Part shown: piece after piece, positions 1 through 64,000 of the stretch | Layout: each line of letters opens with the position of its first letter | Position numbering within the stretch: position 1 is the stretch's first letter | Assembly (NCBI RefSeq): GCF_016592155.1 | Contig: NZ_AP024237.1 | Coordinates: 2,170,001-2,234,000 of the forward strand | Direction of reading: 5' to 3' | Length of the DNA: 64,000 bases | Source: Mycobacterium heckeshornense | Lineage (GTDB): Bacteria; Actinomycetota; Actinomycetes; Mycobacteriales; Mycobacteriaceae | The notes under the pieces: generated by a model | Databases searched by the model: none | Told to the model about the DNA's origin: nothing | What the model saw: only the letters and a program-made list of their open reading frames with translations | Position numbers and translations under genes: made by a program

Positions 1-992
1 GCTACATCACCGCCGAAAAGATCAAGTCCACGGTCGCCGGCTACTCCGACAGTCCCAGCGACGAGGCGTTCTCCCGGATGTTCGAGCGCGACAAAAGCGA
101 ATTGCGTGATCTCGGCATCCCGTTGGAGACCGGCAGGGTGTCGGCGCTGGACCCCACCGAGGGTTATCGCATTAACCGCGAGGCCTACGCGCTACCTACC
201 GTCGAGTTGACCCCTGAGGAGGCCGCCGCGGTGGCGGTGGCAACCCGGTTGTGGGAGTCGCCGGAACTGATCACCGCAACCCAGGGTGCGTTGCTCAAAC
301 TGCGTGCGGCCGGAGTGGACGTCGACCCCGACGCCCCGGTCGTGATTGCCTCGACCACCGGGCTGCCGGGCCTGCGCGGTTCGGAGAACGTGCTGGGGGT
401 GCTGTTGGCGGCCATCGAGGCCGGGCAGGCCGTGCAGTTTCCGCACCGGCCGTCGCGCAGCGAGCCCTACACCCCCCGCACCGTCGAACCGTGGGGGGTG
501 GTGACGCAGAAGGGCCGCTGGTATCTGGTCGGGCATGACCGCGACCGCGACGCCACCCGCGTGTTCCGGCTGTCCCGGATAGGTGCCGAGGTGAAGCCGA
601 TCGGTCCGGTCGGCGTCGTCGTTCGGCCTGAGGGTGTCGACCTGCGCAAGATCGTTGCCGAGACCGTGGCCGAACCAATGACCGGTGCGCAGGCGCAAGT
701 GTGGGTGGCCGACGGGCGCGCCATGGCGTTGCGGCGTGCCGGCAAATCCCTGGGGCCACGGCGATTGGGGGGCCGTGACGGCGAGGTGATCAAACTCGAC
801 ATCGGATCCAGCGACCGACTCGCGCGTGAGATCACCGGCTACGGTGCTGACGCGGTCGTCCTCGCGCCGGCGTCGCTGCGAGACGACGTACTGGCCCGCC
901 TGCAGGCCCAGGCCGTTCGGCGAGGAGCGGCGCCGGTGACGCGCGCCGGCGACGATGCAGAGCGACGCGATGAGGAGGAGCGGCGCCGATGA
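1..992 (+). CDS. pafB: PafB, WYL-domain transcriptional regulator (5' partial)
   Basis: Subunit of the PafBC regulator, which in mycobacteria activates DNA-damage genes independently of LexA. The reading frame is open from base 3; the start codon and part of the N-terminal HTH lie before the window. About 329 residues are visible, including the family's YITAEKI segment at the edge and the WYL core (WGVVTQKGRWYLVGHDRDRD, then RVFRLSRI). The last ~18 residues before the TGA at 990-992 are encoded by the first copy of a 53-bp repeat, giving an unusual Arg/Glu-rich tail. The gene is followed by pafC through a chain of overlapping stop/start codons. Identification is by family resemblance and by synteny with Rv2096c. 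Confidence 0.95.
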   Translation, partial: YITAEKIKSTVAGYSDSPSDEAFSRMFERDKSELRDLGIPLETGRVSALDPTEGYRINREAYALPTVELTPEEAAAVAVATRLWESPELITATQGALLKLRAAGVDVDPDAPVVIASTTGLPGLRGSENVLGVLLAAIEAGQAVQFPHRPSRSEPYTPRTVEPWGVVTQKGRWYLVGHDRDRDATRVFRLSRIGAEVKPIGPVGVVVRPEGVDLRKIVAETVAEPMTGAQAQVWVADGRAMALRRAGKSLGPRRLGGRDGEVIKLDIGSSDRLAREITGYGADAVVLAPASLRDDVLARLQAQAVRRGAAPVTRAGDDAERRDEEERRR

Positions 993-1255
993 CGCGCGCC
1001 GGCGACGATGCAGAGCGACGCGATGAGGAGGAGCGGCGCCGATGACGCGCGCCGGCGACGATGCAGAGCGACGCGATGAGGAGGAGCGGCGCCGATGACG
1101 CGCGCCGGCGACGATGCAGAGCGACGCGATGAGGAGGAGCGGCGCCGATGACGCGCGCCGGCGACGATGCAGAGCGACGCGATGAGGAGGAGCGGCGCCG
1201 ATGACGCGCGCCGGCGACGATGCAGAGCGACGCGATGAGGAGGAGCGGCGCCGAT
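938..1255 (+). repeat. MIRU-type minisatellite, six 53-bp tandem copies
   Basis: Six head-to-tail copies start at 938, 991, 1044, 1097, 1150 and 1203 and look identical by eye. The unit contains GAGGAGGAG, a strong ribosome-binding sequence, then CGGCGCCG and an ATGA stop/start overlap. Size, sequence style and position inside an operon match mycobacterial interspersed repetitive units (MIRU). Copy number is likely to vary between strains. Confidence 0.93.
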
Positions 1256-1257
1256 GA
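989..1257 (+). other. Chain of five overlapping 18-codon mini-ORFs
   Basis: Five identical mini-ORFs, at 989-1045, 1042-1098, 1095-1151, 1148-1204 and 1201-1257, each encode [18 protein letters not shown]. Each begins in the ATGA that ends the previous frame and has GAGGAGGAG about 8 bases upstream. The first start overlaps the pafB stop and the last stop overlaps the pafC ATG. Ribosomes could therefore pass from pafB to pafC by re-initiating five times. Whether the peptides accumulate is unknown; this may only be a coupling device. Confidence 0.7.
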
Positions 1258-2225
1258 CAGCCGTATCTACCCGCCTGGTGCGGTTGCTGAACATGGTCCC
1301 CTATTTCCAGGCCAATCCGCGGGTCACCCGCGCCAAGGCGGCAGCCGACCTCGGCGTCACCGTCAAACAACTGGAAGAAGACATCAATCAATTGTGGTTG
1401 TGCGGGCTACCGGGTTACGGACCCGGTGACCTGATTGACTTCGAATTCTGCGGCGACACAATCGAAGTGACGTTCTCGGCAGGCATCGACCGGCCGCTGC
1501 AACTGACTTCCCCGGAGGCCACCGGCCTCCTGGTGGCGCTGCGCGCACTGGCCGACGTCCCCGGCCTGGTGGATCCGGAGGCCGCGCGCAGTGCGATCGC
1601 GAAAATCGAATCGGCCGCCGGCACCGCCGCGCACGGCACCCATGCAGCGGCGGTCGAGGAGCCGGCGCCGGCCGAAAGCGAGGCCGCGGCCGCGGTTCGC
1701 ACCGCGGTACGCCGCAACTGCGCGCTGGCCATCGACTACTACTCCGCCTCCCGCGACACGCTGTCCAGCCGGATCGTCGACCCGATCCGGGTGCTGTTGA
1801 TCGGCGACCACAGCTACCTGGAGGCCTGGTCCCGGGAGGCTCAAGGGGTGCGGCTGTTCCGGTTCGACCGCATCGTCGAGGCCCGAGTGCTCGACGAGCC
1901 GTCCGCGCCCCCCGAACCCGCGGTCCAATCACCGCCGGACACCTCACTGTTCGACGCCGACCCGGCGCTTCCGTCGGCCACGCTGCGGGTGGCGCCGTCG
2001 GCGTCGTGGATGTTCGAGTACTACCCGATGCGCCTGCTGCGCGAGCTGCCCGACGGCCACTTCGAGGCGGCGATGACGTATGCCTCCGAGGATTGGATGA
2101 GCCGCCTGGTGCTGGGCTTCGGGTCAGCGGTACGAATAGTGGCGCCCGACTCCCTGGCCCAGCGGGTGCGCGACGCCGCCGCGGCGGCGCTGGACGCGTA
2201 CCTGGCCGCGGCGCGGTCCGGATAG
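1254..2225 (+). CDS. pafC: PafC, WYL-domain transcriptional regulator
   Basis: Second subunit of the PafBC DNA-damage regulator, 323 residues. An N-terminal winged-helix segment ([20 protein letters not shown] ... [13 protein letters not shown]) precedes a C-terminal WYL-type region, as in PafB and Rv2095c. The ATG at 1254 overlaps the stop of the last MIRU mini-ORF (ATGA) and has the repeat's GAGGAGGAG as its Shine-Dalgarno. Pro/Ala/Glu-rich linkers at about residues 120-140 and 210-230 are typical of mycobacterial orthologs. Regulator output may depend on how efficiently translation crosses the repeat. Confidence 0.95.
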
Positions 2226-2275
2226 CAGGCCCGCCAGCTGCGGTAGCATCGGGTGGACGTCTGGAGGTAACCAAA

Positions 2276-2518
2276 TTGGGCAGTCTAAGTCCGTGGCACT
2301 GGGCGATCCTTGCCGTCGTGGTGGTCCTGCTGTTCGGCGCCAAGAGGCTCCCCGACGCGGCACGTTCGCTGGGCAAATCGTTGCGTATCTTCAAGTCAGA
2401 AGTCCGTGAACTGCAAAGCGAGAGCAAGCCGGATAAGCCTGCCACTCCCGCCGCGCCGACCACTCCGGTGCAGTCTGAGCGGGTCGACCCGCCGACCGCC
2501 GGCGGGCAGTCGGCTTAG
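2276..2518 (+). CDS. tatA: TatA, twin-arginine translocase pore subunit
   Basis: Forms the protein-conducting oligomer of the Tat system for folded proteins. The 80-residue product begins with [20 protein letters not shown], the single N-terminal membrane helix. The amphipathic helix ([20 protein letters not shown]) and a Pro/Thr-rich cytoplasmic tail follow. The start is TTG at 2276, chosen because it gives the conserved family N terminus and has GGAGG at 2262-2266; the upstream open frame has no homology. tatC follows 46 bases later, giving a tatAC unit downstream of pafBC as in other mycobacteria. Confidence 0.94.
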
Positions 2519-2564
2519 CCCGGCATCGTCGTTGCGGTGCCCTGAGCGGCACTGACTCACCGTC

Positions 2565-3494
2565 GTGCGCACTACCCGAATTTTGCGGCGCCTTGATCCG
2601 CGGCTGCGTCGCAGCCGCACCAACCCCGACGCGACGATGTCGCTGGTGGAGCATCTCACCGAGTTGCGCACCCGGCTGCTGATCTCGCTGGCCACCATCG
2701 CATGCACGACTGCGGTCGGGTTTATCTGGTATTCGCACTCGTTTTTCGGGCTGGAAAGCCTGGGCGAGTGGTTGCGGGGGCCGTACTGTGCGCTGCCCGC
2801 CTCGGCGCGGGCCCAAATCAGCGCCGACGGACAATGCCGGTTGCTGGCCACCGCGCCGTTCGACCAGTTCATGCTGCGGCTCAAGGTGGGGCTGACCGCG
2901 GGGCTGGTGCTGGCCTGCCCGATGTGGCTGTACCAGTTGTGGGCGTTTATCACCCCGGGGTTGTACAAAAAGGAGCGCCGCTTTGCGATCGCGTTCGTGA
3001 TTCCGGCGGCGGTCCTGTTCGTGGCCGGGGCGGTACTGGCCTATCTGGTGTTGTCCAAGGCGTTGCGGTTCCTGCTGACCGTCGGCAGCGACGTGCAGGT
3101 GACCGCGTTGTCCGGCGACCGCTATTTCGGGTTTTTGATCAACCTGCTGCTGGTTTTCGGCGTCAGCTTCGAATTCCCGTTGCTGATCGTCATGCTGAAC
3201 CTGGCCGGCGTACTCAGTTATGCCCGGCTGAAGTCGTGGCGGCGCGGCCTGATCTTCGCGATGTTCGTGTTCGCGGCGGTGTTCACGCCGGGGTCGGATC
3301 CGTTTTCGATGATCGCGCTCGGGCTGGCCCTGACCCTGCTGCTGGAGCTGGCAATTCAGATCGCCCGGCTACATGACAAGCGAAAAGCCAAGCGCGAAGC
3401 CATGATTCCGGACGACCAAGCAGCACCCGTTGAACCGCCGTCGCCGATACCGGAACCGTCGCGCATTTCCACACCTCATGACGACATCACCTGA
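2565..3494 (+). CDS. tatC: TatC, twin-arginine signal receptor
   Basis: Polytopic membrane receptor that recognises twin-arginine signal peptides, 309 residues. The family N terminus ([15 protein letters not shown]) lies about 25 residues into the product and is followed by six hydrophobic segments. Signature stretches include [23 protein letters not shown] and [11 protein letters not shown]. The cytoplasmic C-terminal tail is charged and Pro-rich. GTG at 2565 gives the full mycobacterial length; an internal ATG at 2637 would start at MSLVEHL. Orthologous to Rv2093c by content and position. Confidence 0.95.
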
Positions 3495-3505
3495 CCCCCG
3501 AACCG

Positions 3506-3565
3506 GCGAGCGGGCGTGTGCGTACGCCGACACGCCGGCTGTCGCGGACATCTTTGCCCGCTCGC
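3506..3565. repeat. Palindromic REP-like element between tatC and helY
   Basis: GCGAGCGGGC at 3506-3515 is perfectly inverted as GCCCGCTCGC at 3556-3565. Between the arms lies a smaller hairpin (GCGTGT ... ACACGC) around GCGTACGC. No T-tract follows, so it is not a classical terminator. The composition resembles short palindromes often seen between mycobacterial genes. Confidence 0.5.
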
Positions 3566-3581
3566 GCCACTCGGCGACGCC

Positions 3582-6335
3582 GTGAACGCCCCCACACAGC
3601 TGGACCGATTCGCCGCCGAGCTGCCGTTTGCGCTGGATGACTTTCAGCAGCGGGCCTGTACAGCGCTCGAGCATGGCCACGGCGTGCTGGTGTGCGCGCC
3701 GACCGGGGCAGGCAAGACGGTGGTCGGCGAGTTCGCCGTGCATTTAGCGCTGGCCACCGGCGGCAAATGCTTTTACACCACGCCGCTGAAAGCCCTGAGC
3801 AACCAAAAGCACACCGATCTGACCGCACGCTACGGCCGAGATCGCATCGGGTTGCTGACCGGGGACCTGTCGGTCAACGCCAACGCGCCGGTGGTGGTGA
3901 TGACTACCGAGGTGCTGCGCAACATGCTCTACGCGGACTCTCCTGTGCTGCAAGGGCTTTCGTATGTCGTGATGGACGAGGTGCATTTCCTCGCCGACCG
4001 GATGCGCGGCCCGGTGTGGGAAGAGGTGATCCTGAATCTGCCCGACGAGGTGCGGCTGGTGAGCCTGTCGGCGACGGTAAGCAACGCCGAGGAGTTCGGC
4101 GGCTGGATCCAAACCGTGCGCGGCGACACCACCGTGGTGGTCGACGAGCATCGGCCGGTGCCGCTGTGGCAGCACATGCTGGTCGGCAAGCGCCTGTTCG
4201 ACCTGTTCGACTATGACGGCGACGCCGACCAGCTCCGAGTGTCGCCGAGTCTGGTGCGCCACATCGCCCATCGCCGTGAGGCAACCCGGCTCGCCGACTG
4301 GCGGCCCCGGCGGCAGGCAGGACGGGGAGGCATCGAACGAGCGGGTGGCCGACGAGGCTTCTACCGGCCGCCCAGTCGCCCGGAAGTCGTCGCGATTTTG
4401 GACCGGGAAGGGTTGTTGCCGGCGATCACATTCGTGTTCTCCCGAGCCGGGTGTGACGCCGCGGTCGCACAATGTCTGCGGTCTCCGCTGCGTCTTACCA
4501 CCGAGAAGGACCGGGCCCGGATCGCCGAGGTCATCGATCACCGCTGCGGCGATCTGGCCGACGAAGACCTCGCCGTGCTCGGTTACTACGAGTGGCGGGA
4601 AGGGCTGATGCGCGGCCTGGCCGCCCACCACGCCGGGATGTTGCCGGCGTTCCGGCACACCGTCGAAGAACTGTTCACCGCCGGATTGGTCAAGGCGGTG
4701 TTCGCGACCGAGACCCTGGCCCTGGGGATCAATATGCCGGCCCGCACCGTGGTGCTGGAACGGCTGGTGAAGTTCAACGGCGAGCAGCACCTGCCGCTGA
4801 CACCCGGAGAGTACACGCAGTTGACGGGCCGGGCGGGCCGGCGCGGCATCGACGTCGAGGGCCACGCGGTGGTGATCTGGCACCCGGATGTGGAGCCCGC
4901 CGAGGTCGCCGGGCTGGCCTCCACCCGCACGTTCCCGCTGCGCAGCTCGTTTGCACCGTCGTACAACATGACGATCAACCTGGTGAACCGGATGGGTCCC
5001 AAGCAGGCGCATCGGTTGCTGGAGCAGTCGTTCGCCCAGTACCAGGCCGACCGCTCGGTGGTTGGCCTCGTCCGCGGCATCGACCGGGGCCGCCGGCTGC
5101 TCGACGAGCTCGCGGCCGAACTGGGCGGCCACGATGCCCCGATCCTCGACTATGCCCGGCTGCGGGAACGGATCTCGCAGCGGGAGCGGGCGCAGGCGCG
5201 GGCGTCGCGCGCACAGCGCCGGCAGGCGGCCAACGAGGCGCTGGCCTCGCTGCGCCGCGGCGACATCATCACGATCACGCACGGCCGCCGCGGCGGTTTG
5301 GCCGTCGTCCTGGAATCCGACCGCGACAGCTCCGATCCGCGGCCGCTGGTGCTCACCGAACACCGCTGGGCGGGCCGTATTTCGTCGGCCAACTACCCGG
5401 GCGCATCCGCGCCCGTCGGGTCGATGACATTGCCCAAGCGGGTCGAACACCGTCAGCCCCGGGTGCGCCGCGATTTGGCGTCGGCGCTGCGCTCGGCCGC
5501 CGCGGGTCTGGCCGCTCAGCCCGCGCGCGGCAAGCGCAGCCCCCGCCGGGACAGCGACGACGGTGCGTCTGGCGACCCGGAGCTGATGTCCCTGCGCGAG
5601 CAGCTGCGCCGCCACCCTGCCCACCATGCGCCCGGCCGGGAAGCCCAGCTGCGGGTCGCCGAGCGCTACCTGCGCATCGAACGCGACAACGCCGCGCTGC
5701 AACAAAAAGTGGCCGCGGCCACCAACTCACTGGCCCGCACCTTCGACCGGATTGTCGGGCTGCTCACCGAGCGCGGCTTCATCCGCATGCTCAACGGCGA
5801 TCCACAGGTCACCGACGACGGCCGGCTGCTGGCCCGAATCTACAGCGAGAGCGACCTTTTGGTCGCCGAATGTCTGCGCACCGGCGCGTGGACGGGTCTG
5901 CGGCCCGCGGAGTTAGCGGCGGTGCTGTCGGCGGTGCTCTACGAGTCACGAGGCAACGAGGGCGCCGGCCCGCCGCAGCACGCGGACGCGCCGACCGCGC
6001 CGTTGCGGCGCGCGCTGGCTCGCACCCGTCAGTTGTCGACAGACCTGCGCGCCGACGAGCAGCGGCATCGCATCAGCCTGAGCCGCGAACCTGACGAGGG
6101 CTTCGTCACCGCCATCTATCGCTGGGCCAGCACCGGCGACCTCACCGCTGCGCTGTTGGCGGCCGACGAGTCAGGTACGGGTGTGTCGGCGGGGGATTTC
6201 GTGCGCTGGTGCCGGCAGGTGCTGGACCTGTTAGACCAGGTGCGCAACGCCGCCCGCGAACCTGAGCTGCAGGCCACCGCCAGGCGGGCGATCGACGACG
6301 TCCGGCGCGGCGTCGTCGCAGTTGACGCCGGGTAG
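3582..6335 (+). CDS. helY: HelY, Ski2/Mtr4-like DEAD/DEVH-box RNA helicase
   Basis: ATP-dependent superfamily-2 helicase, 917 residues, probably acting in RNA unwinding or decay. Motif I APTGAGKT is near residue 45, motif II is DEVH (VVMDEVHFLADR) and motif III is SATVSN. Motifs V/VI are ATETLALGINMPARTV and QLTGRAGRRG, followed by the Ski2/Mtr4-type C-terminal region. GTG at 3582 gives the family N terminus (NAPTQLDRFAAELPFALDDF); a GTG at 3516 would add 22 residues with no similarity. An Arg/Gly-rich insert (residues ~240-260) is variable in orthologs. It follows tatAC as in M. tuberculosis (Rv2092c). Confidence 0.95.
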   Translation: MNAPTQLDRFAAELPFALDDFQQRACTALEHGHGVLVCAPTGAGKTVVGEFAVHLALATGGKCFYTTPLKALSNQKHTDLTARYGRDRIGLLTGDLSVNANAPVVVMTTEVLRNMLYADSPVLQGLSYVVMDEVHFLADRMRGPVWEEVILNLPDEVRLVSLSATVSNAEEFGGWIQTVRGDTTVVVDEHRPVPLWQHMLVGKRLFDLFDYDGDADQLRVSPSLVRHIAHRREATRLADWRPRRQAGRGGIERAGGRRGFYRPPSRPEVVAILDREGLLPAITFVFSRAGCDAAVAQCLRSPLRLTTEKDRARIAEVIDHRCGDLADEDLAVLGYYEWREGLMRGLAAHHAGMLPAFRHTVEELFTAGLVKAVFATETLALGINMPARTVVLERLVKFNGEQHLPLTPGEYTQLTGRAGRRGIDVEGHAVVIWHPDVEPAEVAGLASTRTFPLRSSFAPSYNMTINLVNRMGPKQAHRLLEQSFAQYQADRSVVGLVRGIDRGRRLLDELAAELGGHDAPILDYARLRERISQRERAQARASRAQRRQAANEALASLRRGDIITITHGRRGGLAVVLESDRDSSDPRPLVLTEHRWAGRISSANYPGASAPVGSMTLPKRVEHRQPRVRRDLASALRSAAAGLAAQPARGKRSPRRDSDDGASGDPELMSLREQLRRHPAHHAPGREAQLRVAERYLRIERDNAALQQKVAAATNSLARTFDRIVGLLTERGFIRMLNGDPQVTDDGRLLARIYSESDLLVAECLRTGAWTGLRPAELAAVLSAVLYESRGNEGAGPPQHADAPTAPLRRALARTRQLSTDLRADEQRHRISLSREPDEGFVTAIYRWASTGDLTAALLAADESGTGVSAGDFVRWCRQVLDLLDQVRNAAREPELQATARRAIDDVRRGVVAVDAG

Positions 6336-6399
6336 GCTGGCGCCGAGCTACGGTTACATCCGGTGAAGCAGGACCCGAGTTGAGAGGACCGAACACACC

Positions 6400-7179
6400 A
6401 TGAGCGGACCGCAGGGATCCGACCCCAACCAGCCGTGGCAGCCGCCAGCCCAGGGTGAGGAACACCAGGCCACCGGTGGTGACCAGCCAACGGCGCAGGC
6501 GTCGTCGCCGTGGCAGCAGCCCGCTGGAGATCAGTCGACCTGGCAGGCGCCGGCGTACACGTCCTCGGAATACCCGCCATACCAGCAGCCGGCAGGGCAG
6601 TTCTATCCGCCGTATCAGCAGACGATGCCGGGCTATGTGCCGCCCGATCAGTACGGGCAGCCGACGCAGTACGGACAGCCGACCCAGTATGGGCAGCCCG
6701 GTCAGTACGGCCAGCCCACCCAGTATGGGCAGCCCGGTCAGTACGGCCAGCCCACCCCGTACGGACAGCCGGGTCAGTATCCGGGCCAATACGGTCAGCC
6801 CCAGTTTCCGGGCCAGTATGGTCCTGCGGGCGAGGGCTCGAAGCGCTCGACGGCGGTGATCGGCACCGTGGCCGGGGTGTTCGCCGCGATCGTGGTCGCG
6901 GTCGTGCTGGTGCTGGGTTTTTGGGCGCCCGGATTCTTCGTCACCACCAAGCTGGACATCAACAAGGCGCAGGCCGGCGTGCAACAGATTCTCAGTGACG
7001 AGACCAACGGGTACGGCGCGAAAAACGTCAAGGACGTCAAATGCAACAACGGCCAAAACCCCACGGTCAAAAAAGGTGCAACCTTCGACTGCGAGGTCAG
7101 CATCGACGGCACCAAGCGCCAGGTGACGGTGACCTTCCAGGACAACAAAGGCACCTACGAGGTCGGTCGACCCAAGTAA
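6400..7179 (+). CDS. DUF4333 membrane protein with Gln/Tyr/Pro repeat N terminus
   Basis: 259-residue single-pass membrane protein similar to Rv2091c. Residues 1-145 are low-complexity, rich in Gln, Pro, Gly and Tyr, with about ten QYGQP-type repeats. A membrane helix follows ([20 protein letters not shown], ~150-180). The C terminus is a compact DUF4333 domain outside the membrane with two Cys ([15 protein letters not shown]) that could form a disulfide. The ATG at 6400 has an upstream AGAGGA. Function unknown; related mycobacterial proteins combine such disordered tails with DUF4333. Confidence 0.85.
6650..6800 (+). repeat. QYGQP-coding tandem repeat with exact 36-bp duplication
   Basis: 18-base units encoding QYGQPT/G repeat through this part of the DUF4333 gene. 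The segment 6685-6720 is duplicated exactly at 6721-6756, suggesting recent expansion by slippage; the frame is preserved. Confidence 0.85.
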
Positions 7180-7193
7180 CCGGGGCCGAGCCG

Positions 7194-8159
7194 TCACCCT
7201 GGCAGCGAGTCCAGCGCCTTTTGCAGCCGGACGACCGGCGAACCGACGCCGAGTCGAGTCGCCAACTTCGCGGCGCGTCGGGGATGGGCAGCCACCAGCG
7301 GCACGGCATCGGTCGACGCCGACAGCTTGACCGGTGCGTCGGTGGCCACCCGCACCACCGGTCCGGCCGCCTCGATGTAGTCGGCGGCCTGGCGCAACTT
7401 TGCCCGAAGTGCATTGGGCATAGCCGATTTCGGATCCTCGGCGGCGGCCAGGATCGCGGCCAGCGAGCCGTGCTCGGCGAGCAACCTCGCGGCGGTCTTC
7501 TCACCGATGCCCGGCACACCGGGAAGCCCATCTGAGGGGTCGCCACGCAGCAGCGCCAGCTCGGCGTAAGCGGAGCCGGCCCGATCGGCGGGCAGCCCGT
7601 ATCGCTCAGCCACCTCACGAGGACCCAGCGGGGTCGCCTTGGTCAGCCCGCGTCCCAGGTAGAGCACCCGCACCGGCACTGGATCGTCGGCCACTACTTG
7701 CAGCAGGTCCCGGTCGCCGCTGACTACCAGGACCGGGTCCCGGCGTTCCCGCGCGGCCAGCGTGCCGATCACATCGTCGGCCTCATAGCCCGGCGCACCC
7801 GCGGTGCAGATGCCGAACGCGTCGAGGATCTCCTCGATCATCTGCACTTGCGGGGTCAACTCGTCGGGCACCGCTTCGATATCGGGTTGCGCATCAGGGT
7901 TTTCCTGCTCGACGCGGTGCGCCTTGTACGACGGGAGGCGGTTGACCCGGAACTGCGGGCGCCAGTCCAGATCCAGGCACACCGCCAACCGGGCGGGCCG
8001 CTGGTGAGTGATCAGCACGGCCATGGAGTCGAGGAAGCCGCGCACCGCGTTCACCGGCCGCCCGTCCGGGGAGGTAATCGACGACGGCACCCCGTAGAAG
8101 GCCCGAAACCACATGCTGGCCCCGTCGAGCAGCAAGAGGGGTGCTGACATGCTGGCCAC
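7194..8159 (-). CDS. 5'-3' exonuclease, FEN1/PolA N-terminal-like
   Basis: 321-residue protein of the flap endonuclease/5' nuclease family, similar to Rv2090 and to the N-terminal domain of PolA. Metal-binding carboxylates are visible in [27 protein letters not shown] and [12 protein letters not shown]. The helix-3-turn-helix DNA-binding motif is [16 protein letters not shown]. It is predicted to remove RNA primers or flaps. It starts at GTG 8159, or at ATG 8150 (three residues shorter). It is convergent with the DUF4333 gene and divergent from pepE, whose start is only 14 bases from its own, so the promoters must overlap. Confidence 0.93.
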
Positions 8160-8173
8160 GTTAGCCTGAGGCC

Positions 8174-9298
8174 ATGGGTCCGCGGCGATTCGACGCAGAC
8201 GTCTATGCCCACCGGCTCTCCGAGGCGGCGGCCACCACCGCCGCGGCCGGGCTGGACGGTCTGGTGATCACCCCCGGCGACGACCTGCGGTATCTGGTCG
8301 GTTCGCGCGCACAGACCTTCGAACGGCTGACCGCGCTGGTGGTGCCTGCGTTCGGTGAACCGAGCATGGTGGTGCCGCGACTCGAGTTGGCCTCGCTCAG
8401 GGAATCGGCTGTTTCGGAATTGGTTCTGCCGGTGTGGGATTGGGTGGACGGCGACGACCCCTACCAGCTGGTGGTGGCGGCGCTCGGCGGTGCTCCCGCA
8501 ACCTGCGCGGTCGCCGAATCCATGCCCGCGCTGCACTTATTGCCGCTGGCGGCAGCTCTGGGTGTGACGCCGGTGCTGGCCACAGGAGTGCTGGGCGGGC
8601 TGCGGATGATCAAGGACACCGCCGAGATCGACACGCTACGCCAGGCCGGTGCGGCTATCGACCGGGTGCACGCCCGCGTGCCGCAACTGCTGGCGCCCGG
8701 CCGAACCGAGGCCGACGTCGCCGCCGATATTGCCGACGCGATTGTCGCCGAAGGACATTCGGAGGTGGCGTTCGTCATCGTCGGTTCCGGGCCCAATAGC
8801 GCCGACCCACACCACGAATGCTCCGATCGCACACTGCAAGTCGGTGACGTCGTCGTCGTCGACATCGGCGGCGCCTGCGAGCCCGGATACCACTCCGACT
8901 CGACCCGGACCTACAGCATCGGTGAGCCGGAAGCTCAAGTGGCCCAACAGTATTCGACACTGCAGCGGGCACAGCGCGCCGCCGTCGGTGCGGTGCGACC
9001 AGGCGTGACCGCGGAACAGGTCGACGCCGCGGCCCGCGACGTCTTGGCCGACGCCGGGCTCGCCGAATATTTCGTACATCGGACCGGCCACGGCATCGGG
9101 TTAGCGGTGCATGAAGAGCCCTACATCGTCGCCGGCAACAAGCTGCCGCTGGCCGCGGGCATGGCGTTTTCCATCGAGCCCGGCATCTATTTTCCGGGCC
9201 GATGGGGAGCGCGCATCGAAGACATCGTCGTGGTCACCCAGGATGGTGCGATGTGTGTCAACAACCGGCCACATGAGCTGATCGTGGTCCCGGCCTGA
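8174..9298 (+). CDS. pepE: PepE, M24-family Xaa-Pro dipeptidase/aminopeptidase
   Basis: 374-residue cytoplasmic metallopeptidase expected to cleave Xaa-Pro bonds. The N-terminal creatinase-like domain spans roughly residues 1-135 and the pita-bread catalytic domain follows. Metal ligands are visible as two Asp ([19 protein letters not shown]), His in [15 protein letters not shown], Glu in [11 protein letters not shown] and Glu in ARIEDIVVV. Length and motifs match Rv2089c. The ATG at 8174 begins [15 protein letters not shown]. All ligands are present, so the enzyme should be active. Confidence 0.94.
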
Positions 9299-9352
9299 TG
9301 CGCCCGGCACGAAGCTCGATGCGCACCGGCGTGGGCCGACTACGCTAATGCG

Positions 9353-10018
9353 ATGACCGACCAAGACCGCGCCGCGGCCCGCCGCGACATCGCCGATGCT
9401 CTGCTCAACGCCCTGGAACGCCGCCACGAAGTGCTCGACGTGATTGTGGCAGCCGACGATCGGCCCGCTGCAGTCGACGCGATCGTCGCGTTGCTGGGCA
9501 CCTCGCGGCTGGGCGGTGAGGCGGTGATGTCGATGTCGTTTGACCAGCTCACCAAGGACGCCCGCCGCAAAATCGCTGCCGAACTTGACGATCTCAACAG
9601 CCAGCTGAGCTTCACGCTTAACGAGCGGCCCGCCAGCTCGGGCGACAGCCTGGAGCTGCGCCCATTCGCCGGCGACGCCGACCGCGACATCTTCGCCGCC
9701 CGGACCGCGGACACCGGTGCCTCAGGCGACGGATCCGGTGGGCCCGCAGGCGGTCTCGACGACGAAATCCGTTCGGCGCTGGCGCGAATCGAGGCCGAAG
9801 AGGCCGCATGGTTCGTCGCCGTCGACGGAACGCAAAAGGTTGGCATGGTCTTCGGGGAGCTCGCCCGCGGCGAAGTCCACGTCCGGATCTGGATCCACCC
9901 CGATTACCGGCATCGCGGCTACGGCACTGCTGCGCTGGCCCAGTCGCGACCGGAAATGGCGCGCTATTTCCCTGCGGTGCCGCTGGTGATCCGAGCGCCG
10001 GGCGCCAGGCCGGCCTAA
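9353..10018 (+). CDS. GNAT acetyltransferase fused to a GyrA/ParC-like helical segment
   Basis: 221 residues in two parts. Residues ~10-90 align without gaps, from memory, to the helical tower region of DNA gyrase A: ALLNALERRHEVLDVIVAAD corresponds to a GyrA stretch of the type GLVKALDALDEVIALIRAS. Matching spacing continues through the following Leu-rich helices. Residues ~100-221 form a GNAT fold with the acetyl-CoA motif IHPDYRHRGYGTAAL. No Tyr-containing gyrase catalytic domain is present. The gene stands alone after pepE. Function unknown; the N-terminal part could mediate dimerisation or binding to topoisomerase. Confidence 0.75.
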   Translation: MTDQDRAAARRDIADALLNALERRHEVLDVIVAADDRPAAVDAIVALLGTSRLGGEAVMSMSFDQLTKDARRKIAAELDDLNSQLSFTLNERPASSGDSLELRPFAGDADRDIFAARTADTGASGDGSGGPAGGLDDEIRSALARIEAEEAAWFVAVDGTQKVGMVFGELARGEVHVRIWIHPDYRHRGYGTAALAQSRPEMARYFPAVPLVIRAPGARPA

Positions 10019-10024
10019 CGATCG

Positions 10025-10219
10025 TTAGGTATCGGCGGGATCCCGTTTGCCGACTGGTGGGGGCCGCAGGCTGAGGCCGCCGGGAACAACGGCCTTCGGT
10101 GGTGTCGGCGTCGGGGCACCTCCCGGCGCGTGCGCGGGCGCAGTCTTGCCCGAGCCCACGCCCCGGGCCATGCCGGATCCCAGGTTTCGCCCGATACGGC
10201 GCCGCGAGACTTCGGCCAA
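10025..10219 (-). CDS. Possible small Pro-rich protein
   Basis: Short frame downstream of the F420-reductase gene with high GC in third codon positions. It encodes a Gly/Pro-rich sequence ending PGGLSLRPPPVGKRDPADT. Possible starts are TTG 10219 (64 residues) or ATG 10171 (48 residues, MARGVGSGKTAPAHAPGG). No family is recognised and no clear ribosome-binding site is seen. It fills most of the otherwise empty 10019-10272 gap. Weakly supported. Confidence 0.3.
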   Translation of the reverse strand: MAEVSRRRIGRNLGSGMARGVGSGKTAPAHAPGGAPTPTPPKAVVPGGLSLRPPPVGKRDPADT

Positions 10220-10272
10220 AAAGCAGTGGATGAAATGGACGATTTGGCCCGCCTGCGGGGTAGGCCAGCCCG

Positions 10273-10686
10273 CTAATCGCTGGTGCGCTCCAGCAGGTCG
10301 GCAGACCCCAGCACTCGCTCTACCTGCACCTCGATCACCACCCGTCGCGGGTTGGGCCGCGGCGTGCGATAGCGCTGCGCATAGCGCAACTCGGCGTCGC
10401 GCACCGCGTCGATGTCGTTGTTGACCTTGGCGCGGCCCTCCAATGACAGCCAGCGGGCGCCGTCGACCTGGCTGAGTACAGCAATCCCGCCGCGCTCGGC
10501 GTTGAGCGCCTTCTGCGAACCGCCGGTGGTGATGACCCGGGCAACATGCGTCTTGGGGTCGAAGGTGAACCCCACCGCCACCACATGCGGCGATCCATCG
10601 GCGCGCAGTGTGGTCAGCATCGCCAGATGCCGCTCGGTGAGAAACGCCAGCGCGTCGTTGCTGAGCCGAGCCGTGGTCTTCGCCAT
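10273..10686 (-). CDS. F420-dependent FDOR-B reductase (Rv2074-like)
   Basis: 137-residue split-barrel flavin/deazaflavin-binding protein, closely similar to Rv2074, which is reported to be an F420-dependent biliverdin reductase. Conserved stretches are [40 protein letters not shown] and [20 protein letters not shown]. The ATG at 10686 gives the family N terminus ([16 protein letters not shown]); an upstream in-frame start at 10710 overlaps the promoter region shared with the divergent SDR gene. Expected to be a cytoplasmic dimer using F420H2. Confidence 0.92.
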
Positions 10687-10721
10687 CGCGGCCCACGTTA
10701 GCGCAGGCAATAATCGCAGCC

Positions 10722-11471
10722 GTGGATGACACGGGTGGCAGGCTGCTGGTCATCTTCGGTGGCCGCAGCGAAATCGGCATCGAACTGGCGCGGCGCCTGG
10801 CGCCCGGCGCGACGGTGGTGCTGGCCGCGCGGCGGGCCGACCGGCTCGGGGAGCAGGCCAAGATGCTGCGCGCAGCGGGCGCAGCGATCGTGCACACCCG
10901 CGAGTTCGACGCCGACGACCTGGAATCCCACGGACCGGTGGTGGAAGCGATTATCGCCGAGCACGGTCCCATCGACACCGCGGTGCTGGCTTTCGGCATC
11001 CTCGGCGACCAGGCCCGCGCCGAAACCGATGCCACGCACGCGGTCGCCATCGTGCACACCGACTACGTCGCCCAGGTCAGCTTGCTCACCCATCTGGCGG
11101 TGGCCATGCGGGCTGCCGGGCGCGGTTCGCTGGTGGTGTTCTCCTCGGTGGCCGGGGTGCGGGTGCGCCGGGCCAACTACGTCTACGGCTCGGCGAAGGC
11201 AGGCCTGGACGGGTTCGCCAACGGACTGGCCGACGCGCTGCACGGCACCGGGGTGCGGCTGCTGGTCGTTCGGCCAGGGTTCGTGGTCGGGCGCATGACT
11301 CAGGGTATGACGCCCGCGCCGCTGTCCAGCACTCCGGCGCAGGTGGCCGCCGCGACCGCCCGGGCGCTGGCCAAGGGCCGGCGTACCGTGTGGATTCCGT
11401 GGGCGCTGCGGCCGGCGTTTGTCGTTCTGCGACTGCTGCCACAGTTCCTCTGGCGACGGATGCCGCGATGA
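10722..11471 (+). CDS. Short-chain dehydrogenase/reductase (Rv2073c-like)
   Basis: 249-residue SDR. A modified nucleotide-binding loop ([17 protein letters not shown]) is at the N terminus, the catalytic Ser lies in [10 protein letters not shown], and Tyr-x3-Lys is in [13 protein letters not shown]. The sequence resembles DprE2-type reductases and Rv2073c. Start GTG 10722. Its stop overlaps the cobL start (ATGA at 11468-11471), so it is translated as the first gene of the cobLMK unit, though no cobalamin role is known for it. Substrate unknown. Confidence 0.9.
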
Positions 11472-12649
11472 GCCACGTGGTGGTCGTGGGGATCGGCGCG
11501 GACGGCATGGCCGGCCTGCCGGAGGCATCGCAGCGCGAATTACGCAGGGCTACCGTCATTTACGGGTCACAGCGGCAGCTCGATCTGCTCGACGGCAGCG
11601 TGGCCGCGACACGCCGGCAATGGCCGTCGCCAATGCTGCCCGCGCTGCAGGGCCTGCTCGACGACGCCGCCCACGACGTGCACGTACTGGCCAGCGGCGA
11701 CCCGCTGCTGCACGGGATCGGCGGAACCCTGATCCGGCTGTTCGGCGCCGAGCGGGTGCACGTGTTGCCGCACGTGTCGGCCGTGACGCTGGCCTGCGCG
11801 CGGGTGGGCTGGACCGTTGCCGACACCGAGGTGATCAGTTTGGTCACCGCCGAGCCGCACACCGCGATGCGTCGCGGTGGGCGGGCGATCGTGCTGTCCC
11901 GCGACGCCACCACTCCGCTGAAACTGGCACGACTGCTCACCGAAAACGGCCGCGGCGACTCTGAGCTCGTCGTTCTCGAGCAGCTCGGCGGGCCCGGGGA
12001 ACGCCGTCGTGACGGCACCGCCCGCCAGTGGGCCGCCCGCGCGCCACTCGACATCGACGAGCTCAACGTGATCGCCGTGCATTACCTGCCCGACGAGCGG
12101 GTATCACCGGTGCCCGACGCCGCGTTCGCCCATGACGGGCAGATCACCAAACAGAGCATGCGCGCGGTGACGCTGGCCGCGCTGGCGCCGCGACCGGGGG
12201 AGCGGTTGTGGGATGTAGGCGCGGGTTCGGGCAGCATCGCTGTCGAGTGGTGCCAAAGTTGGCATGGCTGCTCCGCGGTGGCGTTCGAACGAGACGACGC
12301 GCGCCGCGGCAACATTGCGCGCAACGCCGTCGCGTTCGGTGTCCACATTGACGTGCGCGGTGCGGCTCCTGACGCTTTCGACGGTGCGCCGGCCCCGTCG
12401 GCGATCTTCATCGGCGGCGGGGTGACCCAGCCGGGCCTGCTCGATGCCTGCCTGGCGCACCTGCCGACCGGCGGGCGCTTGGTTGCCAACGCCGTCACCG
12501 TCGAATCGGAAGAGGTTCTGGCACAAGCCTATTCGCGGCTAGGTGGCAGGCTGCAGCGCTTCCAGCACTATCACGCTGAGCCGCTGGGCGGTTTCACTAC
12601 GTGGCGTCCGCAACTGCCGGTCACCCAATGGGAGGTGACCAAGCCGTGA
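11468..12649 (+). CDS. cobL: CobL, precorrin-6Y C5,15-methyltransferase (decarboxylating)
   Basis: Catalyses two methylations at C5 and C15 plus decarboxylation of the C12 acetate in aerobic cobalamin synthesis. 393 residues. The N-terminal tetrapyrrole methylase domain (residues 1-~210) includes ASGDPLLHGIGGTL. The C-terminal CbiT-like domain has the SAM loop LWDVGAGSGSIAVEW. The ATG at 11468 overlaps the SDR stop; the stop TGA overlaps the cobM GTG. Orthologous to Rv2072c. Confidence 0.95.
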   Translation: MSHVVVVGIGADGMAGLPEASQRELRRATVIYGSQRQLDLLDGSVAATRRQWPSPMLPALQGLLDDAAHDVHVLASGDPLLHGIGGTLIRLFGAERVHVLPHVSAVTLACARVGWTVADTEVISLVTAEPHTAMRRGGRAIVLSRDATTPLKLARLLTENGRGDSELVVLEQLGGPGERRRDGTARQWAARAPLDIDELNVIAVHYLPDERVSPVPDAAFAHDGQITKQSMRAVTLAALAPRPGERLWDVGAGSGSIAVEWCQSWHGCSAVAFERDDARRGNIARNAVAFGVHIDVRGAAPDAFDGAPAPSAIFIGGGVTQPGLLDACLAHLPTGGRLVANAVTVESEEVLAQAYSRLGGRLQRFQHYHAEPLGGFTTWRPQLPVTQWEVTKP

Positions 12650-13392
12650 CGGTGTATTTCATCGGCGCCGGGCCCGGTGCCGCCGACTTGATCACCGTGC
12701 GCGGGCAGCGGCTGCTCGAACGCTGTCCGGTGTGCCTTTACGCCGGCTCCATCATGCCCGCCGACCTGCTGGCGCTGTGCCCGCCGGGCACCCGGGTCAT
12801 CGATACCGGCCCGCTGACACTGGAGCAGATCATTACCGCGATCGCCGACGCGGACGCCGCCGGCCACGACGTGGCGCGGCTCCATTCCGGTGACCCGTCG
12901 CTCTACAGCGCCGTGGCCGAACAGTGCCGACGACTCGACGCGCTGGGCATCGACTACGAAATCGTGCCCGGCGTACCGGCTTTCGCTGCAGCGGCCGCCG
13001 CTTTGCGCCGCGAGCTGACCGTTCCGGGAGTCGGGCAGACGGTGACGCTGAGCAGGGTGTCCACCGTATCGACACCGATGCCGCCCGGTGAAGACCTCCC
13101 CAGCCTGGCCCGGCGCGGCGGCACATTGGTGCTACACTTGGCCGCCGCGCAGATCGATGCGATCATTCCTGAATTGCTGTCCGGCGGTTACCGTCCCGAA
13201 ACACCCACGGCCGTAGTGGCTTTCGCCAGCTGGCCGCAGCAGGTGATGCTGCGCGGGACGTTGACCGACATCGCCGAAAAGATGCACGACGCGGGTGTCA
13301 CCAAGACGGCGATCATCATCGTCGGTGAGGTACTGGCCGCAACGGAATTCGCCGACAGCTACCTGTATTCGGCTGAGCGAAGGACGCACTGA
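12646..13392 (+). CDS. cobM: CobM, precorrin-4 C11-methyltransferase
   Basis: SAM-dependent methylation of precorrin-4 at C11. 248 residues with the methylase signatures VYFIGAGPGAADLITVRG, HSGDPSLYSA and IVPGVPAFAAAAAALRRELT. The start is GTG 12646, chosen from the family N terminus (MTVYFIGAG), the GGGAGG sequence upstream and the GTGA overlap with the cobL stop. The next gene begins inside its stop codon. Rv2071c ortholog. Confidence 0.95.
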   Translation: MTVYFIGAGPGAADLITVRGQRLLERCPVCLYAGSIMPADLLALCPPGTRVIDTGPLTLEQIITAIADADAAGHDVARLHSGDPSLYSAVAEQCRRLDALGIDYEIVPGVPAFAAAAAALRRELTVPGVGQTVTLSRVSTVSTPMPPGEDLPSLARRGGTLVLHLAAAQIDAIIPELLSGGYRPETPTAVVAFASWPQQVMLRGTLTDIAEKMHDAGVTKTAIIIVGEVLAATEFADSYLYSAERRTH

Positions 13393-14141
13393 TGCGGGTG
13401 TTGCTGCTGGGCGGCACCGCCGAAGCGCGGGCACTGGCCGCGCGGCTGCATCCGCACATCGACATCATCAGCTCGCTGGCGGGGCGGGTGCCCGACCCCG
13501 CATTGCCCGTTGGGCCGGTGCGGATCGGCGGGTTTGGCGGCGTCGAGGGGCTGTGCCGCTGGTTGCGCGACGAGCGCATCGACGCTGTCGTCGACGCCAC
13601 GCACCCGTTCGCGGCCACCATCACGGCGCATGCCGCTTCCGCATGCGGGCAACTGGGGCTGCCACATCTCGTCGTTGTCCGCCCAGCGTGGGAGGCCGAC
13701 GATGCCATCGCCGTTAAGTCGGACTCCGAGGCGGCTAAAACTGTTGCAGAGCAACGCTATTCGCGGGTATTTCTGACCACGGGACGATCTGGCGTCGCAG
13801 CATTCGCCGACAGCGATGCGTGGTTCTTGATCCGCGCTGTCACCGCACCCGACGCCCGTTGCCTGCCGCGACGTCACCAATTGCTACTGTCCCGCGGGCC
13901 CTATCACTACGACGGTGAATACGCGCTGCTGCGCGAGCACCGCATCGACGCGCTGGTCACCAAGAACAGCGGTGGTGAGATGACACGGGCCAAGCTCGAC
14001 GCCGCCGCAGCGCTGCACATCCCGGTGGTCATGGTCGACCGTCCGCGACTGCCGGCCGGCGTGACGACCGTCGGCACCGTCGACGAAGCCGCCGAATGGG
14101 TTGCCGAGGCGGTTGGGCGATCAGATGCAAAAACCCGCTGA
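13392..14141 (+). CDS. cobK: CobK, precorrin-6X reductase
   Basis: NADPH-dependent reduction of precorrin-6X to dihydro-precorrin-6X. 249 residues; the N terminus MRVLLLGGTAEARALAARL is the nucleotide-binding strand-loop. Other conserved stretches are DATHPFAATITAHA and ALVTKNSGGEMTRAKLDAA. The ATG at 13392 shares its A with the cobM TGA, closing a tightly coupled SDR-cobL-cobM-cobK unit. Rv2070c ortholog. Confidence 0.94.
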   Translation: MRVLLLGGTAEARALAARLHPHIDIISSLAGRVPDPALPVGPVRIGGFGGVEGLCRWLRDERIDAVVDATHPFAATITAHAASACGQLGLPHLVVVRPAWEADDAIAVKSDSEAAKTVAEQRYSRVFLTTGRSGVAAFADSDAWFLIRAVTAPDARCLPRRHQLLLSRGPYHYDGEYALLREHRIDALVTKNSGGEMTRAKLDAAAALHIPVVMVDRPRLPAGVTTVGTVDEAAEWVAEAVGRSDAKTR

Positions 14142-14296
14142 AACAGGGATCCGCGGGGCTGCGGCGTCGTTGCGCAGCGGCGGCTGACGCTCGACGAGAG
14201 GTTGTACCCATGCGACGGCGACCTCGTCGGATAGGCGTTTCGTGATTAGCTGCTGAATTACCGCGTCAGTGGCGGATGTGCGGATATAGTCGGCGC

Positions 14297-15175
14297 GTGA
14301 TCAGCGGCGATCCGCTGACTGGGCGTGAGGGTGAACTCAAACTTATTCGCCGTGCACTGAGCGGGTTTGGCAAGTACTCCGGCGTGGTCATCGCCGGTGC
14401 TGCGGGTGTGGGCAAAACGCGGCTCGCTCGAGAGGTATTGGCTCGCGCGGCGGCGGCAGGCGACCGCACCAACTGGATCGTAGGCACCGAGTCCGCGCGA
14501 CCGCTGCCGTTGGGCGCATTCGCCGCTTTGCTTACCGACGCGATGGCCGAGCCGTTGCCCAACGTGCGGTGGCTGATCAATACCTTTGTCGCGCAACAGC
14601 ATCGAGGCCAGGTGCTGATCGGTGTCGACGACGCGCATCTTCTCGACGGGTTGTCGGCGCATGTCGTGCACCAATTGGCGTCGACCCGTGGCGCGCGGCT
14701 GGTGGTGACCGTGCGAACCGGCGCAGACGAGCCCGATGCCGTAACGGCGTTGTGGAAGGATGAGCTGCTGACGCGGCTGGACCTGGAACCGCTGTCCGCC
14801 GCAGCCACCCGCTGCGTGATCGAAACCAGCGTCGGTGGATCGGTGGACGCCCTCAGCGCCGGGCGGTTTTGGAAGCTGACGGGCGGCAACGCACTGTTTT
14901 TGCGGCAGCTGGTCGCCGACCAGATCGCGGCCGGCCGAATGCGGCAGGTCGCCGGGGTGTGGATGTGGGACGACGACGTCGCGGTGTCGCCGAGCCTCAG
15001 CGACATGCTGGGTCGGCAGCTGCGTCGGATGACGCCCGGGGTGGCACGGGTCGTCGACACCCTGTCGCTCTGCGAACCACTGCGCGTGGACGTGCTCTGC
15101 GACCTGGTGCAACGCCGAGATCTCGAATCTGCCGAGCAGATGGGTCTAGTCACCGTGGAACGCGTGGGCGACGAG
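14297..15175 (+). pseudogene. N-terminal fragment of a LuxR/LAL-type AAA regulator
   Basis: Residues from GTG 14297 read as the ATPase part of a large LuxR-family (MalT-like) regulator. It begins ISGDPLTGREGELKLIRRAL, has Walker A GAAGVGKTRL, Walker B VLIGVDDAHLLDG and the sensor-like FWKLTGGNALFLRQL. Similarity stops at about 15175 (LVTVERVGDE). There the frame runs into the remains of an unrelated gene, then antisense through cobIJ to 15736. The ~450-residue middle and the HTH are missing, so this is a decayed gene. A matching HTH end lies at 21815-22225. Confidence 0.8.
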
Positions 15176-15180
15176 AGACC

Positions 15181-15447
15181 CTCGTGCCACGGCTCACCCG
15201 GGATGTGTTGGTGCACACCTGGGATCTGGCCCGCGCCGTCGGGGCAGATGACCGACTCGATCCCAACTGGTGTGCACTGTTTTTCGGGCAGCTGCCGGCA
15301 GAGCCTGATGCCCTTCGTGCATCAGGGATGTTCGCGGCGCCGGTCGCCGTCGACGACGACACCGACATCCAGTCGCGGCTTCTCGCCCGCCTCGGCCGCG
15401 ATCCGGCCTGGGTTGCGCGCTTCAGCGCGGGTACCTTCGCGGGGTGA
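15181..15447 (+). pseudogene. C-terminal fragment of a TIGR03086/mycothiol-isomerase-like protein
   Basis: In a different frame from the LuxR remnant, 15181-15447 encodes the C terminus of a DinB-like metal-binding protein of the TIGR03086/maleylpyruvate isomerase type. Typical motifs are RLTRDVLVHTWDLARAVG and RLLARLGRDPAW. The N-terminal metal-binding helical part is absent. A deletion seems to have joined a headless TIGR03086 gene directly to a tailless LuxR gene. It is convergent with cobIJ, overlapping it by 26 bases. Confidence 0.75.
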
Positions 15448-16882
15448 ACACACGGTCGTCGCACCACTGCGTCTGCGACGAGCCGACAATCAACAGGCAG
15501 CGCATGTCGACCTCGGCCGGGTCCAAGTCGGCCAGCCGCACCACCACCACACGCTCGTCCGGGCCCGACACGTCACGACCGATCACCACAGGGGTACCGG
15601 GATCCCGGTGGCTCAACAGCAGATCCCGCATCGCGGCAACCTGCCAGGTGCGCGTCTTCGACGCCGGGTTGTAGATCGCCAACACCATGTCGGCGGCGGC
15701 CGCGGCAGACAGCCGGGCCGCGATGACGTCCCATGATTTGAGCCGGTCGGACAGCGAGATCACCGCGTAGTCGTGACCCAGCGGCGCGCCGACCCGGCTC
15801 GCGACCGCCTGCGCGGCGGTCATTGCCGGAATCACCCTGACCTGCACACCCGGCCATTGCTTGGCCTCCTCGAGCACCGCGGTGGCCATCGCGAACACCC
15901 CGGGATCACCGGACGACACCACCGCCACCGCGCGGCCCTGCTCGGCCAGCGCGCAGGCCAGCCGGGCGCGCGCTTCCTCGTCGGTGTTGTCGCTGGGATG
16001 ACGACGTTGACCCTCGCGAACCGGGACGCGCTCCAGGTAGCGGCCATAGCCGACCAAATCGGTGGCAGCAGCAAGCTCGCGGCGGCTTTCCGGTGTCATC
16101 CAGTCGGCCTGCCCCGGGCCAAGTCCGACCACCGCCACGCGGCCGGCCCGCGATTCGCGGCGCCGACCGCCCGGCAGCAGTGCCAGCGAGAAGTACGGCA
16201 CGCTGTCCTGGTCGACGTCGGCGGCTGGCAGCACCCGCTGCCCGGCGGTGCTGGCGCGCTCCACGTAGAAAGCATCATCCAGTCGGCCGGCTAGTGAAAG
16301 CGCTTCGCGCACAGCGGGATATGAGCGGCCCAGCTTCATGACCACCGCGGCGTCGGCGTCGACGAGCCGACGCGACAGCTCGGCGACACCCAAGGTGCCC
16401 GGCAGCACCGACAGCACCTCGTCGCCGGCTACCAACGGTGTCGCGATAGCGGCCGACGCCGCGCTGACCGACGTCACACCGGGCACGATGACCGCGTTGA
16501 ACCGCCGCGTGAGCCGGGTGTGCAGATGCATGTAGGAGCTGTAGAACAGCGGATCGCCCTCGGCTAACAGCGCGACGTCGCGTCCGGCGTCCAGATGTGC
16601 CGCGATCCGGGAGGTGGCCTCGGCGTAGAAATCCTCCAGCGCACCGGCGTAACCGCCGGGATGATCTGTGGTCTCCGTGGTCACGGGATAGACCAGGTGC
16701 TCCTCGATCTGGCCCGGCCGCAGATACCGTTCGGCGATGCCGCGGGCGATGCTGCGGCCGTGGCGGGCGCTGTGATAGGCCACTACGTCGGCCTCGCCGA
16801 TCACCCGGGCGGCCTTGACCGTCACCAACTCGGGGTCGCCGGGTCCGAGTCCGACGCCGAAAAGTGTTCCCCGCCTGCTCAT
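15422..16882 (-). CDS. cobIJ: CobIJ, precorrin-2 C20- / precorrin-3B C17-methyltransferase fusion
   Basis: 486-residue fusion of two tetrapyrrole methylases of the aerobic cobalamin pathway, as in Rv2066. CobI is residues 1-~240 ([35 protein letters not shown]) and CobJ follows from ~246 ([38 protein letters not shown]). The ATG at 16882 overlaps the cobH stop (ATGA), so it is the last gene of the cobG-cobH-cobIJ unit. Both SAM-binding loops are intact. Confidence 0.95.
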
Positions 16883-17502
16883 TTGATGCTTGCCGCGATC
16901 GCGTTGACAGCAGCGGCGGCGATCGCGCTGCCGCCGCGGCGGCCTCGCACGATCAAATACGACATCCCGCGTGGGCGCTCGATAAGCTCCTGCTTGGACT
17001 GCGCAGAGCCGACGAAGCCCACCGGGCCGCCCAGCACCGCCACCGGCGCCGAGACCCCCTCGTCGACCAGTTCCAACAGCCGAAACAGGGCGGTGGGCGC
17101 GTTCCCGATCGCCAGCACCGCGCCCGCCAGACGGTCGGCCCACAGCTCCATCCCGGCCGCCGAGCGGGTGGTGTGCCGGCGGACGGCCAGCTCGGCGGCC
17201 CGGGGATCGGCGACCAGCGACACGATCTCGTTGCCGGGCAGGCGGTCCGAGGTGATCCCGGCGGCCACCATGGACGAATCGCACAGCACCGGCGCGCCGT
17301 CGCAGAGCGCGGCGCCTGCGCGGGCGACGACGTCGTCGCTGTAGGCCACCTCCTCGGCGAGGTCGACCTGGCCGCAGGTGTGGATCAGCCGGACGACGAC
17401 TTGCTCGACGTCGGGGGGAAATCGGGCTAAATCCGCTTCGGCCCGGATGGTCGCGAACGACTGCCGGTAGATCTCGGCCGCATCGCGAACGTAGTCGAGC
17501 AC
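16879..17502 (-). CDS. cobH: CobH, precorrin-8X methylmutase
   Basis: Moves the C11 methyl group to C12, converting precorrin-8X to hydrogenobyrinate. 207 residues; signature regions are [23 protein letters not shown] (with the proton-donor His) and [11 protein letters not shown], then [12 protein letters not shown] and [13 protein letters not shown]. It starts four bases after the cobG stop and its own stop overlaps the cobIJ start. Rv2065 ortholog. Confidence 0.95.
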
Positions 17503-17506
17503 CCGC

Positions 17507-18647
17507 TCACCTTAAGACTTCTGGTGGTAACGACCCGCCGCGCCCGGCTTCGCCGCGCAGCAGTCGGTATCCCTCCCCGGTGGCCACCAGCACCTGACCG
17601 ACCGGAGGGCTGCCGCAGGCCCGCTCGCAGCCGACGAAGTGGCGGTGCACACCGCTATCCGCGGCCAGTGACCGTGCGGCGTCGGCGCGCACATCGGCGG
17701 CCGACCGCGCGCAGCCGGGGCGGCCGGTGCAGGCGCTGACCGACAGCCACGGGGAGTTCGCGTCGAACGCCAGCCCCTGCGGCGCCAGCACCCGCAGCGC
17801 GGCGTCGGCCGTGGGCTCATCGAGGTCGCACACCAGCACCGAGCGCCACGGTGTGACCACCACCGGTGCCCCGAGGGCCGCCAGGCATTCAGCGACCCGG
17901 GCGGTCAATACGCCCAGCGGTACTGCCGCGCCCAACGCGATGCGCCCGTCGTCCTGGGGCAGCCAGCCCACCGGCGGCCGAAGGACCGTGGGACACGATG
18001 CCGCCGCGAGCTGCACACCAGGCAGCAGGATCGAAGGGTCAGCCAATTCGCTCACCCGCCATGCATTTCCGCGAATCTCCACAAATTTCGCCGCCAGTTT
18101 CACCAGGGCGGCTACAACGTCATCGACCACCGGGCGAATGCCGGTGTCGCGCCCGGCCAGCAGCAGTGCGACGCCGTCGTCCACAACATGCACGCCGATG
18201 TCGGCGGCCAACCCGGACACGTCGCCGCGGCCGTCGTCAACACTGAACCAAAACCGTCCCGGCAATCGAGCAAGCGCCGGTTCGGCGCATAACGCCGCGT
18301 CCAGCTCGGCCACCCACCCGCGCACGTCGGCCAACCCCCACCCGCCCGGACAGCGGCGAGGCGACGATGTTGCGGACCCGCTCGTGCGTCGTCGACGGCA
18401 GCAGGTCGGCCCCCGCGAGCGCCCCGGCCAGCGCCTTTGTGTCGGTGATGCCCCGGATCTGAACGTTGCCACGCGCGGTCAGCTCCAGTACGCCCGACCC
18501 GTGGCGACTCGACACACTGGCCAGCACGGCCAACTGCGCAGCGGTGATCATCCCACCGGGCAGGCGCACCCGCGCCAGGGCGCCGTCGGCCGCCTGGTGT
18601 ACCTCGAGCGCACCCGGACAGCGGTCCCGGTCGCGTGCTCTGCTCAC
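17507..18647 (-). pseudogene. cobG: CobG, precorrin-3B synthase, with apparent frameshift
   Basis: Oxygen-dependent ring-contraction enzyme related to sulfite/nitrite reductases. GTG 18647 gives the family N terminus (CPGALEVHQAADGALARVRL, then MITAAQLAVLASV, TARGNVQIRGI, ERVRNIVASPLSG). The frame then breaks at a run of five G on the coding strand (18335-18339). The rest (LADVRGWVAELDAAL, FSVDDGRGDVSGLAADIG, HFVGCERACGSP) lies in the frame one base further along. The Fe-S/siroheme Cys segments are in the second frame. Removing one G would restore ~379 residues, near the Rv2064 length. Either a genuine null allele or a homopolymer sequencing error; flanking cob genes are intact. Confidence 0.85.
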
Positions 18648-18757
18648 CCGCCTACCGTACGGCCGATGGCTGTCTTCCTCACGATCCGCGGGACGCAAAA
18701 CCTGGCATGTGGCCGTTACCGGGGTTGAATACGACGTGGAGGGACGAGTGAGGCGCA

Positions 18758-20371
18758 GTGGCGAAGGTTGCAGCGATGGCTGAGCGCTCGGTGAAGTGGG
18801 CCGACGGCGCGCTGGTTGCCATCGACCAGCGTGCGCTGCCGCACCAGGTGCGCTGGTTGCGGATCACCACGGTGGACGAGCTCATCGACGCGATCAAGAC
18901 GCTGGCCATTCGTGGGGCTCCCGCGATCGGGGTGTCCGGGGCGTTCGGCGTGGCGCTGGCGGCGTTTGCGCACGTCGGCGACGCCCAGAAGGTGGAACTG
19001 GAGGCCGCCCGGATCGCAGCGGCCCGGCCCACCGCGGTCAACCTGGCTTGGGGGGTGCAGCGCGCGCTGGCCAGGTTGCCGCAGGGCGCACGGGCGGTGC
19101 TGGACGAAGCCCGAGAGATGCTGGCGGAGGGGGAGCGCGTCAACCGCGCCGCCGCGACCCACGCGGCGGACCTGGTGCAGCGGTTATGCCCGGATCGGCG
19201 ATTGCGCATCCTCACCCATTGCGACACCGGGCCGTTGGCGACGGCCGCTTTCGGGACGGCGCTGGGCGCACTGCAGGTGCTGCATACCCGCCACGCGATC
19301 GACGAGGTGCTGGTCGACGAGACTCGCCCGCTGCTGCAGGGCGCCCGGCTGGCGACTTGGGAGCTTGCCCAGGCCGGAATCCCGCACCGGCTGGCCGTCG
19401 ACTCGGCCGCGGCGTGGGCGATGGCCACCGGGCAGGTGGACTGCGTGCTTGTCGGCGCCGACCGCATCAGCGCCGACGGGTCGGTCGCCAACAAGATCGG
19501 AACTTACGGCCTGGCACTGGCGGCCCGCCACCACGGGATCCCGTTCGTTGTCGTTGCACCCGAATCGACCCGCGATCCGGGCACCGCGACCGGGCGCGAC
19601 ATCGTCGTCGAACAGCGCAGCGCAGGCGAGATCACCCACCTCGGCGACGTCGCCACTGCACCGGCCGACACCGCGGTGTTCAACCCCGCATTCGACGTCA
19701 CCCCACCGGAACTGATCACCGCAGTGGTCACCGAGAACGGTGTAATCGGTGAAGCCAAACACGTTGCTGCAAGCCAGATTCCCCGCATCGCCCGGGACTT
19801 GTATTTGCGCGGCTGGATGCCGGGCACCGCAGGCAACATCTCGGTCCGTGCCGGCCAGGCCGCGCTGATCACCGGCAGCGGGCTGTCCAAAGGAGAGCTC
19901 ACTGCAGAGGATCTGGTGTCGGTGAATATTGCTGATTCCCAGCAGCTTTCCGGGTCACGGCGACCCTCGGCGGAGACCGCGATCCACACTGCGATCTACC
20001 GGGCCACCGACGCCCAGGCGGTGGTGCATGTTCATCCGCCGCACGCCACCACCCAGTCGATCGGTGCACCGAAGACCTTGCGGTTCAGCGGCTATGAGCT
20101 GATCAAGGGGCTGAGTGCGGCCGATAGGATCGACATCCCGGTGTTCGCCAATCACGCTGACGTGGCCCGCATCGGCGCCGAAATCCAGCGTCATCTGAGC
20201 GAGCACCCGGACGCCCCGCCGGTGCTGTTTGTCGCCGGGCACGGCGTCACCGCATGGGGCGCCGACCTGGCGCAGGCCCGCGACCGCGTGGAATGCCTGG
20301 AGGCCATGTGCGAGCTGGTGACGCTCACCGGTCGCCGTGACATCGGAACACCCTCGGAGGAACCATCGTGA
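18758..20371 (+). CDS. mtnA-mtnB: MtnA-MtnB fusion: methylthioribose-1-P isomerase / methylthioribulose-1-P dehydratase
   Basis: 537-residue bifunctional enzyme of methionine salvage. MtnA (~1-335) isomerises S-methyl-5-thioribose-1-phosphate: TLAIRGAPAIGVSGA, active-site Cys in RILTHCDTGPLA, Asp in LVGADRISADGSVANKIGTY. MtnB (~336-537) is a class II aldolase-like dehydratase: GTAGNISVRAG, metal His in VVHVHPPHATT and LFVAGHGVTAWG. Start GTG 18758 (alternative ATG 18776). It is divergent from cobG across a ~110-bp gap and overlaps mtnD by GTGA. Confidence 0.93.
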   Translation: MAKVAAMAERSVKWADGALVAIDQRALPHQVRWLRITTVDELIDAIKTLAIRGAPAIGVSGAFGVALAAFAHVGDAQKVELEAARIAAARPTAVNLAWGVQRALARLPQGARAVLDEAREMLAEGERVNRAAATHAADLVQRLCPDRRLRILTHCDTGPLATAAFGTALGALQVLHTRHAIDEVLVDETRPLLQGARLATWELAQAGIPHRLAVDSAAAWAMATGQVDCVLVGADRISADGSVANKIGTYGLALAARHHGIPFVVVAPESTRDPGTATGRDIVVEQRSAGEITHLGDVATAPADTAVFNPAFDVTPPELITAVVTENGVIGEAKHVAASQIPRIARDLYLRGWMPGTAGNISVRAGQAALITGSGLSKGELTAEDLVSVNIADSQQLSGSRRPSAETAIHTAIYRATDAQAVVHVHPPHATTQSIGAPKTLRFSGYELIKGLSAADRIDIPVFANHADVARIGAEIQRHLSEHPDAPPVLFVAGHGVTAWGADLAQARDRVECLEAMCELVTLTGRRDIGTPSEEPS

Positions 20372-20943
20372 CGCTGCTGCAAGTGATGGCCGACAGTGAC
20401 GCCGCTGACGTGCGCCTGCGCACCGACAACCCCACCCAGATCGGTGCCGAACTCGCCAAACACGACATTGTTTTCGACCGTTGGCCCACCCTGCCGGGGC
20501 TTGGTGCCTCCGCGCCGACCGAGGGCATCCTGGCCGGCTACGACGACCGCATCGCCGAGCTGAACGCCGATGGCCGCTACCAGGTCATCGACGTGGCCCG
20601 GTTGCACCCCGACGATGCCGATCCGAGATGGCCGGCCCTCGCCAGCGCGGCTCGCGAGAAGTTTCGGTCCGAGCACCGTCACGCCGAGGACGAGGTGCGC
20701 TTCTTCGCGGCCGGCCGCGGCTGCTTCTATCTGCACCTGGATCACGACGTGGTTGCGGTGGTGTGCACGGCCGGTGACCTGTTGTCGGTGCCGGCCGGCA
20801 CTCGGCACTGGTTCGACATGGGTGAACGTCCCGATTTCGTGGCGATCCGGTTCTTCGAGCAGCAGGACGGCTGGATCGGCGACTTTACCGGCGACCCCAT
20901 CGGCGAACGCTTCCCGACACTAGACGAGCTCGTCGCCGCATGA
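20368..20943 (+). CDS. mtnD: MtnD, acireductone dioxygenase
   Basis: Cupin dioxygenase converting acireductone to formate and 2-keto-4-methylthiobutyrate (Fe form). 191 residues with the metal-binding motif EHRHAEDEVRFF (two His and Glu) and the distal His in VPAGTRHWFDMG. GTG 20368 overlaps the mtnA-mtnB stop and its own stop overlaps mtnC (ATGA). It is the third enzymatic activity of the methionine-salvage operon. Confidence 0.95.
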   Translation: MTLLQVMADSDAADVRLRTDNPTQIGAELAKHDIVFDRWPTLPGLGASAPTEGILAGYDDRIAELNADGRYQVIDVARLHPDDADPRWPALASAAREKFRSEHRHAEDEVRFFAAGRGCFYLHLDHDVVAVVCTAGDLLSVPAGTRHWFDMGERPDFVAIRFFEQQDGWIGDFTGDPIGERFPTLDELVAA

Positions 20944-21635
20944 TCGCTGCGATCGTCCTCGACATCGAAGGCACCACCAGCCCGACCCGATCGGTGCGAG
21001 AAAACCTCTACCGCTACACCAAAGCCCACCTTGCGCAATGGCTGGCCGACAACGGCGACGGCCCAGCCGATCCGGTGATCGCGGCCACCCGGGAGCTATC
21101 CGGGCGGCCCGACGCCGACCTCGGCGAAGTCGCCGAAATCTTGTGCCGCTGGCTAGATTCGGACACCAAGGTCGAACCGTTGAAGACCGCCCAGGGCCTG
21201 ATCTGCGCAGCAGGCTTCCGTAGCGGCGCACTGCACGCAGAGTTTTTCGACGACGTAGCCCCGGCCTTGAAATCCTGGCATGACGCGGGCATCGCGCTTT
21301 ACGTCTATTCGTCGGGTTCGACACGCAATCAACAGGATTGGTTCACCTACACGCGCGACGGCACGCTCGCCTCCCTGATCGCCGGCTGGTTCGACCTGGC
21401 CAACGCCGGCAGCAAACGCGACGTGGCCTCCTACCACACGATCGCCGACGCTATCGGGCTGCCCGCGGAGCAGATCCTGCTGTTGTCCGACCACCCCGAC
21501 GAACTCGACACCGCGGTTGCCGCCGGTTGGAATGTGCTCGGCGTGACCCGGCCGGGCGAGCCCAATGCGCCGCGGCCGCCGCATCGCTGGGTCAGCTCAT
21601 TCGCCGAGGTCGACGTCGTTGCGGTGGCCGATTAG
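20940..21635 (+). CDS. mtnC: MtnC, enolase-phosphatase E1
   Basis: HAD-superfamily enzyme that enolises and dephosphorylates 2,3-diketo-5-methylthiopentyl-1-phosphate to acireductone. 231 residues. HAD motif I appears in the E1 form DIEGTTSP, motif II is YVYSSGSTRNQQDWF, and motif IV is LLLSDHPDELDTA. It is the last gene of the mtn operon, 180 bases before the LuxR C-terminal remnant. The methylthioadenosine phosphorylase and transaminase needed for a full cycle are not in this window. Confidence 0.95.
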   Translation: MIAAIVLDIEGTTSPTRSVRENLYRYTKAHLAQWLADNGDGPADPVIAATRELSGRPDADLGEVAEILCRWLDSDTKVEPLKTAQGLICAAGFRSGALHAEFFDDVAPALKSWHDAGIALYVYSSGSTRNQQDWFTYTRDGTLASLIAGWFDLANAGSKRDVASYHTIADAIGLPAEQILLLSDHPDELDTAVAAGWNVLGVTRPGEPNAPRPPHRWVSSFAEVDVVAVAD

Positions 21636-21814
21636 CCCGCAGTGTAATAGCTGTGCTTTGCGTGACCCGCGAGCCCGACGCTGCCACGCCGGGATGATTC
21701 CGGGCCAACCTCGTCCTATCCGTTTGCCAGCGAAAAATCGACAACCACCGCTAACCGCCGGCTGAGTCAGCGTAGTGTCTGCCAAAAGATGGGGCCCGGG
21801 AGGTTCGGCATCCG

Positions 21815-22225
21815 GTGCAAGCCGCAAGCGGGTCGACGTGGCCGATACTGGCCCGCGATGAGCAGTTTCGCCAGGCGCTGGCGCTTGCCGCTGACGCGGC
21901 CGCTCAGGCTGCGCGCGAACATGCGCGCAGCGGACGCCGCGGCAAGGAATTGGAGTCGTCGACGCGGGCTCACTGGCTGGCCACCCGGGGCGAGGTCCGA
22001 ACCCCGGCGGTCAAGGCCGCGGTGCAGCCGCTGCCCATCACCGACCGGGAACGTGAAGTCGCAGTGATGGTCGCGGCGGGGTTATCCAACCGCCAGATCG
22101 CGGACCGGCTTTCGGTGTCGGTGCGCACGGTGGATGGACACCTGTATCGCATATTCGCCAAACTCGACATCCAAAGCCGCGAACAGCTTGCCCGACTTCT
22201 CAGCGGCTCCCGATCGGGGACCTAA
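21815..22225 (+). pseudogene. C-terminal (HTH) fragment of a LuxR/LAL-type regulator
   Basis: 136-codon frame opening at GTG 21815. Residues ~20-70 match the last helices of the LAL middle region (ALAADAAAQAAREHARSGRR). Residues ~75-133 are a LuxR HTH (ITDREREVAVMVAAGLSNRQ, then ADRLSVSVRTVDGHLYRIFA). No ATPase or effector region precedes it: 21636-21814 holds no coding similarity. The HTH looks intact, so a short DNA-binding protein might still be made, but it is best read as the tail of a broken regulator whose head lies at 14297-15175. Confidence 0.7.
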
Positions 22226-22304
22226 GCGGCACGGCCGTCCGCGCGCAGCCCGCCCCGCCGACCTCGAGAACGCCGAGTGATCGCCGTTGCGGTACGAATG
22301 ACGG

Positions 22305-25300
22305 GTGCCCGATCCGACCGTGCTGTTGTTGTCGACGTCCGACACCGATCTGATCACTGCGCGCGCCTGCGGCGCGAACTTCCGATGGGCCAGCCCGGCA
22401 CGCCTGCTTGACGGCGAGCTGCCGGGGCTGTTGCGGGGCGTCGATGTCGCGGTGGTCCGCATCCTCGGCGGCTACCGGGCCTGGCAGGACGGCATCGACA
22501 CCGTGCTTGCCAGCGGGGTGCCCACGATCCTGGTCAGCGGAGAACAGTCGCCGGACGCCGACCTGACCGAGCGCTCCACGGTGCCGGCCGGTATCGCGGT
22601 GCAGACCCACATCTATTTGGCCCACGGCGGGGTGCCCAACCTCCGGCAACTGCACGCGTTCCTGTCCGACACGCTGCTGATGACCGGTTTCGGCTTTGGC
22701 CCGCCGGTGAGCACACCGATGTGGGGTGTGCTGGAGCGCACGGCCGCCGACGTCGACGGCCCGACTATCGCCGTGCTGTACTACCGCGCCCAGCACCTCG
22801 CCGGCAACACCGCCTACATCGACGCGCTGTGCCACGCACTCGAAGCCGCCGGTGGCCGTCCGCTGCCGGTCTACTGTGCCTCGCTGCGCTCCGCAGAACC
22901 CGACATGCTGGAGACATTGGCCCAAGCCGACGCAATGGTGGTGACCGTGCTGGCCGCCGGGGGAGTGACCCCCGCTAAATCCGCCGCTGGCGGTGACGAT
23001 TCCTGGAACGTCGAACACCTTGCCGCCCTGGACATTCCGATCCTGCAGGGGCTGTGCCTGACTAGCTCGCGAAAACAGTGGCAGGACAACGACGACGGCC
23101 TCAGCCCGCTCGACGTCGCCAGCCAGGTCGCGGTGCCGGAGTTCGATGGGCGCATCATCACGGTTCCGTTCTCGTTCAAGGAGATCGACGACGAAGGGCT
23201 GATTTCCTATGTCCCCGATGCCGAACGCTGCGCGCGGGTTGCGGGCTTGGCGGTGCGGCACGCCCAGCTGCGCCGGGTCGCCAACGCCGACAAGCGAGTG
23301 GCCGTCGTGTTCTCCGCCTACCCGACCAAACACGCGCGGATCGGCAACGCGGTCGGACTGGACACCCCGGCCAGCGCCGTCAAGCTGCTGCGCGCGATGC
23401 GTGAGCATGGCTACCGGATCGGCGAGATCCCCGGCGTCGACGCACAAGATGGTGACGCGCTTGTGCATGCGCTGATCGAATGCGGCGGCCAGGATCGCGA
23501 CTGGCTTACCGAGGGCCAGCTTGCTGGTAATCCAATCCGGATGTCCGCCAAGGACTATCGCGCGTGGTTTGCCACGTTGCCTGCCGATTTCACTGACGCG
23601 GTCCAAAAGCATTGGGGCCCGCCGCCCGGTGACCTGTTCGTCGACCGGACCAGGGACCCGGACGGTGAGATCGTCATTGCCGCACTACAAGCCGGCAACG
23701 TCGTGCTCATGATCCAGCCGCCGCGGGGTTTCGGCGACAATCCCGTGGCGATCTATCATGACCCCGACCTGCCGCCCAGCCATCACTATCTGGCCACCTA
23801 CCGCTGGCTGGACACCGGCTTCGGCGCTCACGCCCTGGTGCATCTGGGCAAGCACGGCAATCTGGAGTGGCTGCCAGGAAAGACGCTGGGCCTGTCGGCG
23901 GCCTGCTCCGCCGACGCCGCGCTGGGCGATCTGCCGGTGGTGTACCCGTTTTTAGTCAACGACCCGGGCGAAGGCACCCAGGCCAAACGACGCGCGCACG
24001 CCGTGCTCGTCGACCACCTCATCCCGCCGATGGCTCGTGCCGAAACCTACGGTGATATCGCCCGGTTGGAGCAACTGCTCGACGAGCACGCTGCCGTCGC
24101 CGCGCTGGACCCCGGCAAGCTGCCCGCGATCCGCCAGCAGATCTGGACCCTGATCCGGGCCGCCAAGATGGACCACGATCTCGGCCTGACCGAACGCCCG
24201 GAAGACGACTCGTTCGACGAGATGCTGCTGCACGTCGACGGGTGGCTGTGTGAGATCAAGGATGTGCAGATTCGCGACGGCCTGCACATCCTGGGTGAAC
24301 GGCCGACCGGAGAAGCTGAACTGAACCTGGTATTGGCGATCCTGCGATCTCGTCAACTCTTCGGCGGCCAGACAACGGTGCCCGGTCTGCGCCAAGCGCT
24401 GGGACTGGCCGAGGACGGCACCGATGAGCGCACCTGCGTCGACGCGGCCGAGACCCGAGCCCGCGAATTGCTAACAGCGTTGCAGGCCGCCGGCTGGGAT
24501 CCCGACGCCGCCGAGCGGCTTACCGGCAACCCCGATGCGGCGGCGGTGCTGCGTTTCGCCGCCACCGAAGTGGTGCCCCGGCTTTCCGGCACGGCTAACG
24601 AGATAGACCAGGTGCTGAAGGCTTTAGACGGCCGCTTCATCGCCGCAGGACCCTCCGGCTCGCCGCTGCGCGGCCTGGTGAACGTGCTACCCACCGGGCG
24701 CAACTTCTACTCCGTCGATCCCAAAGCGGTGCCGTCCCGGCTAGCGTGGGAAACCGGTGTAGCGTTGGCTGATTCGCTGCTGGCGCGTTATCGCGACGAT
24801 TACGGGTGCTGGCCTCGTTCGGTCGGCATTTCAGTGTGGGGCACTTCAGCGATGCGCACTGCTGGCGACGATATCGCGGAAGTTCTTGCGCTGCTTGGGG
24901 TCCGGCCAGTGTGGGACGACGCGTCGCGGCGAGTCGTGAATCTAGAGCCAATTCCGTTGGCGGAACTCGGCCGCCCTCGCATCGACGTGATCGTGCGCAT
25001 TTCCGGTTTCTTCCGGGACGCGTTCCCGCACGTGGTGACCATGCTCGACGATGCGGTACGGCTGGTGGCCGACCTCGACGAACCCGTCGAGCACAACTAC
25101 GTCCGCGCCCACGCACTGGCTGACTTTGCCCAGCATGGCGATAAACGCAGATCCACCACAAGGGTTTTCGGTTCGAAGCCGGGCACCTACGGGGCGGGGC
25201 TGTTGCAGCTGATCGACAGCCGCAACTGGCGCGACGACGCCGACCTGGCCCAGGTGTACACGGCGTGGGGCGGATACGCCTACGGGCGCGACCTGGACGG

Positions 25301-25886
25301 CCGCCCCGCGACCGACGACATGACCCGCCAATACCGGCGCATCGCGGTCGCTGCCAAGAACACCGACACCCGCGAGCACGACATCGCCGACTCCGACGAC
25401 TACTTCCAGTACCACGGCGGCATGGTGGCCACCGTGCGGGCGCTGACCGGGCGGGCGCCGGCGGCCTACATTGGCGACAACACCCGTCCGGACACGATCC
25501 GCACCCGCACTTTGTCGGAGGAAACCACTCGCGTCTTTCGCGCCCGCGTCGTCAACCCGCGGTGGATGACCGCGATGCGCCGGCACGGCTACAAGGGCGC
25601 CTTCGAGATGGCCGCGACGGTGGACTACCTCTTCGGCTACGACGCCACCGCGGGTGTCCTGGCCGACTGGATGTATGAGCAGCTCACCGAGCGCTACGTG
25701 CTCGACGCCGAAAACCGCAAATTCATGGCGGAGTCAAATCCGTGGGCACTGCACGGGATGGCCGAACGGCTGCTGGAGGCGGTCAGCCGCGGAATGTGGG
25801 CCGAGCCGCAACCGGCCACCGTCGAGGGATTGCGGCAGGTGCTGCTGGAAACCGAGGGTGATTTGGAAGGGCATTTGGAAGGGTAG
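22305..25886 (+). CDS. cobN: CobN, cobaltochelatase large subunit
   Basis: 1193-residue ATP-dependent cobaltochelatase subunit that binds hydrogenobyrinate a,c-diamide and inserts cobalt with CobS/CobT-type partners encoded elsewhere. Full length compared with Rv2062c. Recognised stretches include VVFSAYPTKHARIGNAVGLD, HLGKHGNLEWLPGKTLGLS, VYPFLVNDPGEGTQAKRR and DDYFQYHGGMVATVRAL, typical of CobN/BchH. GTG 22305 gives the conserved N terminus. The next gene starts four bases after the stop. Confidence 0.95.
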   Translation: MPDPTVLLLSTSDTDLITARACGANFRWASPARLLDGELPGLLRGVDVAVVRILGGYRAWQDGIDTVLASGVPTILVSGEQSPDADLTERSTVPAGIAVQTHIYLAHGGVPNLRQLHAFLSDTLLMTGFGFGPPVSTPMWGVLERTAADVDGPTIAVLYYRAQHLAGNTAYIDALCHALEAAGGRPLPVYCASLRSAEPDMLETLAQADAMVVTVLAAGGVTPAKSAAGGDDSWNVEHLAALDIPILQGLCLTSSRKQWQDNDDGLSPLDVASQVAVPEFDGRIITVPFSFKEIDDEGLISYVPDAERCARVAGLAVRHAQLRRVANADKRVAVVFSAYPTKHARIGNAVGLDTPASAVKLLRAMREHGYRIGEIPGVDAQDGDALVHALIECGGQDRDWLTEGQLAGNPIRMSAKDYRAWFATLPADFTDAVQKHWGPPPGDLFVDRTRDPDGEIVIAALQAGNVVLMIQPPRGFGDNPVAIYHDPDLPPSHHYLATYRWLDTGFGAHALVHLGKHGNLEWLPGKTLGLSAACSADAALGDLPVVYPFLVNDPGEGTQAKRRAHAVLVDHLIPPMARAETYGDIARLEQLLDEHAAVAALDPGKLPAIRQQIWTLIRAAKMDHDLGLTERPEDDSFDEMLLHVDGWLCEIKDVQIRDGLHILGERPTGEAELNLVLAILRSRQLFGGQTTVPGLRQALGLAEDGTDERTCVDAAETRARELLTALQAAGWDPDAAERLTGNPDAAAVLRFAATEVVPRLSGTANEIDQVLKALDGRFIAAGPSGSPLRGLVNVLPTGRNFYSVDPKAVPSRLAWETGVALADSLLARYRDDYGCWPRSVGISVWGTSAMRTAGDDIAEVLALLGVRPVWDDASRRVVNLEPIPLAELGRPRIDVIVRISGFFRDAFPHVVTMLDDAVRLVADLDEPVEHNYVRAHALADFAQHGDKRRSTTRVFGSKPGTYGAGLLQLIDSRNWRDDADLAQVYTAWGGYAYGRDLDGRPATDDMTRQYRRIAVAAKNTDTREHDIADSDDYFQYHGGMVATVRALTGRAPAAYIGDNTRPDTIRTRTLSEETTRVFRARVVNPRWMTAMRRHGYKGAFEMAATVDYLFGYDATAGVLADWMYEQLTERYVLDAENRKFMAESNPWALHGMAERLLEAVSRGMWAEPQPATVEGLRQVLLETEGDLEGHLEG

Positions 25887-25890
25887 AGAG

Positions 25891-26274
25891 ATGCACCCCA
25901 CTTTTGCCGACGTTGCGAAGTCCCGCTACATCCTGCTGACCACATTCACCAAGGACGGCCGGCCGAAACCAACACCGATCTGGGCGGCCCCAGACGGTGA
26001 CCGGCTGCTGGTCATCACGCAGGAAAAGTCCTGGAAAATCAAGCGCATCCGTAACAGCCCACGGGTCACCCTCGCGGCATGCGATCTGCGTGGCCACCCG
26101 AAAAGTGAGGCCATCGAAGCGACGGCGACCATCCTGGACAAGTCGCACAACGCCGCGGTCTACGACGCGATCGGCAAGCGGTACGGCATCGTTGGCCGAG
26201 TATTCAACTTCTTGTCCAAATTACGCGGCGGCATGCGAACCAACATCGGGCTCGAGCTTCGCCCGGCCGGTTAA
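25891..26274 (+). CDS. PPOX-class F420-binding oxidoreductase (Rv2061c-like)
   Basis: 127-residue split-barrel FDOR protein similar to Rv2061c. Characteristic parts are SRYILLTTFTKDGRPKPTPI, VITQEKSWKIKRIRNSPRVT and the C-terminal MRTNIGLELRP. Such proteins bind F420 or flavin; the substrate is unknown. ATG 25891 lies four bases after the cobN stop, with GGTAGAGAG upstream, so it is probably cotranscribed with cobN. Its TAA is interlocked with the stop of the convergent dienelactone hydrolase gene (TTAA). Confidence 0.9.
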   Translation: MHPTFADVAKSRYILLTTFTKDGRPKPTPIWAAPDGDRLLVITQEKSWKIKRIRNSPRVTLAACDLRGHPKSEAIEATATILDKSHNAAVYDAIGKRYGIVGRVFNFLSKLRGGMRTNIGLELRPAG

Positions 26275-26966
26275 CTTCGCAGATATCGGCCGAAGAACGC
26301 GAACACGCGGGCCCAGGCGTCTTCGCTGGCGGCTTCGTTGTAGCCGAATCCGGTGATGCGCAACAGTGGCTGGGCAGGCAGCTTGTTGGCGAAGCTGTGG
26401 CCGGCGCCGGGGTAAACCTTGACGTCGTTGGGAATGCCCTTGTGCTCCAAAACCCGGTGCAGACGATTCGGCGCGCCGATACCCAGCGGGTCGCGGCTGC
26501 CGAAGCTTGCCACGATCGGGCATGCGCCGTCCAGAGTTTCGCTGAGGTGACGGGGCAACGGTGTGCCGTAGAACGGCGCGGAGGCACCGAATCCCCTGGG
26601 CGCCATTACCAACGCGAACTGCCCGCCCATGCAGAAACCGGCGATTCCTATCCGTCCCGAGCATTGCGGCAGCGACTGCAGGTAGTCGCGGGCGGCCAGG
26701 ATGTCGTCGACCGCGGCGCCCTGCTTGCTGAACAGATCACGAAATACCCGCATGACGCAGCGAGCCCTGCCGCCGCGCGCGAACAGGTTCGGTGTGATCG
26801 CCACATATCCCGCCGCGGCGACGTGATCGGAGATTCGCTGCTTGTCGGGCCCGTAGCCGATCGCATCGTGGATCACCACTACGCCTGGCCAAGGACCCTG
26901 CCCGTCGGGGACACTCAGCAGCGCATCGATCGGGCCGGCCGGGGTGTCAATCTCGATGGTGGTCAT
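26271..26966 (-). CDS. Dienelactone hydrolase family protein (Rv2054-like)
   Basis: 231-residue alpha/beta hydrolase. The nucleophile Cys sits in GIAGFCMGGQFAL, the acid in ASFGSRDPLGIG and the catalytic His in YPGAGHSFANK, the Cys-His-Asp triad of dienelactone hydrolases. Length is normal for the family. ATG 26966 (MTTIEIDTPAGPIDALLSV). Physiological substrate unknown. The stop codon shares TTAA with the stop of the convergent F420 protein. Confidence 0.93.
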   Translation of the reverse strand: MTTIEIDTPAGPIDALLSVPDGQGPWPGVVVIHDAIGYGPDKQRISDHVAAAGYVAITPNLFARGGRARCVMRVFRDLFSKQGAAVDDILAARDYLQSLPQCSGRIGIAGFCMGGQFALVMAPRGFGASAPFYGTPLPRHLSETLDGACPIVASFGSRDPLGIGAPNRLHRVLEHKGIPNDVKVYPGAGHSFANKLPAQPLLRITGFGYNEAASEDAWARVFAFFGRYLRS

Positions 26967-26979
26967 GACGCTTATCTAA

Positions 26980-27270
26980 CTGCAGCCGCCGTGGAAGTTC
27001 GACGGCGTGCTCGGCGCGCTGGCATTCATCGGCAGCCACCTCCGTCTCACCCGGCCCAATCAATTCGCGCTGTTAGCATCGCAAGGCGTGCCCCCCGCGT
27101 TCGGTTCCGACGCCACGGTGGCGGGCGAGGACCCGTGGGCCGCGGCGCGCGCGGCCGCCGGTCACTGCACGCCGGGCAGTGCGGTGTCGCTCCGGGCGGT
27201 GTTGGCGCCGGGGACCCCCTTGTGGCGCGGTCGGCAAACGGTTGGTCGGGGTGCGGTCAGCTGTGGCTAG
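26980..27270 (+). pseudogene. Remnant of an amidohydrolase (YtcJ-like) gene
   Basis: The frame from 26980 to the TAG at 27270 retains conserved C-terminal pieces of a metal-dependent amidohydrolase: [20 protein letters not shown], then [20 protein letters not shown], then [12 protein letters not shown]. It then jumps to what looks like the extreme C terminus ([10 protein letters not shown]). Some 60-90 residues expected between the last two parts, and all of the N-terminal barrel, are missing. The remnant sits where M. tuberculosis has Rv2052c and overlaps the probable lnt start. Confidence 0.65.
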
Positions 27271-29287
27271 CACGCCCAGGCGGTTTCACCGAGCGGGCCG
27301 TTTCGCCGACGCCACCGAGATCATCCCGGCCGTCGATGACGAGGACACCGGCGCCCTTCCCGTCCACCCCGACGCCGGTCCGAGTGCCGACCCTGCGGTC
27401 GATGACGACGCCGCCGACTTGGCGGACGCTCCCGACGCCCGCCCGACACTGCGCCAGCGGTTGGCCGAGCTCGGTACCGCGGGTCTGGTGTGGCTGCGCA
27501 CCGCGTTGCTGCCGCGGCTGGGCAAGGCCGTGGTGCCGCGATTGGCGCGGCTGTGCGCGACGGTCGCGGCGGCGCTGTTGCTCTGTGCCAGCTTCCCCAG
27601 TTTCAACTGGTGGTGGGCCGCTGTCGTCGCGTTCGCGCTGCTGGCCTGGGTGCTGATCGATCCTGCCACCAGACTCGTCGGTGGCCTGGGATACGGCTAT
27701 CTGTTCGGGCTGGTGTTCTACGTGTCGTTGCTGCCGTGGATCGCCAAGCTCGTCGGCCCGATGCCACTGGCGGCGCTGGTGGTTGTGTGCGCGCTGTTTC
27801 CCGCGATCTTCGGGCTGCTGGCCGTGGTGGTACGGGCGCTGCCCGGCTGGCCGATCTGGTTCGCGCTGGTGTGGGCGGCACAGGAGTGGGCCAAATGCAC
27901 GGTGCCGTTCGGCGGGTTTCCGTGGGGGGTGGTGGCCGCCGGCCAAACCGCGGGCCCGTTTCTGCCGTTGGTGCGGTTAGGCGGTGTTTCGCTGCTGTCG
28001 ACGGCGATCGTGCTGATCGGGTGCAGCCTGACCGCTTTCGCGATGGAAACCGTGCGGTGGTGGCGGCGAAGCGGCGCCGGCACCGCCGCCGCCGGCACCG
28101 CCGATACTGCCGCCGACATGCCCCCGGCGGTGGTGGTGCCGGGGATCTGTATCAGCCTGGTGCTGCTGGCCAGCGTCATCGTGTGGCCGCCGGTGCGGCA
28201 TGCGGGCGCCGGATCCGGGAACGACGCCACCGCCACTGTGGCCGCTGTCCAGGGCAACGTTCCCCGACTGGGGCTCGATTTCAACGCTCAACGTCTTGAA
28301 GTGCTGCGCAACCACGTCCGGGAGACGCAGCGGCTCGCCGACGACGTCCATGCCGGCCGCGCGCCGCAACCCCAGTTCGTTGTGTGGCCGGAGGACGCGT
28401 CGGACATCGATCCATTGCGCAACGCCGACGCCAGCCAGCAGATCACCGCCGCTGTCGACGCGATCGACGCACCGATCCTGGTCGGCGCGCTGACCGATCT
28501 TCCCGGGGCCAGCGGCAAGGAACCGGCGGCGCGCAACACCGTGATCGTCTGGAACCCCGGCACGGGGCCGGCCGATCGTCACGACAAGCAGATCGTGCAG
28601 CCATTCGGCGAGTACTTGCCCTGGCGGAGCTTTTTCCGCCACCTCACCGCGCTCGCCGACTGGGCGGGCAACATCGTGCCCGGCGACAGCACCGGCGTGG
28701 TGCATGTCGCCGGCGTCCCGGTCGGCGTCGCCACCTGCTGGGAGGTGATATTCGACCGGGCGCTGCGGGAATCGGTGCGCAACGGCGCGCAACTGCTGAC
28801 CACGCCCGCCAACAACGCCAACTTCAACCAGCGGATGAGCGAACAGCAGCTGGCCTTCTCCAAGATCCGCGCCGTGGAGCTCGACCGCTATGTCGTCGTC
28901 GCCAGCAACACCGGGATCAGCGCGGTCATCGCCCCAGACGGCCGCGAGGTGGAGCGCACCGAGTTCTTCGTGCCCGCCTACCTGGACACCCAGGTACGTC
29001 TCAAAACCACCCTGACGCCGGCCGCCCGCTGGGAGCCGCTCGTCCAATGGATGCTGGTCATAGCCGGCGCGGCGGCACTGCTCGCCGCCATAAGGCACAA
29101 TGGGTGGTTCCCGCGTCCCAAGCGCAGCGGCCGGCCGATGGACGACTCAACTGCGCCCGAGGACGCATCCGGCGGCGTCCCGCTCGACGAGGGCGACGAG
29201 ATTTCGTCCGATGCAGGTGGCGACCAAGCCCCCGCCGAAGGCGGCCGACACGCAGCCCGGTCCGGGCCAGACAAAGGAGCGACATGA
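27263..29287 (+). CDS. lnt: Lnt, apolipoprotein N-acyltransferase
   Basis: Membrane enzyme that N-acylates the lipid-modified Cys of lipoproteins. About 674 residues from GTG 27263 (GTG 27251 also possible). An acidic N-terminal extension (~90 residues) precedes membrane segments to ~320 and a nitrilase-like domain. Catalytic Glu is in FVVWPEDAS, Lys in [16 protein letters not shown] and Cys in [30 protein letters not shown] follows. In M. tuberculosis this domain is fused to Ppm1 (Rv2051c). Here they are two genes overlapping by ATGA, as in M. smegmatis. The low-complexity acidic C-terminal tail probably replaces the linker. Confidence 0.92.
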
Positions 29288-30090
29288 CCACCGGCCAGTC
29301 GACATCCCGTGGTACGGGCGAGCGTCCCAGCCAGCGCACCTTGGTGATCATCCCGACCTTCAACGAGCGGGAAAACCTGCCGCTGATCCTGCGGCGGCTG
29401 CACCAGGCTCGCGCGGAGGTGCAGGTGCTGGTCGTCGACGACGACAGCCCGGACGGCACCGGCCAGCTCGCCGACGAATTGGCAGCCGCGGATCCCGATC
29501 GGCTGCACGTGATGCACCGCACCGCCAAGAACGGGCTCGGGGCGGCCTATCTGGCCGGCTTCGGCTGGGGACTGGCGCGCCAGTACTCCGTTCTGGTCGA
29601 GATGGACGCCGACGGCAGCCACGCGCCCGAGCAGTTGCACCGATTGCTCGACGCGGTCGACGCCGGAGCCGACCTGGCGATCGGTTCGCGCTACGTGGAA
29701 GGCGGGACCGTACGCAACTGGCCGTGGCGGCGGGTGGCGCTGTCCAAGGTGGCCAACACCTATTCGCGGCTAATGCTGGGCATCGACGTGCACGACATCA
29801 CCGCCGGCTACCGCGCCTACCGGCGCGAGGTGTTGGAGACCATCGATCTGTCCGCGGTGGATTCGAAAGGCTACTGCTTTCAGATCGACCTTACCTGGCG
29901 CACCATCAGCAACGGCTTCACCGTTGTCGAGGTGCCCATCACGTTCACCGAGCGTGAACTCGGGGTGTCCAAGATGAGCGGCTCCAACATCCGCGAAGCG
30001 ATCGTCAAGGTCGCTCAGTGGGGGATCAGCGGGCGGCTTGACAGCCGATCACGCCGGGGCGCCCTCAGCTACCGCGACGGCGCTGCCTGA
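29284..30090 (+). CDS. ppm1: Ppm1, polyprenol-phosphate mannosyltransferase
   Basis: GT2 enzyme making polyprenyl-phosphomannose from GDP-mannose for lipoarabinomannan and protein mannosylation. 268 residues. Conserved stretches are [44 protein letters not shown] and the acceptor-site [13 protein letters not shown]. The ATG at 29284 overlaps the lnt stop, which should keep synthesis linked to its presumed membrane partner. The 3' end overlaps the convergent rbpA by 26 bases. Confidence 0.95.
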
Positions 30091-30403
30091 TGATTTCCAG
30101 ACGCTCCTTGAGCAGCTCGTCGAGCTCCTCGATGGTGCGGCGCTCGAGCAGCATGTCCCAGTGGGTACGTGGCGGCTTGACCTTCTTCGGCTCGGGCTGA
30201 TCACCCTCGATCAGGACACCTTCCATGCCGTTGCGACATAGCCAGGTGCCGGGGATCTCGGCATCGTCGGCGAACGGAACTTCGAACTCCTCGCCGTTTT
30301 CGGTCCGGTACCGAGCAATCTGACGCGGCGCCAGGTCATGGTTGCGGTCAGTCTCGTAGCTCACGGCTCCGAGGCGACTACCCCTCAGCACGCGGTCAGC
30401 CAT
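30065..30403 (-). CDS. rbpA: RbpA, RNA polymerase-binding protein
   Basis: Actinobacterial general transcription factor that stabilises open complexes with sigma-A/sigma-B. 112 residues. It contains the N-terminal tail ([19 protein letters not shown]), the RbpA core with the lone Cys in [17 protein letters not shown], a basic linker ([20 protein letters not shown]) and the C-terminal sigma-interacting helix ([19 protein letters not shown]). GGAGGAG precedes the ATG by 7 bases. A stress-sigma-like promoter lies upstream at 30448-30477. Confidence 0.97.
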
Positions 30404-30447
30404 GGGCTTACTCCTCCGAACTCCTCTGAGCTAAAACTCTACGGGTT

Positions 30448-30477
30448 GACAACGCTATTGCGGAGTCGCGCGTTCCC
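30448..30477 (-). promoter_or_regulatory. Sigma-H/sigma-E (SigR)-like promoter of rbpA
   Basis: On the minus strand GGGAAC (30477-30472) is followed after exactly 18 bases by GTT(GTC) (30453-30448). This matches the GGAAC-N18-GTT pattern of actinobacterial thiol/heat-stress ECF sigmas. A start near 30444 would give a ~40-base leader containing GGAGGAG before the rbpA ATG. In Streptomyces coelicolor rbpA is a known SigR target. Confidence 0.65.
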
Positions 30478-30556
30478 GGGACCCACGCCGTCACCGTGCG
30501 CGACGCGGCCTCCCATGATACCGGGATCACGGCGTGCTCCGCGTTACAGTTCGGGC

Positions 30557-30889
30557 GTGGCCCGTCGCATACGACCCCGGCCGTGCCGCTGGTGTGGTCG
30601 CGACATCGCGGAGAACGGCACGGGCCGGCGGCGGCTGTACTGCCGGCAATCCTGTCGGCAACGGGCTTACGAACAGCGGGCATTGACCGGCGGCGCCAGG
30701 CCACTGCCGGCTGACGCGGTGGTGCTGTCGGCCCGTGAGGCCGTTGAGCTCGCCGATCGTGTCTATCAGGTGCGGTGTGCGGCTGAGGACGTGGCCACGG
30801 CGCTGGACGAAGGTGCTGAAAGAGCGGAATTGCGCCGACTGTGCGACACGCTGCTGCGCGCCGTGCACGCGGTCGACGGCTGGCGCTAA
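30557..30889 (+). CDS. Small Cys/Arg-rich protein (Rv2049c-like)
   Basis: 110-residue basic protein. The N-terminal part contains a possible zinc knuckle (PCRWCGRDI ... RRRLYCRQSCRQRAYEQRA, pattern CxxC-x16-CxxxC) and the C-terminal half is a helical segment (REAVELADRVYQVRCAAEDV). GTG 30557 is used because the Cys motif starts directly after it. It is divergent from rbpA across ~150 bases. Function unknown; the position matches Rv2049c. Confidence 0.82.
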   Translation: MARRIRPRPCRWCGRDIAENGTGRRRLYCRQSCRQRAYEQRALTGGARPLPADAVVLSAREAVELADRVYQVRCAAEDVATALDEGAERAELRRLCDTLLRAVHAVDGWR

Positions 30890-31098
30890 GTCCCTGTTAC
30901 CGCCGGTCGCCGGAGAGGTTGACCACGGTGACCGCCGCCACCGGATGGCAGGTACAGTCGCGCCATGACGGCTGGGCTGAGCGGTTGGCCGCGGGTCTGG
31001 CCGCCGAATCGGGCGGACAACGCGACGTGGCAACAGCGGGACGGATATAACGCCGGGGGATATCGGAAGTGTTGGACAATCGTGCCGAGGTTGGCCTT

Positions 31099-31118
31099 GC
31101 TCACCACTGATGGTGAGC
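31099..31118. promoter_or_regulatory. Perfect inverted repeat upstream of pks12
   Basis: GCTCACCACTGATGGTGAGC: 8-bp perfect arms around CTGA, 71 bases before the pks12 ATG. No T-tract follows, so it is more likely an operator or leader hairpin than a terminator. The rest of the 299-base gap (30890-31188) shows only a short unsupported frame at 30965-31150. Confidence 0.4.
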
Positions 31119-31188
31119 GGTCGCGAACCAGAACTCTTGGCGCGCGCTAAGCCCGCTTTCACCGGACAACCAAGCGAGGAATAGCGAC

Positions 31189-34100
31189 ATGGCTGATCAG
31201 CTCCGGCATGCGACCGAGGCGCTGCGCAAAGCGCTGGTGCAGGTTGAGCGCCTCAAGAGCACGAACCGCGCGCTGCTGGAACGCTCCAGCGAACCGATCG
31301 CGATCGTCGGCATGGCCTGCCGCTTCCCCGGGGGAGTGGACAGCCCCGAGGGCCTGTGGGAGATGGTGGCCCAGGGCCGCGACGTGATGTCGGAGTTCCC
31401 CACCGATCGCGGCTGGGACCTGGACGGGCTGTTCGACCCCGATCCCGATGCGCCGCACAAGTCTTATACCCGCTACGGCGGATTCGTCGACGACGTCGCC
31501 GGTTTCGACGCGGGGTTTTTCGGGGTGTCACCCACCGAGGCGCTGGCCACCGATCCTCAGCATCGGATGCTTCTCGAGCTGTCGTGGGAAGCATTGGAGC
31601 GGGCCGGAATCGACCCGACCTCGTTGCGGGGCAGCGCCACCGGAGTGTTCGCCGGCATCATCGTGCAGGGCTACGGGATGCTCGCCGAGGAGATCGAGGG
31701 CTATCGGCTCACCGGTATGACCTCGAGCGTGGCGACCGGCCGGGTGGCCTACGTGCTGGGCCTGGAAGGCCCCGCGGTCTCGGTGGACACCGCATGCTCG
31801 TCGTCGCTGGTGGCGCTACACATGGCGGTGCAGTCGCTGCGCTCCGGCGAATGCGACCTGGCCCTGGCCGGCGGTGCGACGGTCAACGCCACCCCGACGG
31901 TCTTCGTCGAGTTCAGCCGGCACCGCGGGCTGGCGCCCGACGGCCGCTGCAAGCCCTACGCCGCCGCGGCCGACGGCGTCGGCTGGTCCGAGGGCGGCGG
32001 GATGCTGGTGGTGGAGCGGCTGTCGGATGCGCGCCGGTTGGGTCATCCGGTGTTGGCGCTGGTGCGCGGCTCGGCGGTGAACCAGGACGGAGCCTCCAAC
32101 GGGTTGACCGCACCCAATGGGCCGTCCCAGCAGCGGGTGGTGCGCGCCGCGCTGGACAACGCGGGCCTCAGCCCGGCGGATATCGATGTGGTAGAGGGCC
32201 ACGGCACCGGCACCACGCTGGGTGATCCGATTGAGGCGCAAGCACTTTTGGCCACGTATGGGCAGAACCGCTCGCAGCCGGTGTGGTTGGGCTCGATCAA
32301 GTCGAACATGGGTCACACTCAGGCCGCCGCCGGGGTGGCGGGCGTGATCAAGATGGTCGAGGCGATGCGCCACGACCTCTTGCCCGCGACGTTGCATGTC
32401 GATCAGCCCAGTCCACATGTGGATTGGTCGGCGGGGCAGGTGGCGTTGCTGACCGAGCCACGGCCCTGGCCCGCTGCGAACGCTGAGTGTCGAGCGCGCC
32501 GGGCCGGGGTGTCGTCGTTCGGGATTTCCGGCACCAACGCGCACGTGATCATCGAAGCCGCGCCGCCCGCGCCGCAGCCGCAGGAGCGGTCGCAGCCGGC
32601 GGTGGTGCCGTGGGTGGTATCGGCGAAGACCGCCTCGGGGTTGCCCAAGCAGGCGGCCCGATTGAGGCAGCATCTGGCCGCGCACCCACAGGTTGATGTC
32701 GCCGACGTCGGGTGGGCGCTGGCCGGCCGGTCGGTGTTCGAGCACCGGGCGGTGGTGCTCGGCGCCGATCGTGAGCGTCTGCTGCGCGGCCTGGGGGAGC
32801 TGGCCGACGACAGCCCGGGTGCCGCGGTGGTGCGCGGCAGCGCACGGCCCGTCGGCAAGACGGTGTTCGTCTTCCCCGGCCAAGGCTCGCAGTGGCGCGG
32901 CATGGGCGTCGAATTACTGGATGTTGCACCGGTTTTCGCCGCGAAGATCAACGAGTGTGCGGATGCGTTCGCGGAGTTCGTGGACTGGTCGCTGACCGAC
33001 GTGCTGCACGGCGCCCCGAGTGCACCCGGCCTGGACCGGGTCGATGTGGTGCAGCCCGCGCTGTTCGCGGTGATGGTGTCGCTTGCCGAGCTGTGGCGCT
33101 CAATCGGTGTCCGTCCCGATGCCGTCATCGGCCATTCCCAGGGCGAAATCGCGGCCGCCCATGTCGCGGGGGCGCTGTCGTTGCGCGACGCCGCGCTCGT
33201 GGTCACGTTGCGCAGCAAGCTGCTTCGGGAACTGACCGGCCGCGGCGGCATGGTGTCGCTGGCATGCAGCGCTGAGCAAGCCCGAGACCTGTTAGCGCCC
33301 TTCGGGAATCGGATCGGGATCGCTGCCATCAACGGACGGTCGGCGGTTGTGGTATCCGGCGAAGTCGCGGCGCTTGAGGAGCTGGTGCAGCGCTGCACCG
33401 ACCAGGAGCTGCGAGCACGCCGCATCGACGTGGATTACGCCTCGCATTCGGCCGACGTCGAAGCGATCCGCGAGCAGCTCGCCGAAGCGTTGTCCGGCAT
33501 CGAACCCCGTCCAGCGCGCACCGCGTTCTTTTCCACGGTCACCGGTGGTCTGCTGGATACCGCGGGACTGGACGCCGACTACTGGTATCGCAACATTCGC
33601 CAGACGGTCGAGTTCGACCGGGCGATCCGCAGCGCCTGTGAGCACGGTTATCGCACCTTCATCGAAACCAGCCCGCATCCCGCGTTGATCGCCGGGATCG
33701 AAGGCACCGTCAGTGAATGCGTCGAAGGCAACGCCGAGCCGATCGTGGTCCCCACCCTCGGCCGCGACGACGGGGGTTTGCTGCGCTTTTCCACCTCGGC
33801 CGCCCAGGCCTTTGTGTCGGGTGTCGGCGTCGACTGGCGTGCTCTGTTGCCGGGGGCCGGTTTTGTCGAGCTGCCGACGTATGCCTTTGAGCGGCGGCGG
33901 TTTTGGCTGGCCGGTGACGGTACCGGCGCCGACGCCGCCGGCCTGGGACTAGGTGCCGGGCAGCACGCGCTGCTGGGCGCGGTGGTGGAGCTGCCGGACT
34001 CCGGCGGGGTGGTATTGACCGGTCGGCTCTCGCCGTCGTCGCAGTCCTGGCTGCTTGATCACGCGGTATCCGACGTCGTGCTGTTTCCGGGCACCGGGTT

Positions 34101-37100
34101 TGTGGAATTGGCGATCCGGGCCGGAGACGAGGTCGGCTGTTCGGTGGTCGACGAGTTGACGTTGCGGCGGCCGCTGATCGTGCCGGCCTCGGGCTCGGTG
34201 ACTGTGCAAGTGGTAGTGTCCGGCGCCGCCGAATCGGGTGAGCGCAGGGTCTCGCTGTATTCCCGCTCCGATGGCGGCGCCGGCTGGATATGCCACGCCG
34301 AGGGCACAGTGAGATCGGGATCGGTTGAGCCGACGGCGGATTTGTCGGCATGGCCACCGCCGGGAGCGACTGCGGTGGCGATCACCGACGGCTATGAGCG
34401 GTTGGCGGCACGCGGATACCAGTACGGTCCGGCGTTTCGCGGGCTGACCGCGCTGTGGCGCCGCGGCGACGAGGTGTTCGCCGAAGTGACGTTGCCCGAA
34501 ACGGCTGGCGGTGCCGGTGGGTTCGGCGTGCATCCGGTGCTGTTGGACGCGGCGCTGCACGCGCTGGTCATGGTCGATGACAGCGCCGACGTGGCCCTGC
34601 CGTTTTCGTGGCAAGGCGTGACATTGCATGCGGCCGGGGCCGCGGCGGTGCGAGCCCGGATCGCGCCCAATGGCCCGTCGGCGGTGACCATCGAGCTCGC
34701 CGACGGGCTGGGATTGCCGGTGTTGTCGGTGGGCACGATGGTGGCCCGCCCGGTCACCGGTGAGCAGTTGGCCGTCGCAGCGTCTGGATCCGGACCGGAC
34801 CGGCTTTTTGAACTGGTGTGGTCGCCCGTCCCCATGGGACACACCGATGCCACCCCGCCACATGAGGTGTTCGAGTCGCCGCCGGCCGAGGCGCCGGCCG
34901 GCGTCTACGACCGCACGCACCAGGCGCTGGCCGCGGTGCAGGCGTGGTTGACCGGGCGCGACTCCGGGGTCTTGGTGGTGGTCACCCACGGCGCAATTGC
35001 GTTGCCCGGTGAGGATGTCACGGATTTGGCCGGGGCCGCGGTGTGGGGGTTGGTGCGGTCGGCGCAAACCGAGCATCCGGGCCGGCTGGTGCTGGCCGAC
35101 GTCGATTGCGCGGTCGACGGCGCCGCGGTGGCGGCGATCCTGGCGGCGGGGGAGCCGCAGGTGGGCCTGCGCCGCGGACAGGTCTACACCGCTCGAGTAC
35201 GTGCCAGCCGTGCTGTCGACGGCCTGTTGGTACCGCCAGCGGATCGGCCCTGGCGGCTTGGCCTTACCAGCGCGGGCACCTTCGACAACCTCACGCTGGA
35301 GCCGGTGCCCGACGCCGACGCGCCGCTGCAGCCCGGCCAGGTCCGGGTCGCCATCCGCGCTATCGGCACCAACTTCCGCGACGTCATGATCACCCTGGGC
35401 ATGTTCACCCATGATGCGCTGCTGGGCGGCGAAGGCGCGGGTGTGGTCGTCGAAGTCGGGCCCGGGGTCACCGAATTCGCGGTTGGGGATCGGGTGATGG
35501 GGTTCTTCCCCGACGGCAGCGGCACCGTGGTCGCCGGGGATGTCCGGCTGTTGCTGCCGATACCGGCCGACTGGTCTTATGCCGAAGCTGCTGGCATATC
35601 AGCGGTTTTCACCACCGCCTATTACGCATTCCGCTACTTGGCTGACGTCAAGCCGGGGCAGCGGGTGCTGATCCATGCCGCCACCGGTGGGGTGGGCATG
35701 GCTGCGGTGCAGTTGGCCCGGCATTGGGGGCTGGAGGTGTTTGCCACTGCTAGCCGCGGCAAGTGGGATACCTTGCGCGCGATGGGGTTTGACGAGAGCC
35801 ACATCGGGGATTCGCGGACGCTGGAGTTCGAGGACAAATTCCGGGCGGTGACCGGGGGGCGCGGCATGGACGTGGTGCTGGACTCGCTGGCCGGTGACTT
35901 CGTCGACGCCTCGCTGCGGCTGGTCGCCCCGGGCGGAATCTTTTTGGAGATGGGCAAGACCGACATCCGCGACCCCAACGCGGTGGCCCAACAGCATCCG
36001 GGCGTGCGCTACCGCGCCTTCGACCTGTTCGAACCGGGCCGGACACGCATGCACCAATACCTGCTCGAGCTCGCAAAGCTGTTCGACGACGGCGTATTAC
36101 GCCCGCTGCCGGTGACGGGGTTTGATATTCGGCGGGCGCCGGCGGCGTTGCGGTATTTGAGTCAGGCCCGTCATGTCGGCAAGGTGGTGTTGACCATGCC
36201 GGATGTGTGGGCGGCGGGCACGGTGTTGATCACCGGTGGCACGGGGATGGCGGGTTCGGCGCTGGCCCGGCATGTGGTTGCCCGCCATGGGGTGCGGCAT
36301 GTGGTGTTGGTGAGCCGCCGTGGTGTGGAGGCGCCGGGGGCCGGCGAGTTGGTGGGTGAGTTGGGTGAATCCGGGGCGCAGGTGCGGGTGGTGGCTTGTG
36401 ATGCGGCGGATCGGCAGGCGTTGGCGAAGGTGATTTCCGATATTCCGGTGCAGTGGCCGTTGAGTGCGGTGATTCATGCGGCCGGGGTGCTCGATGATGC
36501 GGTGGTGACGTCGTTGACTCCGCAGCGTGTTGATGCGGTGTTGCGGGCCAAGGTGGATGCGGCGTGGAATTTGCATGAGTTGACCCGGGATTTGGGTGTG
36601 TCGGCGTTTGTGATGTTTTCGTCGATGGCCGGGTTGGTGGGTTCGTCGGGTCAGGCCAACTATGCGGCGGCCAACGCGTTTTTGGATGCGTTGGCCGCGC
36701 ATCGGCGGTCCAACGGTTTGCCCGCGATGTCGCTGGGCTGGGGGCTGTGGGAGCAGGCCAGCGCGATGACCGGCCACCTCGACGACGTCGATTTCGCCCG
36801 GTTCGCGCGCGACGGCGTGGTGGCGCTGTCCTCCGACGAGGCGCTGCACCTGTTCGACACCGCAATGGCCGTCGACCAGCCGTACCTGGCCGCGGCCCGG
36901 ATCGACCTCACCGAACTGCGGGCCAGTGGCGCTGCGGTGCCCGCGATGTTCACCGAGCTGGTCAATGCGCCGGCGCGCCGCCAGGTCGACGAGTCGCTGG
37001 CCGCGGCCAAGTCCAAGTCGGCTCTAGCACAACGGCTTCACGGTCTGCCCGAGGACGAGCAGCATGCCATCCTGCTGGATTTGGTGCGCTCTCACATTGC

Positions 37101-40100
37101 CACCGTGCTGGGCAACACCACCCCCGAGGCAATCGACCCCAACCGTGCCTTCCAGGAGCTCGGCTTCGACTCGCTGACCGCGGTCGAAATGCGCAACCGG
37201 CTCAAAGCCGCCACCGGGCTGGCGCTTTCCCCGACCCTGATCTTCGACTACCCGACACCGACCAGGCTGGCCAGCTACATTCGGACCGAACTTGCGGGCG
37301 TCACCCAGGAAGTCAAACCTGTCCCAGCGGCACGTGTTTCCGGCGACGAGCCGATTGCCATCATCGGGATGGCGTGCCGATTCCCCGGCGGCGTGGATTC
37401 GCCGGAAGCCTTGTGGGACATGGTCGCCGAGGGCCGTGACGTGCTCACCGAGTTCCCCACCGATCGCGGCTGGGACCTGGCCGGCCTGTTCAATCCCGAC
37501 CCGGACGTACCGGGCAGCTGTTACACACGCACGGGCGGATTCGTCGACGGTGTCGCCGATTTCGATCCGGCTTTCTTCGGGGTGGCACCGTCCGAGGCGC
37601 TGGCCATGGACCCGCAGCAACGCATGTTCCTCGAATTGTCGTGGGAGGCTTTGGAGCGGGCCGGGATTGACCCCACCTCGTTGCGGGGCAGCGCCACCGG
37701 TGTGTTCGCCGGTGTGATGACCCAGGGTTACGGGATGTTCGCCGCGGAGCCGGTCGAAGGCTTCCGGCTGACCGGGCAACTTTCCAGTGTGGCCTCGGGC
37801 CGGGTGGCCTATGTCCTGGGGCTGGAAGGCCCGGCCATGTCGGTGGACACCGCGTGTTCGTCGTCGCTGGTGACGCTGCACATGGCGGTGCAGTCGCTGC
37901 GCTCGGGCGAGTGCGATCTGGCGCTAGCCGGCGGCGTCACCATCAACGCCACACCCGACATCTTCGTCGAATTCAGCCGCTGGCGCGGGCTGGCGCCCGA
38001 CGGCCGCTGCAAGGCTTTCGCCAGGGCCGCCGACGGCACCGGATTCTCCGAAGGCGGGGGAATGCTTGTGGTGGAACGGCTTTCGGACGCGCAGCGACTC
38101 GGCCACCCGGTGTTGGCGGTAGTGCGTGGGTCAGCAGTCAACCAGGACGGCGCCTCTAACGGGCTGACCGCCCCGAATGGGCCCTCCCAGCAGCGGGTGG
38201 TGCGCGCCGCGCTGGCCAACGCCGGACTCAGCCCCGCGGACGTGGATGCGGTTGAAGGTCACGGCACCGGAACAACATTGGGCGATCCCATTGAGGCGCA
38301 AGCGTTGTTGGCGACGTACGGGCAGCATCGCAGCGAGCCGCTATGGCTGGGATCGATCAAGTCGAATATGGGCCACACCCAGGCCGCGGCCGGTGTCGCC
38401 GGTGTGATCAAGATGGTGATGGCAATGCGCCATCAGATGCTGCCCGCGACATTGCATGTGGATGTGCCCAGTCCACATGTGGATTGGTCGGCGGGACGGG
38501 TGGCGTTGCTGACCGAGCCGCGGCCGTGGCCGGCCGAGGGCAAGGTGCGCCGTGCCGGGGTGTCATCGTTTGGGATCAGCGGCACCAATGCGCACGTGAT
38601 CATCGAGGCCGCCCCGCCGACGGAGGCTCCGGCGCCGGCACCGTCCGAGCCGCCGGCGAAACCGCCCGTGGTGCCGTGGGTGGTGTCGGCCAAGACCGCG
38701 TCGGGGCTGTCCAAGCAGGCCGCCCGGATGGCCGAGCATCTGACCGCGCATTCAGAGCTGGACGCGGTCGATGTGGGCTGGTCGCTGGCCGGCCGGTCGG
38801 TATTCGAGCACCGGGCGGTGGTCCTCGGGCCCGATCGCGAGCAGCTGCTGTCCGGGTTGGGGGAGCTGGCGCAGGACAATCCCGGCGCCGCGGTTATCCA
38901 CGGCAATGTGCGTCCTGGGGGCAAGACCGTCTTCGTGTTCCCCGGTCAAGGCTCGCAATGGCTCGGCATGGGCAAGGGACTGCACGCCGCATACCCGGTG
39001 TTCGCCGAAGCATTCAACAGCGTCGTGGCCGAGCTGGACCGCCATCTGCTGCGCCCGCTGCGTGAAGTGATGTGGGGTCATGACGAAAATCTGCTTAACA
39101 CAACCGAATTCGCACAGCCAGCGCTGTTCGCGGTGGAGGTTGCGCTGTTCCGCCTGCTCGAATCCTGGGGTATCAAGCCCGATTATGTGATGGGCCACTC
39201 GGTGGGAGAGCTGACCGCCGCGCACGTCGCCGGAGTGCTGTCGTTGGAGAACGCTGCGGTGTTGGTGGTCGCCCGCGGCCGGTTCATGCAAGCCCTGCCG
39301 GCGGGCGGGGCGATGGTCGCAGTGCAGGCCACCGAGGACGAAGTGCTGTCACTGCTGGGCCCCGACGTCAGCATCGCCGCAGTCAACGCTCCACGATCGG
39401 TGGTGATCTCGGGTGCCGAGGACGCTGTCACCGCGGTCGCAGACCAGCTGCGCGAGCAGGGTCGCCGCGTCCACCGGCTCGCGGTGTCGCATGCCTTCCA
39501 CTCGCCGTTGATGGAGCCCATGATCGACGAGTTCCGAACTGTCGCAGCAGGACTCGCCGCTGCGCAGCCCACCGTCCCGATCATCTCCAACCTGAGCGGA
39601 CAGGTGGCTGGCGACGATTTCGGGTCGGCACCGTACTGGGCCCGCCACATAAGGGAGCCGGTGCGTTTCGCCGACAGCATTCGCTTCGCGCATTCGGCCG
39701 GGGCCAACCGCTTCCTCGAGGTCGGCCCGGGCGGCGGCTTGACCACGTCCATCGAGGAATCGCTGCCCGACGCCGAACCGGTATCGGTGCCCATGCTGCG
39801 CAAGGACCGGCCCGAACCGGCGAGCCTGACCGCCGCGGTGGCTCAGGCATTCGTGTCAGGCATGGCTGTGGACTGGCGTGCCATGCTACCCGGCGGGCGC
39901 TTCGTGGAGTTGCCGACGTATGCCTTTGAGCGGCGACGTTTTTGGCTGTCCAGCGATGGCGGGGCCGCTGACGCTGCCGGATTGGGGCTGGCGGCCAGCG
40001 ACCACGCACTGTTGGGCGCGGTCGTGGAACTGCCCACCTCGGGCGGAGTGGTGTTGACGGGGCGACTCTCGACTGCGTCGCAGGGCTGGCTGGCCGATCA

Positions 40101-43100
40101 TGCGGTGGAGGGCGTAGTGGTATTCCCCGGCGCAGGTTTTGTGGAGTTGGCCATCCGCGCGGGTGATCAAGTCGGGTGCAGCGTGGTCGAGGAGCTGACG
40201 CTGGCTGCGCCGTTGGTGCTGCCGGGATCGGGCTCGGTGGCCGTGCAAGTAATCGTGTCCGGCGCCGACGAGTCGGGTTCGCGTGAGGTGTCGGTGTTTT
40301 CGCGCGCGGACACTGGTTCCGGCTGGATGCTGCACGCCGAAGGCCGGATAGCCGCCGGTGCGGCTGACCCGGGCACTGAATTGTCGGCATGGCCACCGGC
40401 CGGTGCTGCCCCGGTGGACGTGACCGGTTGCTATCAGCGCTTGGCAGCACGGGGGTACGGCTACGGCCCGGCCTTTCGGGGATTGACCGCTGTGTGGCGC
40501 CGCGGCGATGAAGTATTCGCCGAAGTGGCATTGCCGACCGACGCGGAAGTGTCGCCCGCCGGTTTCGGAGTGCATCCCGCGATATTGGATGCCGCGTTGC
40601 ACGCCCTGTTGGTGGCCGGCGACGGTGCGGGCGTCGACTCCGGGGTGTTGGTGCCGTTTTCCTGGCAGCGGGTGCGTTTGCATGCCGCCGGCGCGTCGGC
40701 GGTCCGAGCGCGGATTGCTCCGGTGGGGCCGTCGGCGGTATCGATCGACCTCGCCGACGGCCTGGGTTTGCCGGTGTTGTCGGTGGGCACGATGGTGGCC
40801 CGCCCGGTGACCGGCGAACAGCTGCGAGCGGCGGTGTCGCGGTCGGGCCCGGACCGGCTGTTCGAGTTGGATTGGGCAGCGCATCCGTCGATTTCGCCGC
40901 AACCCGTGTCGGTGCACTGGTGGGGCCGATCGGACAGCGACGAGGCGTGCGAGCCGGCCGAGTCTGCCGTTGCGGCATACGTGGTCGAATCAGCGTCCGC
41001 CGACACGTTGCCCGGGGTCTATGCGGCCACGCATGCGGCGTTGACAGTATTGCAGTCCTGGCTAACCGGTGAGCATGGCGGTGTGCTGGTGGTGGTCACC
41101 CGCGGCGCTATTGCGTTGCCCGGTGAGGATGTCACGGATTTGGCGGGGGCCGCGGTGTGGGGGTTGGTGCGGTCGGCGCAAACCGAGCATCCGGGCCGGC
41201 TGGTGCTGGCCGACGTCGATTGCGCGGTCGACGACGCCGCGGTGGCGGCGATCCTGGCGGCGGGGGAGCCGCAGGTGTGCCTGCGCGGCGGTGTGGTGCA
41301 GATCCCGCGGGTGCACGGGTGCCGCGCGGTGGCCGGCTTGTTGGTACCGCCAGCGGATCGGCCCTGGCGGCTTGGCCTTACCAGCGCGGGCACCTTCGAC
41401 AACCTCACGTTGGAGCCGGTGCCCGACGCCGACGCGCCGCTGCGGCCGGGCCAGGTCCGGGTGGCCACACTAGCCATCGCCGCGAACTTCCGTGACGTCA
41501 TGATCACTCTTGGTCTCTATCCCGACGACGACGCGGTCATGGGTATCGAAGCCGCTGGCACCGTCGTCGAAACTGGTTCACACGAAAGTCGATTCGCGGT
41601 CGGTGACCGGGTGATGGGGCTTTTTCCGGAGGGCACCGGCACGACGGCGATCACTGACGAGCGGCTGTTGATGAGCATCCCCGACGGGTGGTCGCACACC
41701 GACGCCGCCACAGTTTCCGTCGTCTTCGCCACCGCGTATTACGCGCTGTCGCAGTTGGCTGACGTCAAGCCGGGGCAGCGGGTGCTGATCCATGCCGCCA
41801 CCGGTGGGGTGGGCATGGCTGCGGTGCAGTTGGCCCGGCATTGGGGGCTGGAGGTGTTTGCCACTGCCAGCCGCGGCAAGTGGGATACCTTGCGCGCGAT
41901 GGGGTTTGACGAGAGCCACATCGGGGATTCGCGAACGCTGGAGTTCGAGGACAAATTCCGGGCGGTGACCGGGGGGCGCGGCATGGACGTGGTGCTGGAC
42001 TCGCTGGCCGGTGACTTCGTCGACGCCTCGCTGCGGCTGGTCGCCCCGGGCGGAATCTTTTTGGAGATGGGCAAGACCGACATCCGCGACCCCAACGCGG
42101 TGGCCCAACAGCATCCGGGCGTGCGCTACCGCGCCTTCGACCTGTTCGAGGCCGGCGCCGACGGGATCCAGCGCATTCTCACCGACCTGACCACGATGTT
42201 CGCTGCTCGGGTCCTGCGCCCGCTGCCGGTGACGGGGTTTGATATTCGGCGGGCGCCGGCGGCGTTGCGGTATTTGAGTCAGGCCCGTCATGTCGGCAAG
42301 GTGGTGTTGACCATGCCGGATGTGTGGGCGGCGGGCACGGTGTTGATCACCGGTGGCACGGGGATGGCGGGTTCGGCGCTGGCCCGGCATGTGGTTGCCC
42401 GCCATGGGGTGCGGCATGTGGTGTTGGTGAGCCGCCGTGGTGTGGAGGCGCCGGGGGCCGGCGAGTTGGTGGGTGAGTTGGGTGAATCCGGGGCGCAGGT
42501 GCGGGTGGTGGCTTGTGATGCGGCGGATCGGCAGGCGTTGGCGAAGGTGATTTCCGATATTCCGGTGCAGTGGCCGTTGAGTGCGGTGATTCATGCGGCC
42601 GGGGTGCTCGATGATGCGGTGGTGACGTCGTTGACTCCGCAGCGTGTTGATGCGGTGTTGCGGGCCAAGGTGGATGCGGCGTGGAATTTGCATGAGTTGA
42701 CCCGGGATTTGGGTGTGTCGGCGTTTGTGATGTTTTCGTCGATGGCCGGGTTGGTGGGTTCGTCGGGTCAGGCCAACTATGCGGCGGCCAACGCGTTTTT
42801 GGATGCGTTGGCCGCGCATCGGCGGGCCAACGGTTTGCCCGCGATGTCGCTGGGCTGGGGGCTGTGGGAGCAGGCCAGCGCGATGACCGGCCACCTCGAC
42901 GACGTCGATTTCGCCCGGTTCGCGCGCGACGGCGTGGTGGCGCTGTCCTCCGACGAGGCGCTGCACCTGTTCGACACCGCAATGGCCGTCGACCAGCCCT
43001 TCGTGTTGCCGGCCCGCATCGATCTGGCCGCGTTGAAGGCCAAGTTCGACGGTGGCACGTTGCCCCCGATGTTCGTCGACCTGGTCAACGCGCCGGCGCG

Positions 43101-43662
43101 CCGCCAGGTCGACGAGTCGCTGGCCGCGGCCAAGTCGAAATCTGCCCTGCTGCAACGCTTGGAGGGTCTGCCCGAGGACGAGCAGCATGCCATCCTGCTG
43201 GATTTGGTGCGCTCTCACATTGCCACCGTGCTGGGCAACACCAGCCCCGAGGCAATCGACCCCAACCGTGCCTTCCAGGAGCTCGGCTTCGACTCGCTGA
43301 CCGCGGTCGAAATGCGCAACCGGCTCAAAGCCGCCACCGGGCTGGCGCTTTCCCCGACCCTGATCTTCGACTACCCGAACTCCGCGGCGCTGGCCGGGTA
43401 TTTCCGCCAAGAACTCCTGGGCGGCACACAGCCGAAGACCCAACCGGCCCCACCCGGTGAAGCCGAGATCCAACGTGTCGTGGCCTCAATCCCGGTCAAA
43501 CGTCTGCGACAGGCCGGGGTGTTGGATCTGCTGCTGGCGTTGGCCAACGAAACCAACGGCGCAGCGACACCGGATACACCGGAAGAAACCACCGCCAAAG
43601 ACATCGCGGAAATGGACCTCGACGACTTGGTCAATGCCGCGTTGATGAATGACGACGACTAA
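31189..43662 (+). CDS. pks12: Pks12, two-module reducing polyketide synthase (mycoketide synthase)
   Basis: 4157 residues, about the size of Rv2048c, which makes the mycoketide chain of mannosyl-phosphomycoketides. Module 1: docking helix 1-33, KS 35-460 (Cys203), AT ~558-870 (GHSQG; YASH at ~750, methylmalonyl type), DH (His958), ER ~1357-1667 ([15 protein letters not shown]), KR ~1671-1905, ACP (Ser1995). Module 2: KS 2054-2475 (Cys2223), AT ~2581-2890 (GHSVGE; HAFH at ~2768, malonyl type), DH (His2971), ER, KR, ACP (Ser4036). The C-terminal acidic tail has no thioesterase. The DH1 motif reads [10 protein letters not shown], with Asp where DH2 keeps Gly ([10 protein letters not shown]). Alternating AT types fit a methyl branch on every second unit; known Pks12 acts repeatedly by head-to-tail assembly. 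Confidence 0.97.
35641..36032 (+). repeat. Near-identical ER-domain block (partner 41758-42149)
   Basis: This 392-bp part of ER module 1 recurs at 41758-42149 (offset 6117) with only two differences by eye (35751 and 35817), both synonymous. Confidence 0.85.
36100..36881 (+). repeat. Near-identical KR block (partner 42217-42998)
   Basis: 782 bp covering the ER end and KR recur at 42217-42998 at the same 6117-base offset, with one difference seen by eye (T36709 versus G42826, Ser to Ala). A 216-bp ACP block (37042-37257 versus 43165-43380) shows one difference. Confidence 0.88.
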
Positions 43663-43686
43663 CTCGATGCGGTCCAAGGCCAGCCA

Positions 43687-46374
43687 GTGAGGGTCGCGGT
43701 CACCGGGGCCAGCGGCGTACTCGGCCGCGGACTCGTCGCGCGAATGCTCAGCAGCGGCCACGACGTCGTCGGACTCGCACGGCATCGGCCCGAAAGCTGG
43801 CCCAGCGCAGCACAGTTCGTGCACGGGGACATCCGCGACGCAGCCGTCGTCGGGCGTGCCATCGCGGGCGCCGAGGTCGTCGCACATTGCGCGTGGGCGG
43901 CCAGCCGACGCGCCGACGACCCGCGCAGCCGGGAAGTCAACATCGGCGGGACCGCCAATGTGCTTGCCGCCATGGCCAAGTCCGGCGCTCGGCGCATTGT
44001 TTTCGTATCGTCGGCGCACGTGTACGGGACGCAGCGAGCCGGGGTAGCGCCGGCGGGCGAGCACGACCAGCTGAACCCCGTTAGCGCCGTGGGTCGTCAC
44101 CAAGCTCGAGCCGAAGAGATGCTGGCCGCATCCGGCGCAGAATGGGTGGCCGTCCGCTCTGCGCTCATCATCGGCCGTGACGTCGACAACTGGGTGCAGC
44201 GGCTGCTGGCGTGCCCGGTGTTTCCCGACATCGACGGATCGGCGGGCCAACGATTGCAAGTGGTGCACCCCGACGACGCCCTTCGCGTGCTCGCGCGCGC
44301 GGCTGTCGACGGCGGCATTGAAAGCGGCCCGCTCAACCTGGCCGCCCCGGGCGAGCCGACATTTGGCGAGGTCGTAGCGGCACTCGGACGACGTGTCCTC
44401 CCGACCCACCTCGATCCTGCATCGAAGCTGCTGCGTGGTTGCGCGACAGCATTTTTCGACATACTGAGCCTCGTCCAAAACGCGCCGCTGATGGACACTT
44501 CGCGACTGCGTGACCAGTGGGCGTTCACGCCCGCCTGGAACGCTGGTGAATGCGTCGAGGACCTCGCGCTCGGGCTGCGTGGCCGTGTTGCCGTCGGACA
44601 GCGGGTGATGTCGCTGCCGTGGCGGATCTCCCGCATCCAAGACATCCCCGCCGCGGATGCCCCGGCCGCCGACGGAACGGTACCCGTGCCGGCCGGGCCC
44701 GAGGGGAAAAAGGGAGAGTTCGACACCCCGATCGATCCGCGATTTCCGACGTTCATCGCGACCAACTTGTCCGAAGCGCTGCCCGGACCGTTTTCGCCGT
44801 CGTCGTTTTCGGTGACCGTGCGCGGGCTGCGGGCGAGCGGTGCGGGCATCGCCGGGCGGCTGCGCCCCGGGGGACTGATCCAACGCGAAATCGCGATGCG
44901 CACCGTCGCAGTGTTCGCTCACCGACTCTACGGGGGCATCACGTCCGCTCATTTCATGGCCGAGACGGTGCCATTCGTCAAACCGGCGACGATCGTGGCC
45001 AACAGCGGGTACTTCGGCCCCAGCGTGGCGGACCTACCGATCTTCGGCGACCAGCATCCGCTGCCCCAGGCCAGTTTGCTTGCAAGACAAGGGCGCACAC
45101 TTCGCAATATCGGGGTGTTCGGCGTCAACCTGGTGGGCCTCAGCGCCGGATCGGCACACGACACCGCCGACTACCTCGCCGACATCGAGCGCCTGGAACG
45201 GCTCGTGGGCCCCGATGTTAGCCGGCTCGACGAGAGCCGATTGCTCAGCCTGATTTTGCTGGCCCGCGATCATGCCGTGGACGGCTGGGTGCTGGCATCC
45301 GGGTCGTTCATGCTCTGCGCGGCGTTCAATTCCATCCTGCGAGGTGTGTGTGGGCCCGGTGCCATGCCGGCGGCGGGACCGGAGCTGGTCAGCGCGCGAC
45401 CGCTGGCCGCGATTCACCGGCTGGCCGCCGCGGCGCGCCGCGACCCGGAGGTGCGGCGCATCCTGGCGCAACCCGGTGCCCGCCTCGATGCGCTCTCGAA
45501 GCACGCGCCAGAGTTTCACGCCGCAGTCCAAAAAGAGCTGGCGCTGGTCGGCCACCGCGGCCCGGCGGAAGCCGAGATGCGCTCGACCAGTTACGCCGAC
45601 AACCCCGAGCTGCTGCTGGGCATGGTGGTCAAGTCGGTGAACGCACCGGACATGCCGCGTTCTCGGCAACCGAGGATTCCGGTGTGGGGCCGTCCGGTCG
45701 CGGCGCTCGCGGCCCGTCAACTGCGCGAACGCGAAGCCCGCCGTGACCGACTGGTCCGCGCCATTTGGGTATTGCGTGGCCTGCTGCGCGAGTACGGACG
45801 CCGGCTGGTCGATGCCGGTGTGTTGAAGACCGTCGATGACGTGTTCTACCTGCTGGTCGATGAACTCGACGCCCTTCCCGCCGATGCTTCCGGGCTGGCG
45901 GCGCGGCGCCGCGCCGAGCAACAGCGACTGATGGACATTGTTCCGCCGCCGGTGTTCAGTGGCAGCTGGCAGCCCGGCACCGCCCTGGCGACGGTTCTCA
46001 CGCCGGGGCAAAGCCTGCACGGTCTCGGGGTGTGTGGCGGACGCGTCCGCGGCCGCGTTCGCATCGTGCGACCGGAGACCATCGGCGAGCTGCAGCCAGG
46101 TGAGATTCTCGTCGCCGAGGTCACCGACGTCGGCTACACCACCGCGTTCTCGTATGCGGCCGCCGTGGTGACTGAACTCGGTGGGCCGATGTCACATGCT
46201 GCCGTGGTGGCCCGCGAGTTCGGGTTCCCTTGCGTGGTCGACGCCGCCGGCGCCACAAGGCGGCTGCCTCCGGGAGCTTTCGTCGACGTCGACGGTGCTA
46301 CCGGTGAGATACGGCTGCTGGAGATCGCTGACCACACCGCCGAAATCGACTCCGCTGCAACGAACTCCGAGTAA
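43687..46374 (+). CDS. Rv2047c-like NAD-epimerase / PEP-utiliser fusion
   Basis: 895 residues. The N-terminal ~300 form an extended SDR epimerase-like domain (VAVTGASGVLGRGLVARML, RIVFVSSAHVYG; the usual YxxxK is not evident). A long central region of unknown fold follows. The C-terminal ~90 residues are a phosphohistidine swivelling domain of PEP-utilising enzymes with the phospho-acceptor His in ELGGPMSHAAVVAREFGFPC. No ATP-grasp domain is recognised. GTG 43687 begins 25 bases after the pks12 stop, so it is probably cotranscribed and may take part in phosphomycoketide formation, but its biochemical role is unknown. Confidence 0.88.
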   Translation: MRVAVTGASGVLGRGLVARMLSSGHDVVGLARHRPESWPSAAQFVHGDIRDAAVVGRAIAGAEVVAHCAWAASRRADDPRSREVNIGGTANVLAAMAKSGARRIVFVSSAHVYGTQRAGVAPAGEHDQLNPVSAVGRHQARAEEMLAASGAEWVAVRSALIIGRDVDNWVQRLLACPVFPDIDGSAGQRLQVVHPDDALRVLARAAVDGGIESGPLNLAAPGEPTFGEVVAALGRRVLPTHLDPASKLLRGCATAFFDILSLVQNAPLMDTSRLRDQWAFTPAWNAGECVEDLALGLRGRVAVGQRVMSLPWRISRIQDIPAADAPAADGTVPVPAGPEGKKGEFDTPIDPRFPTFIATNLSEALPGPFSPSSFSVTVRGLRASGAGIAGRLRPGGLIQREIAMRTVAVFAHRLYGGITSAHFMAETVPFVKPATIVANSGYFGPSVADLPIFGDQHPLPQASLLARQGRTLRNIGVFGVNLVGLSAGSAHDTADYLADIERLERLVGPDVSRLDESRLLSLILLARDHAVDGWVLASGSFMLCAAFNSILRGVCGPGAMPAAGPELVSARPLAAIHRLAAAARRDPEVRRILAQPGARLDALSKHAPEFHAAVQKELALVGHRGPAEAEMRSTSYADNPELLLGMVVKSVNAPDMPRSRQPRIPVWGRPVAALAARQLREREARRDRLVRAIWVLRGLLREYGRRLVDAGVLKTVDDVFYLLVDELDALPADASGLAARRRAEQQRLMDIVPPPVFSGSWQPGTALATVLTPGQSLHGLGVCGGRVRGRVRIVRPETIGELQPGEILVAEVTDVGYTTAFSYAAAVVTELGGPMSHAAVVAREFGFPCVVDAAGATRRLPPGAFVDVDGATGEIRLLEIADHTAEIDSAATNSE

Positions 46375-46381
46375 ACGTCCG

Positions 46382-47068
46382 CTAGCAGCTGAACTTTTCG
46401 CCGACACCCTCCGGTGGCGGTACCGGCTGCAAGCAGCCGAACGGCTCGATACCGGCAGCAGCGAACCGCACCGCTGAGCGGTGCGCGTAGTTGACGCAGA
46501 ACACACCAATTTGATCAGTGCGACAACGGAAATCGCCAAACGCCAGCGACTTTCCGGACGGAAGTTCGGGGCCGTCACCGTTGATGAACGGTCCGGGGTC
46601 ACCGTGGGCCGAGCCCACTTGCACACTGGTGCCGTCGAAATCGACCCAGCCGCTAAGCCATTCGCCGTAGACGGCGGCCGGTCGCGGCGGGGGATTGGTC
46701 AGCCGGACCAGGCAAGACAACGCGGCGCCGGTGTGCTTGGAGTCGGTCGTGCAGCGCACGTTGCGGTCTGGTGCGGTGAATGCGACGTCCTGGCCGAGGT
46801 CGGTGGCAGCGCCGTCGCGGGTCGCACTGTGATAGCGGCCGGCGTCGGCAGGACGAGCAGCCTCGATCCAGGCGATCACGTCGGAGATCGGTGTACCCGG
46901 TTGCGGGGCGGTGGGCCGAACCGGCGGCTTGGTCGTCGGCGGGGCGGCGGCCGCGCCCTTGGCGGACGTGCTCGGCGATGCCGAGGTCGTGGTTTGGGCA
47001 GCTCGATTGCCCACCAGTGAACACCCGGCGACCAGCAACGACGCAACGAACACCGCAACGATGCGCAT
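46382..47068 (-). CDS. lppI: LppI-like lipoprotein
   Basis: 228-residue predicted lipoprotein. The signal peptide MRIVAVFVASLLVAGC ends in the lipobox LVAGC with acylated Cys16. A Ser/Thr/Pro/Ala-rich linker follows (to ~60), then a domain with several Cys (NVRCTTDSK, LSCLVRL, FRCRTDQIGVFC, FGCLQP, KFSC) that can form disulfides outside the membrane. Convergent with the Rv2047c-like gene and divergent from lipT. Matches Rv2046 by position. Function unknown. Confidence 0.88.
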   Translation of the reverse strand: MRIVAVFVASLLVAGCSLVGNRAAQTTTSASPSTSAKGAAAAPPTTKPPVRPTAPQPGTPISDVIAWIEAARPADAGRYHSATRDGAATDLGQDVAFTAPDRNVRCTTDSKHTGAALSCLVRLTNPPPRPAAVYGEWLSGWVDFDGTSVQVGSAHGDPGPFINGDGPELPSGKSLAFGDFRCRTDQIGVFCVNYAHRSAVRFAAAGIEPFGCLQPVPPPEGVGEKFSC

Positions 47069-47145
47069 CCCGTCAGGCTAGCCGCACCGAGCTGATTGCA
47101 ACGGCAGCCACACGGCGCCATATGCGGTTCGCTACGGTCAGGGTC

Positions 47146-48651
47146 ATGCACGAACACACCGTCCGCGTCACCATAGCCACCGGCACCGTGGAAGGCTTCA
47201 CCCGCGACGGTGTGAACCGGTGGCGCTCCATCCCGTATGCCCGGCCACCGGTCGGGCCGCTGCGGTTTCGGGCCCCGCAGCCACCCGAGCCGTGGCCGGG
47301 TGTGCGGCATTGCCACGGATTCACCAACTGCGCACCGCAGCAACGACGTTACACGATCATTGGTGTGGGCAAATACCAGCCGATGAGTGAGGATTGTCTG
47401 ACGCTGAACGTCGTGACCCCGGAATCTGTTGGTGAGAAGGCGTTGCCGGTCCTGGTCTTCATCCACGGCGGCGGCTACATCCTGGGCAGCTCGGCCACCC
47501 CGCTGTATGACGGAGCGGGGCTGGCCCGCCGCGGATGCGTCTACGTGTCGGTGAACTACCGGCTCGGCGCGCTGGGCTGCCTGGACCTGTCGTCACTGTC
47601 GACGCCGGAAATCACCATCGATGCCAATCTATTCCTGCGCGACTTGGTGATGGCGCTGCAATGGATCCGCGACAACATCGCGGCGTTCGGCGGCGACCCG
47701 GGTAACGTCACCATTTTCGGAGAAAGCGCCGGCGCGCACGCTGTCGCCACGCTGCTCGCCGTGCCCGCCGCCAAAGGTCTTTTCCACCAGGCTATTTCAG
47801 AAAGCCCAGCAAGCGGGATGGTGCGTTCTCGTGAGGTGGCAACCGAGTTCGCGACCCGATTCGCTACCCAACTGGGTGTGCGCCGGCAAGATGCCGCCCA
47901 CGCGTTGATGCAGGCATCGCCCGCCGAACTGGTGGCGGCACAAAAGCGCCTGATCGACCAGGGTATGGAACAGCGGCTTGGTGCGTTCCCGATTGGTCCT
48001 GCTTTCGGCGATGATTATCTGCCGCTGGACCCGGTGGAGGCGATGCGCCGCGGCGAAGCACACCGTGTGCCGCTCATCGTGGGCACCAACGCAGACGAGG
48101 GCCGCTTGTTCACTCGCTTTCTCCCACTGCTGCCGACCACGGAGCCGATGGTCGAGGCGCTGCTGGCCGATACGGATCCGGCTGCCCGGGAACGCATTAC
48201 CGCCGCCTATCCGGGCTATCCCGATCGATCTGCCTGCGTGCGCCTCGGCGGCGACTTCGCCTTCGGCTCGGCCGCCTGGCAGATCGCCGAGGCCCACGGC
48301 AAGTACGCACCGGCCTACCTGTACAGATACGACTTTGCGCCCCGCCCACTGCACTGGGCTGGTCTGGGAGCCACCCACGCCACCGAGCTGCTCGCGGTCT
48401 TTGGTGTTTACCGCAGCAGGTTCGGCGCGTTGCTGACCGCCGGTGTCGATCGCCGGGCCGCGCGGCGGGTCACCAAAGAGGTACAAGGCCGTTGGCTGGC
48501 GTTCAGCCGCACCGGGATACCCGGTGACGGCTGGCCCGCCTACACCGATGCCGATCGTGCGGTAATGGTCTTCGACCGCACGTCGCATCTCGAATTCGAT
48601 CCACACCCCGAGCGCCGCCTGGCGTGGGAAGGGTTTTCCCTTGCACAATGA
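47146..48651 (+). CDS. lipT: LipT, type-B carboxylesterase
   Basis: 501-residue alpha/beta hydrolase. The oxyanion loop is VFIHGGGYILGS, the nucleophile Ser lies in TIFGESAGAHAV, the acid in GTNADEGRLF and the His in GATHATELLAVFG. The ATG at 47146 fits the family start (VTIATGTVEGF). No signal peptide is evident. The stop lies inside the next coding region (11-base overlap), suggesting a lipT / kinase-like / gluconokinase unit. Rv2045c ortholog. Confidence 0.93.
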   Translation: MHEHTVRVTIATGTVEGFTRDGVNRWRSIPYARPPVGPLRFRAPQPPEPWPGVRHCHGFTNCAPQQRRYTIIGVGKYQPMSEDCLTLNVVTPESVGEKALPVLVFIHGGGYILGSSATPLYDGAGLARRGCVYVSVNYRLGALGCLDLSSLSTPEITIDANLFLRDLVMALQWIRDNIAAFGGDPGNVTIFGESAGAHAVATLLAVPAAKGLFHQAISESPASGMVRSREVATEFATRFATQLGVRRQDAAHALMQASPAELVAAQKRLIDQGMEQRLGAFPIGPAFGDDYLPLDPVEAMRRGEAHRVPLIVGTNADEGRLFTRFLPLLPTTEPMVEALLADTDPAARERITAAYPGYPDRSACVRLGGDFAFGSAAWQIAEAHGKYAPAYLYRYDFAPRPLHWAGLGATHATELLAVFGVYRSRFGALLTAGVDRRAARRVTKEVQGRWLAFSRTGIPGDGWPAYTDADRAVMVFDRTSHLEFDPHPERRLAWEGFSLAQ

Positions 48652-50671
48652 AAATCCCGCGACCCCAACAGGCGAGCCGGCGAGCGTCGTCGAACAACCA
48701 AGCGACCTCACCGCCGATTGGCTGACCGGCATGCTCGGGGCACCGGTCGCCGGGTTCGGCGTCGAGCGGATCGGCACCGGTCAGATGAGCGCGTGCTACC
48801 GCATCGAACTGACCTACAGCGGCGACAGCCCGGTTGGGCCGCAATCGCTGGTCTTGAAGGTCGCCGCCACCGATCCGGTGAGCCGCCAGACCGGCCTGAC
48901 ACTGGGACTCTACGAGCGCGAAGTGCGCTTCTACCGCGAAATCGCGCCGCGACTGCACGGGCCGCTCGCGCCGTGCTATCACGCCGCGTTCGATGCGTCG
49001 ACCGGCACGTTCGATCTATTGCTCGGCGACGTCAGCCCCGCTGTCGTCGGCGACGAAATCCGGGGCGCCACACCGTCACAAGCCATCGTCGCGGTCACCG
49101 AGTTGGGCCGCCTGCAGGGTCAGCTCCTCGGTGATATCGGCTTGGCCGACGCGGCGTGGCTCAACCGTGATGCCCCCATCAACCAGGCGTTGATGACCCA
49201 GCTTTACACCGGCTTCCTCGACCGTTACGGCGACCGGATTTCACCGGAGCACCGTGACGTGGCCGAGCGGCTGGTCAATGGGTTCGATTCCTACCTCGCC
49301 GGCAACTCGGGTGAGCGCCGCATTGACGGGCTGCTGCACGGCGACTACCGGCTGGACAACTTGTTGTTCGGCACTGCCGGGGCCGATCGGCCGTTGACGG
49401 TGGTGGATTGGCAGACCGTCACCTGGGGTCCGGCATTGACCGACCTCGCGTATTTCGTTGGTTGCGCACTGCCGGTGGCGGATCGGCGGGCGCAGTATGA
49501 CGATCTGCTGCGCGCCTACCACGGCGCACTCGGGCCCGATGCGCCGCTCACGTTGGCCGACGTGTACGAGGGCGTGCGTGGTCAGAGCTTTTTCGGCGTG
49601 ATGATGGCGATCGTCTCAGCGATGTTGGTCGAACGCACCGAGCGCGGTGACGCGCTGTTCATGACCATGCTGCAACGGCATTGCCAGCACGTGCTTGACA
49701 CCGACGCGCTGGTCACGTTGTCGGCGCCGACGCCTACACCGCTAATCCCAGCTCACATAGACGAATTCGTGCACACCGCCACTGACGAACCATTGTGGAG
49801 CGAAAGCTGGTATGGCGATTTCGTCGATGCCGCACAGGGATTCGGCGGCTGGGTGCGCATTGGCTTGATACCCAACCAGCGTACCGCTTGGCTGCACGCA
49901 TTGTTCTGCGGTCCCGACAGCCCGACTGTCGCCGTGGTCGACTTCGACATCCCGTTTCCGGCCGACCCGTGGCGGGTGCGAACCGGCGCCGCCGATCTCA
50001 GCCACGCTGCCATCGACCCGTTGCGAACGTATCGGGTCGCGCTGCAGGCACGAGGCCAGTCCTATACCGACCCGGCCGCCCTGCTGCGTGGCGAACCCGG
50101 TCGCCCTGCGGAGATGGTGGCCAACCTGACATGGACGACTGACGGCACGCCCTACCATTATCGGTTGACCACACGTTACGAGATTCCGTGCACGGTGTCG
50201 GGAAGCGTGACCGTCGACGGCACCGAATACCTTCTCGATGCGGTGCCCGGTCAGCGTGACCACTCGTGGGGCGTGCGCGACTGGTGGGCCATGGACTGGC
50301 TGTGGAGCGCGCTGCATCTTGACGACGGCACGCATCTGCATGGCGTGGACATCCGGATCCCCGGCGCGCCGAAGCTCTGCGTCGGCTACATCCAGCAAAA
50401 AGAAGGCGACGTCGTCGAGCTTCACACGGTGACGAGCCGAGAATCGTTTAATTCCAACGGCTTACCCGTAGCCGCAACCGTGACCATCGAGCCCGGTGAT
50501 ATCGCTGCAACCGCAGCTGTGCGCGGACACGCTCCGTTGTTGTTGGTGGCCGCCGATGGGCGAGTAAGCCGGTTTGTCCGCGCCTGGGTCACGGTAACCA
50601 CAGCCGATGGCCGTCACGGCGCTGGTTGGCTGGAATGGAACCGCACCCTATGGCAGCCAACGCAGACCTGA
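48641..50671 (+). CDS. Aminoglycoside-phosphotransferase-like kinase fused to a CrtC-like beta domain
   Basis: 676 residues. Residues ~15-370 are an APH/ecdysteroid-kinase-like fold with catalytic HGDYRLDNLLF and metal-binding VVDWQTVTWG. Residues ~375-676 look like the lipocalin-type beta domain of CrtC/DUF7064-like proteins (PGQRDHSWGVRDWWAMDWLW). The start is TTG 48641, overlapping lipT by 11 bases; no better upstream start exists. The fusion suggests phosphorylation of a hydrophobic alcohol (isoprenoid or steroid-like), but the substrate is unknown. Confidence 0.8.
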   Translation: MHNENPATPTGEPASVVEQPSDLTADWLTGMLGAPVAGFGVERIGTGQMSACYRIELTYSGDSPVGPQSLVLKVAATDPVSRQTGLTLGLYEREVRFYREIAPRLHGPLAPCYHAAFDASTGTFDLLLGDVSPAVVGDEIRGATPSQAIVAVTELGRLQGQLLGDIGLADAAWLNRDAPINQALMTQLYTGFLDRYGDRISPEHRDVAERLVNGFDSYLAGNSGERRIDGLLHGDYRLDNLLFGTAGADRPLTVVDWQTVTWGPALTDLAYFVGCALPVADRRAQYDDLLRAYHGALGPDAPLTLADVYEGVRGQSFFGVMMAIVSAMLVERTERGDALFMTMLQRHCQHVLDTDALVTLSAPTPTPLIPAHIDEFVHTATDEPLWSESWYGDFVDAAQGFGGWVRIGLIPNQRTAWLHALFCGPDSPTVAVVDFDIPFPADPWRVRTGAADLSHAAIDPLRTYRVALQARGQSYTDPAALLRGEPGRPAEMVANLTWTTDGTPYHYRLTTRYEIPCTVSGSVTVDGTEYLLDAVPGQRDHSWGVRDWWAMDWLWSALHLDDGTHLHGVDIRIPGAPKLCVGYIQQKEGDVVELHTVTSRESFNSNGLPVAATVTIEPGDIAATAAVRGHAPLLLVAADGRVSRFVRAWVTVTTADGRHGAGWLEWNRTLWQPTQT

Positions 50672-51228
50672 GCCAATCGAAGCGTCCAGACCGACGCGGC
50701 CGGAAGCCGGGGCCCATTGTGGTCATGGGTGTGTCCGGCTCAGGCAAGTCCACAGTGGGCGCCGCGCTGGCCCGGCGGCTAGGGGTCCCGTTCGCGGATG
50801 CCGATGCATTGCACCCGCGCGCGAACATCACCAAAATGGCCGCGGGCGAACCGTTGAACGACAAAGACCGGTTCCCGTGGCTGGAGGCAGCCGGGATGTG
50901 GCTTGCCGCTCACCGCGACGGCGCCGTGATGAGCTGTTCGGCGCTGACGCGCAAGTACCGCGACCAGTTGCGGTCACATTGCCCCGACATCGAATTTCTG
51001 CACCTGAGCGGCTCCCCGGAGCTTATCGGTCATCGGCAGGCCGGCAGGGCAGGCCATTTCATGCCGGCCGCGCTGCTGAAGTCGCAGTTCGACACGTTAG
51101 AGCCCCTCGGCCCAGACGAGCGCGGGGTCGCCGTCGATGTCGACCAAAGCGTCGACGCGATCATCGAGACTTTTCTGGCCGCTGCCGCGCCTTCGCGCAC
51201 CGGCGACACCGGGACGCCATGCGGCTAG
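50635..51228 (+). CDS. gntK: Gluconokinase
   Basis: About 197 residues (ATG 50635; ATG 50650 is an alternative). P-loop VVMGVSGSGKSTVGAALARR, FADADALHPRANITKMAAG and the conserved SCSALTRKYRDQLR are the GntK signatures, followed by GHFMPAALLKSQFDTLEPL. It phosphorylates D-gluconate to 6-phosphogluconate. The start overlaps the 3' end of the kinase-like fusion gene, so the two are probably coupled. Confidence 0.93.
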   Translation: MEPHPMAANADLSQSKRPDRRGRKPGPIVVMGVSGSGKSTVGAALARRLGVPFADADALHPRANITKMAAGEPLNDKDRFPWLEAAGMWLAAHRDGAVMSCSALTRKYRDQLRSHCPDIEFLHLSGSPELIGHRQAGRAGHFMPAALLKSQFDTLEPLGPDERGVAVDVDQSVDAIIETFLAAAAPSRTGDTGTPCG

Positions 51229-51266
51229 CATGCGGTGGTATCCCGCGGGTGGGAGGCAACAAAACG

Positions 51267-51659
51267 ATGTACCAGATCGCGGTGGTGGTGACGGCGATCA
51301 CGCACTTCGCCTTCATCTGCTACGTCGTTCTCGGGGGCTTCATCGCACTGCGCTGGCGGCGCACGCTCTGGCTGCACATCGCCGCGGTACTTTGGGGTGC
51401 GGCCAGCGTAGTGGGCCATGTGGGTTGTCCTTTGACCGGGCTGGAACGCTGGGCGCGCCAGCACGCCGGAATGGCGCCGCTGCCGCCGACCGGGTTCATC
51501 GACCACTACATCACCGGGGTGCTCTATCCGGTGAGTTGGGCGAATGCCGTGCAGGCAGCGGTGTTCGCCGTGATCGTCGCGTCGTGGGCGTTATGTGCGT
51601 GGCATGGCCGCCATGTCCCGGCGCGCGCCCGTCGGAAAGCGCCCGATCACGCGCAGTGA
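51267..51659 (+). CDS. DUF2784 membrane protein
   Basis: 130 residues with three to four hydrophobic helices (AVVVTAITHFAFICYVVLGG, WLHIAAVLWGAASVVGHVGC, a C-terminal FAVIVASWALCAW). The motif CPLTGLERW and the conserved His residues are typical of DUF2784. ATG 51267 has GGGAGG upstream, 38 bases after gluconokinase. Function unknown. Confidence 0.88.
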   Translation: MYQIAVVVTAITHFAFICYVVLGGFIALRWRRTLWLHIAAVLWGAASVVGHVGCPLTGLERWARQHAGMAPLPPTGFIDHYITGVLYPVSWANAVQAAVFAVIVASWALCAWHGRHVPARARRKAPDHAQ

Positions 51660-51705
51660 CGACCACCGCCCAATGTGCAATGGCTCGCGTGTCGTGGCGT
51701 TGCGG

Positions 51706-52488
51706 TTAGCGCTTCCGGCGAGCCCTGACCCGCTTACTGGCCGTGTCCGCCAATTCCTCGCCGCGCTCCCGGGCGGTTTCGGCGAACTCGGTGCCGCGCT
51801 CCCGGGCGGTTTCGGCGAACTCGGTGCCGCGCTCCCGGGCGGTTTGGACAAGTTCGGCGCCACGCTTGCGGGCGGCCTCCACCAGGGGGGCGCTCTTCTC
51901 TGCCGCCGCGCTGGCCAGTTCCCGGCCTCGTTCGGCCCCAACCTGCAGACCGTGTCCGATTTTCTCGCCTAAACCCTCAGTGTCCAGCAAGGTTCCGTTG
52001 GACCCGCTGATCGGCAGCGCCGCGGTCACCGCCTCGGAAATGCGGCCTGCCGCCCGCCGACCGCGCCATCCCAAGGAGGGTTTTCCGGCCGTGTCGGCCG
52101 ACGCGATGAGCAATCCGCCCAGCAGGCTCAGGTCGGTCAGGAAGTTCCGCCGCTTCTCGGCTTTGCGCTGCGGATCTGGCTCAGTCCAAAACATATGCGC
52201 GCCAAGGCTCCCCGGGATTACCGTGCCTGCCAGCAGAGCGGACGCGATGCGGGGGAGCTTGCCGGTCGCGAGCAGAACGCCGCCGCCGACCTGGACGGCC
52301 GCGTTGATGCGTGCGAACGTCTCGTCGTCGGAGGGCACCTTGGTACCGATCGGCTCGGGCAGTTTACGCAGACCCGCCGCGGCGGGGCGCGCGGCGTCGA
52401 CGGCCGCGCTCGGGTTTCGCAACGTCTCTACACCTTGGCCGATGAACACCGCTGACAGCAGCGGCCGGGCAATTCTGCGGATCAGCAT
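51706..52488 (-). CDS. DoxX-family membrane protein with 11-residue repeat tail
   Basis: 260 residues. Residues 1-~150 are a DoxX-like four-helix membrane domain (RRIARPLLSAVFIGQGVETL, QVGGGVLLATGKLPRIASAL). The C-terminal ~75 residues divide into seven 11-residue units such as AARKRGAELVQ and TARERGTEFAE, forming a continuous charged amphipathic helix like those of apolipoproteins or LEA proteins, ending in ARRKR. ATG 52488 (MLIRRIARPLL). The tail may lie along the membrane or bind another component; function unknown. Confidence 0.85.
   Translation of the reverse strand: MLIRRIARPLLSAVFIGQGVETLRNPSAAVDAARPAAAGLRKLPEPIGTKVPSDDETFARINAAVQVGGGVLLATGKLPRIASALLAGTVIPGSLGAHMFWTEPDPQRKAEKRRNFLTDLSLLGGLLIASADTAGKPSLGWRGRRAAGRISEAVTAALPISGSNGTLLDTEGLGEKIGHGLQVGAERGRELASAAAEKSAPLVEAARKRGAELVQTARERGTEFAETARERGTEFAETARERGEELADTASKRVRARRKR
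51760..51858 (-). repeat. 33-bp tandem repeats in the DoxX gene
   Basis: The units at 51760-51792 and 51793-51825 are identical; 51826-51858 is diverged. Each encodes one 11-residue repeat (ARERGTEFAET register), indicating recent in-frame duplication. Confidence 0.85.
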
Positions 52489-52550
52489 GGCCGCTGTGTT
52501 CCCGCGTTGACCCGCACGCAAACCGGTGGGCTTGGTTTCGGCTGGCCGTT

Positions 52551-53066
52551 TCAGTGGACTGGCAGCTCATCACTTCCCGAGCGCATCCACAGCGGAAACA
52601 CCACCCACAAACCCGCTAGGGCGACCAGCGCGCAAATGCAGACGATGACCGCAGCAGCACCACCGGCGACGGCGTCGAAGATCACCATGGTTACGCCGGT
52701 GAGCGCGAAGCCTAAGAGCAACAACCCGGTGTAAGCGAAGCGGTGTGCGGTCGACACCAGCGATTTCAGCCTATGCCGGCGAAACAGCAATCGGTGCATC
52801 GCGACCGGGGCGACCAGCAGCACCGTTGAGGCGACCGAGCAGACGACTGTCGCGAGGTACACCGAACGCATCGTCAGGCTCAACGCTCTAAACGGCTCCT
52901 GGAACGGCAACGTCAACAGGAAGCCGGTCAGTAACTGCACACCGGTTTGCACAACGCGCAGCTCTTGCAACAGGCTGGCCCAATTGCGATCCAGCCGTTC
53001 AGTTTCGGTCTCCTTGCGCGCGGCGAAATCCCACTGTTGGTCGCGTTCAGGATGGTCAACGTCCAT
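52551..53066 (-). CDS. DUF6328-type membrane protein
   Basis: 171 residues. A polar N terminus (~1-30, with ETETERLDRNWASLLQELRV) is followed by four hydrophobic segments (TGVQLLTGFLLTLPFQ, VYLATVVCSVASTVLLVAPV, FAYTGLLLLGFALTGVTMV, AAAVIVCICALVALAGLWV). This arrangement is typical of DUF6328 proteins. ATG 53066. Function unknown. It lies 43 bases downstream of the TetR stop, in the same direction, and might be cotranscribed with it. Confidence 0.8.
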   Translation of the reverse strand: MDVDHPERDQQWDFAARKETETERLDRNWASLLQELRVVQTGVQLLTGFLLTLPFQEPFRALSLTMRSVYLATVVCSVASTVLLVAPVAMHRLLFRRHRLKSLVSTAHRFAYTGLLLLGFALTGVTMVIFDAVAGGAAAVIVCICALVALAGLWVVFPLWMRSGSDELPVH

Positions 53067-53109
53067 CCGTGAATCATGCCAGCCGACACGTCGCCACAGG
53101 GCTGCCCGG

Positions 53110-53694
53110 TTATTCCAAAAGCAGTCGGGCCGACTTCTCCAGCCGATCGGCGATCTGCGTGTAGGAGGCGTATCCCATCCCGGCGCGCACCAGCGCGCCC
53201 GCGTACATCAGCTCCAGTGTTTCCACCACGTCGGGATCACAGTCGGGATCCAGCGCGGTGACCAGCCGCTGGTGGATCTCCCGACCGATGCGCAGCCGCA
53301 GCTGCTTGACTTCGGGATCGTTGCCCAGCAAGGCGTTGGTCACCGCGCCGGCCAGCTCGGGTTCGTCGGCGACAAGCAGCGCGATATGCCGCAGCACAGC
53401 GACAACGCGCACAACTGGATCCGGGGAATCGCTGCGGGGCGGCGAGGTCGACGCCAGCCGCCGCCAGAAAACCTCGGCAACGAGATGCTCCTTGGACGAA
53501 AAGTAGGTGTACGCGGTGGCCGAGCCCACCCCGGCCTCGGCGGCCACGCGACGAATGGTCAAGCCGGAGAAGCCTTCTCGGCTGAGCACCTCGATTGCCG
53601 CCCGGCCCAGCCGCTCGACAGTGTCGGCTTGCTTGGCGGTCAGCCGGCGCCTAGTCGACTCCCGAGCCACCGGGTCGGACACGTGTCTGGACAC
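53110..53694 (-). CDS. TetR-family repressor, probable local regulator
   Basis: 194 residues. The TetR HTH is GLTIRRVAAEAGVGSATAYT followed by YFSSKEHL. The C-terminal ligand domain is helical. GTG 53694 is preferred (VSRHVSDPVARESTRRRL). A -10-like TACGTT (53706-53701) lies six bases before it, so the mRNA may be leaderless. The operator-like sequence at 53677-53692 overlaps this start, suggesting autoregulation. The same sequence lies at the promoter of the oppositely placed operon at 57.5 kb. Confidence 0.9.
   Translation of the reverse strand: MSRHVSDPVARESTRRRLTAKQADTVERLGRAAIEVLSREGFSGLTIRRVAAEAGVGSATAYTYFSSKEHLVAEVFWRRLASTSPPRSDSPDPVVRVVAVLRHIALLVADEPELAGAVTNALLGNDPEVKQLRLRIGREIHQRLVTALDPDCDPDVVETLELMYAGALVRAGMGYASYTQIADRLEKSARLLLE
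53677..53692. promoter_or_regulatory. Operator copy 1, tetR/methyltransferase intergenic region
   Basis: GGACACGTGTCTGGAC, containing the 10-bp palindrome GACACGTGTC. It is identical over 16 bases to 57560-57575. It overlaps the tetR start and lies in the -35 region of a possible promoter for the divergent methyltransferase (-10 TAAGAT at 53705-53710). Confidence 0.6.
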
Positions 53695-53744
53695 TACTAC
53701 AACGTAAGATGGGCGGCAACACGCGCCCTTCCCGGAGGATTGCA

Positions 53745-55491
<1,747 letters not shown>

Positions 55492-55505
<14 letters not shown>

Positions 55506-56223
55506 CGGGGTGCACCGGTTTTTTGAAGTACAGCGCGACGCTCTTGCCCAGCAGTGGGTTGAGCAGCGATTCGGCCAGCCGGGTGATCCGGGGTTGCCGG
55601 GTGATGTCCCACACCAGCATCCTGTGATAGGCAGCCACCGCCGGGTGATCCGGCCGAGACAGTCCGACCAGGCATTTCAACCACCAAAACGGTGTGTGCA
55701 ACCCGTGGGCGTAGTGTGCGTGCACGAATTGCATTCCGGCGCCGACGATTTTGGCGCGTAGCTTGCTGGCTCGATAGATCCGTACGTGGCCGCCCTCGTT
55801 GGAGTGGTACTCGTCGGACAGCAGCCAACACACCCTTTCGGGCAACCACCGCGGCACAGTGACCGCCATCGTGCCGCCGACCTTGAGCACGCGTGTCAAT
55901 TCCTTGATGACCACCTCGTCCGCCGGGACATGTTCGAGAATTTCCGATGCGATGACGCAGTCGAAAGTGCCGTCCGAATAGGGCAGTGCCAACGCGTCAC
56001 CGACGACGGTCTCGGCCGCGGCGAACGGCGGTGCCTCGCCGGTTTCGGCCATGGCGCGCAATACCTTGCTGACGTTGTCGAGTTCGGCCGCATCCTGGTC
56101 GAACGCGATCACGCTGGCCCCGCGCCGATACGCCTCAAAACTATGCCGACCGGCGCCGCAACCGACGTCGATGACCGCGCATCCCGGACCGATGCCCAGC
56201 CGGTCGAAATCCACCGTCAACAC
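55492..56223 (-). CDS. UbiE/COQ5-like SAM methyltransferase
   Basis: 243 residues. SAM loop VIDVGCGAGRHSFEAYRRGA, motif II VGDALALPYSDGTFDCVIAS with EILEHVPADE, and LKVGGTMAVTVPRWLPERV. GTG 56223 overlaps the glycosyltransferase stop by 7 bases. The C terminus is basic and hydrophobic (SVALYFKKPVHPVELA). It probably methylates a lipid or glycolipid intermediate; the substrate is unknown. Confidence 0.9.
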
Positions 56224-57488
56224 GGCTCGCCCACCACGTCGGCGACACTGCGGCGCTGAGCTTTTCGGGCGATCGCACGTTCATAGACGGTTACCGTCTG
56301 CGCGGCCACCGATTCCCAGCTGTAGACCTCCAATGCGCGCTTACGACCGGCCGTGCCGAGCCGGTGCCGCTCGCCGGGCGAGGCCAGCAGAGCACCGAGC
56401 ACCCGTATCAGGTCTCCTGTGTCGCCCGGTCGAACCAGCCGGGCGCAAGTGCCATCGGACCCGAGCACCTCCGGCAACGCCCCGGCCCGGCTGGCCACGA
56501 TCGGGGTGCCGCTGGCCATCGCCTCCACTGCGGGAAGCGAGAATCCTTCGTAAAGCGAAGGAATACAAGCAATTTCGGCAGATGCCAACAGGCGAGCCAG
56601 CTCGGCGTCGGAGAGCCCGCTGGAGGTGTGCACGATATCGGAGATGCCGAGCTCGGCGATGAGTTTTTCGGTGGGTCCGTTGGGCTCCAGCTTGGCGACG
56701 AGCTGGACCTCGAGGTCGTGGTCGGCCCGCAGTCTGGCCACCGCGTGCAGCAGATGGCCCACGCCCTTGAGCGGGGTGTCGGCGCTCGCGACGGCGATGA
56801 TGCGGCCCGGGACGCGCGGCTGGTCAGCCGGGGCGAATAGGTCGGTGTCCACGCCCAGCGGCACGACGCACAGCTGGTCGGGGCGCACCCCGAAGTCCAC
56901 GGTGATGTCAGCGGCCGACGACGACGAGACAGTGACCAGGTCGGGGATGCTGCGCGCCACCCGCTGCTGCATCTTCAAAAAGCCGTACCAACGGTGTACC
57001 AACGGCTTCCGCCACCACCGCGCAGCCGCTAACTCCAGCACCCGGTCGCGGGTGATCGGATGATGCACGGTGGCCACCACCGGAAAACCCATCGCCGCAA
57101 TGTCAAGCAGCCCAAACCCCAAGCTCTGGTTGTCATGGACGACGTCGAAGTCGTGCCGCCGGTCGGCGAGCAGTCGGGCGGCGCGCAGGCTGAACGTGCG
57201 CGGCTCGGGGAATCCGGCCGTCCACACGGTGGCCAACTCGAGAAGATCGATTCGGTCGCGGATTTCGCCGGGGCGCGGAATCCGGAAGGGATCGGGTTCC
57301 CGGTACATGTCCAAGCTCGGTACTTTGCGAAGCACTACCCGCGGATCGAGCACGTCGGGATAGGGCTGGCCGGAGAACACCTCGACGTGGTGGCCGAGTT
57401 CGACGAGGCCGCTGCTCAGGTAACGGATATAGACGCCCTGTCCGCCACAGTGTGTTTTGCTGCGGTAGGACAGCAAAGCGATCCGCAT
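56217..57488 (-). CDS. GT4-family glycosyltransferase
   Basis: 423 residues, two Rossmann halves. The N-terminal GGQGVYIRYLSSGLVELGHH is the acceptor-side glycine loop. ATVHHPITRDRVLE and VVPLGVDTDLFAPADQP are conserved, and the donor-binding EX7E is ELARLLASAEIACIPSLYEGFS followed by PAVEAMASGTPIVAS. The ATG at 57488 gives the family start MRIALLSYRSKTHCGGQG. It is the first gene of a three-gene operon with two coupled overlaps. Its promoter carries the TetR operator-like sequence. Confidence 0.93.
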   Translation of the reverse strand: MRIALLSYRSKTHCGGQGVYIRYLSSGLVELGHHVEVFSGQPYPDVLDPRVVLRKVPSLDMYREPDPFRIPRPGEIRDRIDLLELATVWTAGFPEPRTFSLRAARLLADRRHDFDVVHDNQSLGFGLLDIAAMGFPVVATVHHPITRDRVLELAAARWWRKPLVHRWYGFLKMQQRVARSIPDLVTVSSSSAADITVDFGVRPDQLCVVPLGVDTDLFAPADQPRVPGRIIAVASADTPLKGVGHLLHAVARLRADHDLEVQLVAKLEPNGPTEKLIAELGISDIVHTSSGLSDAELARLLASAEIACIPSLYEGFSLPAVEAMASGTPIVASRAGALPEVLGSDGTCARLVRPGDTGDLIRVLGALLASPGERHRLGTAGRKRALEVYSWESVAAQTVTVYERAIARKAQRRSVADVVGEPC

Positions 57489-57559
57489 GCTCACCCGTTC
57501 TGTTATGGCAGTGCTCGCTGGGTCGCCCCCGAAATATCGACGACGTCGGCGAGCTGTCT

Positions 57560-57602
57560 GGACACGTGTCTGGACTATAATTTGACAACCTACGTGATGC
57601 AA
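57560..57602 (-). promoter_or_regulatory. Promoter and operator copy 2 of the GT4 operon
   Basis: On the minus strand TTGCAT (57602-57597), a 17-base spacer and TATAGT (57579-57574) form a plausible sigma-A promoter. The operator-like GTCCAGACACGTGTCC begins at the last two bases of the -10 and covers the expected start site. GTCTGGAC occurs twice, 12 bases apart (57556-57563 and 57568-57575). The rest of the 57489-57784 gap shows no gene. Confidence 0.6.
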
Positions 57603-57784
57603 CGCACCTCGTAGAACGTCAAACCGCCCCGATGCTACTGATCGCCCCGGTGCGCGCTTGCCGCGGGTGACGGCACTTGAGGGTGTGACGCAGCTCAAAC
57701 GCAGGATGTGACCGGCGTCATTGCCTAAGCCAGCTACGTTCGTGAAGCCTCACCAAGGTTGTAGCAAGCCCGTTGGAGAGGTGC

Positions 57785-58027
57785 ATGCCAACCGACTCAC
57801 CTGGGGCGGAATTCGCCTACGACCTGACCTTGGACGAGGTCAGGCGGCGCGCTGCGGTGCTCGAGGCGATCGGCGATGACTGGGATCCCGTCCACGCATT
57901 AGCCGAAGAGGAACGGGCCTACGCCCTGCTCTACTCCGGTCTCGACGCCGAGCAGCGGCGGCACTACGACGAGCTCGTCAAGGCTGGGGTGTTGCCGCAC
58001 CGGGCGGTGGACCGTGCTGCCGATTGA
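57785..58027 (+). CDS. Small conserved helical protein, function unknown
   Basis: 80 residues, acidic and helical: FAYDLTLDEVRRRAAVLEAI, then DPVHALAEEERAYALLYSGL and DAEQRRHYDELVKAGVLP. ATG 57785 is preceded by GGAGAGG at good spacing. No family is recognised. It overlaps the following Cys-rich gene by 14 bases, so the two are expressed together, upstream of pncA. Confidence 0.75.
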   Translation: MPTDSPGAEFAYDLTLDEVRRRAAVLEAIGDDWDPVHALAEEERAYALLYSGLDAEQRRHYDELVKAGVLPHRAVDRAAD

Positions 58028-58244
58028 CCCGCACGCCGACACCGGCCGGCGCGCCTGGCTGGCCTGCCCGAACTGCGACCACGGCGCGTCATGCGCCGAG
58101 TGCAGAAGCGGTCGCAACTGCCACACCCACTGGCAATACCTGATCGGTAACGAGGCCGCGGTGCTGCACTTGCAGTGCCCGAGCTGTGCACACTTCTGGT
58201 CGGTGGACACCCGCCCGGGGCGCGGCTGCCGCACCGCCGCCTGA
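58014..58244 (+). CDS. Small zinc-ribbon-like protein (Rv2044c-like)
   Basis: 76 residues with seven Cys, mostly in pairs (ACPNCDHGASCAECRSGRNC and LQCPSCAHFWSVD) and His residues, suggesting one or two zinc sites. GTG 58014 lies within the end of the preceding gene (14-base overlap). The position directly before pncA matches Rv2044c. Function unknown. Confidence 0.8.
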   Translation: MLPIDPHADTGRRAWLACPNCDHGASCAECRSGRNCHTHWQYLIGNEAAVLHLQCPSCAHFWSVDTRPGRGCRTAA

Positions 58245-58283
58245 GCGCAAGTCGTGTTCGTCCACCGGGGATACGGTGGAATT

Positions 58284-58835
58284 ATGCGGGCGTTGATCAT
58301 CGTCGACGTACAAAACGACTTCTGTGAAGGCGGCGCACTCCCGGTGGCTGGCGGCGCGGCCGTCGCCCGCGCCATCAACGACTATCTGACCGCCGCGCCG
58401 GGCTACCACCATGTGGTTGCGACGCAGGACTATCACATTGATCCCGGCGACCACTTTTCCGACCACCCCGACTACGTTTCCTCGTGGCCACCGCACTGCG
58501 TGGCCGGCAGTCCCGGCGCCGACTTCCATCCCGACCTCGATGCCAGCCACATCGAGGCGGTGTTCCGCAAAGGCGCCTACTCGGCGGGGTACAGCGGCTT
58601 CGAAGGCACCGACGAGTCCGGCACGCGGCTGCTCGACTGGCTGCGGCAACACGGCGTCGACCAAGTCGACGTGGTCGGCCTGGCTACCGATCACTGCGTG
58701 CGCTCAACCGCCGAAGACGCCGCCCGCGCCGGGTTGTCGGCCCGCGTGCTGATGGATCTGACCGCGGGGGTGACGCCGGAGTCGACAGCCGCGGCCATCG
58801 CAGAGATGCGCAACGCCGGTGTCACAGTGGCCTGA
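58284..58835 (+). CDS. pncA: PncA, nicotinamidase/pyrazinamidase
   Basis: 183-residue isochorismatase-fold amidase converting nicotinamide to nicotinate; the M. tuberculosis enzyme activates pyrazinamide. Numbering matches that enzyme without gaps to residue 140: the catalytic triad Asp8, Lys96 and Cys138 (ATDHCVR) and the metal ligands Asp49, His51, His57 and His71 are all present. His57 is notable because M. bovis has Asp there. The C terminus is three residues shorter. ATG 58284, 39 bases after the Cys-rich gene. Confidence 0.96.
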   Translation: MRALIIVDVQNDFCEGGALPVAGGAAVARAINDYLTAAPGYHHVVATQDYHIDPGDHFSDHPDYVSSWPPHCVAGSPGADFHPDLDASHIEAVFRKGAYSAGYSGFEGTDESGTRLLDWLRQHGVDQVDVVGLATDHCVRSTAEDAARAGLSARVLMDLTAGVTPESTAAAIAEMRNAGVTVA

Positions 58836-58877
58836 CGCGATTGACGATCGATCAGGGTGCGCTATCGCCGACCCGGG

Positions 58878-59225
58878 TCAGTGTGCGATCGCTAACACCA
58901 GTGCCGCAGCCGACAGCAGCAGATAGCCGCCCGGGAACGCGATGTTGGACAGCACCCGTGCTCGAACGTGGGTAACAACGGCGCCGATGAAGAACAGCAC
59001 CAGCCCCGCCGCAGCTGCGACACCGAGGATGCGCAGACCCAACAGGCCGGCGACGAGTCCGAGCGCTCCGGCGAGCTTGAGTGTCCCCAGCATCGGCAGC
59101 CACGACCGCGGCACCCCGACCCGGGCCGAGTTGGCCAGCACGAACTGAGCTGGGATGTAGTCCGCCACGGCGATCGCTGCGGTGACGACCGCGGTGAGCA
59201 GCGTGCCGACGATGTATAGGCTCAT
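58878..59225 (-). CDS. DoxX-like membrane protein
   Basis: 115 residues with four hydrophobic helices (VGTLLTAVVTAAIAVADYIP, MLGTLKLAGALGLVAGLLGL, VAAAAGLVLFFIGAVVTHVR, FPGGYLLLSAAALVLAIA), the DoxX_2 arrangement. ATG 59225 with GAGGAGA upstream. It is divergent from an ECF41-type sigma gene 76 bases away, a frequent pairing for this sigma group, and so is likely its target. Confidence 0.87.
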   Translation of the reverse strand: MSLYIVGTLLTAVVTAAIAVADYIPAQFVLANSARVGVPRSWLPMLGTLKLAGALGLVAGLLGLRILGVAAAAGLVLFFIGAVVTHVRARVLSNIAFPGGYLLLSAAALVLAIAH

Positions 59226-59273
59226 GGTGGTCTCCTCTACAACGGCGCGTTTGGTGGACGTGCTCACCTCCAT

Positions 59274-59300
59274 GACGGCGGCCACGTAGAAAAGGTGACC
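59274..59300 (-). promoter_or_regulatory. Candidate ECF41-type promoter of the DoxX gene
   Basis: On the minus strand GGTCACC (59300-59294) is followed after 16 bases by CGTC (59277-59274). This is close to the ECF41 pattern TGTCACA-N16-CGTC (five of seven in the -35, -10 exact). It lies ~50 bases before the DoxX ATG and overlaps the ribosome site of the sigma gene. Confidence 0.45.
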
Positions 59301-59301
59301 C

Positions 59302-60258
59302 ATGAGCGCGATTGACGATCTTGCGTACCGGTTCGACGCTGATCGACCACACCTGCGTGCAGTTGCGTTCCACCTGCTCGGCTCGGCTGCCGACGCCGAC
59401 GACGTGGTGCAATCGGCGTGGCTGAAAGCCAGCCGCGCCGACCCCGGCGCCGTCGAGAACCTGACCGGCTGGTTCACCACGATCACCGCCCGTGAGGCTC
59501 TCGACCAATTGCGGGCCCGCAACCGGCGAGCCGAGCACCCCCTGGGCGAGCCCAGCGACTGGGAGCGGACCTCGACCGCTGCCACAGCACCTGCCGACGA
59601 CGATGTGCTGCTGACCGATGCGGTCAGTCGTGCACTCGTCGTGGTCCTGGACCGGCTGTCACCGACACAGCGCGTCGCCTTTGTGCTGCACGACGTGTTC
59701 GGTCTGCCATTCGAGACGATCGGCGACCTGTTGGACCGGTCCCCGGCAGCGGCTAAAAAGCTGGCAAGCCGGGCCCGTCAGCGACTTCGCGCCGATCCGG
59801 TCGCCGAATCCCCGCGCAGCCGTAAGCACCTGCAGATCGTGGAAGCATTCCTGGCGGCGTCGCGCGGCGGTGACATCACCGCGCTGCTGCAGCTCTTGGC
59901 CCCGGACGTCGTGCGCCGAGTCGACCGCATCCTGGTTCCCCACGACGTTCCCGGCGAAATACACGGTGCTCAGCAAGTTGCCGAGGAGACTCGACAATTC
60001 GCCCACCGCGCCAAAGCTGGTGTGGTGCTGCTCATCGATGGGGTTCCCGGCATTGCGATCGCACCGCGCGGGCAACTGCAGGCAGTGCTGCGCATCGGAA
60101 TTGGAGACGATCAGCGCATCCACAGCATCGACATCGTCGGCGACCCCGACCGGCTCCGCACTGCCGTGCTGACAGTTCCCGCTGCCGCACTCAGGAATAG
60201 CACAGTCGGTCGGGGTAGCAACGACACCGTGCGAACCTTGGAGCGCGATGGGCGCTAA
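59302..60258 (+). CDS. ECF41-type sigma factor with SnoaL-like C-terminal domain
   Basis: 318 residues. Sigma region 2 (~1-75: LRAVAFHLLGSAADADDVVQ, then WLKASRADP) and region 4 (~115-170: LVVVLDRLSPTQRVAFVLHD, FGLPFETIGDLLDRSPAAAK) are followed by a ~140-residue SnoaL/NTF2-like domain. That domain controls activity in the ECF41 group in place of a separate anti-sigma factor. ATG 59302. The 3' end overlaps the solute-binding protein gene by 11 bases, so sigma and sugar importer may share a transcript. Confidence 0.92.
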   Translation: MSAIDDLAYRFDADRPHLRAVAFHLLGSAADADDVVQSAWLKASRADPGAVENLTGWFTTITAREALDQLRARNRRAEHPLGEPSDWERTSTAATAPADDDVLLTDAVSRALVVVLDRLSPTQRVAFVLHDVFGLPFETIGDLLDRSPAAAKKLASRARQRLRADPVAESPRSRKHLQIVEAFLAASRGGDITALLQLLAPDVVRRVDRILVPHDVPGEIHGAQQVAEETRQFAHRAKAGVVLLIDGVPGIAIAPRGQLQAVLRIGIGDDQRIHSIDIVGDPDRLRTAVLTVPAAALRNSTVGRGSNDTVRTLERDGR

Positions 60259-61564
60259 CACGTTCGGGCGGCGGGCGCTACTTCGTGGCGGCGCGCTACT
60301 CGGCACCGCCGCAGTGCTGCCGTGGCCGCAGGCATGCAGCGTCGACGACGGGGCACTGACGTTCTTCTTCGCCGCCAACCCGGAGGAGGCCGATGCCAGG
60401 ATGCGGATCGTCGACGCGTTTGCGCGTCGGCATCCCGACATCAGGGTTCGCACGCTGCTTTCCGGGCCCGGAGCGATGCAGCAGATCGCGACGTTTTGCG
60501 CCGGGGGCAAGTGCCCGGACGTGCTGATGGCCTGGGAAATGACTTACGCCGAGCTGGCCGACCGCGGCGTGTTGCTAGACCTCAATACCATGCTGTCACA
60601 AGACAAAGCGTTCGCCGCGCAGCTCAAGGCGGACAGCATCCCGTCGTTGTATGACACCTTCACGTTCAACGGCGGACAGTATGCTCTGCCTGAGCAATGG
60701 TCCGGGAATTACTTGTTCTATAACAGGCGACTGTTCACCGAGGCCGGCGTGCCGCCACCCCCGCGAAACTGGGATCAGCCGTGGAGCTTCGCTCAATTTT
60801 TAGAGACCGCAAGGGCCCTCACCAAACGGGACAGATCGGGACGGGCCACCCAGTGGGGATTCGTCGACACGTGGGCCCCGCCATACTCGGCTGGGCTATT
60901 CGCGATGAACAACGGCGCGCCGTGGTGTACCCCGCGCAGGAACCCCACCCGCGTCAACTTCGACAACGACGCGTTCATCGAAGGCATCCAGTTCTACGCC
61001 GACCTCGCCACCAAGCACAGGGTGGCACCAACGGTGACCGAGCAGCAGTCGATGTCAACGATGGATCTGTTCTCCGTGGGCAAGGCCGCGATGGCGCTGG
61101 GCGGGCACTGGCGATACCAGACCTTCGACCGGGCCGAAGGTCTTGACTTCGATGTCACAGTGTTGCCGACTGGTCCTAAAGGTCAAGGCGCCCAATCGAA
61201 CATCGGCACCACCGGACTGGCTATCGCGGCCAGCAGTCCCCGTGCGGAACAGGCATGGGAATTCGTGAAATTCGCCGCCGGCCCGATTGGACAGGCCTTG
61301 ATCGGCGAATCCCGCTTATTTGTACCGGTGCTGCGATCTGCGATCGGCTCGCCCGGATTTGTGAAGGCACACAGCAGATTACACAACATCGGCGTGCTCA
61401 CCGGCGGGCCCGCCCATTCGCAGGGTTTGCCCATCAGTCCGGCGTGGGAAAAGGTCAACGCTCTCATCGACCGCAATTTCGGGCCGGTACTGCGCGGGGC
61501 TCGTCCGGCGACCTCGCTGGCCGGGCTGACCGGTGCTGTCGAGGACGTGCTACGCAAACCATGA
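60248..61564 (+). CDS. Sugar ABC transporter solute-binding lipoprotein (Rv2041c-like)
   Basis: 438-residue extracellular binding protein of the carbohydrate type. The signal region has twin arginines (GRRALLRGGALLGTAAVLPW) and a late Cys (PQACS), consistent with a Tat-exported lipoprotein. Domain features are FFFAANPEEADARMRIVDAF, CPDVLMAWEMTYAELADRGV, ALPEQWSGNYLFYNRRLF and GKAAMALGGHWRY. ATG 60248 overlaps the sigma gene; its stop overlaps the permease start (ATGA). Sugar not identified. Confidence 0.92.
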   Translation: MGANTFGRRALLRGGALLGTAAVLPWPQACSVDDGALTFFFAANPEEADARMRIVDAFARRHPDIRVRTLLSGPGAMQQIATFCAGGKCPDVLMAWEMTYAELADRGVLLDLNTMLSQDKAFAAQLKADSIPSLYDTFTFNGGQYALPEQWSGNYLFYNRRLFTEAGVPPPPRNWDQPWSFAQFLETARALTKRDRSGRATQWGFVDTWAPPYSAGLFAMNNGAPWCTPRRNPTRVNFDNDAFIEGIQFYADLATKHRVAPTVTEQQSMSTMDLFSVGKAAMALGGHWRYQTFDRAEGLDFDVTVLPTGPKGQGAQSNIGTTGLAIAASSPRAEQAWEFVKFAAGPIGQALIGESRLFVPVLRSAIGSPGFVKAHSRLHNIGVLTGGPAHSQGLPISPAWEKVNALIDRNFGPVLRGARPATSLAGLTGAVEDVLRKP

Positions 61565-62514
61565 CAGCGACCGACGAACCCACCGTCCTGGTGCCGGCCA
61601 CCCGGACAGGCCGCCGCGCCGCGGTCCGCCGACGTGCCCGCGCCGGGCGCCTGTTCGTTGCCCCGAATCTGCTCGCGGTCGCCGTGTTCATGCTGTTCCC
61701 ACTGGTTTTTTCGCTCTACATGAGCTTTCAGAAGTGGGATGTGTTCACCCCACCGAAATTCGTCGGCCTGTCCAACTTCCGTAACTTGTTCACCGCCGAC
61801 CCGTTATTCCTCATAGCGCTGACCAACAGCGTGGTGTTCACCCTGGGCAGTGTGGTGCCCACAGTGTTAATCAGTCTCGTCGTCGCCGCGGTGCTCAACC
61901 GAAAGATCAAGGGAATCGGGCTTTTCCGGACTGCGGCATTCCTACCACTGGCGGTGTCATCGGTGGTGATCGCCGTGGTGTGGCAGTTCGTTTTCAACAC
62001 CGACAACGGATTGCTCAACATCATGCTCGGCTGGATCGGCATCGGCCCCATCCCGTGGCTGGTCGACCCGAAGTGGGCAATGGTCTCGCTGTGCTTGGTC
62101 AGTGTGTGGAAGAGCGTTCCGTTTGCGACGGTCGTGTTGCTGGCAGCGATGCAAGGGGTACCAGACAGCGTCTACGAGGCGGCCAGAATCGATGGGGCCG
62201 GCGAGTTACGACAGTTCGTCTCCATCACGGTGCCGCTGATCCGCGGCGCGGTGTCATTTGTCGTCGTGATTTCGATTATCCACGCATTTCAGGCATTTGA
62301 CCTTGTCTACGTGCTCACCGGCCGCAACGGCGGGCCGGAAACCGGAACCTACGTGTTGGGCATCATGCTGTTCCAGCACGCTTTTGGGTTCTTGGAGTTC
62401 GGTTACGCTTCCGCGTTGGCATGGGTGATGTTCGCCATCTTGCTGGTTCTGACGGTGATGCAGCTGCGGTTCGCGCGGAGGCGCTCCTGGGAGGTGGATC
62501 GTGGTCTCGGCTGA
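61561..62514 (+). CDS. Sugar ABC transporter permease (Rv2040c-like)
   Basis: 317-residue MalF/UgpA-type membrane subunit with six predicted helices. The EAA cytoplasmic loop that docks the ATPase reads DSVYEAARIDGAGELRQFVS followed by ITVPLIRG. A basic N-terminal tail (TGRRAAVRRRARAGR) precedes the first helix. ATG 61561 is coupled to the binding-protein gene. It overlaps the next permease by 14 bases. Works with the neighbouring permease and ATPase. Confidence 0.94.
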   Translation: MTATDEPTVLVPATRTGRRAAVRRRARAGRLFVAPNLLAVAVFMLFPLVFSLYMSFQKWDVFTPPKFVGLSNFRNLFTADPLFLIALTNSVVFTLGSVVPTVLISLVVAAVLNRKIKGIGLFRTAAFLPLAVSSVVIAVVWQFVFNTDNGLLNIMLGWIGIGPIPWLVDPKWAMVSLCLVSVWKSVPFATVVLLAAMQGVPDSVYEAARIDGAGELRQFVSITVPLIRGAVSFVVVISIIHAFQAFDLVYVLTGRNGGPETGTYVLGIMLFQHAFGFLEFGYASALAWVMFAILLVLTVMQLRFARRRSWEVDRGLG

Positions 62515-63343
62515 GCAGGTGATCAAGCACGGTGTGCTGCGCGGCGTTGCGCTCTACGTCGCTCTGATCGCTATCGCGTGGTGTGCGCTGTTCCCGATCC
62601 TGTGGGCATTGTCCGGATCGCTCAAGAGCGAAGGCGAAGTCAGCATGCCGACGCTGTTGCCGTCACACCCGCGGTGGTCCAACTACACCGAGGTGTTCAC
62701 CCTGATGCCACTTTGGCGCATGTTCTTCAACACGGTGCTGTATGCCGGATGTGTCACGGCCGGCCAGGTGTTCTTCTGTTCGCTGGCCGGCTACGCGTTT
62801 GCGCGGTTGAGATTCCGGGGTCGCGATGCGCTGTTCGTTTTGTACCTGGGTACCTTGATGGTGCCGCTGACCGTGACGGTCATTCCGCAGTTCATTCTGA
62901 TGCGGATCTTCGGGTGGACCGATACGCCATGGGCGATGATCATCCCCGGGTTTTTCGGCAGCGCATTCGGCACCTATCTGATGCGACAGTTCTTTCGTAC
63001 CCTGCCGGTGGAACTCGAGGAAGCCGCGATTCTCGATGGATGCACACCGTGGCAGATCTACTGGCGAATCCTGTTGCCGCACACCAGGCCCGCGCTCATG
63101 GTGCTCGCGGTGCTCACCTGGGTCAATGTGTGGAACGACTTCCTGTGGCCGCTGGTGATGATCCAGCGCAACAGTATTGCCACGCTTACCCTCGGTCTGG
63201 TGCGCATGCAGGGGGAGTACGTTGCTCGATGGCCGGTGCTGATGGCCGCATCGATGCTCATTCTGTTGCCCCTGGTGGTCGTCTACGCCGTCGCGCAGCG
63301 CTCGTTCATCCGCGGTATCGCTGTGAGCGGGCTCGGCGGGTGA
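62501..63343 (+). CDS. Sugar ABC transporter permease (Rv2039c-like)
   Basis: 280-residue MalG/UgpE-type membrane subunit. Six hydrophobic segments; the EAA loop is PVELEEAAILDGCTPWQIYW with ILLPHTRPAL. GTG 62501 starts inside the end of the first permease gene, so the pair should be made in equal amounts. The gap to the ATPase gene is 31 bases. Confidence 0.94.
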   Translation: MVSAEQVIKHGVLRGVALYVALIAIAWCALFPILWALSGSLKSEGEVSMPTLLPSHPRWSNYTEVFTLMPLWRMFFNTVLYAGCVTAGQVFFCSLAGYAFARLRFRGRDALFVLYLGTLMVPLTVTVIPQFILMRIFGWTDTPWAMIIPGFFGSAFGTYLMRQFFRTLPVELEEAAILDGCTPWQIYWRILLPHTRPALMVLAVLTWVNVWNDFLWPLVMIQRNSIATLTLGLVRMQGEYVARWPVLMAASMLILLPLVVVYAVAQRSFIRGIAVSGLGG

Positions 63344-63374
63344 GCCAGACACGTTTTGAAAGCGAGCATCTGCA

Positions 63375-64000
63375 GTGGCTTCGGTGAGCTTCGAACAGGC
63401 GACACGGCGCTATCCCGCGGCTAGCCGGCCCGCGGTGGATCGACTGGACCTCGACGTCGGCGACGGCGAGTTCGTCGTGCTGGTCGGACCGTCCGGATGC
63501 GGCAAAACGACGTCGCTGCGAATGGTCGCCGGGTTGGAAGCCCTGGACTCGGGGCGCATCCGGATCGGGGCCCGCGACGTGACCGACGTCGAACCCAAAG
63601 ACCGCGATGTGGCCATGGTCTTCCAGAACTATGCGCTGTACCCGCACATGACCGTGGCGCAAAACATGGGCTTCGCGTTGAAGGTCGCCCGAACGCCGAA
63701 GACCGAAATCCGCGACCGCGTGCTCGATGCGGCGCGATTGCTGGACTTGGAGCCCTATCTGGACCGCAAGCCGAAAGATCTTTCCGGTGGTCAGCGGCAG
63801 CGGGTCGCGATGGGGCGTGCGATCGTACGCCGTCCCCAGGTATTCCTGATGGACGAGCCGCTATCCAATCTCGACGCCAAGTTGCGGGTACAGACCCGCA
63901 GTCAGATCGCGGGACTGCAACGGCGGCTGGGCACCACCACTATCTACGTCACCCATGACCAGGTGGAGGCGATGACCATGGGCGACCGCGTCGCGGTGAT
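63375..64000 (+). CDS. Sugar ABC transporter ATPase (Rv2038c-like, 3' partial)
   Basis: MalK/UgpC-type nucleotide-binding subunit; the first 208 residues are in the window and the C-terminal regulatory domain is cut off. Walker A is [19 protein letters not shown]-loop [19 protein letters not shown], signature [15 protein letters not shown], Walker [17 protein letters not shown] and H-loop [10 protein letters not shown]. Start GTG 63375 (GTG 63384 possible). It energises the import system encoded just upstream. Confidence 0.95.

Follow-up and report, generated by a model that had tools for sequence, protein, structure and literature searches.

The junction between pafB and pafC in this genome holds six tandem copies of a 53-bp MIRU, through which the end of pafB is joined to the start of pafC by an unbroken series of overlapping stop and start codons. 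Comparison across the genus indicates that two different repeats have probably entered this one operon junction on several occasions, both of them keeping the hand-over from one gene to the next. We think it probable that a MIRU landed at the pafB-pafC overlap, expanded there, and is tolerated as a frame-proof relay. What is observed is the anatomy of the array, the recurrence of inserts at this place, and a relay that nearly all of those inserts preserve. How ribosomes pass along the array is a matter of weighing several readings, and a tolerated, frame-proof passenger is more likely to suit the data than a phase switch.

Anatomy of the array

The window is the whole 64,000-nt stretch of DNA analysed, taken from positions 2,170,001-2,234,000 of a genome of one contig and 4,957,188 bases. 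The 3' part of pafB occupies 1-992 of the plus strand in the ORF list with its TGA stop at 990-992, the gene starting some 60 bp before the window begins, as judged from the whole ORF read in L328. On the same strand the ORF list gives pafC at 1254-2225 with its ATG at 1254. Pfam finds HTH_PafC, WYL, and WCX domains in pafC, and WYL and WCX in pafB scanned from window position 78 on; NCBIfam returned no match for pafB or pafC. Six 53-bp units fill 937-1254 of the plus strand (937-989, 990-1042, 1043-1095, 1096-1148, 1149-1201, and 1202-1254), all identical in this register. Tandem Repeats Finder (TRF) on the window reports a period of 53, 6.4 copies, and 99% matches over 922-1258, its array start coinciding with a MIRU 3'-tail fragment at 922-936 (plus strand) that precedes the first full unit. 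The preliminary description had counted six identical 53-bp units at pafB-pafC, which TRF and the register check bear out, with the first unit lying within pafB: it is entirely inside the gene and supplies its last 17 residues, after a GTG at 936.

The pafB stop falls within an ATGA at 989-992, from which 5 plus-strand mini-ORFs follow at 989-1045, 1042-1098, 1095-1151, 1148-1204, and 1201-1257, each encoding the same 18 residues, with Arg, Asp, and Glu abundant among them, the first sharing its ATGA with the pafB stop and the stop of the fifth overlapping the pafC start. The chain consists of 7 ORFs and six 4-nt ATGA overlaps, all of them within the range, from -4 to +3 nt between stop and start, that is expected for termination-reinitiation. 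GAGGAGGAG, the Shine-Dalgarno (SD)-like site of pafC at 1237-1245 (plus strand), belongs to the last unit and recurs in every unit, and GAGGAGGAGCGGCGCCGATGA has 6 exact occurrences and a further one at 919-939 with 3 mismatches, the average over 100 shuffles being 0.01. The 5 identical mini-ORFs linked by ATGA overlaps, the site in each unit, and the chain of coupled starts had all been proposed beforehand from the letters, and as anatomy they are real.

Long minus-strand ORFs across the array were set aside as a side effect of a G+C-rich repeat that lacks in-frame stops, and a known structured RNA was dropped as a candidate after an Rfam search of 700-1500 gave nothing up to E = 1. Elsewhere in the window there are an 18/36-bp tandem repeat at 6634-6779 (CAGTACGGGCAGCCC...) and a 33-bp tandem repeat of 3.5 copies at 51759-51875, whose period is divisible by three.

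The unit is a MIRU

The unit of the array is a MIRU, as had been suggested. A two-unit query has at least 48 matches in its own genome, merging to at least 40 places, both lower bounds, since scoring covered 40 of the 110 candidates from a first look. The place most useful for identification is L009, where three 53-bp units, about 90% identical over 2 units to the pafB-pafC array, are flanked by genes with HisKA/HATPase_c and Response_reg/Trans_reg_C domains, i.e., a sensor kinase and a response regulator. From their sequences we take these genes to be senX3 and regX3. The senX3-regX3 operon is the archetypal MIRU site, in which MIRUs were first described. In the genus at large, a 33-base MIRU core with up to 2 mismatches is present in 157 of 396 genomes, and a reversed control pattern scored 0 in every row.

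How often a MIRU forms a relay was asked of these places by an automated test, which 19 of the 40 own-genome places pass and 21 fail. The test is lax, since at L018, L024, L317, and L319 the mini-ORF is not clearly that of the MIRU; by reading, 15 of the 40 relay through the MIRU's own ORF, senX3-regX3 among them. A similar and somewhat stricter test is passed at the chance level by 40 of about 4,000 random window positions. In other genomes of the genus, 9 of 28 scored MIRU loci pass and 19 fail (30 loci were taken, 2 of which were missed by the pattern and left uncounted). With 21 of 40 places failing at home and 19 of 28 scored loci failing elsewhere, MIRUs are not confined to relays.

Some copies depart from the common form. 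L017, L019, L023, L028, L320, and L323 belong to a MIRU-like subfamily whose ends are rich in G+C (GCCCGG...CCGGGC in most copies) and which fails the relay test; some of its own-genome copies start directly after a gene's stop codon. At L018 (1803729-1803784 of the genome), the MIRU is in frame with the downstream gene, presumably nucleoside diphosphate kinase, and forms an N-terminal extension (VTRADDDAERSDEEERR...TLLLIKPDA).

Stop/start overlaps in MIRUs had been described to us as known, and they are indeed in print as a -4 coupling: according to a 2025 review (PMC12548453), start codons are where MIRUs insert, and the MIRU ORF becomes coupled to the gene at that start with -4 nt spacing.

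The pafB-pafC junction across the genus

pafC was matched in 386 of 396 genus genomes, and the junctions examined are the 150 best-scoring of these 386 places, a sample that leans to nearer relatives. A bare stop/start overlap joins the genes at 128 of the 150, as ATGA in 99, GTGA in 25, and TGATG in 3 by script, to which reading adds L256 with a direct overlap in TGATGA. The other 22 carry an insert, and in 20 of these an unbroken relay leads to pafC by way of one to five mini-ORFs, such that the coupled architecture, direct or through mini-ORFs, is kept at 148 of the 150 junctions examined. The relay is broken at L154, where ATAG replaces ATGA, and at L156 in genome G251, where three 54-bp MIRU units run in frame into pafC. 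The relay can thus be dispensed with, as pafC persists in both genomes. If translation at L156 began at the pafB stop, PafC would be lengthened considerably at its N terminus.

Reading sorts the 22 inserts into three groups: 13 are MIRUs, 8 are repeats of a 35-bp type, and L194 is neither. Mapped on a tree of pafB (148 rows, 2 short ones omitted), presence of a MIRU requires 10 changes and presence of the 35-bp repeat 7, gains and losses being pooled. The relay units at the inserts measure 20, 35, 47, 50, 53, 56, 77, and 101 nt; a unit length of 3k-4 follows from the construction of a relay, and L244 ends in TGATG instead. The keeping of the relay at inserts may partly reflect their youth.

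The second repeat, CAGCGAGTAGCGAAGGCGGATCGCGCATGA, has a period of 35 in most of the listed tandem copies. Allowing up to 2 mismatches it occurs in 94 of 396 genus genomes, the control pattern in none, and at that threshold it was not found in the window's own genome. It too (...GGCGGATCGCGCATGA) sits at stop/start overlaps, 16 of 19 scored loci passing the relay test (20 loci, L291-L310, with one unmatched by the script), a count to be read with the fact that the search pattern ended in ATGA and so favored the 3' overlap. Its representatives at pafB-pafC are L150, L167, L236, L261, L272, L273, L281, and L283. L150 is a 56-bp relative of the 35-bp repeat, and for the kinship of L150 and L167 with that repeat, 0 of 2,000 shuffles score as high. 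Aligned with MIRU, the 35-bp repeat is matched in score by 163 to 341 of 2,000 shuffles. By this comparison of sequences it appears to be different from MIRU, with distant kinship possible.

Copy number and reading frame

A unit of length 3k-4 preserves the hand-over however many whole copies are present, and in silico the pafB-pafC relay is always intact with 0 to 9 whole units. The array is thereby frame-proof toward its own expansion, which makes tolerance a better reading than an ON/OFF switch. Phase variation by frame is rejected on these grounds, and the phase-variation-like dial put forward in the preliminary description is not supported. Changes of 1 nt, by contrast, mostly break it. 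Single 1-nt deletions across the 20 relay inserts leave the relay in 123 of 1,594 cases, and indels in the window array leave it in 248 of 1,044 cases at 1 nt, 95 of 1,044 at 2 nt, and 959 of 1,044 at 3 nt, the random insertions in these trials being unseeded, so that counts may shift slightly on repeat.

Copy number differs between species, represented by one genome each. The nearest sampled relative, G186 (PafC 96%; L142), has no full unit and just a 17-nt 3' tail before pafC, G060 (PafC 91%) has neither unit nor tail, and G359 (PafC 87%) has 2 units, compared with 6 full units here. G186 may have lost all the units between 2 tails, or the lineage of the window may have expanded its array beside an old tail. 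Such tails are found beyond G186: at least 13 of 16 MIRU-tail bases are matched by 4 of the 128 bare junctions versus 0.04% of shuffles, with L142 (G186) and L168 (G338) matching all 16, and at least 15 of 18 bases of the 35-bp-repeat tail are matched by 7 of the 128 versus 0 of 25,600 shuffles, both frequencies being compared without correction for the relatedness of the species. In L142, L168, L195, L269, and L280, pafC is preceded by no more of a repeat than all or most of its 3' tail, as if the SD and start part had remained.

How pafC may be reached

In the explanation that we favor, a MIRU, habitually found at stop/start overlaps, would have landed in the 4-nt overlap of pafB and pafC and would then have expanded to 6 tandem units. 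Each unit brings an ORF of 19 codons, stop included, less the 4-nt overlap (57 - 4 = 53 nt), together with GAGGAGGAG and a terminal ATGA. A ribosome finishing pafB could restart at the overlapping ATG and then do so 5 times more, reaching pafC. Gain and loss of units would be tolerated, since every whole number of them keeps the hand-over. We infer that ribosomes use the relay with a small loss per step, leaving the array mostly a passenger and the PafB:PafC ratio little changed. Precedent for the individual step is given by passages reporting strict coupling at 13 of 14 overlapping gene pairs in 2 model organisms (PMC6728339) and an overrepresentation of RTGA-coupled small ORFs in mycobacteria (PMC4633059). 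In the consulted part of a study of pervasive translation in M. tuberculosis (PMC9094748), nothing was found on MIRU or coupling.

An unlikely competitor is that the last unit acts as a portable ribosome-binding site, with new ribosomes at GAGGAGGAG (1237-1245) doing most of the translation of pafC, and the mini-ORFs and the 5 other units standing idle. The last unit does supply a strong SD-like site, so pafC may start without the relay. Pairing with the anti-SD is stronger at the 13 MIRU junctions (mean -10.6 kcal/mol) than at the 128 bare ones (-8.0), at a Mann-Whitney p of 6e-5 uncorrected for relatedness; the tail-only junctions L142 and L168 look as though the tail were the part retained; and L154 has lost the relay and still has pafC. 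What independent starts leave unexplained is the keeping of frame and overlap in 20 of 22 inserts. At the 9 non-MIRU inserts, moreover, the SD is not clearly stronger (mean -8.6, p = 0.36), and the relay is kept in all of them. The predicted openness, as the unpaired fraction, is 0.27 for the SD region of pafC versus 0.63-0.71 for the mini-ORF starts.

The idea of a dial survives the loss of the switch in a graded form, in which each relay step loses ribosomes and the number of units sets PafC:PafB, tuning the DNA-damage response. A graded effect of this kind would require loss at every step of the relay. In its favor, the number of units does vary among close species, from 6 here to 0 in G186 (PafC 96%) and 2 in G359 (87%). 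The notion of differential translation within an operon is credited to Supply 1997 in passages of PMC2734929, which also report a correlation of fpg1 mRNA with repeat length in M. tuberculosis strains, and PMC12817950 describes promoter repeats in that species whose copy number is phase-variable. Against it, 128 of 150 genomes have no insert, meaning that the dial is not a conserved feature. In the portions consulted of the PafBC literature, the protein is a heterodimer whose level is constant under DNA damage and which is switched by binding of single-stranded DNA (PMC11804915), pafBC is co-transcribed with pafA in M. smegmatis (PMC5656591), and PafB and PafC are fused in some actinobacteria (PMC6789036). 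Taken together, these properties suggest a need for the 2 proteins at 1:1 and little use for a dial. We regard the dial as possible and do not favor it, our estimate being that it is quite improbable. The same low expectation attaches to a broader proposal, that stop/start overlaps of operon genes are a niche for 3k-4 relay repeats, taken up by at least two of them, MIRU and the 35-bp repeat, in different parts of the genus, with the steps at pafB-pafC, where both would land repeatedly, setting the PafC share and the strength of the DNA-damage response.

The array might alternatively act as RNA. The ends of the units, which in an array meet around each ATGA, would pair into a G+C-rich hairpin with ATGA in its loop. 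Such a hairpin would prevent new starts and leave pafC dependent on an arriving ribosome, or it would serve as a processing site. The 6-nt ends of MIRUs are often complementary and change together, as in GCGCCG/CGGCGC, GCGGCG/CGCCGC, CCGCCG/CGGCGG, and GCGCTG/CAGCGC. Copies with complementary, covarying ends are seen in L001-L030, L111-L140, L311-L327, and others. The main subfamily provides 26 arm pairs. In these, both sides have changed at 9 paired cells, compared with a shuffle mean of 3.5, a level reached by 7 of 5,000 shuffles (by none when the second subfamily is included), and the total of paired cells is reached by 74 of 5,000. Minimum-energy folds place AUGA in a loop at the 5 mini-ORF starts, and for one junction the surrounding 53 nt fold with z = -2.0, with 8 of 200 shuffles as stable. 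The energy excess is modest, however, and the covariation is inflated by related copies and includes one arm pair out of register, which comes from the window's own array. In the register used for the main subfamily, the 8 arm pairs of the second show no excess (2,528 of 5,000 shuffles are as high), the hairpin stem is shorter at the pafC start, and the complementary ends could instead be the trace of element movement. The hairpin ends may matter for coupling or for element movement, and we hold it very improbable that they account for the array.

A promoter in the array giving pafC its own transcript is set aside as barely credible, there being zero TA dinucleotides in the 317 bp of array checked, hence no -10 box, whose consensus is TANNNT, and no sigma-70-type site in the array on a scan of 700-1500, the single site found there, with 9 of 12 matches, lying inside pafC at 1435-1462. 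The pafABC genes are, further, reported as co-transcribed in M. smegmatis (PMC5656591); the proposal has its model in intergenic senX3-regX3 MIRUs, which according to passages of PMC4213456 can drive regX3 alone.

Novelty and comparison with known systems

The coupling of MIRU ORFs and the idea of expression set by copy number are old. The site at pafB-pafC is new, in that the literature searched held no paper uniting pafB, pafC, and a variable-number tandem repeat (VNTR), nor one joining MIRU with a 53-bp translational overlap. For the 35-bp repeat and for the complementary ends of MIRUs, a limited literature search found no earlier description, and no priority is claimed. The part worth following is the comparative pattern of 2 different frame-proof repeats at one junction. 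It makes the 3k-4 length rule testable across a genus, and it provides a natural test of serial ribosome restarts, with 1 to 6 of them between the same 2 genes, whose products must pair.

Like the archetypal MIRU, the unit described here is of the 53-bp class, dispersed and tandem, with a small ORF in the direction of its neighbors and a 4-nt overlap at both ends. It differs from the archetype in its site, pafB-pafC, and in having the first unit inside the upstream gene, and at 6 units the array is the longest read among the at least 40 MIRU places of its genome. The VNTRs of M. tuberculosis that have been linked to expression (fpg1, and the dop and lpdA promoters) resemble it as tandem repeats directly upstream of a gene with numbers differing between relatives, but those papers deal with mRNA levels or promoter repeats, and the present array is within an operon, frame-proof, and devoid of a promoter-like motif. 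Among mobile elements, the nearest likeness is to the MITE-like repeats of bacteria (ERIC, RPE, and those of Yersinia), which, as presented in passages of PMC2229807, are small and mobile, some with ORFs and complementary ends; these are about 100-200 bp and give in-frame fusions, in contrast to the stop/start relay of the pafB-pafC MIRU. The RTGA-coupled small ORFs, so far as the consulted part of PMC4633059 describes them, share with the mini-ORFs the joining of a small ORF to the next gene by RTGA, but are chiefly in leaderless transcripts upstream of a gene, whereas here they are repeats between 2 genes. Finally, the 6 ATGA junctions, each with an SD-like site upstream, have the form of ATGA termination-reinitiation coupling, which comprises one step; judged from its sequence, the pafB-pafC array would place 6 such steps in series.
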